From: Paramacrobiotus metropolitanus
Taxonomy: Eukaryota; Tardigrada; Eutardigrada; Parachela; Macrobiotidae
DNA length: 64,000 nucleotides
Reading direction: 5' to 3'
Assembly: GCF_019649055.1 (NCBI RefSeq)
Contig: NW_026570320.1
Coordinates: forward strand, 248,001 to 312,000
In this document: piece by piece, positions 1-64,000 of the stretch
Layout: the number at the start of each line of letters is the position of its first letter
How positions within the stretch are numbered: position 1 is the stretch's first letter
Notes under the pieces: generated by a model
Told to the model about the DNA's origin: nothing
Seen by the model: only the letters and a program-made list of their open reading frames with translations
The model's database searches: none
Program-made: the position numbers and the translations under genes

Positions 1-2955
1 TTTGCAATGGAGTCGTGGTAACTGCAAGTAGTGACAACAGATACATTTTTATTTATATGCATATTATTGTCAGATTTAAAAATATTTTAAAGTCGAGAAT
101 GATTATCTTAAAAATTTGGTCCTGACTTTTGTTATGGCACACTTTGTGTTTACGTAATTTGACTTCAACGCGATATTGTGCCTTTTACGGGCTGTGGAGT
201 GTGGACACTGGACTTACTGTTAGTGTAATCCGAAGTCGACCAATTACTGGAGCACGATGTTTACGTTAATTGTTTTGGTCGTTAATGAATGTAAAGTAGC
301 GTTGGAAATGATTTAATTTTCGCTTCATGTCGTCCGAATTTTGCAAACGTCAATTACGGCGTGTTCTTTTCTGAAATTTGCCAGTCTTAGACAATTAGAA
401 AAATTTATTGTAATTGTTAATCATTGGACTTTGAATCGTAAATGAACAAAAAATGTGATTGACGAATTTTGGTGTTATCCAACTGACACTGCATGCCGCG
501 CAATCTGCCTACAGTGTGGCGCCTTTGAGACACTGATTGTGATAAATGACCGTATTGTTCTTGATTTTTTGCGGTTTAAAATCGCGCAGGCGGTATATTT
601 GGCAGGTTTTTGTTCTTCGTCGAGATTGCGGAATGGAATTTGTAATGAGTTCTAGCTAGTTATTTTGTAAAATTTATTGGCAGAAATGTGACAGTTGTTT
701 CCCGACTTCAGTGTAATTGAAATTCTTTTGTATACGTGCTAATGGCAAACAACGACATTTGTTTTGTTTTCCTGTATTATTTAGCGGACGGACCGAATAT
801 GAAACGCTCGAGGATGGAAAACGGCGGTTTCGTGTGGAAAAGTCAAGTATTACTCGGTGAGTGTTGTTTAGTGGTTCGGTTTCGATTACCCAATTATTTT
901 TTGGTTTGGTATACCATATACATATAGATATGATATAGATCTGGTGTGGTTGAATCATATTTTTGCATAGAAAACATGATGGTTGATTGCTTGATTGGGT
1001 CTGTTCGAACTACAAGTACCGACGGACTTTTCTAATCAAAGTGTCCCAAGAAATCTGATTTCGTAATTAGGTAGCTCGATTGTAGTTGATTGCAATGGTT
1101 GGCGCTGCTTGCTGACCACAGCCGTGGGTTCGTAATGCAACCAGGTTAAAAATCCCATGCTAGATTCTCACCCTGGTCGGATGTGGGCTACATGCTGTGC
1201 TCGAATTATATCAAATTACAGATAAATAAAGTGTGCAGACTGCGGTGAAATTTTGAAGTTTGAAATTTTTTGAAGAATTTATTTGAATGTTGGTACCCCG
1301 GCTGAGTGTTAACGATTTAAAATTCATACAATACCACTTGTTATCTATAGTACATACTGTATAGCGCCCAAAACTGTACTACTAGCAAATTACGAGCCAG
1401 CGTATAGAAAATCGTTTACGCGTTTGCTCCTTAGAGTGAGCCTTTTTAATTTTTTTCATAAGAGAATTTCAGTTTGAGTGCAATGAGTGTTATCAGATAG
1501 TTACAGGCGACTGCAGTACTATCTACTTGCTTCATGAGATACAAGACCTGCGAGATTGAAACGCTCAGAATTTTAAGTACAACTATTTTGGGTTAACAAT
1601 TCTTGTCTGGTAGCCAGTTTATAGTGCTTTTAAACATTTTTGTTAATTATTGTCGGTTCCAGTTAATAGTAACTGCTGATTCATTTTCATGTCTTTTATT
1701 TAGCTTTAAGACAAGGTGGATTAGTCCAAAACCAAAATGCATTGCACATAGACGTGATGCATTGAAAAATTGACGGTTATCGCAGGAAGACTTTCGATGA
1801 AGTTTCAAAACCTCTGCCGATCATTCTGCTTTGCTTGAAGTAATTATAAGTACTGCTGTAGAGGTACTATGGAAGTCTACTGGTTCTTCTGGGCAGTTTT
1901 CGTAAGAATACGCATACTTCTTAATTCGTATAAATCGAAAGCAGTCACTATAGCCCCCTGCCCCAGTAATATGTCAACACTAACCTAACCGTAAGGTGCA
2001 TAGGAGAAATCTCCTGTGTTATGTACAAATTTACAAATACTACAAGTACCTTTTTGACACTACCAAAACTGGGCTTTTTCATGACTTTCATGAAACAACG
2101 GCGTTCGTCATTCTGATGTCTTCCGTTTCTGATCCAAAATATAATTAACATAGGATAATAATAATATATACTTATTTTATAGGTTTTTTAATATTCTTGT
2201 AGCTTCTCAAATTGTTGTTAGAAATCTGACTACTAAATTTATTTTTGCAATACGCTAAAATGCATAAGGCAGTCAGATTGTAATCATTGTATGAGCAGCG
2301 CGTTTCGCATTTTTGTTCGATGCAGTGGTCAGTAATCCATATTGCGATAAAAAAACATTATTATGTTTTGAATGGTGGTAATTGTTACACTACAATTTCC
2401 GGAAACCGGCAAACTCTTTTCCCAGGAGAAACCACTATTAGAAATCTAATAGACATCGGAATAAACACTTTCGTTCACAACGTTTCCAGGTTTACTCGGT
2501 TTGTTTTTACTCGATAAGTTTTTGTAACAGGCAACACAAATGCCTGTTTGGGAAATATTACCTAAATTTGGCGGTTATGTTTTTACTTTTGGGTGGTGTG
2601 ATTGGTAAAGCGTGGCATTGACCAGCTAGAGTGGCTAGAGTAATGAACTTATTGAATAGCTCTGCTGGGCGGAGAGAAAGAGTCACTTTCCTGCCTACAC
2701 TGCAGCCGAGCAATGGCAATCGGTGCACCACCACCACACACAGAGAGAAAGCATAGCGCAGAGACAGAGTTAGCCTTATGTTTGGTTTTGGCATCTGCCA
2801 AGTGGCTTCGAAATTTCCATTCATAGCACTCTCCGTGTGCCTGCTCGTGCAGTGCAGTTTTTGACATCTCCAGTTCTTCATTGTACCCCGTAGTACGGTG
2901 GAAAATGACAGACTGGTCCCGTTGAGCTGTGTGGATTGTGTTGTTTTTTTGTCAG
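1..2955. other. Noncoding region upstream of or within the PTPN4-like gene
   Basis: About 2.9 kb with no coding exon I can support. A short ATG-initiated stretch (799-856) ends at a good GTGAGT splice donor, but its phase fits neither downstream acceptor (2955 or 3008), so at best it is a 5' untranslated exon. The region is either upstream promoter DNA or part of a long intron separating FERM-domain exons, left of the window, from the exons seen here. Confidence 0.5.
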
Positions 2956-2958
2956 ATA

Positions 2959-5900
2959 ATGCATAGTGATGTCGTAGCCAAACTGGATAGCCTGTTCTCC
3001 TGTTTCAGAGCGCCCAGTAAGCGTTACCAGCGGCGCACCGTAGCTGGCACATCACGGGATCAGATTCTGGAAGAGAAGACCATCGCGCCCGGTTTCCAGG
3101 CGGGATTGGCCAAAGAGAAATCCCTCCCGGCATCCCAATCGCATTCCGCCGTTAATCGTGTGAACAGCAGCAGTAATATTATCAGCACCGGGAATAATGT
3201 GACGATTGTGCATGTTAATCACGCGGGCAATGAGCATACGAGCAACGGACCCCTCAACCCGACAACGCTGCACCGGAGGAGCCTGGGCTCCACCAATGTG
3301 ACGCTGAACAATGGCATTCCATCCGTTGTGGCACCGGTTACCTTGTTTAGTCAGCAGGCCGTTAAGAGAAGCTCTCCGGGCCTTAATAGGAGCAAAGTCG
3401 ACGAGTAAGTGATAGTATATTGCTGCGTTTTATTGTCTGTTTGCTCTCGCCGATCGAGGTTAATCAGTGTGCCTGGGCTCTGCTCGAATATCATTTCCGC
3501 TGTTAGAGCGTGTGAAATGCATCCGAAATGCTGGTGTTTGCATAATTGCTGTCGACAACAACGACGCGATATTTGTGCAAAAATTCATTCCTTCAGCTGT
3601 TTCGAAAGCAGGCGGTGGTGAATTTTTATTCCATTTGATATGTGTGGAAATTACGCTGGGTGTGCTAGTGTGCGGAGGTAAGACTCTGAAGAGTCAGACT
3701 GTTTTTTTGAGGTAGCTATTGATTTAAGTTTTTTCTACTCGGTGTGATGTGAACTGCTGCTTATTAGGCCCTGGCTGATTAATTCAAATTCGACCCCGGT
3801 GACAAGAGTTTGTAGAATAGGTACATGTAAACGGTGTTTGGTTGGGGCCGTGCGCTGCTGCTTAGCCAGCCACTGTCGAGGATGTGATGTAGCTTTTTAT
3901 CGGCAGAAGTTTGTATGGCTGCGGGGCTTGTCCATCTTGTGCTGAATAGGTTCTTGTCTTGAAGGTCTTGTTCAGATGTTCCGGCAGTGTGAAATGGTGA
4001 TGCTCATAAGTTTAAGCTACTCGATCGTCCGTCGATGACGTACGCTGCTGATAACAGAGACTTATTTAAAAGCCCAGCCAGCTCTATATTTCGGAATATT
4101 TCGGAAATCTTTGATTTCAAGAGCAGTATTTTTTGAAACTCATTTGGTAATAACTGGTACACAAAATATTAAGAATATGTTCTGTGAGCTTGTTCTAATA
4201 AGTATTACGAGCTACTAGTTCAAGCAGCGCTTTCGCCGTTTTGTGTAAATGATAACCATAGTAAACACAATTTCTGAAAATCTGTTTTTACGTTTGTCAG
4301 GTTAATTAGTTTTTAAAATCCTTTTTGAAAGTTTTAGTTAGATACAGTACATAATTTGTACATTTGCAGAGCCAGCTAAATGGCTTTACTTTGCATTCAC
4401 CGTAGTTTGACACTTTGACTGTTTGGCTGCTGTTCCTAGGAGGACTTGTTCCACTGTTTTGGGCCGCGCGTGAAGCCGCATATGAAGTAATAAAAATGCA
4501 ATAATTCCAACAGTTGTAAACTTGGCGCTTTTGCATGTAGTGTTATTTTTCCAAAGAGATTGATAGAAGCGTTGGCGTCCGGATGCTGGTAGTAATCTCT
4601 GAGAGAAATGCCGAGAGTCAGCCTCGAAGAATGTAACGTTATTTATGAAGTTTACCATTCACATGTGTGTAATAGTCGTATATTGATTTTTTTGCCATTT
4701 GGCCTCAGCATGTTTCGGCTGCGTCATAACTGACCTGAATTGCGAATTCAGTTTTGACCGCGTACGAATTTTTTCCATCGTGATACTTTTATCTAATTGC
4801 GAGTATGGTACTGTAAAGACATGCGGAGAGATTCTCAGCAGCATAATCGCGCACTACAAGCAGCACGCTGTCCGCTGGTTTTATCGCATTTTTGTAATTG
4901 ATATTGACAGTTTTATATAACGCTGAACTGAAGCTATTTCCTAGATACGGGTTATCACTTATCAGTCGGAGCGGTTATCATTAGCGATTGGAAGAGAACT
5001 AAAGTTTAAGAAAAAGAAAACCTTGCAATAAAATGTTACCAGCCGCTTTCATAAGTCGTGGCCAGTTTTTTGCTTTGTGCGTTCCCGCATATGATACAGT
5101 TTAAAAGTTTTATTAGAAATGCCGTTTAGAAATCGCCATGTATTTGTTCAAAATAAGTAAGAAAGTACAGTATCTTTTTCTAATAATATGTGTTTTCACT
5201 CCACTAATAGGTTCGATGCATTGCATTACGTACTTTCCTACTGCGTTGTTTGTTATTCGTTGGGGTCCCTTTTCTTACTCCTGTGCACCAATTTTTAGCA
5301 AGTGAAACGGATTGAATGATATGCATGTGTGTGCTATGAAATATTTTCTTCTTACATTACCATCTGAAAAAGTACCGTACAATGGATCGAGGGATCGGAT
5401 GGGATGCATACTTGTGGCATTACTAGTATACTGTATGTTGTACAAGTTATGACAGAAGCGAAATGTGACCGAATTATCGATTTGCGGCTTGGTCGCCATT
5501 TGGTTTAAGTAAAATTTATCTTGGACGCTAGATCGATGAGATTCCAGGATTTAGTACTTGCCGGGATTCCTGAGGTGTAATCAGTTCTGTGAAATCCTAA
5601 TCCATACTGGGTCCATCAAAATCCCCTAATTAACGTCATATGCGCTTTCCAAATGGATTTTGTGAACTTATATTGATTGATCTTTTCGTTGACCATGCGC
5701 ATGGCTTTGATCATACTCGGTAATAATTTACCTCCAGGTTTCATGAATTTCTCTGGATAGTGGATAGTACGCTAAGCACATACCCGTGGTGGTGCGATTT
5801 TTGGAAAATGACTGCAGTCTTACTTCAGTCGAAGATGGTTTGAAGTCTTCATGCACTGCTGGAATGTGGAGCTTTTAACAATTTTCAAGGGAAGTTTTGT

Positions 5901-8900
5901 AGATCACAAAAGTCTTTTCCTACACGACTAGCTTGAACGAGTGAGAAGTTGAGAACCGGAGCTCGCTAAAAATCGCTTGTTATTTTGTCAAACGGAACCA
6001 TGTTCAGCTGGAATGTGTTATCACGGTTTTTCCACAAAAACGCTGATATTCGTAGCAGAAAATCCTTCGAAGCCAGTCACTGCAGATCAGGTGACGCTTA
6101 TCTTCCCGTCTCTATAAGGTATGCGAAATTGCGAATGCGAGGCTTTGCATCGACAATCGGCGACTTGCAGGCATTTAAATTGGATGCAAATTCCTTCACT
6201 ATATACCTAGTTGACAGTTTGCCTGACTGTGAATATTAACTTATGAGCGGCGGTAAATATTCATTATGATATGAATACTTCCGCCGCGCGTCTGAGGAAA
6301 ACTGGTTTTGACTCACTGGCGCTTACTCAAAGCGTGCAGTACTGTAAACATTAGAGTACAGTTGTAGCTGCATGTTGTCCATGCACCTGAAACGGGTCAG
6401 ACTTGGTTAAATACTCTTCGTATTTCGTAGTTCACTGCTGAATAGGTAGCTATGTATGATAACTCGTAAGTTGAAAAGTTTCCGCGATTAACAGTTTTAC
6501 TGTTTGACGCTCACTGTCTAGTTTCCAGAAAGCGATCACCGACCTGTTATAGTTGCAAAATATTATTTAGACTGCCAGATTTGATTGCTTTGTGGAAATC
6601 GTCCATTATTTCCAGACATCTGTAATATTATCAGTTTCTGGATTTTTTGTGCTGGTAATACTCCCGACAGATGTATCGATGCTCGTTCGGCGATTGCCAG
6701 TTTCGTATTGAATTTGTATGGAAACAGGTTCGCATTTCGCTCAGGTTTTTTGCATTTTTACGGTTTTCATTAGTTTTGCTCTCGCAAATACCGTGCTTTC
6801 TTTTGCATGTATAGAAGACTTTTGTTTTTAAATTTTTATTCGTTCGCATTGCAAAAGTGGGAAGAAGTTAAAGCTTTTTACAACAACAGAAAATCTTTCT
6901 CTGAGTCAGGTTTTATCAGTCTACCTTTGTCAAATTTTACTTGGCGTTATCAGTGTACCCTTGGATAGATTTGCGGAATGCTTAAAAGTTCTCTTTTTGA
7001 GGATGATAAATGACGCAGTTGCCGGAAAGTGTTGGCAATTGGAGAGTTAGTGGTAGTACACCGGAAGCCCATCAAAACCGAAACCACCTGATTAGCTAAT
7101 GAAGGCGCAGGCTAGCTGCTCGTACAGATAGTACCGGATGAATATTCCTTTTTTCTTTAAGGTGTGCCTTGAAGCAAAGACTTTTGGCTGTTCTGTACTT
7201 CATGTGTTGTGCTACTATATGAAGTCAAACGGCGCTTTTTGATTCCGAAAATGCGCACATGTTTATCAGATGTGATAAATTAATGACGTGGAAGTAAAGG
7301 TAAAGCGTACGTAGTGCTTTTACGTTGCACACAACTCTTATGGTTAGTGGTAGTAATTTATTTCTGTTTGCTCTGTATGTGTCTGGTGTTATTAGTCAGT
7401 GTCTGAAAAAGGTGTGGTGTGCCGTCTGTAGGAACGTAGGTATAAGTAATTCGGTTCTTGCAATCGGTCCGGATATGTGTCAGTGTATTCTGCGGTTTGT
7501 GACAGTACTAACTCGTTAGTTACGAGGAAGTTTCAGAAATTTGTTCCGACGGTGATATTCGTTCAGCTTTCTCCAGTTTCTTTCATGTTCGCTTTCTGAT
7601 ACTGCAGTTACAAACTTGCACACGAGCGGCGAAATTATTAATATAATTTTTTTTTTGAAACACGGTATCTCTGCTACATATTGTCGCAGTTATGCATACT
7701 AGTCTGTGGTCGTGTCTTATCCAGGGCGATTCATCGAGATTATTCAGGTGCCGTTTGAAACAATGTACCATTGCAAAATTGTATTTTTTGGCGGAAAGTA
7801 TTTCTTAAGGGTGTTTAGAAGCCGGCTGAATATCAGCAGCGACGACGTCAAAATTGCGTTTTTTCAGTGATGGAGGCTTCAGGGAAGCTAATTTCAGCCG
7901 ATCAGCCGGTACGAAGTTCACCAGTAATCACTTACGATTGGATACTAATGAGACGTCTCCTCATCATGCCGTTAATGGATTATCCTACCGTGTTATGCCG
8001 GAAAGGAGTCTGGATGGAGTGCAGTCGCCTTCGGGTGGTGCGGTAACCAGCAGCTCCAATCGCGTTCTACCGCCTCCGCTCAGGAAAGACTTAGTGCATC
8101 CGCTCCAGCCTTTGGAAAGTGTTGGTAATGGGATCTCTGCCGGTTGTGTCTGCATCCGAATTAAGCCGGATGCCGATGGGAAATTCGGTTTCAATGTGCG
8201 GGTATGTTTGTGTTTACTGCGCTGTCCTAAACTAGATATTTTTTAAGTATTTCCGATTGGAATTTTATTCCGTGTGCTTAAAGTGTTAACGGATATTTCA
8301 CGTTTTACGACGATAGTTCGTGACTGAGATTTGTTGAATTACCAAAATAATTCGCTCAGTTTTAAGAGATTTGGTACTCCGAAAAGGTTAAGCGAGGCAT
8401 AACCAAGTCTTTTCTGCGTGTATATAACCGGTAATTTCTCGAACTGTGAATATTCATGGAGATGAATGTCTTTCGTCGTTTAGGGTGGGGTGGACCTAAA
8501 TTTGCCTGTGATTGTCACCCGTGTGGCGCCTAATACGCCAGCCGACTTGGCGGTGCCGAGATTGTACGAAGGTGACCAAGTTATCTCCATTAATGGACAG
8601 GACACATCCATACTCAGTCATGACGAAGTTGTTCGTCTGATAAAGTCCTCTTATCAAAATCGGACAGGGGAATTGGTCCTCTACGTTAGACCAAATGGTT
8701 AGTCGGTATTTGGAAACAACATAAAGAACTTTCGTTTCAAAAGCTATAATTGCCATGGTCATCTCTTTTTAGTGTATAACGGCGGCGAAGAACCGGATGA
8801 ACCAGAATTTCAATACGTTCCTGACACACCCAAAGCAAATGGTCTTCTCAGTTCCAGTCCTTTGCATGAATCCATGATGCTGCTGTCAGAAAGCTTGAAA

Positions 8901-10975
8901 ACTGGGAATGCTTTACTGCAGTTCGAGGTGAGATGGAAGTTTTTTTGCTCCCATGTTTACTAAATCTTTGCAGTAAAATCTTCTCGAAGCCTAAGTAAAA
9001 TCTTCTCTTGCAGTCTCTTCTTATTTAAAAATTCCATATCCATATTTCGTTTTGTATTTGAATGTTGCATAATTCCCATCTTTGCAAATTCCGGTACAAA
9101 TTGTGGTGTTATTTATTGAATTTTGTTCCGGTTGACAGCAATTATATAAGCGGAATCCGAAAATGTCCATGAAAGATGCGGAAACACTGAACAACAATCC
9201 TCGGAATCGATACAAGGATGTGCTGCCATGTAAGCCGAGAATTTGTTGGCTGACTAATTTATGAAGAATTTTCAGTGTTTGATTTGGCAGATGATAGCAC
9301 TCGAGTACTCATCCATGGCGTTCCAGGGAACGATTACATTAACGCTAATTACATCAAGGTACCGTATTGCTTGCTGTCTGTTGAATCCTTTTCCAATAAC
9401 TAAATAGCAGTTTGCTGCGTAGATGGAAATTCCTACTTCCGGCATTGTCAATCGTTACATCGCGGCGCAGGGACCCCTTCAACATACCAGCTTTGATTTC
9501 TGGCAGATGGTTTGGGAGCAGCAGTCTACGTTAATCGTCATGCTAACGTGCTTAGTGGAACAGGGTCGGGTGAGTAATTTTCTGATAATTTTTTATACTT
9601 ACTCGCTTTTTGGGCTTCTTTTTTCGCGAGATTTTTGTGAACTTGGGGGTGACTGAGTGGGTTGAAGCAACGCTTTGAAGGATTCACGGAAATGTGCAAT
9701 GTAATATGTATGACCGCGTAATCGGTCGTTTGACATGCATGCGCATACCGTATTAGACGTGCTCTTGGGTTTGCACAGTGTTCCGTATTTGTATGTGTAG
9801 CCCTGTTTGATTACTAATGCTCTTGGTGGGTTGCAGATCAAATGCCATCAGTACTGGCCCAAACTGTACGAAACAACTGATTATGGCGCACTGCAAGTCA
9901 CTTGTGTCAAGGAACAAGTGCTTGAATGTTTTGCATTTCGTGAACTGACTCTCATCCATATGGAGGTAAGGTGTGGCACTACTAACGTCGACATTGACGG
10001 TTTTCGGATTCTTTTCGCAAAGCACCGTGCAGGAAATCACTTACCACTTGCGGCTTTATGATTTCTCTTATAAGGTTTTGTCTCTTATGTATTAAATTTT
10101 TGTCTTTTAGCTTTGTAGTTTTCTCGTTTAATTGCAAACTTCGAATATTTCTTACCGGATTTAGTGAACCGGAGCATTTTGTGAAAGTTTTCGGTTTTGA
10201 AAATTGTATTAAGAATGTTTGTTTGTTTTTAATGTTTGAATGTTTGTTTTTAACGCCTGATTTTTTTCACAGTATTTCGTTTTTTTGGTGACTCAAAATG
10301 AATGACGTGCTATGCATATTTGCAGACAAATGAGGAACGGCACATCACACACATGCAGTACATTGCTTGGCCTGACCATGGCGTGCCGGATGATGCCAGT
10401 GATTTTCTGGAATTTGTGATACGGGTGCGGCAGTACAGGGTGGGCATGAATGAGCCCTGTATTATTCACTGTAGTGCCGGGATTGGACGCACAGGAGTCA
10501 TTATCCTAATGGAAACCGCCATGTGTCTCATTGAGGCCAATGAACCGGTGTATCCTCTGGATGTTGTACGGTGCATGCGCGACCAGCGGGCGATGCTCGT
10601 CCAGACCACTGTACGCAACGCTTTTACCCTTTACAATGCTGAAGTGGTGTATTTATTCCTTGCGTAATCACACCATGGTTTTAATTACAGAGTCAGTACA
10701 AGTTCGTGTGCGAGGCCATTCTTAGAGTGTTTAACGGTAAGTCACTGCACTGAAGATTGTCTTTTTAATTAATATTTTAGAGATTTTGCTTTTTCTGTTA
10801 ATGTAAAAATTTTCCCGATTTTTTTTCTGTCGCTTTTCTGTACGTTTGTACGCTTGGATTATTTTATGCGATTCTGGCATTTACGAAATTATGGGTGTGA
10901 TCGTTTTTTGTGAAAGTTAAATGTCTTGGTTTTACAGACGGATTAGTGAAACCGTTAGATGAATACAGGAGATAG
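2959..10975 (+). CDS. PTPN4: Non-receptor tyrosine phosphatase, PTPN4/PTPN3 type (FERM part not present)
   Basis: Cytoplasmic protein-tyrosine phosphatase acting at the membrane cortex. Exons: 2959 or 3009 to 3404, 7868-8201, 8484-8697, 8773-8927, 9139-9229, 9276-9358, 9423-9569, 9837-9965, 10326-10610, 10691-10736, 10938-10975; phases agree throughout. The first exon starts with an SKxRYxxRT segment typical of the FERM-adjacent region. A serine-rich linker follows, then a PDZ domain ([23 protein letters not shown]) very like human PTPN4, then the catalytic domain with NRYKDVLP, the WPDHGVP loop and the signature [10 protein letters not shown], all catalytic residues present. It ends [11 protein letters not shown]...EYRR. 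The roughly 300-residue FERM domain of the family is missing. Either its exons lie upstream of the window (acceptor at 3008), or an internal start at 2959 makes a short isoform. PTPN3 and PTPN4 are not distinguishable in many invertebrates. Confidence 0.9.
3405..7867 (+). other. Long intron of the PTPN4-like gene
   Basis: A 4.46 kb intron with donor GTAAGT after 3404 and acceptor TTTTTTCAG before 7868, far longer than the other introns of this gene (45-360 bp). The codon split across it (GA+T) restores the frame. I see no coding exon, RNA gene or repeat inside. Its size and position between linker exons would fit regulatory DNA, but nothing specific is recognisable. Confidence 0.75.
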
Positions 10976-11932
10976 GAAGGTCATGCCAAGATTGATCCGG
11001 CGGATGGTGTATTGGCAGTGGTATCCAGACGACGCCGAGATGTTGTCAAGTGTTCTCATTCCCTCTTGTTTCCTTTTTTGACCTAATTTAAGTCAATTGG
11101 GGCCTTGGTGACAATTTGAAAGTTCCCTGGAGATTTGCTGAGTATTTTTGGGGTTCGGTTTAGTGTAATGGCAATGGGATGGGTTATCCCAAGAGGATGC
11201 TGGCTATTTTGGCCAGTTACTGTTTTTATATATTGGACGTTTGACCATTTGTTAATGCAGCTCACTTCTGGGCTCAGTGTGCGCGGTCTCTGTCGCATAA
11301 CGGCGTGCCTATGCTGTGATGGTATATAATTTTTCAGAGTGTACAATTCGCACTTGGATGTACAGTGATTTATACAAAATGAAGCTTTCGATTCACTGAT
11401 TCTGGTTTGTGTAGGAATACCAACGTTAGTACAACAACATAAATAAATATCAACACTAATAGTACGCACTAAATTATCTTAAATAATAGGAACAAAATGG
11501 TCGAATAGGAAATGCAGAGTGTTGGCTTGTTTTAAACATGTTAAGTGCTTGCACATCGGTATTTCGGATTTCCTGCTGGTCACCCTCAGATTGGGGTTGA
11601 CCGCCGGTATGCGCTGTATTTTTAACCAAACGTCATTTTTATCATCTGCTTCCAGTTGCTAACATCGTTCAGTACGTCCAGTCAAACAGGAGTTACAGGA
11701 TAATGAGTTTTAGATCGGCAGCAAAATTGCGCAGCATTTCATTTTTTATAATCATTTAAGCAGCTATCGTAAGCAAAGGACAATCCGAGTGCAGCATGCA
11801 TGCAGATAAATATGTACTGTATGTGCTGGTGGCAACATACAGATAGAGTAATGTCTCACAATCAGTTGTATACTCACTCCTTCGTGTTCAAATTGGAGTA
11901 ATTTCCGTCCACATGCGTAATTGTTGTCCACT
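10976..11932. other. Convergent intergenic region
   Basis: The 3' flank of the phosphatase gene (+) meets the 3' flank of the lectin-like gene (-). It should hold both 3' untranslated regions. No further gene is supported. Confidence 0.6.
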
Positions 11933-12484
11933 TTATAATTCATAAAACCTCAAACACGATTCAGCATCATCACTGCGGCACACCCGCCAATTTTGCCTGG
12001 CGTTTCCGGGCTCGCAGTCGGCCATATTGAGCGTCGCATCCAAGTTGGCGGTTAAGCACTTGTTGCTGGGAACATGCATGATCTTAATAGCACGTCGACC
12101 TGCCGACACCGAGTCGGCGTTGCTGCTGGTGGCGCTCTGTGCCAGGAAGTAGTTGAGATTCTTATCGCACAAACTATCCGAACGACGCAGTTCATTCAGC
12201 GTGTCAACAAAAAAGCACTTGCTATCCGATGCTATCAGGGAGAACTGTGTGCGCTCCTCATCCAGGATGGCATCCACGGTAAACTGCTGTGAATCATCGG
12301 GATTCTCGCGGCAGCGTGACAACACCACACGGTCATCATCCATACCCGGAGCAGCGCGATCCAGCGTGAAACATTTCTCCGAGCCTGGTTGCTCGATGGT
12401 GAACAGACCCGATAGGGTTTCCGGTTGCTGAGCGTAGTATATCGGTACTATTCCACAGATGACAAGACAAACCAAATACTGCAT
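11933..12484 (-). CDS. Secreted lectin-like (ricin-B type beta-trefoil) protein
   Basis: Single-exon gene of 183 residues. I start at the Met opening a clear signal peptide (MQYLVCLVICGIVPIYYAQQ); an in-frame upstream Met would add 26 residues that hide the signal. The mature part is acidic, with eight cysteines. It carries Q-x-W/F-like motifs (SQQFTV and, near the C-terminus, ARQNWRVC) with repeated KCFTL/KCFFV/KCLTA strands, the layout of a ricin-B beta-trefoil fold. I infer a carbohydrate-binding or structural secreted protein. The three-fold repeat is degenerate and the fold is my reading of the motifs, not a close match to a named protein. A TATA-like box sits about 50 bp upstream. The lack of introns is unusual here and may reflect a recent retrocopy or a small effector-type gene. 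Confidence 0.8.
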   Translation of the reverse strand: MQYLVCLVICGIVPIYYAQQPETLSGLFTIEQPGSEKCFTLDRAAPGMDDDRVVLSRCRENPDDSQQFTVDAILDEERTQFSLIASDSKCFFVDTLNELRRSDSLCDKNLNYFLAQSATSSNADSVSAGRRAIKIMHVPSNKCLTANLDATLNMADCEPGNARQNWRVCRSDDAESCLRFYEL

Positions 12485-12532
12485 TTTTGCAACTGACCGT
12501 ACAAAAAGGGTTTCAATTACGCTTTGGGCTGG

Positions 12533-12540
12533 CTTATAAG
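12533..12540 (-). promoter_or_regulatory. TATA-like box of the lectin-like gene
   Basis: A CTTATAAG octamer (self-complementary) 49 bp upstream of the chosen ATG at 12484, the right distance for a short 5' leader. It supports that ATG over the one at 12562, which lies upstream of the box. Confidence 0.45.
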
Positions 12541-12877
12541 AACAGATTTTCGACAAAGTCACCTTTTAATTTCTGTGTTTTATAATCTGACCTCGCTTAA
12601 TTACACACATTCGCCTGGTAGTTTTGTGGTGCTTGGAAAACAAATACTGCTGATCGATGTTTGTATGCGTGATATGGTACAAAGATTGTATCGTGGACTT
12701 TCGTCCGAAATTCGTTAGCGCGCTAATTAACACTTATGACACGTACCGGAAATGGGGGTTGGCTTCGCCGTTTAACAGAATCGTTAGAAAATCGCCCGCG
12801 TACTATAGAATACGCACTAATAATTTTATACGTTTAACTTTTGGAAAACTATCTACACTCATGTTTTACACACAGCC

Positions 12878-12956
12878 TTTAGTGAATAGGGACCAGCCGG
12901 CGTATAGAGAGAGATTTCGAGGTTTCCTATACATATACGTCGGCTGGTCACTAAAA
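12878..12956. repeat. Imperfect inverted repeat (hairpin)
   Basis: The left arm TTTAGTG(AATAGG)GACCAGCCGGCGTATA and the right arm are near-perfect reverse complements, apart from a six-base insertion and one mismatch, around a loop of about 25 bases. It lies between the divergent lectin-like and TMEM177 genes. It could be a relic of a small foldback or MITE element. No target-site duplication is obvious. Confidence 0.6.
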
Positions 12957-13555
12957 TGTCTCTGAATTCGTTGATAACTTCTAAAATATTTATGGCAAGA
13001 CATGTAGTCGAATAACCTGTGTAGAAATCAGCCGCTCGCAAAGGCATTAATTTTTTATTGCAAAGGATATTATTAAGTACGTTACTGTATGTATACAAAC
13101 TTGCACGTTAAACTTGTAATAATAATACGTAGTTGATATAATTTACCGCGAAGAACAGAAGCACAAAACTGACCATTTCCAGTGGAATGGTGACGGTTTC
13201 CACAGGGCACAGGCCCCTGATAATTCAATTCCACTTTCAGCGATGGAAAACTGGTCGGATAGCGAACAAGTTACAAGTGACTGGAAAGTGGATATTTCGT
13301 CATTTTATCGATTTTAAATAATCAAATGCATTTTTGGCATAGTTTTTGGAAAACTAAGTCCAGGTTTCGAGCTTAATGTTGGTACTAGGTTGTTGACTAA
13401 ACAAGGTTATATTCCGCATTTTGCAGGCGTACTCGTACAGAAACTCTCAGCTGATGTAAAACCTGTGAAAACGTACTGTAGTCCCTGCACCCAGACTCAG
13501 TGCGTCGCATATCTTCCTAAAGCGGTCGTAGACTCGTAACTGACAATCCCGGATT

Positions 13556-15079
13556 ATGTCGCGATTTTTCGAGTCTACTAGGCCGCTGTTTGAATGGATG
13601 AACACCTCCAGCGGCCGTCAGACCGTGCTCACCGCTACCGGGGGTGTTGGGGCTGTTGCATCATTACTGTATTGGATACCTCATGCACCGGCCATTAATT
13701 CAACCAAAAATATTTCTCAGATGTACCTGGGCGGTCTACCGTTACAGCCTCCGCGCCATATGACCGACCTAATCGCGGAGGTAAGCATTTAATCGCAGAC
13801 GCGTCGGTGGAAAACCTTTGGCTTGGTTGGCCGTCCAGTCTACTGGCTCCCAGTTCGCAGTTCACATTTTACTGTATTTTTATAGTTGCCTGCTCGCTGT
13901 TTCGTTTGCGACTGCTGATTGCAACCCGTTTTCTTCGTAGACTTTGGGGGACTGTGGCATTACGGAGATCGATAGCCGACGCATACGATGGTTTACCGCG
14001 TTTGGCTTTGATCCCATTCACTTTGGACAAGTCAGTTTTAAGAAAGGCTGTACGAAGAACTTTTTTAATTCTGTCCATGATTATGTAAAAATACCGTATT
14101 TCGGACTATTTCCTGCAAAAACATGTGGAAACTACTTTTTACATGTTTTTGTTAGCATGCTGTACTGCTGAAATACGGTTTTTTACATACGCAGTAATGA
14201 GTAATAGTTAGAAGCTTTCCTAATTAACGTCGTTGTTTTGCAGCTATTGTCGGCGTGCCAAAAACGTTTTACTATAAAGATATAGATGAAATAGACAAGA
14301 CCGATATCAAAATCAACCGCAACAAGAGTGTGCCGTGGCGAACGGAAGCCGGAACAGCGCTGATGGAGGCCTTAGTTTTGTCGGATGAAGCCAAAAAATT
14401 CGCGGTTGCCGTCCAGGTTCACCACGTGTGTTGGAACGAAGTGTTAACCAAGCTGCTCATCGTCGGTATACCGATTCCAGCAGCGGCTACGCTGGCTGCC
14501 TTCATAATGGAGAGGTTCAATCTCCTGAACGCTCCACCGATCTACCGACGATCCGTGGTTGCAGTTGCCGGCTTTCTGTTCTTCGGTATTGCAATGGCTG
14601 TGTGGGATGCGTACACGCGCTATCTAGAGTCCTCGGCGGACCGGGAAGTCTGTCTGATGGGTGAAGATTACGCGCGCGGTGGAGTGGAATATTACGGCAA
14701 GTGTCTCCTGCGCAACCGAGCACTGCGGGAGCTCTTACAGAAATCGGGCGAGCGAACCTACACAGTGGAAGGCAATATTAAGCGCTGGTTTCATCGACCG
14801 GAAGTACCTCTCACGAAGCGGAAAGCAAACTGTGAAGAGTCCTTGAAGGAAGTCAAGCTGAAAGAGCCGGCTGCTGCTGTACCGGAAACGACGGAGGAAC
14901 CCACTCCGGCGGGGAGTGTCAGACAGAGTTTCCTTTTCAGCCGACCCGCAGCCCCGAACGAGGTGTTTAGCGGTGTCCATGCTACGCAGACTGGTCGGAT
15001 CAAGCCGCCGCCTCCTCAAGGTGGAAAGGTTCCAGTGAGCAGTGACGCTGTGCCATCTGTTTCGGAACCTGCTAAATAA
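13556..15079 (+). CDS. TMEM177: TMEM177, mitochondrial inner-membrane COX2 assembly factor
   Basis: TMEM177 sits in the mitochondrial inner membrane and, with COX20, stabilises newly made COX2 for cytochrome c oxidase assembly. Three exons, 13556-13780, 13941-14049 and 14244-15079, join in phase to give 389 residues (human 311). Family hallmarks are visible: a first membrane span at about residues 22-41, VPWRTEAG...LSDEAKKFAVAVQV, two further spans (LLIVGIPIPAAATLAAF and VVAVAGFLFFGIAMAVW), then ARGGVEYYGKCLLRNRALRELL and YTVEGNIKRW. The extra length is a C-terminal tail rich in Pro, Ala and Thr with no counterpart in the human protein. A poly(A) signal follows at 15164. The start is the first Met of the exon. 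Confidence 0.92.
14085..14186. repeat. Nested foldback element in TMEM177 intron 2
   Basis: Two concentric inverted repeats: outer arms 14085-14102 and 14170-14186 (GTAAAA-ACCGTATTTC type), inner arms 14115-14126 and 14141-14152 (ACAAAAACATGT type). The outer ends continue as ATGTAAAA...TTTTACAT. The 102-bp unit can fold almost completely on itself, as small foldback or MITE-like elements do. Confidence 0.6.
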
Positions 15080-15943
15080 TTTCTGAATTTTTGTTCTTAA
15101 TTGTTTGTACGTATTGTAATGGATTTATTGTTGTCTGCTGCATACTGGAATTGCCTTTAGTGGAATAAAAGCATTTCCTAAAAACCGCCATTGCATTCTA
15201 TCACCACGCTGAAAATATCATACGGCAAGTAACTTGAAGTAAGCAGCTTTGCAAACGTTTTTGGGATGATGCTAAAAATAAATACGAGTACAGTACGTAG
15301 ATCAATTAAACACTGAATGATAGTGCAGTAATTCTCTCGGTGATCCAAAATTTCCCAGGACAGGAGTCGAGCACGTTTTCACCAGAGTAGCAAGTGGGAA
15401 GTGGGAAGAGACCGAAGAGTACTTCTGTAGGTGTAATAGTTCGTACGGTTCACTCGTACAGAATAGTTATCTTCTCTTAGTTCTCTACTATTTACAGTCT
15501 TCACATTTTATTAATTGTTATTGTTGACAACGGAGCGCCCACAGCTCTGGATAAAGTGAAAATCCGAAAGATATTTCAAGATATACTATGAACCAATAGC
15601 AGGATGTATTAAATTTGTATTCCCTGCCTTTGAAAATAAAATTATAAATTTAAAAATACGTACTCTCACAGACTAGACTTACACCACCAGATCCAATAAT
15701 TGTAAAAGCGTGGAATAAGAAAATGCAAAGCTTGTACTGAAGAAAGTGGAGTTCATAAAAAATTTCCAATCTTTTGGACGTGCGGTAAAGCAGTTAAGGA
15801 AATGTCGAACAGTAACTTTGCTTCTATAGAACTCATAACGGAAGCTACAGAGATAAATTAGGCGGGTATCAGACTTGGGAGAGGAGACGCATCCATCCAC
15901 ATGGAATATGTATTGTAGTTCCCTTCAACGAAGATAATCTGTC
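15080..15943. other. Convergent intergenic region TMEM177/PCNA
   Basis: Contains the TMEM177 3' untranslated region and the PCNA 3' flank. A short minus-strand open stretch at 15679-15900 has no recognisable feature. Nothing else is supported. Confidence 0.6.
15164..15169 (+). terminator. Poly(A) signal of TMEM177
   Basis: AATAAA 84 bp after the TMEM177 stop codon. Confidence 0.7.
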
Positions 15944-17346
15944 TCATTCTTCCGTATCTTCCAGTTTAGGCGCCAAATAATACCGAATGTAACCAATTGA
16001 AGGAAGAGGATACTCAATACCTGCGAAAGTTTAAATTTAATTTGAATTTTTTTAACATTAGTTATAGACTTAATAGGCTACAGCTCAGACATTACGTGTT
16101 TCTTAATAATTTGCAAGGAATTAAAATGCTTACATAATGGATGATTGTTGGACATACACAATCGGACTGTATCGGAAAGAGGCGTAGCACGTGTGAAAAA
16201 ATTCAGATATTTAATGGCAAAAATTAGGGAAACCGGATTCTCCATTTCGATAGTTATTTCCTGTTCGGCTTTCGACAATTTACGTGCTGCAAGCCTGATA
16301 TTGCCTAAAACAGAGATTAGAGTAAAACCGATATTGTGCCAACAGCATCGTAACACGCGGTCGCATTAATTTATAAATAATATAATTTTTCTTAACAAGC
16401 AAAAAAAAATGTCAATATTGCAGTTATTCTCCGACATCCTCTATCGATGTCTGACCTTTTCCAATATCACCCGTGGTTTCAAATTTGACTTCCGATTTCG
16501 CACATGCAATATTAACGCTGTCTCCAAACTATAATCACACAATTTTTGCGAATAATCATTTAGCTCAGGGAAGATAGCAGTGCAAAACTGGTGTTAAACA
16601 GCCAACCAATCACTGTACTGAGTAATTTACGGCACTTTCGGAATACCTGAGTGAGATCTTGGCAGATACGCTTCAACTCGAGCGACGGCAATTTTATTAT
16701 GCAGTCGTACTCCGTTTCCTATCAAATGAAATTTGAAAGTAACGGCTTTCATAACACGTAATGGAAAAAGGCTCACCGGAATTCCCAGATGCTCCGTATC
16801 TATGTTCATGAGTTTTAATTCGAATTCCGCTGCGCGTTCCGCCTCCAGGTTATGAAAGGCAAAAGAAACAACATTACTGTTGCTGTCATGGCTGATGGTG
16901 ATGCTGTCCTCGTTTCCGGCACACTTTAGCACCTTTGCCATGCTGAAAAAATTCTTCCAGATAAAACTCAATCGACGCGCAATATGAATGGCCTTTAACC
17001 GCACTGCAGTAAACTGGAGCCATCAACCATACAACCATTGATGAAGCACTTCAGGCTCACTTCCAGCATTGATGCTGCTTTTATTTTTTCGACAACAGAT
17101 TCCCTACCTGTTCAGACTGATTCCCATACTAATATTTCTCGAACACTTGTAGCTGTCGAAGCCTTCGCTTCTCATGAGCACATTTACTAAGGCAACGTGT
17201 GAACTGTCCATCGACTGCAAACTCATTCCCGTATTCGTGCAATCCCATGATGTATCCCCAATCAAATCCTTAATGGCATCAATAACTTTCTTGAACACCG
17301 AAGCACTGTCCAACTTCGCTTCGAAAACGGTGTTATCGGCAGGCAT
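15944..17346 (-). CDS. PCNA: Proliferating cell nuclear antigen (DNA sliding clamp)
   Basis: The trimeric DNA clamp that tethers polymerases and repair factors in the nucleus. Six exons on the minus strand: 17346-17108, 16942-16777, 16718-16647, 16528-16456, 16304-16134 and 16020-15944; total 265 residues (human 261). Clear family blocks are SMDSSHVALV, RSEGFDSYKC, KVLKCAGNED, KLPSLELKRICQDLTQ, the KYLNFFTRATPLSDTV stretch, and the C-terminal RYYLAPKLEDTEE that forms part of the PIP-box pocket. Reading straight through the splice donor after 16134 gives a different, unrelated C-terminus, so the last small exon is needed. The N-terminus has six residues more than human before the conserved FEAKL. 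The first Met (17346) is the only candidate. Sequence identity looks moderate, so the gene evolves faster than usual for PCNA. Confidence 0.95.
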
Positions 17347-18211
17347 CGTGGACGGGAATTCAGGTGAATCAGGTCACTGTGTCTGAGTTCCTTTTTCTCA
17401 GCTTACCAGCACCGTGGGAATCTGAAATTATAGTGCAAGGGCTGGTAATCTGACTGTTGGCGTCGCTGTCAGTACTTACATAGTTGACGAAAACTCAAGG
17501 TCAGTTGCAGAAAGGTACGGAGAAACCAGCGGAAATCAATTCTAATTATTATTATTCTATCATCTGTGTACGACCCGCTTTCAACTGCGATAGCTTAAAA
17601 TGATTAATGCCAGCTAAGAAGGAAGCAATTCTACTTAGACTACCTGTACTCGTAGTATTGATTATGTTCAAATTCATCCTTACCAAAACCCGTGTTGTGG
17701 AGTTCCGGAAGACATAACAATTACGATAACACATGTAACACAGGTGCTGCTAAAGCCTAGTACCTACATACCGATAACTTAGAGCAGCGAATTCCTCTAC
17801 AGTTAAATTTTTTCTTGATTTCGTATGCCTTTTAAAAGAATCGCACACTTCTCTTACCTCTTACCGAACCAAAACAAACTTGCACGAACACGCTTGTTTG
17901 CTAGAGTAGGGGGTTGACAGCTAGTCGCTACCGCTAGAGATGGAAGTCATCAGTGACGCAGTACAAGGGCGGAACTTAAGCCGTGAGTAATGCATAGGTC
18001 CTGTCCCGCATAGGTGGCGCTAGCAGACAACCGCAGATATTATTCCCCACTACGATATTTTTCTGAATGTGTAAAATTGGTTTCTCGCCACAATCCTCGG
18101 TGATTTTCAGATTCTGATAACAGCCAACAGGATCGCATGAGTTCTTGGCTATCTTTAAAATAAATTTGGTGAACCTTTGCAGTTGAACTCCGCTTTGAAT
18201 ATTCGTTGGCC
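17347..18211. promoter_or_regulatory. Shared divergent promoter interval, PCNA / RPS11
   Basis: The 865 bp between the two start codons must carry promoters and 5' leaders for both genes. A possible 5' untranslated PCNA exon ends near 17405 at a GTAAGC donor (minus strand). No TATA box is convincing, as is usual for housekeeping genes. Confidence 0.5.
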
Positions 18212-19177
18212 ATGTCGTCCGAGGTTGGAACCGCTGAACAGGTCCGTTGAACGCGAAGAACTTAGCTTGAGAACTGTAAAGAATTATGATGATAACCACG
18301 ACGGTCTTCTTATTTACGCTCTGCTGACATATATTTTCCCTCGTCTGATTTCTTTTTTCCTGGAATTTATGGACATTTGCGTGTAACTTGTATGCCACTA
18401 ATTTGACGCAAGCCGCAAACGTTTACTTTGCAGACGGAGAGAGCCTTCCAGAAGCAGCCTACCATCTTCTTAAACAAGAAGACTCGCGTAACCGGCGGCG
18501 TTGTGAAGGCAAAGAAAACCCTCCGTTACAGCAAAAATGTCGGCCTAGGCTTCAAGACCCCGCGAGAGGTAACTTAAAATCGTTGCACTGGGAGATTTAG
18601 GATACCGAATTTCGATGCGTGGGACGTCGAACCCTGACGAACCCGGGGAGGTTCTTCGCGTTGTTGCATGTTTCGTAAACCGCTTGATGCAAGAAATTTA
18701 CGTATTTAGTCAAACAGTTCAGCTTGAATATTGAGTAATGTTGCAGGCCATCGAGGGGCACTACATCGACAAGAAATGCCCGTTCACTGGCGGTGTCCAC
18801 ATCCGCGGACGTGTTTTCACTGGTGTGGTGCAGAAGTTGAAAATGCAGAGGACAATCGTTATACGACGGGATTACCTGCATTATTACCGCAAATATAATC
18901 GATTTGAGAAACGCCATAAGAACATGAGCGTGCACATGTCCCCCGCCTTTCGGTAAGCTGTGAAAACTGAGTAAATAGTTGCGCTTTGCAGTACTAATAA
19001 CTAATAGCTAATGATGCGGTTGATGTCTTATGTTTTCATATTTCTCCTTGTAGGGACGTGAACATCGGAGATGTCGTTACCGTTGGGGAATGCCGACCTC
19101 TCAGTAAAACCGTTACATTCAATGTATTGAAAGTTACAAAGAGTTCTGGCTCTAAGAAGAGCTTTAAAAAGTTCTAG
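18212..19177 (+). CDS. RPS11: 40S ribosomal protein S11 (uS17)
   Basis: Component of the small ribosomal subunit that contacts 18S rRNA. Exons 18212-18241, 18434-18568, 18747-18952 and 19054-19177 give 164 residues (human 158). Diagnostic blocks are [74 protein letters not shown] in two adjoining parts, and the end [17 protein letters not shown]. The ten-residue first exon ([10 protein letters not shown]) was chosen because it places Gln before TERAF, as in other animals, and its CAG/GTCCGT donor keeps phase 0. The first intron holds a snoRNA (separate entry). The gene is divergent from PCNA. Confidence 0.95.
18276..18357 (+). ncRNA. SNORD35: Box C/D snoRNA, SNORD35 (U35) type, in RPS11 intron 1
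   Basis: Box C ATGATGA at 18286-18292 and box D CTGA at 18345-18348 are closed by a short terminal stem (AAGAA at 18279-18283 with TTCTT at 18350-18354). Downstream of box C, CACGACGGTCT (18297-18307) is an exact 11-base antisense match to the universally conserved 28S rRNA segment AGACCGTCGTG near the peptidyl-transferase centre, the target of vertebrate SNORD35, which guides 2'-O-methylation there. In human, SNORD35B is also hosted by RPS11. Box D' just after the guide is degenerate (TCTT). Exact ends are estimated from the stem. An alternative box D is at 18324-18327. Confidence 0.8.
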
Positions 19178-20130
19178 ATTGTCTGTGCTTTTCTATTAAA
19201 AAATCAGTGTCCGTGTACCGGATAATGAACTAGGTTCCGCTGGATTGATCGGCAGCGTGATTTGTAAACGGACCCTACACTTTCTCGCATCCTGTAACTT
19301 AAAATTTATCGCGACCATAATCACCGACACTACTAAACCTTGAACTGGAAATTCTTTATTTCCCAGAGACTTAAAAACACTTCTTTTGAAAACTCAAAAT
19401 ACTTGATTCCTGGCATTTGGTCATTTTTTCCGACGGTATTTAGTATTTACTCTTTTTAAAATGTTCCAAGTTGCAACTTATGTTATCATTTACGGCAATT
19501 CTTTCGGCGGAATTTACTGCATTTGGTATAACTTATGTTGTCAGTTGCGTGCTGCAGCTCTTACAATCGCTGAAGTTAATATTAATGAGATAAATTAGTT
19601 ATTCTAACAATTTGCAGACAGTCGATATGTGAAATTTGGACAGCGTAAACGTTGTCAAAATTTTGATTATTAGAAGTCATAAACTGAAGTTACTAAACCC
19701 TAAACCAACACTCAGTAAACTTCCAAAATTTTTATTGCATGTTATGGAAAGTACAGTGTATAGAACAAGACCGAATCCGGCGATTCGTCCAAGGAAAACG
19801 CGTGTAGCACTGCAGAACTCCCAAAAAGCAAAAATATAAACATAATAAGATTTACGAATATTAATACCGTTTAAACTCAGAATCAAGGACACACAGTAGA
19901 ACCGCCGTAAGAGGTTGCTAATTTGTTTTAAGTTACGCGGTAAAAACTCAAAGATACCATGTTTCTATAAACACAGATATTTATAAAGAGAAATATGCAG
20001 CCGCTTCGCTAAGTTTGTTACAGCAGATTCGTAGATGATGGCTGTCAAGAATTTTTGGAGAACAAGGCGCAGAGGACACAAGGAGCAAAAGCCAGCAGTG
20101 TTCATTGCCGTATTTCAATCAGCAAATTAT
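19178..20130. other. Convergent intergenic region RPS11/VRK
   Basis: About 950 bp of AT-rich DNA holding the 3' ends of RPS11 (TATTAAA about 15 bp after the stop) and of the kinase gene. Short open stretches on both strands show no protein features. Confidence 0.6.
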
Positions 20131-22453
20131 CTAGGCTTTCGGCTTCCGTCCACGCTTTGCCGGTGGCGCTTCTGAAGTTCCAATGGACAATGCCACAGCA
20201 GCAGATCGAGTGGCACGCTTTTTAGGTACAGGCACACTGTCAGCAGAATCCACACTTTCTTGAGCAGCGGAAGCGGTCGCAAAAAGATCGCTTTTGCGGG
20301 CTTTAACATCTTTGGAAGCCTTCTGAAAAATTTCGCGAAGCTTGGCGTAATTCGGTTCGTCATGATACTGTAGATCCCGAATGGCCTTGAAGTAATCCGT
20401 AATCTCCTTAGGAGCACCATCCGGGAAGGCAACGCGGAAGAATTCACTCTGATTCTGGAAATACCTAAAATTCCAATATTTCCATATTAGTTCAGCCTTT
20501 CACTACTCGTAGACCGTTAAAAACTGTTAAAACACTGTAGATTCTACACATACGTGATTTTCTGAGATCGGACAAAATTAGGATCCGTACTGTCAGACCA
20601 CGGTAATGATCCGGTGAGCCATTTTATCAGATTAAATCCAAGTATTTGCAAATCACCTCGCCGAGATGGAGCTAGAAAGTGTCAAACAAACGTAACCACG
20701 AGCAACACCGGCACTTTAAGTAAAGATAAAATCTGCTCGTGCTGGAGTCAAACAACCACTTGATCATTTGCGTAAATAATGGCTAAATTATCTCTACAAA
20801 ATGACGAATGATATTCATATTCCCTTACCAGCCCCCTTGTGCGCATCGGTACTAGTCAACTCGAGAGTCCCGTCATGAGCAGCCTTCGGTTCCTCCTTGT
20901 AAGGAATGTGCTTATTGTCGTCCATAAACCGCTTAACTAACCCGAAATCTATCAGATACACTTGCGAAGCATCCGTTTTGCTTAATCCGGTCATTAAATT
21001 GGTGGCCTTCAAATCCGCGTGCGCGTAACCCTGCTTATGGATGTATTCCAAAATATCCAACTGCAAAATTTTAAATGGAATTCTCACCTCGTAATTTTCA
21101 ACAGCACGTCCAACAAGTTATTCCACTTGAAGAACCCATCGCTTGTAAATATTCAAAATTAGTACCAGTTGCAAGGCCAACAGTATCACACATTGCCGAG
21201 AGAAAATTCCATCACATTCGTCCAGGATTTGCTGAACGTTTCGGTCCAAACGAGGCAAAATGAGCCAGCGCAAATTTTTATCATTGACTTCCATAACACC
21301 ACTAGAAATGTATTCCATGATGCCAAGAGATTTGATGCTGCGTTCGCGCAGGAAGGCAGCAACTGAAATAAACACGATAAGGTTATTATAAGCGATTGCA
21401 CCAATTTCCTGTCATCCTTTCCCTAAAACTATTGCACATGCATACGATAACGCTTTTAAACTTTCAATACTGTCTAGCCCTACTTTACAGAATTCAGATA
21501 CAGGAATTCTGTTCCTTTCGTGTTGCATGAATTAAAACAAGGCTACTATGACCGCTTATGCAGTACAAAATTTTCAAAGAGAAACCTACTTGCATCCGAT
21601 TTTGCAGCAGCTTTGAAGAATTTCACTTCCTGATACAAAGGGCCATTATCCGAAGGCTCCTAAAAGAAACAAAACTTGGGCAAATAAACACTTCAGTCAT
21701 GTATGAACTTCAAGCGTGCAAGTACCAATTTCATGACATGTTTCGCAGTTCCTTCGGTGACAGGTTTGCTGGCTTTATCGGAAACTGTTAAAAAATCGAA
21801 ACCGCAGATTATGACACTATTAACGCATTTAACCAAAAGCTGATAGTAGAGAACGAAGTCTTTCTGGCTGGACGTGGACGGACGGATCCCACTCACCGAG
21901 ATACACATCCGCAAAACCACCCTGCCCAATAACGGGCCCCACTCGCCAGGTTTTCTTTCCCGTTTTATCCTCGATGATGTACCCATCTTCCAGCCGTTCG
22001 GGTCGTTTGTACCCACGAGCCGTATTAACTAAAACAACACACCATAATATTATAACTTCTTCTTGACGCTACCATGCATACCGTTACTAATTTTAATTAA
22101 AGCTAATTTTCTGTTGTTGTAACACTGCGATAAAGAGGTGTCTATACACAAAACACCTGAATCCAATCAAAGAAAAATTCCACTTTTCCATATTTTGCGT
22201 TCCTTATAATTTCTGTAAAACGACAACAGTCATTCACTTGCCTGGGCGCTTGGCAGCGGGACGAGCCGCTCCATTTCCTGCTGAAGTGGATGCATGAGCA
22301 CCTACAGAGTACAACGCCTCTACTTAATTTCTGCCATACGATCTGCGCCGTTCGGATTTATTGACAATGTGCTAATTTCACATCCAATGGGATGATAAAC
22401 TTACCACCTGAAATTCGTGTAGGAGATTTCGCTGGTGCTTTCTTTGGCGCCAT
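20131..22453 (-). CDS. VRK1: Vaccinia-related kinase (VRK1-like Ser/Thr kinase)
   Basis: Nuclear serine/threonine kinase of the casein-kinase-1 branch; known VRK1 targets include histones and BAF. Nine exons, from 22453: 22453-22405, 22301-22242, 22028-21897, 21784-21726, 21659-21590, 21362-21166, 21060-20829, 20671-20554, 20464-20131; 416 residues (human VRK1 396). The glycine loop is IGQGGFADVYLG, the ATP lysine lies in HVMKLEPSDNG, the catalytic loop reads HADLKATNL and the metal motif LIDFG. The VRK landmarks DGTLELTSTDAHKGA and PSRRGDLQILGFNLIKWL are present, followed by a basic C-terminal tail ending KRGRKPKA. Most VRKs have HGD and DYG; here both are changed to HAD and DFG. The second intron uses a GC donor (CAG/GCAAGT): the GT site four bases further would put a stop in frame. 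Confidence 0.92.
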
Positions 22454-23697
22454 AGATAAACGGAAAACTCAAAAGCTCTAAAATCTAGTTATAGTTGTAC
22501 GTATGGAACGTTGAATCAAAATTCTTTTAGTTTGACTGTTTGAGACTCGAAACCCGATATCTTAAACCGAATTCCAAATTAAAAGTCACATTAAAAACTA
22601 AAAAACCCGTAATGAAAACATCTGCCTAATAAGTAACAAGTAAGCAGATCTGGAAATTTGATAAAATCTTAAAAGTCATAAAATAAGAATGATGCATTAG
22701 GATACTCATCGCGATTTCAAGAACCACGGCTCGTGGGCATTCAAGTGTTCTCCACATTCAGAGCAGCCGTTACTACTTAACAGGAGCCATATGGCACTCA
22801 GGGCGGTAGCTGGTAACTTTGTCTTAGCGACCACGGGAAGGCAGTTTGTTTACATGTCCTTTTGTCATGTGTCTTCACTAACCAGGTGAGTCCACTCGTA
22901 CAGATTTGTGTGATCTTCTTGTTGTACCTGTGAGGTTGCACTAATATCTGTACAAGAGCTGAAGAGAAAAAATGGGGAAAAAAGAATAATTTTATAAAAA
23001 ACTTTTGATAGGCTTAGATTTGGTGCGACAATTAAATTAGCCCTGTAAAGTGCAAACCGAACCTCTTAAAACTTTTACGGTGATTCTGGCATGGTCACCA
23101 AACGTCATTATAATCCGAAATCCGAATTGTTTCTTCTAACTGTTTCTTTTTCACCAGTTATTAGTGATTTTAATTAACTAATTTTATGATTTGTATAGCA
23201 GCAGCCGACAACGATGGGTTTTAAAGGTATAAATAATTAATGATACTTTCTAGAGTAGGAGTGCTACTACCGTAATAGTAATGACAAACCTAGGGTAGTG
23301 TATGAATAAGCAAATGCTCTTTTAAGTTTTAACGGCATGTTATTTACACGAAAAGGAGATAACAAGATAGTGAATTAATATACTGGTAGCGCGAACTAAA
23401 TTAAAAGTAAGTTACAGACACTAAAGATATACTCAAAGTTGAAAATATGTAAAGAGGATTATATCAATGTCACATGCGTAACAGCGTAAGTAAGACAACA
23501 TGCAAAGCAATGCCGCAGTGCGAGCGTTACACGGAGTGCAGTGAAGCGCAGCAGCAGCCCGGCCCGGCCCGGGAAGCAAACAGAAGTTCGCATTTTACAG
23601 TACCAGTTAAAATCATGACAGCTTTTGTTATTATGTAAATGTATGTACAGCTATAATTGTAAATATCGATGAATCCGGTAAGGAAAATTAGATGCGA
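22454..23697. other. Intergenic region upstream of VRK
   Basis: About 1.2 kb between the VRK start and the 3' end of the PH-like gene. It contains a short GC-rich patch (about 23519-23575, CAGCAGCAGCCCGGCC type) within AT-rich DNA. No gene seen. Confidence 0.55.
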
Positions 23698-24804
23698 TCA
23701 GTACGACCGCGATGGTCCTCCAGGAAGCGCAATAACAACCGGCGTATTCAACAAATGATCAAACGCACTTTTCTGTATAGTTTTCCGGTGTGACAATAAG
23801 GCAAACGCTTCCTTCCACAGATCCAAATCCTCCTGCTCTTCCGTGGCAAAACAGTAGACATCGCCCCGGCCCCATTCATGGCCGCCCACCGCGAACAACA
23901 GCGACTCCCGCGTCCGTCGCGGGACGATGCAGGTCAGTTCCTCTGACGCCGGATCACCTTCTTTCACCGTCGACGGCGATGGCGGAACGACCAGGGAAAT
24001 CACCGACGGTGAACTGCAGACACACAGGCCTTTGGTGGCTGTTTCGAAGAAGGCCGCCAGTGTTCCTTGTGAGGTCACATTGACCAGGCGTGGACTGGAT
24101 GGCTCACTGGTGCTGGTCCTCTCCGTACCATCCAGCTGCGACCGCTCCGGATCTAACTGCTGCGAGCATAATTTTTGCATGACATCCGGACCAAATGCGC
24201 ATACCCGCCATGGAATGAAGAGGACTTCCTCCAGCTCGGCACCGGCACGTTTATTGTATAAGGACACTTTGTTCGGTTTGTACCAGGCAAAGCGGCCGTC
24301 ATCCCAGATGACCGCATAGTAGCGCTTCCAGTTATTCCGCCCGCACCGTGGATCCAGGCGCAGCATGCGCCCGTAGCGTTCTTCCCGGCTCTTCCAGCTG
24401 GATTCTTCCTGGAGCTTTTTTTCTGGATTTTGGTTATAGTGCCAGATGTAGCCCATGTGAATGACGCCATCGTAAACGTTACTGCTACTGTCTTTTTTCT
24501 TGAGTGATGGCTTTTTCGTTGCCGGTTGATGGTCACCGGGTGGCGGTGGTGGTTTTGGAGGGGGAACAACGACATCGGCGCTAACAATGGAATTGTCTCT
24601 TGCGGATTCTGTGGGTGAAAGGGATATCTCGTAAAATCCCGAACTCCCAGACCCGGCATGGGACGGCGATCGCACAGGTGACTGCAGTGGAACGCATTCA
24701 TCCATTCTTCGCCCCATCAAGAATGCTACACGTGATGTGGCGCACGTTGGTTTGCCGATCATGGTTATGAATATTAGTCTGTAAATCAACATCACGACGT
24801 TCAC
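23698..24804 (-). CDS. PH-domain-like protein with interrupted PH fold, single exon
   Basis: An intronless reading frame of 368 residues. The N-terminal third is low complexity, with a proline run (VVPPPKPPPPPGD) and a lysine cluster. Then comes a first half of a pleckstrin-homology-like domain: MGYIWHYNQNP, NNWKRYYAVIWDDGRFAWYKPN, ELEEVLFIPWRVCAFG. A serine- and proline-rich insert of roughly 90 residues follows, then the second half, ESLLFAVGG...VYCFATEEQEDLDLWKEAFALLS, with the conserved tryptophan of the final PH helix. I infer a membrane- or partner-binding adaptor with a split PH domain and do not recognise a named orthologue. The start may instead be Met30 (24717) or Met34 (24705), since residues 1-29 are hydrophobic and unlike the rest. 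The proline-rich region could bind SH3 domains. Confidence 0.75.
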   Translation of the reverse strand: MNVVMLIYRLIFITMIGKPTCATSRVAFLMGRRMDECVPLQSPVRSPSHAGSGSSGFYEISLSPTESARDNSIVSADVVVPPPKPPPPPGDHQPATKKPSLKKKDSSSNVYDGVIHMGYIWHYNQNPEKKLQEESSWKSREERYGRMLRLDPRCGRNNWKRYYAVIWDDGRFAWYKPNKVSLYNKRAGAELEEVLFIPWRVCAFGPDVMQKLCSQQLDPERSQLDGTERTSTSEPSSPRLVNVTSQGTLAAFFETATKGLCVCSSPSVISLVVPPSPSTVKEGDPASEELTCIVPRRTRESLLFAVGGHEWGRGDVYCFATEEQEDLDLWKEAFALLSHRKTIQKSAFDHLLNTPVVIALPGGPSRSY

Positions 24805-27398
24805 CGAGACGTCTTCATCAGTCCCTTAGCGTTCTTTAAGAAGTTGTTAAATTAATTGTACTACGCCGCGGTTTGACAATTGTCAAATGACCTGCTGCAC
24901 AATGTTAATTCGGCATCAGTTTTAGAAGTATCCACAAATTTAATTAGAATTAATTAGAATTTTCCGGCATTACAACTACTTCTACTGATGTCGATGCACA
25001 TGGTCAGAGCCGCGGAGATGGTTTCGCTGATTACTGTGTTGTGGGTATTTACTGGGGAATGTTATCTTACTGCATGCTAATGACAAAGTCTCTGTTTGTA
25101 TGGGAAAGAAAATAAAATAGATGTATTGTATTAACTAAAAATCAATATACTATACAATTAAAAAAATGTTAGCATCGCTTATTATCCATTGCTTCAGTTT
25201 GGCAGATAAAAATTCATAACAATAATATTAAATTTTCATACCTTTAAAAAGCTAGAATAGCTGTCTCAGGTAAGGTCACCGTCATGCAGTACTTCTCACT
25301 GCTTCCTGGAATATAGTAACAGTCGTGAACAATTTATCCAGTTTGGGAAGAAATACTGATCGACGTCTCAAAAGTGATCCGCATTGGAAAAATATACAAT
25401 CATCGGGAGAAGATTAGAATAAGCTGTTTTGACAATCAGATAATCATGATCAGCAGCTAGTGCTGACGAAAAACGTAGCTCGTGCAGCTTGCGTATACCT
25501 AAGTAAGTACTATGGCCAAAGTCTGTCGATATCTTGAAGAACTACGGATTACGGGAAAGGTAAACTGGGAAATTCTAGAATCACCATTTCCTAGCAGGGA
25601 TTTGAATGATGCAAGCGCAGGATTGCTCAGCTCCATCCGAATCCACAGCGCTAGCGCTATAGAGCATGCTTTCTCATCCATATCTCGGTCAGTACCTGAT
25701 CCGCGCGTAGTACCGTACAATATGTGCACTCTCGATGAATAAGTACCCGTAGCTGCAGTACATTGATTTCTATCGTAGCCTACTGAGTACGTATAAGACT
25801 TCTGGTACCGTTAACGTCGGGACTCGCATGCATGCCAGTGCCACGCAAGTGTGGTTCCTGGATAAACGTCGATAAACCGATTTTGAGAGGAAATTGTGCA
25901 GTAGGAAATCAATATTCGCTCCACAGTAAAGAACATCCAAAGTTTACGATATTTGGTTGCCGTCCAGTACGGCCTCGTTTGCTGTATGCACATATAACGA
26001 TAATAATATTAGATATACATCATATACTGTAAACTGTACATAGGTCGCAAACAGCTACAGGCTTTATTCATACACTGTAACAAAATGCCCATTCTCAGAA
26101 TATGTTTCTTTACTTTATCTGGTAATGCTGAATACAGTATAGTATTCCGTGTGTATGTACTATTGCAAATCAATAACATGCATAAAAGAATCGTGCGTGG
26201 AGAAGACATACGTGTACATCAAGCTTTCTGCAGTTTACGCTACTGCTTGTAACGGTAGTGTACTGCACGCTCCCAATTGTGCAAAAATTTTCCCTACTCC
26301 TATTCATAATTACGTATGTCATAATGTTGCAGGAAGAGTATCGCACCAGTACAGTAAGTGATTCTTTGATGGCACTCGTGTCGGCAATTATCCTTTGAGT
26401 GTTCGATCTACCGGCGACGGTGCGTCATGCACATCGCAATTGCCATACGAGTACATGATGCGCAAAAGCGATGGGCTTTATATCTATATAGTATGGATTA
26501 TGATTACACATCTGTATAACTGTATCAAGCAGGCAAGGAGGATGGAGTTCTTATTAATAATACGGTATTATACGAATCCTTCACAGCTTACCGGTTCAAA
26601 AACTTTTGTGCGTCTGCGAAGGAAATTATTACGTACCGGTGCAGGAGTCAGGAGTCACCGTCGTCGATCGGGTTTTTTCTTGACTCCGGGCCGAGTAATA
26701 TAGATATAGAATATTGTTTAATTTATCGAATATGAACACCAAATTTTACTGGATGCAGCAACGCTGTAGATCTACTACACATTAAAAAGTAATTATTAAC
26801 AATTGTAAATGAGAACTCACCTAAAAAGTAAGTAGCAATAAATTATTTTTATGACAAAGTTGGGTCGATATTAATGAGAGATATAAAGATATTAGTATTC
26901 CTTCTGATTTGAACGTCATGAACACTAAAATACCACAAAAAAGATCAAACTCACCATCAGGAACATACTATCTAATTGACAGTTATTGCAAATGTATCAA
27001 TGTATGTACGCGCGCATCACTCCATAGCGCAGAATATAGTATAACTACCCAAATAGTGGCAGTTACGTGGGAAAATTTAACCAACCTACCTTGGCAGGTG
27101 GTGACTTTATACTCATTGCTGATTGCTCAGTATTTACTTACAATAATTAAAACTGTCTATTATTAATGCTCGAAGTATTATAAGTAATTAATAATAACTT
27201 TGTTTTTTGTAGTTGGTAATGTTTAAATTAATGGAAGAATATGACTTCTGATTGGCATTTCACATATTAAACCCTAAGTACATTGTCAAAGTCATAGAGG
27301 TACATAACATGTCTGACATCTTTATTAAATTTTGTATTGCATTTTGGGCTTGAGTTTCAAATCTTCCTTAAAAACTAATTGTCAACCTGGTCTGCAAA
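24805..27398. other. Intergenic region, PH-like gene / VPS36
   Basis: About 2.6 kb of AT-rich DNA between divergent genes, the longest gene-free interval outside introns and the left edge. Several open stretches of 60-100 codons occur (for example 25512-25742 and 26395-26703) but show neither protein features nor matching splice structure. No RNA gene recognised. Confidence 0.55.
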
Positions 27399-30300
27399 AT
27401 GAATCGATTTGCATGGGTCGATCCTCAAAACGCCAACAAGTTGGTCAATTCTTCAGACGTGGTGGCAAAGCAGGCAACCGTTCGCCTCTATGATGGCGAG
27501 GAGAAGGTACGTGGCATTTGACAGCGACTTGCAGCTTATGGGAGTTTGCTACGAAGGTATCCATTTGGCGTCTAGTTTACCTGTTCCTCGTGCAAGCTCG
27601 CGAGATTTAGGCCTGCATAGAGAACACGAGTACTTCTACCGTAAGAATAGGGCTGCTAATTTCTGAGTCTGCTTCCGTATTTCGGAATTTTCGTTCCGGT
27701 ATTCTTGTTGGTTGAAAATGACGTGAGGTATTGTAGATTTCTCTGGTTATGAAATTGGTAGCACAATAATGACAATATTGACAATAGGGTTTCTGTCGCA
27801 ACTGTGAATTATTTTCGCACCCTTAACATTTGAGCGTGACAGTCCGATTGTGACTGTGATCTCTAGATTCACTTTGAAAAACATAATTACGAGTGCGTTC
27901 TTTTAAATCTTCTACGATAAAATAATGGAAAAATCTTTCAGAAAAACCTTTTGATTTAAAAAATAACATTTTTACGTCTCGCACGGCAGTGACGGCACCA
28001 TGAGTTATATAAAATAAACACATTTATTTTGATAATTTATTTTTTGCAGCGTGATACTAATAAATGTTGATATTGGCAAATATAATTTCGCGTGCTGGCA
28101 CATTTGTTAAACAAAAACGTTTTCAAGCTTTTTTCTTGTTGGATTTTTTCTTTTTCTTCTCCAAATTCTGCTTCCTTTTTTTGATGAACTTTCCGTTCAT
28201 ATCGACACCAGGAGTCTGTTCGGTGGCTTTCCTTTTCCCAGCGTTCTGCAGTGCATTATCCAAATCCATGTCCGCTGCGGCGATTTTAAACTGGTCCAGA
28301 TCCAGCGCTCGTACGGCCTCTTTCTTCCCGACCACTTTCTTAGAATATTCTTTTTCCGCTTCTTCCAGTTCTTCGTCCAATGTTGGACCGCTAGGTCGCA
28401 TAGATGTTATGTCAACGGCTGCTGGACGAATCATTTCAGCATCGATCTTTTCTTCGGCCAGCTTGCGGAAGAATGCCACCACTTTCCGAATCACTTCCGA
28501 CTGCAAAATGGACAAAATAGACGGAATGGTGGCATTCAGTGCCGATGCGAGATCATCTACGCTCTTGCACTGCAGTCCCAAACCCAACAGAAATCTGGCC
28601 TGGGCATCCGACAGATGGACAGTTCCCAGCTGTCCGCTGAAATACATTCGACTGATCACGGGTAATAAGTCCACTACAACGTGGTAATCGAACATCTTCG
28701 CTGCGTAGCTGTTCAGCCGCCGAATGTCATATTTCGTCAAAAACAAATCCGTTTCTGCCCATTTTATCGGTTTCAGTAGCTCTTCTTTTGTAAAGTTCTT
28801 ATAGTCCTGTAAGACGTCCAACGCTAACTGCGGCGCAAATGTTCGGAACTGATAAGGGAGTAGGTTAATGAATCGCTTTCGAAAATCCAGGAAGAATTCT
28901 TTTAACCACCCCGCATCACCATCAACGATCTTCATCATCGTACAACTGTGTTCTCCCGTTAATTCACTCGACGTCTGGCGTACGTACAACGGAACAAATC
29001 CACTGCGCTTCCAGAATCTCAACAATTCTCCCGTAAGCCCAAATGATGTCCCTAACCAGTCAATCTTTTCCGCCCGCCTTTCTGTGAGCTTGAACAGCAG
29101 AGGTGGTGGATTCTTGCGCGGTTTAATTTTTTCCTGCAGCATATCAATTTCATCCTCTTTCACTGTGCTTATAGTGCCCGTATCCTCTTCAGGAATCTCA
29201 TCGGTTGCCGGTATCAGACCCTTGTAGTACATTTCCAAAAGATGAAGGGCACGCGACCCATAACCCATCTTCTGGTAGTTCGGATGCACTGCAATTCGCA
29301 CAATCCGGACACCGGATAACGACGGGAAACTGTTATCTTGAAACTGTTGTCCGATTGTCCAGGGAATCATATCACCGGAAGCTCGACTGGCGTTCGAGAA
29401 TTCTTTTTTTACCGTCGACTTTGAGATAGCACCTTCCAGCGCAACCTGTCGGAATGAAATTTTCGCGGATCACATAAGCCAAATGCAACCACTATTTCGG
29501 GAATATCTTATGGTGCTGCTAAAAGCACTTTTACCTGAACTACGCAGTAAATTTCCGGTAATTCGGATTTAGTATTATCCACTGGACCCAAAAGGCAAAA
29601 AATATGGTGAGCTGGAGCATCGGACAACATCTGCAAATCGTTCGGAGAATTTTTATAATGCGAGGCCACGAGTAATGACATCACTCTGTGGAGGAATTCT
29701 TCCGACGCTTTGTGATAACTGAACAGCGTATCTCGATTAATATAATACAGATCGCAAGTGTCTGGCGGCGGTGATCCTGAAAGAAATCCATTTACAAGCC
29801 TTCTAATGCTGAAATACATTTGACAACTGTAATACCTCCGGAAAGGCTGTTGTACATCGTTTCGCTTGAAACATTCAGGCAAAGAAGATCGTTGAGCCAT
29901 GCTTCCACGGCATCACCCGCGCGATACCGAATAGATTCTGTCAATTCCAGTTCACGAAGACGTCTGGCATTCGCAGAAGCTGAGTTGGTCGACTGCTTCC
30001 TTAACTGATTAATCAGTTTCAACGACAGTGCCCTAAAAATGCAAAAGGAGCATGCTATACTTGTATATGCAACGTACGACTGACATGTTAATGTACCTGC
30101 CAGTTCCTTCGTATCCATTTATCGTGGAAGCCATGAAGACAAGATAGGGCCCGATGAGTTCTTTCACAAGCGGCAGCGGAATAGCTGCAGCTTCGTCAAT
30201 GACAACCAGCTCGGCCTGCCCCAGTTTTTGACCCTCCGTTGGCAAAACGTACTGCACCGTTTGTCGATGGTTGCGGTAGATGTTCAATCGGATGATGGCT

Positions 30301-33300
30301 TTGTTCTGATCGCGGGCACTGGAACGGACGATGTCGTAATCCGTGTGTTCCTGATAACCCAAAGCTTCAAATCCTTTTAGCACCAGGTCGAATAGCGTTT
30401 TGAGATTTTCCGGACTGGGGCTGGTGACGAAAATGTTGGAATATCCATGGGCGACGGCGGCCGCGATGGCCAAGCCCAGCGCTGCTGATTTGCCGCGGCC
30501 TCGCGCGGCAGTCAGCGTGACAGTGCTGCGTAGCGTCTTCTCCGTGATTGCATCCGTGAACTGGAGCACCGCTTGGGCTTGATCCACGGTTCTGCAGCAG
30601 TTAATCAGCGAACCAATTGGCTGGGTCTCCTGTAAACTGTCTTTCAGCATTTGCAGCTGCTTTTCGTTCGACTCGTCTAAGGCTTTGGATGCGGCTGCAA
30701 GATGGTGCATTCCTGCGATCTTGGAAGAAATCGGCAGAATGTTGAATTTATCGTCCATCACCAGAGCCGTTTGACAAGAACCTGTGCGAGAGAGTTTTAA
30801 TTCGTTTATATAAATCTTGCCATTTACGGTGATTTACTATTTAATATGCGCTAAAAATAAAAAGAGAGCAGAAAAGCAGCCTTATAGAGAAACTACTGAT
30901 CTCAACGTTGTCAGCAGAAAATTTGAAACTGCAAAAAAAGCGAAAACCACGAAATAATCTGCACACTTACCCAGAGAAAGAATGAAGCGCTCGTTGAATC
31001 GCGGCACAACATTTCTGTGGGCTTCAGTTCTGTATCGCGAATGAACATCCATCGTCATGGTGTACAGCTGTTTCAACGAGCTGACTTTATTGAACAGCAC
31101 CACGACGATCCCACCTCCTTCGGTTGTTTCAATGGTTCTGGCCAGAACATTCGGTGTGATAGCTTCAAAATCCTGCAATACGCACATGCCGAACGTATTG
31201 CCCAGAATCTTGTCTGTTTCGGCGTAAAAGCAGAAGCGAATCTTCGTCGACACGATGAACTGCTGATAAGGGTCCTCGGTGGTTTTGTCCATGTTCTTCC
31301 CGAGATGTTTCCGCTTCTCTGCATCTTTAATGCCTTTCTGCAGCTTACTAATCTTTTCATTGACCTTGTAACACCACAGCACGGATGGTCGTGCGCGAAC
31401 CGAGGCTTTGCTCAAAATCTGGTGAAGAATGGGAACTTGGTCGCGAGCCTTGTCGCCGACTATAATGAACAGTGATCGGTGCTGGTTCGCGACTCCATTC
31501 TCGATCAGCAGCTTAATCCGTGGATCGATTTTCTTCAGAACCATTTCATCAGATGTTATAACTGCTATTACATAATAACAGCACGCAACTCCGCAACAAA
31601 CCTTCTTTTAATGCACGGCAAATTTTCAGTGCGTGAAAGAAAACCAATATGAGAAAGGTTCATTTTGTGATTTTGAATTTTTGATGTCAAAATCACAAAG
31701 TGGATCGTAAATGAACGGTAGTGAGTAGTGCAAGAACTGCTGCCCGGGGAGGGGGGTTGTACCGTTTCTTCTTTTACAATGTACTGGTCATTTCATTTTC
31801 AACTTGTTTGGTCATTTTGGTCTAAATGAGTAAGATACATAATTATAGTTATTCTATATTCAGTAATGAACTGGCAGGAATAGAAACATATAAGATTTGT
31901 ACGGTGTGCCATCATGACGAGTTTAACATACATGGACTTACGCACTTCCCGGAAGTGTTGTTTTACTACTCGCACAAAGGTTTAGTTAACAAAACTAGAA
32001 CAGCGGTTTTGCTGTTTTTAGACCCCTTTTGATAGCGGAACGCTCTATCTGTTCAACACGCAGCTGATTTGGATTGACGATCAAGATTCGGTACGAACTT
32101 GCAGTGAATATTGAAGGAATAATCAGTATTTCACTTTATGTTTACTTTTAATTGTTAGACCTGCATTATGAGCCTCCATCTTTCTTTGATCGTGTTGACC
32201 GAAGAGCACCGTACTGGTTCCGGTCGTAGGTGCAAAATACATTAACTTTTTTCGTGGATCAATTTTTCCTGGTATTATTTTGATTCTATGTTTCGTTTTC
32301 AGTCCAAAAGTTGTATTGTATTTAAATGCGCCGTTCGCCAACGTTCAGCCGGTGCAGGTCAGCGATGTGGACTTCGTTAAGCTGTCTTTTCGCAATGGAG
32401 GCATGGTGGAGGTGATTGTCTGCAGTATATGGGGAGGTGATTTCCGCGAGTGAGTTGGACTAATCTGAATTTTTCCAGTAGTTTTCTCGGCGGCTTTCGG
32501 ATCAGATTTCACGAAAGCGATGGGATACAGTTGATTCTCCCGCCCACACGGCAGTCGTAAGTCAACGTTTGATATTATAAACCTATGTACACAACATGGT
32601 TGATATTATACAGCCGCGTCGCGAAATTCGCACCGGTATTGCGGGGATTGAACGCAATATCCAAGCGCAACAGACTTCGGCTTCCATGCATATTAGCAAA
32701 GCTTTCGAAGACCTGAACAGCCTGATGAAGATGGCCAAAGAGACTGTGGGGTTGTCGAAGAGCATAGTTGCGAAAGTGAAGAATCGTCAGGGTGAAATAA
32801 CGGACGACGAAACCACGCAGTTGAAATCGTATTTGCTCAGTCTGGGTGTGGATGATCCCGTAACGCGGGATGTGTGCGGAAATGACAACGTGTATCACCA
32901 GAAATTGGCTAAGGAAGTTTCGCAGCTTATGACCAAACCGCTCGAGGTATTTGAACATCGTTAATAAGACCGATTTCACCGAGTTGATAGCACAATATAA
33001 ACTATTTCATGGATTTGCATTCATTTATAACGCGTTACTAACTGCTGACAGTTTATATGCTTCTTTTATTTCCACCTCTGATGTTTGTATTTTCTGGGTA
33101 GCTGCTTGACGGTAATCTGTCACTGTGTAATAGGAAAGTGGAGGTTTGATGACCTTGACGGACGTTTATTGTCGTGTGAACAGAGCGCGCGGATTTGAAG
33201 TAAGTTGATTTTCTCGCCTGTAATATGGGGATCATTATAAAGGTTAAACTATGAAATTACATGATTTTCATCCTTTGCAGCTGGTTTCACCAGAAGATTT

Positions 33301-33727
33301 GCTGCGTGCATGCCGACAGATGAAAAATCTGGGACTTCCTACAGAATTACGAGTATTTGATACGGGTGTTATCGCACTGGAACTGCGCACGATCTCCGAG
33401 GCTGTACTAGTTGAACGTACGAAAGAAGCTGTAAGTCTTGCGCAAGGTTTGTCGAACGAACTGTGATGAGGGACCTTTTGCTTTTTCAGTTAAATAAGGC
33501 GCCGATGACGGCGGAAATGTTTGCTAAAGCTCTTGGAGTATCTGTCGTTCTGGCGAAAGAAATGTATGTACGGTTTAGCATTCTGTATGGATTTGACGGT
33601 TCGCTGAAGAAACATGTTTTTTTTCGTCCAAATCAGGTTGTTTCTGACGGAGAAGCGAGGCTTTGCATGCCGTGACGAATCGATGGAAGGTTTACGGTTT
33701 TATCCCAACCGGTTCGTTGAACCGTAG
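27399..33727 (+). CDS. VPS36: VPS36, ESCRT-II subunit
   Basis: ESCRT-II subunit that binds phosphoinositide and ubiquitin through its N-terminal GLUE domain and helps sort cargo into multivesicular endosomes. Exons: 27399-27506, 32022-32090, 32159-32229, 32303-32411, 32482-32556, 32614-32946, 33134-33199, 33281-33430, 33490-33563, 33637-33727; all phases fit, giving 381 residues (human 386). Exon 1 (MNRFAWVD...VRLYDGEEK) is the GLUE start; [25 protein letters not shown] and [15 protein letters not shown] complete it. The EAP30 winged-helix half has [47 protein letters not shown] and ends [16 protein letters not shown]. Intron 1 is 4.5 kb and contains the entire NAT10 gene on the other strand; all other introns are short. 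Confidence 0.93.
28036..28041 (-). terminator. Poly(A) signal of NAT10
   Basis: AATAAA on the minus strand 82 bp beyond the NAT10 stop. A second copy lies at 28023-28028. Confidence 0.6.
28123..31544 (-). CDS. NAT10: NAT10, RNA cytidine acetyltransferase
   Basis: Nucleolar enzyme (yeast Kre33, bacterial TmcA) that makes N4-acetylcytidine in 18S rRNA and tRNA using acetyl-CoA and ATP. Five exons: 31544-30971, 30781-30097, 30032-29836, 29776-29535, 29445-28123; 1006 residues (human 1025). N-terminal domain: [41 protein letters not shown]. RecD-like helicase: Walker [13 protein letters not shown] and Walker [13 protein letters not shown], with [15 protein letters not shown] between. GNAT domain: [20 protein letters not shown], which binds acetyl-CoA, then [14 protein letters not shown]. 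The C-terminal part includes [17 protein letters not shown] and ends in a long lysine tail fit for nuclear/nucleolar import. The gene lies wholly inside VPS36 intron 1 in antisense orientation, so the two transcripts overlap as pre-mRNA but not in exons. Confidence 0.96.
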
Positions 33728-35276
33728 TTATTTTCGATTATTCCAGTCCGGATATTTGTATGATGTACGAAACATCTCGAATTTTCCACATGCTTTTTTG
33801 AATATTTTTTAACTGTTATCCGCTTATTGTAACGTTGTGGGTTTCGAATATTTTATGCCTTCGGAGTCTTGGACCCGTGTAGAATTCTAAATTTTGATTT
33901 TACTATTGTGAATGTACGGTAAACTGATAGTCGTTAGTTTTGGATTTAACATGCACAAGTTTCAGTGAAAATAATTACAAGGCTACAAGCCCACGAAGGC
34001 GGAAAATGAAACGCATCGGTCTGTGGTCGACATCTCATTAAGTATCGGTTATTTCAGCAAAGATAACCTCACTGTCAGTCGTCAGTTAACAGAAAGTTAT
34101 CTGATACTATAGATAAACTGATACTACATCGTACCTGACGAAAATTTGATGGATCACTTACCTAACCGTTAACTTATCGATCAGGAAGCAGTAAGAAAAG
34201 AGCGTTCCATGAGAGTGTGGATGTTCCATGGCAAATCTTAAAAGCTTGAAAATTATAAGATTTTCTAATTCTCGCACGTCAAGCACTTCATGCGTATATT
34301 TGATTTACAAATTTTAAGGAAAAGTGACAGAAAGAGTACGTTTCAAAGTCATCGGCGAAAACATTCAAACGAAGTCCGCCGTAACCGAGCGGTGCATCTC
34401 ATCGTGCCGGCGTCCGCTAAGTGACTGCGACTTTAACCGGTCGAAGTGTCGCAAGCGGCGGTTTCGCCAGCGCGCCTTGCTTCCACTGGAGTAATAGCGC
34501 GCACTGTGCCGGTAAAGTTGGAAGGACGCGTGTAACTTCCGCGTACACCGGCTTTTAGCTAGCACAGGTACACATGCTTCGACCGAAGCCGCGTGCAGGC
34601 TGACCGTATCGTGCCACTGCCCAGCGTCACGTCGGGCGGAAGTGCATGACCTGGCAGAACTCGGAAAAGTAAATGCCAAAAATTGTTTGCAAGGTCCTAA
34701 TCGGGCCACATGAAACAAAGAAAAGAGAAAAAGCCACAAAGCGTATCAATTATAAGTAATGTTTTTAATTTCCCGTTATTCCGGCGCCGTGGCATGTGAA
34801 CACTGAACAGCCTGTGAGTCACCCATAGCCCGTAAGAGTAATATCCCTCCCTGGCTGTGACAAAGTCTCCAAATTTGATTATGAGCTGCTTGTACTCTCT
34901 TGTAACCAGTAACTGTTGGTAACTTGGTATTTTCGGAAAATTCAAGATCGTTACAGCGGCAGAAGTGTGTACTACAGTAAAACGTTAAACAAAGAAGCAT
35001 CGGCAGCTGGAACGTTTGCTTCGTTGCTGCTTATCTGTGCATTTTCATATGAACATATAGTAATATCCGAAGATTCGGCTAACCAGTGTAACCACACAGC
35101 AAATCCGAACTGAATCCGGGCCCGAACTGATTGCGGCCCGGATTCAGTTCTTCCAGATGAGATTTTTAAAAGATGTCAAAGTTTGAATTAGTAATTATAA
35201 AACAAATTTCCTTCAAAGCCGATTCAAACTAGAAAAAATATCTCTAACAAAATCACAGATGCAATAAAAGGAAATT
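33728..35276. other. Convergent intergenic region VPS36/MFSD1
   Basis: About 1.55 kb. It holds the 3' flanks of both genes, a GC-rich stretch at about 34370-34660 that stands out from AT-rich surroundings but encodes nothing I recognise, and a strong perfect hairpin at 35107-35150 (separate entry). Confidence 0.55.
35107..35150. repeat. Perfect 16-bp inverted repeat (hairpin)
   Basis: Arms GAACTGAATCCGGGCC (35107-35122) and its exact reverse complement (35135-35150) flank a 12-base loop. The GC-rich stem would be very stable in RNA or extruded DNA. It lies about 130 bp beyond the MFSD1 stop, so it may sit in or near that 3' end. Confidence 0.85.
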
Positions 35277-37081
35277 TTAAGCGTTGACATCCTCTGAAAC
35301 ATAGGACGCATCCACGAGCGGATCTCTTTCTTGACTATAATCGCTAGAGTTTTCGTCTCGCCTGAGCTTTTCTCGTTCTGACTGCGAGTAACGCAGTCGA
35401 TGACCACTTCTCCAATCACTCACATTCAACCCAACCGCCAGCAGCAAAGCCAATCCGGCACTGGACGCCAAGAACCACATCACATCGGCCCACATGGCCA
35501 TCTTCTCCTTTCCCTGGCTAAGTATTACACCGATCAACGCATTAGAAATTCCCACACCGAACATCTGGAACGACGTCAACAGCCCCATCGCAGTTCCTAC
35601 GCCGTTCGTCGGGACTAAAAATGGTGCACAACTCCAGGCAATGGCCGCCACGAGGGTATAGGACACACCCATCATCAGACAAAATGCCAGGGGAAGAAAT
35701 CCAGGAATGAGGATAAGGAACAGATAACCAAGGAATAAAATTGCAGGGGCTGCCAATACCCATAACCCGCGATGGCCCACTTTATCAGTGAGAAATCCAA
35801 AGAGCGGGGAAATCAAAGCGACATCGTATGTTGCACCGGCAATATAACCAGCATAACCTTGGGAATATGAGTAACGGTCCTACAAAAAGCGTTGTACATG
35901 AGATACCGTGAGCGAATAGCTAACTTTATCAAAAACGACAAAATTAAATAAACAGCAGGAATTAACTGCAGCAAAAGAAATGAGGAAATCACATCAAATG
36001 CCGTTAAAAAAACATTCAAACAAATTCAAATTCAGAACAGCATACCGTCCACATGTTGACTGCTGGACTTTTTAAAATAATGCTACCTTCATAATCACCA
36101 CAACTGCAATTAATAGACCTTGCCATTCTTACCTCAAAATATCGCGGTGCCTCGGCAATGAATGGAAATACTCCGGCATAAAAGAAGATCAAAAGCAATG
36201 CCAGTATCCAAAAACTCCATTGAAATTCTTTGATCACCTTAAATTTAAAAGGCTCGTCTCCGTTTTCCGCGTCGGGATTACGATTCATTTTCTTCAGTCC
36301 CCTCGTGTGAACATGGCCAGCGGCCACCGCCCCGCCCAGTCCAATGGCACACAAGGCAGTGCCGAACCACAGAGTCCATCGCAATCCTATCGCATCCGCC
36401 AGGCTTTCCGTGAGCAGAAAGTTAACTACACTGCCCAATCGACCGGATACGATGGAGATGGCAAAAGCCAAACCGATTTCATGATCCCGAAACCAAAAGG
36501 ACTGCATCCGTGTCGTTACCACCGATGCGGATGTGCAACCGATCCCAAATACCATCCGGCCGATCATCATCAGAACAAAAGCAGGAGTTTCATCCATGTA
36601 CGAACTGCTGGCAAATATTGCACTGCAAAATACGGCACACGTAGCAAAGTCAGTATCGTACACAAAAGGGTAAATATCAATTTTTATGCATGTATTATGC
36701 TGCTGATTTTGAGCACTGCTCATTTATGGTAAACTCTATGACAAAGATGCGACGTTGACCCTCATAACTACAACAGTCACAACAACCGTAATACCTGCCA
36801 CAGAAAAAGAGGAGACTGAACCCAACTAGGGTCTGCTTGCATCCCAGTTTATCCGCCAGCATCCCGGAAAATGGCACGATGCATGCGCCGAACCAGGCAT
36901 AAACGGCATACAGCAAATTAAACTGCGCAGGAGACAGGTGAAGGCACGTGTCCGTTCCATTGGAGCAGGCCGTGGCATTTCCCGTTAGCAAATCCTGAAT
37001 AACACTAGGAACATCGTAGAAATAATCGGCACTGAAGGAAATGAAACTGGTGCAAAATAGAACTGGCCATCGTACGGACAT
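35277..37081 (-). CDS. MFSD1: Major facilitator superfamily transporter, MFSD1-like (lysosomal)
   Basis: Twelve-span transporter. MFSD1 is a lysosomal dipeptide exporter that works with the subunit GLMP. Three exons, 37081-36795, 36622-36133 and 35879-35277, give 459 residues (human 465). Matches include YDVPSVIQDLLTGN, SPAQFNLLYAVYAWFGA, the cytoplasmic loop motif DKLGCKQTL, GRMVFGIG, the FFYAGVFPFIAEAP span and SPLFGFLTDKVGHRG. The luminal loop after the first span has NAT and NGT N-glycosylation sites. The Met at 37081 directly precedes the first span and has an in-frame stop 24 bp upstream, but the short cytosolic N-terminus of vertebrate MFSD1 (with its lysosomal dileucine signal) would then be missing. 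An unrecognised upstream exon is possible. A related branch of the superfamily is an alternative assignment. Confidence 0.85.
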
Positions 37082-37894
37082 TTCCAGATTCCACTTTCTT
37101 CAGCCTTATGTGTAAAGGAACGCGGTTTAAATAATAATTATTGTTAATGCCCAGATTTATCGTAAAACTAAAAAGCAGCCAGAATCTGTGAACCCTGAGG
37201 TCTCCGAATTTGTAATCAATCAGTTCACTGAGAACAACAACCAAAGAATCCCAATGATTATAATGATCACAAAGCAGTTCCAAACGGCATAGAGATTAAT
37301 CGTTCTCATCCTTTGAGATGGCGAAGACTGCCGAAGAGGTACTTATTATTGCACATATAACGCACAAATCCCAACACACAAAAGTTGGCAAAATAAATCT
37401 TATTCGCAGAATGCGGATGCTAGAAAATTACGTATGTACAGTAAGTCGTTTACAAAAATTTACGACAACGATGTTTAAAATTTAAATACTATGCTGTACC
37501 ACCAAAAACAAAACTGGCATGCGTCACGCGACAAATTACAACCCAAATAAATCGTAGTACGGTACAGTGTGTGTAAACGTAGTACGGTAGTAGCGTAAGC
37601 ACTATGGCGGGCAAGTGGGGTAATCGTCTACGAAACCGGTGCTCATTGAGCTCATTGCCAAAACTTTTGTTTGTTTTTGTTGGGTTTAGACTTTTTTCTG
37701 TTATTAGTTACGCTGTTTTGTGGTTATTGTTTCAAGCGAATTTATTAACTTTAACTAAGACCTTTCTTACGTTAACTTTTGTTGATCAGCTAATAAGTGT
37801 TTGCCTGTTTGGTGGCATTTCGTGATTAAATTCCGCTGACTAGTGTGCTCTGGTAGAGTGGTACTAATCCTGGAAGATCGTAAAGTGTGCAGAG
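37082..37894. promoter_or_regulatory. Divergent promoter interval, MFSD1 / CDK8
   Basis: About 810 bp between two divergent start codons. It includes a short open stretch from an ATG at 37604 (73 codons, one hydrophobic segment), which could be an upstream reading frame in the CDK8 leader but has no protein signature. Confidence 0.45.
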
Positions 37895-40786
<2,892 letters not shown>

Positions 40787-41611
40787 GTGATCTTCTGAAG
40801 ACACCAAATTTTGGATCTCACTTACAGTACAGTATTAACCTTCAATTGTTTCAATTCAACTGTTTGTCTCGGTGAAGTGGTTCTGCACTTCTTGCTGACT
40901 TTTAAATGTTTCCAACTTCGATGTGGTATGCTGTTGCACCATTTAAATGTAAACCTGACACACTGGCCTTTGTTTCGGTTGTTTGTAAGTGGCTACGGTT
41001 AGTGCAGTATTATGGTTGAACACTTCTGTACATTATAAATAACACTAGAGGAATAAATACGAGTAATCAATGAGAACTACTCTAATCTAGGTTGGATAGT
41101 GAGTGGATCAGTGTGTGCACTGCGCGCGTACTGCAAAGTGCAATCTCCGTTTGGACCATTGTTTAATTTTGTTGGATCGAGGAAATATACTGTTTTGTTT
41201 TTTATCAACTTGTATTTCTCATTTATCAAAAGATGCGTCGGAACTTGCTAGCGTTATCAATCTTGTGATTACTGATACATCCACGAGCCACAATTAACCT
41301 GTGCAAATACTGCTCGCCATTTCGATTTTTATACATGGCACTTTGGCCAAGACCGTTCAGTTCGTGATGTCGCATTATAAGTTAATGAGAAATTTTCTTC
41401 TCAATGACAATAAAAACATAACAAAAGTCCTACTGTTCAAGACAAACAACAAATATGTCATATTACGACTCATATCGTCTCAAACAACGACAAGTCCAAG
41501 TAAATGATACCATTTCTTACGTCAACACGATTTTTCATTTTTGGAGATACAAAAAAGTCAGGCTATGACAAATGGAACTAACAGGCGCCCTCCGCAACAA
41601 TTCGGTGCCCT
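40787..41611. other. Convergent intergenic region CDK8/hnRNP
   Basis: About 825 bp with the CDK8 3' untranslated region (poly(A) signal at 41052) and the hnRNP 3' flank. A 64-codon open stretch at 41103-41297 has no protein features. Confidence 0.55.
41052..41057 (+). terminator. Poly(A) signal of CDK8
   Basis: AATAAA 266 bp after the CDK8 stop codon. Confidence 0.55.
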
Positions 41612-44286
41612 TCAGCGCATATACGGATGAAATCCCCGGACTGCTCCGCGTGCTGCGGCTCCGGCCGCCCCTCGCGCTGCTCCCCGGGGAGATCCGGCTG
41701 CCGGAGCTCCACGTCCACGTGCTCCCGGATGCATACCCCCTCGGGCAGGAGCCGCTGGATAAGCTGCAAGATCGTACCAATCAACCTCTTATCCCAATAA
41801 GCGCATATTTCAGCCAGCAAGCAACACAAAAATGATAATTTTGCGGGTGCTGCCAAGCGGGTCATAATTTACCAGCAGTGGTGCCGTCAGTAGCACCATA
41901 TCCAGCCGTGGTGCCGGCTGTGGCTCCAGAATAATCATACCCACCCGAGTAATCATAGCCACCATAATACCCGCTAGCCGCGTTGGGATCGGCATAATAG
42001 TTCTGATCGTATCCTTGCGCTCCATAGTACGAGGCGTAAGATCCGTCGCCGTATCCCCCAGCAGCGCCATATCCCCCGGCACCGTACCCGCCAGCCCCGT
42101 ATCCCCCAGCAGGACCGTACGGGCTGCCGTAAGGATTACCGTAGTCCTGCCATCCTCCTCCGGGGGCACCTTGCGTTTTCTGCTGGGGTATGGCCTTGCG
42201 TACATCGCACTGAAATCAACAAAACTCAGATAAGACTAGCCGATTGCCCACGGCTTACGCCTAGTGTTGTTCCAACAAATTATAAGAGGTACTAACGCAA
42301 ATAAATACACAATGATGATAAGCCATATCATATTAAAGCCACTCAAATAATTCAATGCGTTATAAGCATGAAAGAGTAATGCATACGTACCTGACGGTCA
42401 CCGATTGTGTGCTTGGGTGTCTTGATCAGTTCTGTAACCACCTTCTCGTCCTCAAAGTCCACGAATGCGAAATTTTTCTTGGCATTATCCCGCATACGAT
42501 CCTTCGGCCATTCGATTGTTTTTACCTGTACAAAAAAAATTTTGCGGACTTGATAAGGGGCTATCGTTTATCAAGACTTATTTCATACTTTGCCGAATTT
42601 CTCAAAGAATATCTTCAAATCATCTTCGCTCATGTTACTGTCAAGCCCTCCGACAAAAATCTTCGTCACAGGCTCTTCACCAGGACGGGGTGCGGCAGCC
42701 TTCGGATCGATCTTTTTCCCCTTCATCGTGTGACTGGGAACTGCACCCACCTAAATTACCACAGTTTAATATAGTTTATGTAATAATTCTTCAAGTGTAA
42801 TCTTTCCAAAAATATTGAAACAGCTAACAAACAAAATCGGCCACTCATTACTTACCGCCTTGACTGCAGCCGAATCTGCAAACGTGACGAATCCAAAGCA
42901 TCGTGATCTTCCACTTGCAAGATCTCTTTTTACGGTCGTATGCTGCACACTGCCGAACTGACTAAAATATGTCTTCAGATCTTCTTCGCCCGCATCGGCT
43001 GGCAGTCCACCAACAAAAATCTTTCTATAAATGCAAACAAATATTAACAATTATTACAACTATGTTCACCTAAACGAAAACAATAAAACCTTGAATACGA
43101 ACGAACCAATTCAAGGATAACAAAACCCAAAAATAACCTCAAAAACAACACTCAATCTCGATTTATTTGAAGCCAACTGGATTAGCGATAATCTTTGATA
43201 AGAACTGGAGTAAGATAGGCAGGAAAGGACACAACTTTTGACGGATCTAGTTGATTAGCCATGTAATACTAATTTGCAGTCGAGAATCTGTATGACGGAA
43301 TCGAAGTGTGTTAATCGCTTTAATTTAGTTCTTTATTTCGCTTTTTCTTAGCCCCGTTTACCCGCTTCACGGTGGACTTTGGAGCTCGCCAACGCAGTCA
43401 ATCAATTTCCCACTTGGATAATCCACTGCGAAACCACGGTCTGGAATGATCAAATCTTTGGTTCCGAAGAACCGTCCATGCACAACCAACACGAAGATGG
43501 CCCACAACTTCCAGATTTTGTACCGATAGATGTTTTGATTTTAGAAATCTCCCGATACTAAGCGAAACTTCACGCTCCCTTCTATCTAGCTTCAGCTTCT
43601 AAAGCTATCAGTATTTACTCGCTATTCTAAATTTTCATTCCCAAGTACATAATCGACGGATAAATTCGATTTGCGGAATTACACCCCACTCCTTGTATTA
43701 TGTATTATAAAATTGTTTTAGCAGATGAAAGTAAAAAAGACTCCTGTAGATTAGCGAATGGTAGCTTTGCAGTTTTTACTAATCATAAAAAAGTATTAAT
43801 TCAAGAGCGAGAGTACCTGACCCTATAGAACGCAGCATTTACAAAGTTCCTCAGAAACGAAATAAGTGATTCGAACTAAATAACAAATGACAAGTACTTA
43901 CATAAATACAAATAACTGAAGAAATCGATAACAATAATATGCTTTGAACTCTTTAAGACAATCTCCACATTACTCATTATTGATAGTTTTACCTAGTTAG
44001 AAATTACTTAGTGATTTAGTTAAGCTTTTACTTGAGAACTATAAGATTAGATCCTAATTATGCTGAACGATCAATATTCTGATATCTACGGTTTCTACGG
44101 TTCTATGTGCAAGTTTTGGCTTTCGACAACCCGGATTCGTGAAATTAAGGACGCAAACGAACGCAGTAAATAACTACCACTAAAGTAAACTAAGATAAAA
44201 AATATGTACCGTTTGTCAACTGGTTCCGAAGATTCCGTAACTCCGTTCGCAGTAGCAGCAGCATCTCCATTGCCAACGAACGCCAT
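41612..44286 (-). CDS. hnRNP A/B (Squid/hnRNP D-like) RNA-binding protein
   Basis: Two-RRM RNA-binding protein for mRNA packaging, splicing and localisation. Exons: 44286-44210, 43024-42856, 42750-42589, 42525-42391, 42209-41873, 41763-41612; 343 residues. RRM1 has RNP motifs KIFVGGLP and [11 protein letters not shown]2 has KIFVGGLD and NFAFVDF, followed by the [17 protein letters not shown] end seen in hnRNP A/B, D and Squid. A Gly/Tyr-rich prion-like region (repeated GGYGA, YDYSG) comes next. The last exon, joined in phase by a GTAAAT donor and TTGCAG acceptor, adds an arginine/glycine/alanine tail ([15 protein letters not shown]...) ending FHPYMR, which explains the strong GC island at 41610-41765. 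If that intron is retained, translation stops at 41862 and gives a 296-residue isoform without the RG tail. Confidence 0.9.
43025..44209 (-). other. First intron of the hnRNP A/B gene
   Basis: A 1.2-kb AT-rich intron with a distinctly richer block at about 43350-43535, open for 60 codons on the plus strand and partly open on the minus strand (a lysine/arginine-rich end [20 protein letters not shown] before a stop). I could not connect it to any family or splice pattern. It may be an alternative exon, a decayed gene copy, or chance. Confidence 0.4.
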
Positions 44287-45538
44287 TTTATTTCGTAAAG
44301 GGTTTAGCGTAAAGAAAAGATGATAACTTCTCCTTCAAAGGTACTTCGACGAAGTCAAAACCGTGTTCTATATAGACTTGGTATTGACAACTCAAAAATT
44401 GCTATTCCTCTATAAAACAAAATGACCAGTAAGAAAAAGCTTTCAGGGTTAGACTGTAAAGCTACTGTAACGAATGCCGTACGGGTAAAAAGAGTAAATC
44501 TCGTTCTCGTTGTTTACGCAAACTAAACCCGCACTTTCTCCAAGGTCCACCGCCAACTTACCTCGCACGATAATCTGAAGAACAGAAAAAGCGAAAGATC
44601 CGGGCTTACTAATACGTCTGCAAATACTTTAATCAACAGGATGCCACAACCTGCAAAGGTCTGAATTTACATCGAGAGCCGGACAAACGCAAAAACTAAG
44701 CATATGTAGAAAAAATGGTTCTTCGCTGTGAACTGACTTATGAACTGACGCAGGCTACCGAGACGAAGTACACAGCACTCAAATCGGCTCAGACCGAAGC
44801 GGCGGACCGATGGCGTAAACCGGCTTTTTTTTAGGCCGAGTGGCTTATTTTCAAATAGGATGTGACTCGTGAGCATCCACCCAACAAAAGCTGCGGACCG
44901 TTAAAGTTGTCGGACCGAGCCGCGGGCTGCCCAGCAGTATATTTTTCTCCATACAGCGCCATCTGGAGGCAAAGTGGGGACACGGTTCCACGGAAAGTGA
45001 ATCATCCTGAGTCGTTTAACCGTATGGTGCCGCAAATGTCGTACTTTACTACTTACCAGTTACACGTGAAGGTTGCAATTACTGTTCAAAAGTTTTAAGC
45101 AGCTCCATGGAGAGGCAGCTGGGTTAGCGGTAAATTAAATTGGCTCAAAGGTTTGCGCGAACTTGAAATTGCGCAAGACACTAGAGCAAGCACACTGCAC
45201 AGATCTGTGGCAGAAAAGACAAGCCACAAAAGAGGAAAGTTCAGCATATAATAATTTTTTATAATTTTTTTGACATTGTTATAGTAATCAGCAGTTCCTA
45301 ATTTCATGAGTTACTTGTTTGCAGATTTCCATCTCTAGCCATGCAGGTCTAGAAGTGCCACTGCGTTCACTGTTCAAATCGTCATTACTGAAGTCCAGGC
45401 TCCAGACGATACTCAGATTACCCATTACTGGACTGAAAAGTGGAAACGACGGATATTTTAACTGAAGTGGAAGTTCCCGGTTCCGCGTTAAACGGTGAAC
45501 CGTTTCGAGAGCAGGTTTATGCTTGGGACTGACGAAGA
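44287..45538. promoter_or_regulatory. Divergent promoter interval, hnRNP A/B / NLE1
   Basis: About 1.25 kb between divergent start codons; moderately CpG-containing around 44740-44960. No coding sequence or RNA gene recognised. Confidence 0.45.
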
Positions 45539-48004
45539 ATGGATTTCATCAGCACCAGTCCTGCTGAAATGGATGTTGAGCATCAGGAGCACCGGAAAGT
45601 TTTGGCGCAGCTGAAAAATGATCAGGGAGAAACCCTGGGACATCCTTTGGACATTCCCGTTGACATATCGTTTAGAGATCTGCAAACTATCTGTAATCTC
45701 CTTCTTGAACAACAGGTATCTAGGGACATAATTTCACTGTTTTGAAGTATTATAATTAGGCTTAATTCTGCGGCCCAAAAGTTTTCAAGATTTTTCGTTA
45801 ATTGATATTTATAAAAAAATATGCTTATCAGTTAAACTTATCACTTATTGGTTTATGACTTAGGACGAACCTCTTCCTTATTCATTCTTCGTGAACGGAA
45901 CGGAAATCCAGAAAAATTTATCCGATGCGATCGATTTCAGTGTGACAAATACGGAAAAATGCTTGGAAATTGTGTACCAGCCACAAGCAGTTTTCCGAGT
46001 CCGTGCAGTTACACGCTGCAGCAGCACCATCGAAGGCCATGCCGAAGCGATAATAGCCGCTCAGTTCAGTCCGGATGGCCGGTATGTCGTCTGCGTTGCG
46101 TTATAGTGTCATTATCAGTATGATAAATGAGTGAGAATACTTCGAATTTTGGTTAAAATTTTCTATTAATAACTTGGATTTGTTGTTGTTAGATACCTTG
46201 CCAGCGGTTCCGGCGACACAACTGTAAGGTTTTGGGATGTTACTACCGAAACGCCACAGTACACCTGCAAAGGCAAGCAGAAAATAAATGGAAGTTTTAC
46301 AGTTGCTTCGGTTGGAAAATACCCTTACATGTTTAGTTTATAGATTGAATTGTGGATGTTGCTAGTAGTTATGTTTTATGAACTTGCGATTAAGGAGAAG
46401 TATTTGATTCTGGATTTAGGTCACAAAAATTGGATTCTTGCCATAGCCTGGTCGCCGGATGGCAGAAAATTGGCATCTGGTTGTAAAGATGGCAGAGTAC
46501 ATTTCATTAATCGAATATTCTTCAGCTCCTTGCAGAGATCGTTGATGTGTGAACTGTGTTTTTTCGCTTGTTAGGTTTGCATCTGGGATCCCTCTAACGG
46601 CAAACAGTTAGGAAAGACTCTCTCCGGCCATCAGCAATGGATAACATGGCTATGTTGGGAACCTCTGCATTCCAACGGACACTGCCGATTACTGGCCAGC
46701 TCGTCCAAGGACGCAACGATCAGGATATGGGATACGAGTATGCAACAAGTCCTACGGATCCTTTCCGGCCACACGCAGAGCGTCACATGCCTACGATGGG
46801 GTGGCGTGGGCCTATTATATTCCTGCTCACAGGATCGCACGTTGAAAATCTGGAGAGCGTCCGATGTACGCTTGAATCTTTCGTTCCTTCAAGTACCCTT
46901 TGATTATGTCTTCCTAAAAACGAGATATTTTAGGGTATCCTGGTTCGAACTTTAACGGGTCATGGACACTGGATTAATTCAATGGCATTGAATACCGATT
47001 ATGTTATGCGTACGGGTGCGTTTGATCCTCGAGATGCTGATGTGGTGCATTCACTGGACACCGACTCCGGTATATTACATTTCGCGCTGGCATCCCATAT
47101 TGGTTATGAATATCTAACAAGTTATTATTTGTAGCTGAAGATTTACAAAAGAAAGCTGTGAAAAGATATGACGATTTTCGGGTTTGTCTGTCTTAACCAC
47201 GGTGACTTTTGATTTAAACTCTACTCAGTACTTTGTGTTTTGTGTAGAGGTCGGTTGTCGCGGAACGCCTTGTGTCTGGTTCGGATGATTTTACTATGTT
47301 TTTGTGGAATATTGAAACAGACAAGAAACCCTTAGCTCGTTTGACTGGTCATCAAGGAACGATTAATCAAGTGTGCTTTTCGCCAAATGGCTACTTAATC
47401 GCCAGTGGTTCCTTTGATCATAGCGTAAAGCTGTGGAACGGCTTTACTGGCAAGTAAGTTTTAGCAGCAGCCCCAAAGTACAGTTTTTTGCAGTAGAACT
47501 CGTTCACCGATATATACTCAAAAATTTATTTTGTGAATTGGGTATTGCTAACTTGGACTTTTTTCTGCTTTGAGTACAAAATATGGTATCATTTTCCCTT
47601 TACACTGTATTGTACCTTTGGGTTCGCTTCTGGGATTTTATTCATTTCTAGTAGCAGGTACCGCTTAGAGCCTTAGACAGTGAGGTATTTTTATTTTGTA
47701 GGTTTATTACATCATTTCGTGGACATGTACAAAGGGTGTACCAAATCGCATGGTCGGCTGACAGTCGACTATTAGTCAGCGGTAGCCAAGATTCCACGTT
47801 AAAGCTTTGGGAAGTGAGTACGAAAAAACTCACAGTGGATTTGCCGGGACATGCGGATGATGTCTATGCAGTGGACTGGAGCCCCGACGGGCAGCGCGTT
47901 GTCAGTGGTGGAAAAGACAAAGTGCTGAAAATGTAAGTGATAATTATGTTGCAGAAATTTAAAATAAGCTGTAGCACTGGTTTCCTTGTAGATGGAGGAA
48001 ATGA
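45539..48004 (+). CDS. NLE1: NLE1 (Notchless), WD-repeat 60S ribosome assembly factor
   Basis: Nucleolar protein (yeast Rsa4) that joins pre-60S particles and is removed by the MIDAS domain of the AAA ATPase MDN1/Rea1. In animals it was also linked to Notch. Ten exons: 45539-45715, 45864-46081, 46193-46272, 46420-46496, 46575-46865, 46934-47069, 47135-47181, 47248-47453, 47702-47932, 47992-48004; 491 residues (human 485). The N-terminal NLE domain (ubiquitin-like) carries GHPLDIPVDISF and ends with YQPQAVFRVRAVTRC. Eight WD repeats follow, including LASGSGDTTVRFWD, LASGCKDGRVCIWD, SGSDDFTMFLW, ASGSFDHSVKLWN and VSGSQDSTLKLWE. The last exon encodes only four residues (IWRK). Intron 3 uses a GC donor (AAG/GCAAGC). 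Confidence 0.96.
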
Positions 48005-48135
48005 ATAATTAATGTTCAAATTTCGGGATGGAGCTCTAGAAAACTGACGTGGCCTGGGAAAGAAGTATGCCTTGTCCTTTTTTGAATGTATAAGTTTTTT
48101 GAGTGATTGGAACGGCATACACGTACCACGAAGGC

Positions 48136-48141
48136 TTTATT
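48136..48141 (-). terminator. Poly(A) signal of DHTKD1
   Basis: AATAAA on the minus strand 166 bp beyond the DHTKD1 stop, inside the NLE1 3' flank. Confidence 0.55.
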
Positions 48142-48174
48142 GCGATTTTGCAAGGAAAGCGAACTGGTTATAAC

Positions 48175-48180
48175 AATAAA
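48175..48180 (+). terminator. Poly(A) signal of NLE1
   Basis: AATAAA 171 bp after the NLE1 stop. It lies beyond the DHTKD1 poly(A) signal from the NLE1 side, so the two 3' ends probably overlap. Confidence 0.55.
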
Positions 48181-48306
48181 AACTACTCGTATTGAGCAAG
48201 TTAGTTCAAATACTTCAAAACGGCAAGAGAGCATTCGTCACCGCAAAACAAATATGTTAGCACTAAAATTTCAAATTCTAAAATCACTCGTTGTCTTGAA
48301 ACATTG

Positions 48307-51300
48307 TCACTGGAACACCTGGTGTAGAATTTCTTTCACTTGCTGCTCATGGATAAGACCAATCCCAACAGCAGGTAAAGGAAACACCGGTCTGCCGGCA
48401 TATTTTGCCTAAGATGCAAAACGGGCCGCTGAAACGTTCTGCTGATTTACACGATTTGTAATTGTTCTCTCTTACATTAATTCCTAACAAATTCTGCAAC
48501 CTCGGTTGTACAAATGTCCACGCCCCCATATTCCTCGGTTCCTCCTGTGCCCAGATAAACTCTTTCGTTTTTGTATATTTTTTAATTTCAGTCCTTAAGT
48601 TATCCACCGGAAAAGGACACAATTCCTGAAACGATGTTCCACATGAAATACTTTAACAATACAAATCAGTATCGAAGGATCTGTTACCTCCACGCGAATC
48701 AGTGCTACATTTGTTAGCTTCTTCGATTTTCTTTCTGCATCCAGAGCATAGAAGTGCTTGCCCGATACAAAACCACCTTGTCTACTTTTGATGGATCCAC
48801 AGCACTGTCAGGCAATACAGGGGAGAAAAATGTGCCGGGCGCCATTTCGCTCAACTGACTTGTGGCAGCGGCCAACCTCAGTACGGTTTTCGGTGCGGCT
48901 ACGACTAATGGCTTCCGAAAGTTACGCAACATTTGTCGCCGTAGAAGATGGAAATACTGAGCCTGAATTCAATAACAATTAGTGCAAGTAACTTAAGGCA
49001 TTCAGACAAACCCGACGCACCGGAGTGGTGGCGTTCACGAAGCCGAAATTCACATTATCCCCATCAACACTGGTCTCTGAGCTGTCGGTCTGCTGCAAGA
49101 ATCGTTCAATGCGACAGGAAGAATGTTCCGGACCGGCGCCATCGTATCCTGCAAACAAGAAAAGCCATAAGAAAAGCCATTCAGTAGAATTGCTTACCAT
49201 AAGATAGAAACAGCTGGTATTTCCTCACCATGAGGAAGCAGCATAACCATGCCGCTTTGTAGTAACCATTTGGCTGCAAAATACGATTACAAATTCCCAA
49301 ATTACTGTCGACATTGTAAGTGTCAGATTCCAACCTCGTTACTTACTTTCGCCTGTTGCAACGTAAGTGTCAATGATAATTTGCGCACCATTGAAGAAGT
49401 CTCCGAACTGTGCTTCCCATATAACTAAACGGTTAGGGTCTTCAATGCTCATGCCTAAAACAAAAGCCATCAAATTCTGTGCCTAAAACTTACAAGATTT
49501 CTTCGGTGATTACCGTATTCGAATCCCAGTACAGCTTCTTCCGAGAGAACACTGTTAGCAACCTGCACAATAATCATAACACTGGCCAAAAGTAGCCAGC
49601 GCTTCATCTAACGGAAACAATTACCTCATAACGCGCTTTTTGGTTGTCTGCCATATGATTTAATGGTACAAAGCCTTGATTGGTTTTCTGATCCGTCAAA
49701 CGAGCATGCCGATGGCTGAACGTACCTCTTCCAACATCTTGACCGCTGATTCGTACATCAAAACCTGTCAAAGGTGGAAATGCAAAGACAGTACAAGTCT
49801 AATCAGTAAACAAAACAAATCATGTGCGCACATATGTACTTATCCACAGACAATTCGCTTCTAAACCATTATGCTAACAAGCAACAAGCATAAAACAGAA
49901 ACAGTAGTAGTCACGTTAATCATCGCTTGATTTATGATTGCATTTTTAAACCTTGGAGCAGAAGAGATCCAAGCGCCATAGCTTCCGCTGTTGCCCAATC
50001 AATTCCTTTTCCTTCTTTCAACTTTTCCAAACGAGCCTTGACGTGTGTTTTTAAAAGGTGAGGATGAATGTTAAAGTCACTGGGAAATTCAACTGATTTG
50101 GCTCCCACGAATTTCAGACCATCCACAGGAAACCCCGTATCCCACAAAGTGTTGATTTTGCCGGCCTGCGCCAACCCGCTCCACTGTCTTTGCAAGTGAT
50201 ATGCCTGTAATTTATGATTTTTAGGTTTACGCATTTATTCTATACAACCGTTAAAAACTGTCTGCGCTAGCGCACACCTCGGGCTTAAAACTAGAAAGGT
50301 TGCTAAATTTTTCTCTCAGGTAGTTCGTGTATTCCTCAGCCGACGCCTTGTTTTCTTCGGGAGTAATTATTCCTTCTCTCTATGCAAGTAAATGTATTAG
50401 CTAAGATACGAGTACGAATACGTGCAATAAAAAACAGTGCATATCAAAACGCATAGTTGTAGTCAAACCTACTGCAAGATTTTCAGCGTATGTGTCTGGC
50501 AAGCTTTTGCGAGACTGTATGGCGCTATACATAACCGGTTGAGTAAAAGTGGGATCATCCACTTCATTGTGTCCATGCAGTCGATAACATATCATATCAA
50601 TCACGACATCTTTCCCAAATCTATTCTTGTAATCAAACGCGAGTTTTGTAGCGCGCAGGACGTCCTAAACCAAGTAAACCACTGCGTTAATTAACTAAAA
50701 GACGTAACTTGCACAATAAAATAGGGAAACGGACATTTCGTGTCCTTTTTATGATAAGGCATTTGAATTTCTTATCTTTATCCCGGTTGTTCTGTATCCG
50801 AAAACTGACAGTTTGTAAATTTTATACCAACTAAAACGGAATGTAACGGAACTGTACTGTAACAAAGTGAAAACGCCAAAAAAACTTGCAAGCAGAAGTT
50901 ACTTACTAACCTCGGGGCAGTCTCCATTTACATGGATCACCGGACAAGAATTCATTTTTGCAATATCACTGGCATAAATCGAGGATCGTCCAATACTTCC
51001 AGGTGTCGTGAATCCAACCTGGTTATTGGTTATAAAATGCACACTTCCTCCCACCGTGTAATAGGGCAGATTGGCAAAAACGAAAGTTTCTGGTACGATA
51101 CCCTGTAAAGCATCAGGTATAAAGCATCATGTAAAGCATCATGCAAAGCATACCCTGTAAAGCATCATGCAAATCAGATCACTATTACTGTAATACAGTT
51201 ACTGTATTTGTTCGGAAGTTTTTAGACAGTAGAACGTCGTTCTGCATTCATACCTGCCCCGTAAAGGAAGCATCGCCGTGAATCTGGACACACAGAACTT

Positions 51301-53428
51301 TATTCGATTCCCTGTCGTCTTGTCTGTACTCCCCGCTCTTCTGCTTCTGCTGACGCCCTCTGGCTTTCCCCACCGCTACAGGATTATTGGCCTCCAAATG
51401 GGAAGGGTTGGGGATCATGCTTACATGGAGTTTCTTTCCTTGTCCCAAATCCAAATCGACAGAAGTAACTACAAAACACACCGTGTCATGCTTTCAGGCC
51501 ACCGGTACCGGCACCACAGAGAACGAAGGCTCACACAGGTGAGATAATACATCACCGCATCCCGCGACACCCTCAGGGAATTCAGACTTGCCGGTAATCT
51601 GATAGCAGGTTCAGATTGGATAATGCAAAATGGTCAGGAGAAAAGAAAAGCCTTACTTTTAAAAACATGTAACTGGGGTCGTAGTTCAAATTCAGCGCCA
51701 AAACGTTTAAACGTCCTCGATGGGGCATACAGATTACCACATCACTGTAACCATCTGAAAATGCAAACAACTCCAAGGTATTAACGATGGAAATATCAAC
51801 AAACCACATGTCATCTCAAAATGTACTCATTTAGCTAAGCACCAAACCACTGGACACAAACGTGACGATCACTAATCACCACTAATTTCAGAATCTACCG
51901 GAGTTATCGATTTATAATTAAGTTATTACCCATACAAGGTTATCGGAAAAACTTTACCACAATACGCACCTTGTGCTGCGGACTTTAATATTTCGTTCAC
52001 AAATATCAAATTTCCTTCCGCTCCTTCTCCACCATATCTTTTTAATGTTGGAAATTTGTTGGCCAAAAAATTGTCGAATGCCTGTTGCAAGCATGAGCTT
52101 TCGAATAATTTCAATCAAAATGTATTAAATTTCGACGTTACCAAGCGGAATTTCACAGCTGTTTTCGATAGTCATTCGACATTAGCCGAAGTCATAGAAA
52201 AGGTGCATAATGCGACGAACACTGCCAGATACACACCTGAGTCTGCGCTAAAAGTTTTGCGATATCCTTTTTCGCCTGGACGGGCACATTCTGTTTATGA
52301 ATTCGTTCAAAATTCTCCGCAAACCAAATTCGCTCTTCAAGTGTCTATGAAAAAACAGAACCTTTCAGTAAAAAGGACACCATTATAAAGTGGCAAATGA
52401 AAATACAGTGTTAAAATTTACTGAAATCCAACTCTGCAGTTTACCTGCACATGTTGAAATTCGGCAGATATCGTCGAACAGTAAACATTCTGCAATGCGG
52501 CAACCAATTCGCCCACAGATGAAAACTCGGACAAACCGAGAAACCCGCCGACGGAAATTTCGTCCTTAAATCCAGAGAATCCGTACATCGCAGGATGCAG
52601 TTCAGGCACCTCCCTGAGAAAAATATTTAGATGGTAATTCTTGTGCATGATTTTCTTGCTTGAGATGTTGTACAAGTGAGCGATTCGCGTGTTATGTACA
52701 ACTCGAGAAATTTTAACAATTAAACGAGTACGGCAGATAACTAGTTATATTGTCATCCTCATTTTCTGTCAATGCAAACTGCCATTTAGGTGCGAAACCA
52801 TAATAAAACGCTGAAATGGTGCTGAATTAGTGTCTCACAAATACAAAGCAAACGTTCAACTATAATTAGGTTTGTGTGTGTGTTAATACGTATTTATACT
52901 ATAAATTATGGCTGCAGTATGCAATACGCATAGAAGTATACTGTATACCTGACAGGCTGCCAAAGACCAAGGGGATCCACGGATGCCAGTTTATGCCCAT
53001 GTTCCCGGTATGCATTAATCAGCTGGGCTACGCCATCCGAGAACTTCTGTGTCTCTACAATCATTCACACATGGACGAAAGCGTAATGCATTTTCAGCCC
53101 AGCTACTTACGTATATGCCCGCATATCATTTACGTTTCTAATTCGCAGAGGTGGAAAGCACTAAGTACAATAGCTTGTAGTGCACACTGCACATTAATTT
53201 GATTTTGGTTAAGAATCTATTTAGTTTAGTTCACACGAATTTAGCATACAGAAGAAGTTATCACAACATACCTGGAAGAGGAGATTTTCGTTGGAGAACA
53301 TTTTGCAAATCTTCGTTCACAGAGGCAGCTCTTCGAGAATATTCCCGCGCTACGGAATTTGCAGACGCAGCATTTTGCAGCCACCGCGATAGCAACGGTT
53401 TTCGGCAGTATCTTAATAAGGCACGCAT
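48307..53428 (-). CDS. DHTKD1: DHTKD1, 2-oxoadipate dehydrogenase E1 (apparent frameshift)
   Basis: Thiamine-diphosphate E1 enzyme of the mitochondrial 2-oxoadipate dehydrogenase complex (lysine and tryptophan breakdown). Twenty exons, from 53428: 53428-53272, 53054-52949, 52613-52445, 52344-52237, 52081-51970, 51754-51657, 51598-51535, 51468-51254, 51102-50911, 50664-50473, 50379-50278, 50204-49952, 49764-49625, 49562-49514, 49454-49347, 49273-49229, 49148-49021, 48956-48688, 48625-48476, 48408-48307; about 919 residues, the human length. Exon 1 is an Arg-rich mitochondrial leader ([18 protein letters not shown]). Key blocks: [94 protein letters not shown]. Within exon 48956-48688 the frame shifts near 48769-48772: one base is missing relative to the family, and the exon is 269 rather than 270 bp. 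This is an assembly error, or a polymorphic or real inactivating change. Confidence 0.92.
51103..51177. repeat. Short tandem repeat in a DHTKD1 intron
   Basis: Five or so diverged copies of a unit like GTAAAGCATCATG (10-25 bp spacing) immediately upstream (on the gene's strand) of the exon at 51102. The unit includes the TTTACAG-type acceptor of that exon, so the array probably grew by duplication of the intron end. Confidence 0.7.
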
Positions 53429-55043
53429 TGTGCAAAAAATAGTCCCTTCACTCTGTTAAATGGTGCTCATGCGGGAAAACGCCGGAACCAAGATTTAGCG
53501 TTTTGTCTGAACTCCAACCTCCTTCCAGGTATGGTAGTCTCTCCCCTATCCTTTCCGCAGCTGCAATGGTATTCTTCTTTACTACGGTCTTGTAAAACTC
53601 TTGTTCCCTAATCTGCAATCAGCTGACTGACTGTGGAGAAGTTGTCAAGCTGCCCACCCCAGAGTGCCGGCTACATGTTCACATAGTAGTTTGACTTCGT
53701 AAGTACTTAAACCACAAAATCAAAATTGGAAAGATCAACGCTTGATCCTTTATAATGCTGCTGTAATTTCGTAAATTATTTAAAGTAATTAATCACATGG
53801 ATTACAGGTTTCGAAATAAATTCCGCACAAGAGAAAATTTACTAATCCTAGAAGCACGACAAGCAAGATTGGTGAAGCTTATAAAAGGCAGAACCCCCAC
53901 GTGTACATTAATTTTGTACATCCCACTGATCCCACTAATCGCAGCACCGGAATCGCAGCACATAAGGTCACCGTTGTCTCCTAATATTAAACACCTAAAG
54001 TAAATTAAAACTCCTGTGTTTCAACTGGAGAAGGTGGTATCGCCAAAGTTCTACAATTTACATACCGTAGCGATTCGGGAAGAGTAAGTAATTGAATGCA
54101 TGCTATGCATTGGCAAAACCTACAAACTGAACTTTGTGGAAGATTTAATCACTAAAATATTGCCAAAACCTAATTTAACTTTGTGGAAGTTTTAATAACG
54201 AAAATATAGATATTCATAGACTGCAAATACGGTAAAATTTTCAGTTTGTCAATAAAGCCATCAGCACACAATACTGTAAGTAGGTTGCGCATAGCATTAA
54301 TATGCCGTCAGTTTATTTTTCAAGAGATACTTTTGTGAAACTGTAAAACTTATGTTTGAAACGTGTCTGTACTGACTTGCAGAATTCCAGTACTGAAAAA
54401 AAGTTTAATACTAATATGTAGTGGTAGTTTTAACTTTTAAGCTTTGTTTTAGTGCACATCTGTATTGTTCACCGCGGAAACATAAGTCGAAGGTAGAGAC
54501 TTATGCCGTTATGCGCAACACGTTTGCTTACGATTAGTCATTTCAACTTTCGAATGACAACAACAACCGGCACGCACTGCAGCTATCCAAAATTGTTAGC
54601 CTATCTGCACTTCCTTAGTGTTAGACAAAGATGTTTACACGCATTATGAATTACTGTATACAGGTTCTTTGGAAAATGCACGTGTGCGGTATCAAAAACA
54701 CTCACAAACATACACAGGCTTGCTGTGAAGTACCGTGTTGTTTCTACTGACAAGTGAGCCAGCAGTACATACAGTACTTACCTGTTCTGAATCGTTGCGC
54801 TATTACTTCCTACGATGCCCAAGGCAAAAGCAAGATCTACTGCTTTTAGCTTTACATGAATAAGCTGCAGCATTCGCCCATACAAAACGGAAATTTTGGG
54901 AGCACTTCGAGAACAGGCCTAGATTTACAGGTACATAATAATGTATCACGTTTTGCCCCGATTAGCCTAAATTGCTTAGTAGTAGTGTGATCAGTGCTCT
55001 CGTCCGGTCCGCGCAGTTTTGTTTGTGTTAACAAGTAACAACT
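53429..55043. other. Divergent intergenic region DHTKD1/FBXO21
   Basis: About 1.6 kb, AT-rich, between two divergent start codons. It holds a partial tandem duplication (54111-54207) and must contain both promoters. No gene recognised. Confidence 0.55.
54111..54207. repeat. Imperfect tandem duplication, about 48 bp x 2
   Basis: 54111-54160 and 54161-54207 are two diverged copies of one unit (TGGCAAAACCTA...CTTTGTGGAAG...AAAATAT), differing by a few substitutions and a 3-base length change. Confidence 0.7.
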
Positions 55044-57611
55044 ATGGATTCCGGCGTCCACTCGCCATCATGTCCAGGATTTTTAGATTTGCCATGGGAG
55101 CTTATGGAGCATATTATCCTGCAGAATTCGTTGTCGTTCCGCGATATGGTATCCACGATACGTGTATTAGCACCGAATGATCAAACGGTGAAGTGCTTTG
55201 TCGCGTCGGCAAATTATTCAGAAACGCTGTGGGAGAAGAAATTCAGGCGCTTATATCCTGATCTGTACCGCATTTTTGTGCAGTATCCGACCAATAAATT
55301 CTGCCGAAAAATTGACTGGTACTCGCTGCTGCAGACACGTTATGAAATTGGTAAAGAAATCGGTCCAGTACTGCGTGCCATGCGAACTGACGCCATGTAT
55401 TCTTATCTGGAAACGGCTGGCCATCAGCAGGACAGGCTGATTACTCATTGGCTGGATTCTGACCCAGGCGATATACGCTATCCCCGCAGCGAGCGGGAAA
55501 CCAGATCGCCCAATGCCGGTGTACTCAACACTGCACTGGATTACAACTTCCACAAGGTCAGTTCAGTGCCGGAGGATGTGGATCAGTGCAAAATATGTAC
55601 GGAGTGTCATTATGGACCGGCTGCCGTAGTTACTTCCTTTGTGATGCAAATGTCCGGAGCTTTAAACACTGATAATTCTGAGACGTTTAGACTTCAGAAA
55701 TGCGGTCAAGTGCAGCATCGTATGACGGAGCTTCTTCTTCGGTCCGGCAAAATTACGAATCCATATTGGTTGGGTGAAAATGGCGATCATATCGTGACTA
55801 GTACTGTTGCTGCGGGTTGGCTAATTTTGGATGCTTGCCGAGAAAATATCGAAAATCTCACGATATGTAAGTCATAACATTGACGACAAGTCTTGATTGT
55901 TTATAACTTCAATAAGTTTATAATATATTATTAAGTTTAGCTTTGAAGCAACTTCGCGAAGTTGACTCAGAGAATTAATTCTCTGTAAGTGTGTTATGCA
56001 TACAGATTACTAACATTACTTTAATTAAGTTTTGATACGTCTAATTTACTGACCGGTTTTAAAGGCAAAGCATAAAATACCTTGATTCAGAATTTACTAA
56101 TGCATTTCGTTGCACACTTGCACACCTATTTTGTTTCAGCCGAAAAAAAGACAAACTTGGCGCACACTGGGACAATAAATCACGGCGTGCAACTTATGCG
56201 GATGTGCCAGACTAAGGTGTCAACTATGGAAATTTGCTCGGGATTTCTCTCCGTGTTATCTCAAATTGCAAGCGACGACTTGCACGCATTTGGTGGAACG
56301 TGCGATGAATTTTTTGTTTGCTTGAATTTTTTACAAGCCTGCTATCCGTTATGTTCGGATGTAGTCGGTAAATTTTATTCGAACGTGTGGAAAGCCGCAT
56401 CACGGGTCCGAAAGCTTATGGCTCAACGGAAACATTACCCAGTTCAAGGCATGGATTTTATCCAACTTGTGATATCGTGGATAAGTCAGGCTGTGCAGGA
56501 AATGGGAACGGATCTCCTGCCCGATGAACTCGCAATAGCAAGTGGTGCAATTTGCAACTTTCCTTACACTGCCGTTGTGGAAACCTGTCCGTCGATTTTG
56601 ACCTTTACGTTTTTAGCCAAATGTTTCCTTGCCCGCGATAACATTGCTGTAACGCTAAGGAAATTATGGCTGAATATTGCAGCTACGAATCCAGAAGGCA
56701 GCCAGGATACATATCGGAATAAAATTTACATTGTGCTGCCTTGTTTTACTGTTGAAGGACGCGATCATTTGTGTTTGCCTTACCGGCAAAATGGACGTTT
56801 TCCCGAAATCTTCTGCGATTATGCTGTCTTGGCGGCTGCTCTGCATAAAAATTTGTTTGATGGAATATACGAATCATTCGGAACGGTTCGGGAGTTAAGA
56901 ATAGCATCGCTTGCAAGTACAGGCCTCGTTGATCATCTACATGACTATTTAACTAGCGACTTCCATCAGCCGGACACTTGCATTGCCCGCGCTGTAGCAA
57001 AAAGATCAGAGTCGTATGGAGGAATTTTTGTGAAGGATCAGCGTGCACTATTCGGCGAAATAAGTCCATCTAATTTCGGATTTTTCGCTGATTATTGCAG
57101 AATGCAAGCTACAACTGATACGAACGCTCACAGTGAGCGGCCTGTGCGAAATTCCCCGGCGACGTACGAATCTGAATGCACGTTGCCTGTTGGCACCGTA
57201 GTCAGCATGAAATATCGAAGTTTTATACTGGATATCGAGGACGACAGCGTGGATCACTTAGCCGTAATAGTTAATTGGAAATCATCAAGAAAAGCTGGCG
57301 TTTCTGATGAAGGAGGCGCTCAACGTATCCGTTACTGCCTGTTGTGCCTCGACTCTCCTCATGAAAATGACCCGTATGTTCCGCCCGCCTGCGCAAAACT
57401 TGCCGCGAAGATGACCGTAGTTGACAATATTCCAATCCAAGTCCAGGCGCATTTGCACACAAACATTGTTCTCTGGGCATTCTTTAATAGTTTTGATGGA
57501 ATGTTTCTTGTTCCCCAACCTGCTTTAAAAGAAATGTATCCGGACGATTATAAAAAACAAGATGTTATTCGAGCCTTAGCCGGGCATACGGCTCGCGACC
57601 GTGTCATGTAA
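55044..57611 (+). CDS. FBXO21: F-box protein, FBXO21-like
   Basis: Substrate receptor of an SCF (SKP1-CUL1-F-box) ubiquitin ligase. Two exons, 55044-55866 and 56140-57611, join in phase to 764 residues (human FBXO21 628). An F-box lies at about residues 12-55 (FLDLPWELMEHIILQNSLSF), followed by a tryptophan-containing LWEKKFRRLYP segment as in FBXO21. The middle contains the SirB1/transglutaminase-like region of this family (EICSGFLSVLSQIA, FFVCLNFLQACYP). The C-terminal third has a YccV/hemimethylated-DNA-binding-type domain (LPVGTVVSMKYRSFILDIED ... IRYCLLCLDSP) and the trailing LVPQPALKEMYPDDYKKQD. The human TNFR-like name of the target set is not inferable from sequence. The start is the Met just before the F-box region; no other Met is nearby. 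The extra length is spread over the middle region. Confidence 0.87.
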
Positions 57612-58498
57612 TGCGCATAATGTTGCTTTTATGTTAAATGGGATGCCTGCGATGCCGCATTATAGTTGTAAATAGTTAAGAGAAATAATAGTGCGAGTTG
57701 ACCTCTCATTTATGCTAACTATATTAATCTACATATGTCATTATAAAACGAATCTAATTACGCACACAATTCAACATCTGAAGATCGAAATGACTCTATA
57801 CACTTTTGGAAAAAGAAAAGGGGAAGGCTCCGCACACTACCATGGTGGTGATGAAAGGTGGTGTGCGGCGTTTTGTGAGGTAAAACGTGGTGCCCGGAGC
57901 ATTCTCCAAAAGAAAATGCACAATTTCATTTTATCATATAGATGTGCTCAGTTACACAAAATGATGCTATCTTCAATATTACATAATATGTATATAGATA
58001 TATTATACTTATGTTCAGTTCATGTGTGCGGTGTGGAATAATTTCCCTATTTGCATAGTAGTGTACTGTGCATGTAAAATTTAAAACAGCCAGAGATAAT
58101 TCAAGTGCAGCCAATGCAATGAATTAATTATTATTCTGCCATTTCGTCGAAAACATTGTCAACATTCACACAATGTGTAGGTAAAACACAATTAACATAA
58201 GTTTAACTTTTCAGCCAATTTTTAACACAGAACTAGGGGCAAATTGCTAGATCACAGCATGTAGAAGCCAAAAAAACGAACTCACAAAATATGTGCAAAC
58301 TGCAGACGCTCTTACAAAATAAATATGTGCAAACTGCAGACGCTCTTTAGTTACAACAAAGTTCGACCCATCTCGGGACAGTTTTCAATCAAAACTGGCA
58401 AACGAAATGTACAGCTTGTGTTTTTTCAACAGTAATCGGATTCACGCCACAATTCTACCAGGGTATCACCAATTTCCGTTCAAGGAATAAGCGCGTAG
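57612..58498. other. Convergent intergenic region FBXO21/STMP1
   Basis: About 890 bp holding the two 3' ends. A 116-codon open stretch (57691-58041, plus) looks non-protein-like. A short tandem duplication is at 58284-58347. Confidence 0.55.
58284..58347. repeat. Short tandem duplication, 30-34 bp x 2
   Basis: Two adjacent copies of ACAAAAT...ATGTGCAAACTGCAGACGCTCTT (58284-58313 and 58314-58347), identical except for a four-base AAAT insertion in the second copy. Confidence 0.8.
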
Positions 58499-59421
58499 CT
58501 ATCTTGGTGGAACGTCGGATTTTTTATGGGATTCCATAAAATCCGTTACTTTGGCCCAGATTTCGCTGGGATGATCCAGCCTTGGCACCTAAAACGATTC
58601 AGATGAACTTTACCTGTAGCGGTGACTCTATACACTTCAACATTTTGAAATATTTGCATTGTATGAACAGTCATGCACAACATAGGTACCTCGTATACTA
58701 TTTCAGTAAAAAATTATGCACGCAACGAGGTATGCAATAATTAATTCTTTGTTATTTCTCTACAACCGGAAACGAAAATTAAGGTACTGTAATGAAATAC
58801 ACCAGAATTAATACTTTCGGTTAGAAGTACGGTACGCAGCCGCCTAGCCGCCAGAACAGATAGCCGGTAGCGTGCACAGTTTATTTAAGTAACGTTAAAA
58901 TTCTGTTGATTAATTTTCAGCACACTGGCATAAATCGCATACAGTAATAATATACAAACATTTTGGAAAAAACGCCATCTGTTTTTATCCAAATTTGCGA
59001 AGCGAGATTATTGTTTAATTATTGTCTTTCTGTGGAAGCCATATACCAATATCTATCAAAGGCAACTGCTTAAAAAATTTTAACAATAGTTAGATTCAAG
59101 TGGTCACGACTCACCTCATAATTCTGCGATACGTAGATACCAGCATACAGGCCCAAAGAAAACATTATCTACAAAAGGATGCGAATTTATGCGAAATATC
59201 TATACTATCGCGTTCTCAAGTGAATGGCATTCCTCAGCAGTACTGTGCGGAGTTTCTACAAACTGTAACAAACATTAGATTTCTCAATCAGCTGTCGTCC
59301 AAAGAAACATACAGTAGTTTACTAGTTAGGCTACATTCTACAAGTTAACAAGTACAGTGAAGTACTGTTAAAACCTAAGTATAGTAATCTGTGACAGGAG
59401 ACTTACCAGCCCGCGAAACAT
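58499..59421 (-). CDS. STMP1: STMP1, short transmembrane mitochondrial micropeptide
   Basis: A 52-residue protein from three small exons: 59421-59407 (MFRGL), 59168-59115 (IMFSLGLYAGIYVSQNYE) and 58588-58499 (VPRLDHPSEIWAKVTDFMES... ending before TAG). All junctions are phase 0 with good sites (CTG/GTAAGT, TTTTGTAG, GAG/GTGAGT, TTTTAG). It aligns without gaps over its first 23 residues with human STMP1 (47 residues): same Met start, LG-x-x-x-G-x-Y-x-x-QNY core, then a charged amphipathic tail. The single N-terminal membrane span inserts in the mitochondrial inner membrane. STMP1 is reported to associate with respiratory-chain complexes and to affect mitochondrial dynamics. The exons are so short that ordinary open-reading-frame searches miss them. 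It starts 655 bp from the divergent zinc-finger gene. Confidence 0.87.
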
Positions 59422-60076
59422 CGTTAACTTTGGATTCGATCCAAGAATCTGCAGGATGGCGAACCCAGACGACAACGTATAATTAACTCCGACAGGATGT
59501 ACTGTTACTGTCTGTGCACTGTACAACAAGATACGACCAAGAAAACCCACGAAAAGGCTGAGCCGAGTTTCAGATTGTTGAAGGATTTATGTGCATATGA
59601 TCGTATTCCCGCAAACAACGCCAAAATATTTATTAAAAACAGCAGTAAAACCGACTCCAGCTACATATCCGGGAAACAAGAAGCGTCGAATCAAATTTTG
59701 CGCGAGATCTCATTTTTTAGACTTTTCTAAAAACTCAAAGGGGACAAGCATAAATCTCTTTCAGACTCCCAAGTAGTAGTCAAGAAATGAATCTGATGAA
59801 ATCCTATTGAATAAGATGTAAGCTGCCGCCCTCTTTGGGGGGGTTGCAGTTGTCTTTGTCAACCACGGATTTGAAACCAAACTTCCCTGTGGACTGCGGA
59901 CTGCGGAGTGTGGAGACTGGACGCAAAATTTTCCATTCTCTTGTTTTACTTGTTTTCTAATTTTTCCGGTTGATTGCGAAATTTTCTGAATATATATGTG
60001 TAGCGCAGTCACACTGCTAAAATACGATTGGAAGGGGATTTTTAACCTTTAACGATTAGCGTAAAATTTAGGAATA
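59422..60076. promoter_or_regulatory. Divergent promoter interval, STMP1 / zinc-finger gene
   Basis: 655 bp between divergent start codons. A few open stretches are present on the minus strand but belong to no supported exon. No specific motif recognised. Confidence 0.45.
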
Positions 60077-61842
60077 ATGATGGATAATCCCGATGATCGC
60101 CAAATGCCGTCAGCATCAAAGGAATCAGCTCCCTGCGCGAAAGAACGTACAACCCGCGAATACGGACTCTATCGGTCGAAGATGTCTGTTTTATCTGACA
60201 ACTGTGATCAGGAAAAGCGATCGAAAGCTCAGAAAGCGGTAGGGTTTGAATTTTGCGCGCAAGTTATTTTCGGTATTGCCAAGTCTGTATCAAGAAGATG
60301 CGCGTTGATCGTCAGGTAATACCTCCTTGCGATGTTTGTGGAAAATTGCTCAAAACCCAGGAATCCATGCGAAGACACTATCGTCGTCATACTGGCGAAA
60401 AACCTTATCCATGCACTGTGGAAATGTGCAAGAAAGCTTTTCGCACGAAAAGCGATCTTCTGCGACACCTGCGAATGCATACGGGCGAAAAGAGATTTAA
60501 ATGCCAAGTTGCACAGTGTGGAAAATCCTTTACCACCTCCGCAACTTTGAAAGTCCATGAAAAAGTTGTCCATCTTAGTAAGAGAACTTGCTTTGTGTGT
60601 GGGCATACTTCTGGTGTGATTGTTTATTGGCGTGATATCGTTATTGAACTATTGTTTGCAGATGAAAAACGGTACAAGTGCGCAACATGTTCCAAAGAAT
60701 TCGGATATTTAACAAATTTTAATAATCATCTCCGGACGCACAGCGGTAAGTAGTAAAAAGTCACTGGCCAATTGTTTAAATGAGAATGCGTAAATTTAAT
60801 AGTGGAAATAATGCCTTCATATTTAAGGCTTGAAAAAAGCATTTTGAAATTACTGACATTTCCAAATTGCATCTGGAATCATTTGCCTAATAATGATACA
60901 AATTTTCATTTGAATTATGTAATATACTGTTCCTTCATGTCGTCTTTGAGAATCTGTCAGTACTGGGTCAAAATTATTCTGTCATTATAATTGATTATAT
61001 TGCATTGTTTCGTTATTTGTTTGAAATTTGGTGCTTATAATTTTCTGTTTTTTGATAGGCGAAAAACTCTACTGCTGCTCTCACCCCGGTTGTGAAAGCA
61101 AATTTGCTGAATACTCAACTGCGCTCAAGCATGTGATTAACATCCACAGTGATCCCGCGTCGTTTCGGTAAAGCACAATGAGGATCGAACACGGTTTTAA
61201 TAATTGCTTTGAGTCGTTTGTTTGTAGATGCAATGAGTGCAACAGGTTTTACCGATCACGAAATGGGCTTTCGTACCATGTCCGGACATTTCACGCACAA
61301 CGGAAGCCAGACAACAACGACAGCGAGACAAGGGGTACGAATAGGGGTGCAAGGAAGTGGTTCGAACATTCAATTAACAAAAATTGGCTTGTTACAGAAC
61401 AAGTGCGAGATTTAATCTTGGAGGAATTTCCCAGCCTGTTCCACATAAATGGCGGGCTTTGTGCGGAAGATGAACAGGAGGCTGCCTTGTTGCTTGGATT
61501 TCGTCGGCGTAAGTTAGTGGTATAATATACGAACTTTTTATATCACATTTTTCGCACTCCTTTTAGGAACTGATGCATCGGATGCTGATAAGTGTGAGGG
61601 CGGAAGTCGTGATATATCGCATCCCAGCGTAAGCGCTATATTTTGCTATCTGCTATGATGAGTGCTATCCCGTGTCCGTTGTGAGCCTGTGCTTTTTTTT
61701 CTTGGTTTGAAGTTAATTTTCGCAGGCTGGACACCACCACTCGTTATCCGATCGTTGGAATTCCGATGGGCATTTTCCTTACAGAGATGCTTCATTTGTT
61801 GACGGATTTCCTGAATTACTAGTACCGGAATCCGACATGTGA
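60077..61842 (+). CDS. C2H2 zinc-finger protein, six fingers
   Basis: Probable sequence-specific nuclear DNA-binding protein. Seven exons: 60077-60238, 60316-60577, 60662-60745, 61059-61167, 61228-61508, 61567-61628, 61726-61842; 358 residues. After a polar N-terminus of about 55 residues come six C2H2 fingers: CDVCGKLLKTQESMRRHYRRH; CTVEMCKKAF...HLRMH; CQVAQCGKSF...HEKVVH; CATCSKEFGYLTNFNNHLRTH; CCSHPGCESKF...HVINIH; CNECNRFYRS...HVRTFH. Linkers 1-2 and 2-3 are the classical TGEKP/TGEKR type and a later one is SGEKL. Several fingers have CxxxxC spacing, like TFIIIA and the ZNF76/ZNF143 group, but I cannot assign an orthologue. The C-terminal third is acidic and unrelated to known domains. 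The intron at 60239-60315 was accepted because reading through it gives a stop. Confidence 0.85.
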
Positions 61843-62307
61843 TTCATGCCATTGAAGTTCACAAGGCCCAAAACAGGAAATTTGTGCGTAAAGGAGAGGC
61901 ATGCAGTGTGCACCTGTTGTCGGTTGCGGTTATGGATTTGGGAGGACTATGTGATCCGTTATAATTATTTGTAGTGCCTGATCGACTGTGAAGAACACAT
62001 TTTCTTGGAGTTTCTTCATGAACTAGAAATTATTTGCACTCAGTTGTATAGCGTTTACTCGGGTTCACTGATTCAAGTCAAGTTTATGAGGAATTTTTGA
62101 ATGAATGAGGTACGAAGTATTTTTGACTTAAATATCGGCAACTACGGCAAATTAAAAAAAAACGTCGCAAATCGCAGCATATAAGTCAAGAAAAGTTGCG
62201 CCACTCAACTTGAATGTAACCGTATGCTAATCGAAAGCCGTATAGGCTGCAAATCCTGCAACCGAAAATTTTTGTAGACAAGAAGTGAAATCCAGCATCC
62301 GAAAGTT
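61843..62307. other. Convergent intergenic region
   Basis: About 465 bp of 3' flanks of the zinc-finger gene (+) and squalene monooxygenase (-). Nothing else seen. Confidence 0.6.

Positions 62308-64000
<1,693 letters not shown>

Follow-up and report, generated by a model that had tools for sequence, protein, structure and literature searches.

A probable STMP1 (mitolamban) gene and a second copy in the genome of the tardigrade Paramacrobiotus metropolitanus

Structure and surroundings of the locus

The window analyzed here, a stretch of 64,000 nucleotides from contig NW_026570320.1 of Paramacrobiotus metropolitanus, carries on its minus strand a small gene with three coding pieces separated by two GT-AG introns. 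The coding part of exon 1 (59407-59421, 15 bp) specifies MFRGL, exits in phase 0 and is immediately followed by a GTAAGT donor. Intron 1 (59169-59406; 238 bp, GTAAGT...TTGTAG) separates it from exon 2 (59115-59168; 54 bp), the translation of which, IMFSLGLYAGIYVSQNYE, comprises the membrane span, with a GxxxG at residues 11-15, and the QNYE motif, and intron 2 (58589-59114; 526 bp, GTGAGT...TTTTAG) is followed by the coding part of exon 3 (58499-58588; 90 bp including the TAG stop), encoding VPRLDHPSEIWAKVTDFMESHKKSDVPPR. Both junctions are in phase 0, and the spliced product, MFRGLIMFSLGLYAGIYVSQNYEVPRLDHPSEIWAKVTDFMESHKKSDVPPR, consists of 52 amino acids. This gene model had been proposed in a sequence-only reading of the same DNA, all coordinates of which turned out to be exact, as did the 15, 54 and 90 bp of coding sequence joined in phase across GT-AG introns into 52 residues. 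The accompanying description of the exons as tiny holds for the coding parts but not for the whole exons, only exon 2 being entirely coding; exons 1 and 3 should contain untranslated sequence in addition.

The start codon has an A at -3. Upstream of it, 55 codons can be read in the same frame before a stop occurs at -168; this leader has a weakly positive codon score (3.01) and contains no ATG. Within 200 bases 5' of the start there is a single ATG, at -175, which lies in another frame and begins an open frame of 8 codons.

The neighborhood of the gene includes a perfect 27-bp direct repeat (58287-58313 and 58321-58347, 34 bp from start to start), located about 150 bp 3' of the stop codon, and, farther along, two long open frames of 281 and 511 aa on the plus strand (55032-57611) that are convergent with the micropeptide gene and show no Pfam match at E<=0.01. 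On the opposite side, less than 1 kb away, a C2H2 zinc-finger frame (60250-60753, plus strand; PF00096, 9.2e-18) is arranged head to head with the gene, and a promoter region common to the two is possible. A search of positions 54000-64000 of the window against Rfam, at the gathering thresholds, gave 0 matches.

Family membership and copies elsewhere in the genome

The 52-residue product matches the Pfam family PF15054 (DUF4535) with 49.4 bits (E 3.5e-13), compared to the curated cut-off of 28.3 bits, residues 5-46 being aligned with positions 2-44 of the 45-position profile. The human STMP1 sequence used as reference here scores 39.6 bits over profile positions 2-45. PF15054 was the only family recovered from Pfam at E up to 10; PF15114 (SMIM4) and PF14990 (Brawnin) were not matched. 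In the search of the whole genome, exon 2 of the window gene is sufficient for a PF15054 match (1.6e-5). Because the human STMP1 reference finds DUF4535, we take 'DUF4435', given as the STMP1 domain in PMC12673850, for a misprint.

The resemblance to STMP1, also known as mitolamban or Mm47 (human C7orf73, mouse 1810058I24Rik), extends beyond the shared Pfam domain to the general layout of the protein, namely, a length of about 50 residues, a single N-terminal span with GxxxG, a QNY followed by a proline, and a short polar tail. The first 23 residues align with the human STMP1 reference without gaps, 10 of the 23 being identical, and the full alignment score was reached by none of 2000 shuffles. 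The QNYEVP at residues 20-25 is in the same register in the human STMP1 reference and in the product of the second tardigrade copy described below. Unlike STMP1, with its 47 residues, the tardigrade protein has 52; the tail is weakly similar, and two intact copies are present in the tardigrade genome. Hydropathy over 15-residue segments reaches its maximum of 1.77 at residues 4-18, and values above 0.6 are confined to segments beginning at residues 1-7; there is no second hydrophobic span in the product, segments that start at residue 20 or later peaking at -0.17. The search for PDB relatives at E up to 10 gave no match with the protein itself and, with a two-sequence profile, a single match at E 1.5, which is meaningless.

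How readily such a structure might arise by chance was assessed within the window, which contains, on both strands, 160 open 54-bp stretches bounded by AG and GT and 582 open stretches of 26-33 codons that run from an AG to a stop. Because the model should not be judged by the family chosen to fit it, these stretches were scored against the protein encoded by the second copy, on contig C22. Exons 2 and 3 of the window gene came out as the best of their respective classes, with scores of 63 and 62, and each exceeded everything found when the window was resampled 100 times under a first-order Markov model and both strands were scored, the best scores then being 32 for exon-2-like and 23 for exon-3-like stretches. 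Given that the C22 protein came from the same family search, this control does not depend on the window gene model, although it does depend on the family. The assignment to STMP1 in the sequence-only reading, the gap-free alignment of the first 23 residues and the contention that chance was unlikely are thus all upheld. The locus almost certainly belongs to the STMP1 family and, as judged from its sequence features, is very probably a functional tardigrade STMP1 (mitolamban/Mm47/C7orf73) gene.

Translated in all six frames, the entire genome (169,799,020 bases) matches PF15054 at four places with E<=0.001, all above the cut-off. The match on C22 extends to a complete second gene, also on the minus strand, with coding exons of 15, 54 and 93 bp at 240174-240160, 240106-240053 and 239551-239459, respectively. 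Its two introns measure 53 and 501 bp, and its product of 53 residues begins with MFRTL in exon 1 and scores 42.2 bits against PF15054. In the window and C22 genes alike, the first intron follows codon 5 and the second codon 23, each in phase 0, and the two products are 50% identical. Over 51 codons, the two genes differ at 20, 15 and 30 first, second and third codon positions, respectively, and 13 of the 38 differing codons are synonymous. The NG86 estimates, dN 0.46 and dS 1.94, give a dN/dS of about 0.24; this dS is nearly saturated, and no value was obtained from YN00. With the frame, start, stop and splice sites retained and the divergence highest at third positions, both copies are best explained, on these sequence grounds, as genes in use. 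Our literature search returned no report of STMP1 in tardigrades, nor of STMP1 paralogues in invertebrates.

The two remaining matches, on contigs C4 and C62, are of a different kind. They align with the window gene over 319 bp at 91% identity, a stretch comprising exon 2 with intron sequence on either side, 23 bp from intron 1 and about 240 bp from intron 2; a further piece, 74% identical to the window gene, contains an internal duplication. Each of the surrounding blocks contains repeats of about 1.07 kb in which fragments of STMP1 exon 2 and of intron sequence are found. Over the 9.6 kb compared, C4:1788801-1798400 and C62:159797-169400 are 99.7% identical in opposite orientation and, therefore, represent either one duplicated block or two uncollapsed haplotypes. 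No exons 1 and 3 were found beside the fragments in the stretches compared; weakly similar sequences may escape a search of the whole genome. In the C4 fragment, 5 of the 54 exon positions and 24 of the 263 positions in the intron flanks differ from the window, which is the same rate. We considered these places as a third and a fourth gene and rejected this assignment, given the presence of only exon 2 with partial introns, the divergence of the exon at the pace of its intron flanks and the near-identity of the blocks. Elsewhere in this genome, two of five DM-domain matches are located on C5, at 2.135 and 2.163 Mb; for P. metropolitanus, PMC11191345, which also describes transcriptomes of males and females, names DMRT paralogues on scaffold 5 and a region at 1.96-2.37 Mb. 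Searches with PF14651 and PF00061, aimed at the tardigrade-specific lipocalins (SAHS), yielded one full-length protein, whose PDB relatives, among the best 60 of 249, were fatty-acid-binding proteins, plus two partial matches, and gave no information on the lineage.

Alternative readings of the two genes

The occurrence of stray exon-2 copies in this genome raises the question whether the window exons could themselves be relics of a dead copy, comparable to those on C4 and C62, with the C22 gene as the only working one. We regard this as highly improbable. The window copy retains its start, its stop, all four splice sites and the frame, outscores the C22 gene on PF15054 (by the bit scores given above), and differs from the latter mostly at third codon positions, whereas the exon part on C4 diverged no differently from the flanking intron sequence. 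Another alternative is that the window encodes a protein of the STREMI type, the product of the SLC35A4 upstream ORF, with two spans and an N-terminal extension, that would act with MIC10 in MICOS. The two proteins are certainly akin: the SLC35A4 upstream ORF carries DUF4535 as well (PMC4383229), and the C-terminus of STREMI resembles STMP1 according to PMC13303939, where STREMI is described as restricted to vertebrates and as having two membrane spans in addition to predicted amphipathic helices. Moreover, the open leader of the window gene makes an upstream, spliced-in coding exon conceivable. Nevertheless, STREMI has 103 residues, and its N-terminal extension with the first membrane span is absent from the window gene as read, since the in-frame stop and the exon-1 start have no ATG between them and the product has a single hydrophobic span. 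Residues 6-27 are identical to the STMP1 reference at 10 of 22 positions and to the STREMI reference at 9 of 22, and the local alignment score of the whole product is 69 against STMP1 compared to 52 against the C-terminal part of STREMI. SLC35A4 on the same transcript, a trait of STREMI in jawed vertebrates, was not found among minus-strand frames of at least 100 aa between 58498 and 55563, where no open frame of this size exists; the next frame on this strand (55251-55562, 103 aa) is antisense to the plus-strand frame of 281 aa. The lack of an extension, the ungapped alignment with STMP1 and the difference between the two scores together place the window product with STMP1, and a STREMI-type identity appears extremely improbable.

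For the C22 gene, the same question takes another form. In its leader (240175-240369), no in-frame stop occurs 3' of the one at -195, and translation from an in-frame ATG at -105 would lengthen the product by 35 residues, including the hydrophobic stretch LLKGVLVYGAY, to a total of 88. Of the 22 positions formed by the membrane exon and the next four residues, 14 are identical to the human STREMI reference and 10 to that of STMP1, and the local scores of C22 against the two are nearly level (74 for STREMI, 76 for STMP1). If C22 indeed encoded an 88-residue, two-span, STREMI-like protein, this tardigrade would possess one STMP1-like and one STREMI-like protein, and the divergence of respiratory-complex from cristae-organizing forms would be older than vertebrates or would have taken place twice. 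From the sequence comparisons, however, this appears very unlikely. The extension does not stand out as a homologue of the STREMI N-terminus: on its own, it scores 21 against STREMI residues 1-66, a value reached by 1000 of 5000 shuffles (20%), and placed in the complete protein, it yields a score of 80, which is reached with 425 of 5000 shuffled extensions (8.5%). Of 1494 open non-coding stretches, 255 (17%) have a codon score at least as high as its 3.44, and its hydropathy over 13 residues peaks at 0.73 compared to 1.35 in the first span of the STREMI reference. Ahead of the ATG at -105, a further ATG at -142 opens another frame, which overlaps the extension. Against PF15054, the 88-residue form scores 40.9 bits, slightly below the short form, and matches no additional family above the cut-off. 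The presence of MFR.L at the conserved methionine in both copies points to the short form as the ancestral one.

Putative function and relationship to other mitochondrial micropeptides

By analogy with vertebrate STMP1, the 52-residue product would be located in the inner mitochondrial membrane, anchored by its single N-terminal helix (approximately residues 4-19), the GxxxG face of which could pack against another helix, and would expose a polar tail that is short and carries no net charge. A cleaved presequence would not be required for this topology, in our interpretation. The peptide might then bind respiratory complex III and contribute to its assembly or activity. In vertebrates, such a role is described in several places: STMP1 is listed as a known complex III assembly factor in PMC13303939, a table in PMC10199267 has it regulating both the assembly and the function of complex III, and the review PMC12190854 notes its association with complex III in the heart, where the activity of this complex decreases upon knockout in mice. 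However, in native gels of the telencephalon of knockout mice, complexes I-V were without gross change (PMC9932084). Further reported roles of STMP1 include effects on complex IV activity, DRP1-linked mitochondrial fission and inflammasome activation. In view of these other roles and of the unchanged native gels, the function in complex III is contested, and the assembly-factor statement and the one in the review on the heart, which go back to a single study, Makarewich 2022, do not confirm each other independently. For the tardigrade protein, we consider the chances of a complex III role, extrapolated from vertebrates, to be about even. A true STMP1 homologue with its main job in fission, complex IV activity or stress signaling is a real, if more tentative, possibility that derives from the reviews and one research paper crediting vertebrate STMP1 with such activities and from the same mouse brain gels, and that has to contend with the complex III statements cited above. 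Some of the pathways tied to STMP1, such as the Nlrp3 inflammasome, belong to vertebrates, which counts against this alternative.

As a protein family, STMP1 is not restricted to vertebrates: conservation of the peptide from human to nematode is noted in PMC9932084, where exon 2 and exon 3 of the mouse gene are also mentioned, and the family is placed in land plants and metazoans in PMC13303939. The further statement of the sequence-only reading, that such genes are nearly always absent from invertebrate annotation, finds no support here, conservation of this breadth being already on record. With DUF4535 already known from these lineages, the window gene is a new member rather than a new family; it is real, correctly named and ordinary in kind. 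What the present analysis adds is the C22 paralogue, the exon-2 fragments and the separation of the window gene from STREMI, a related protein that has to be distinguished in the case of any DUF4535 match; none of the three had been noted in the sequence-only reading. Two intact STMP1-type genes with a common exon plan and exact junctions in one tardigrade genome make a useful annotation entry and raise the question why a tardigrade keeps two copies; the knowledge of the family itself is unchanged.

The closest functional parallels are SMIM4 and Brawnin, which likewise are small mitochondrial proteins that span the membrane once and act on complex III (PMC9681215), if the location and role of the window product follow the vertebrate analogy. 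Unlike the window protein, they belong to other Pfam families, PF15114 and PF14990. Sloth1 and Sloth2 of Drosophila were considered as relatives of the window gene and dismissed, being SMIM4 and Brawnin themselves (PMC9681215). The same genome contains matches to the families of both these complex III helpers, on contig C87. Our literature search returned no report of sloth1 in tardigrades. In the region C87:213503-214565, on the minus strand, a SMIM4-like exon (PF15114, 1.8e-11) is followed by an open frame that ends with a TGA at 214079-214077, this last exon being assigned by eye; 45 bases farther on, at 214031 and on the same strand, a Brawnin-like gene begins, with PF14990 matches of 2.3e-5 for its first exon and 4e-8 for the spliced product. 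The arrangement looks like the linkage of sloth1 and sloth2 described for Drosophila, a choanoflagellate, a sea squirt and a lamprey (PMC9681215), here in a tardigrade.
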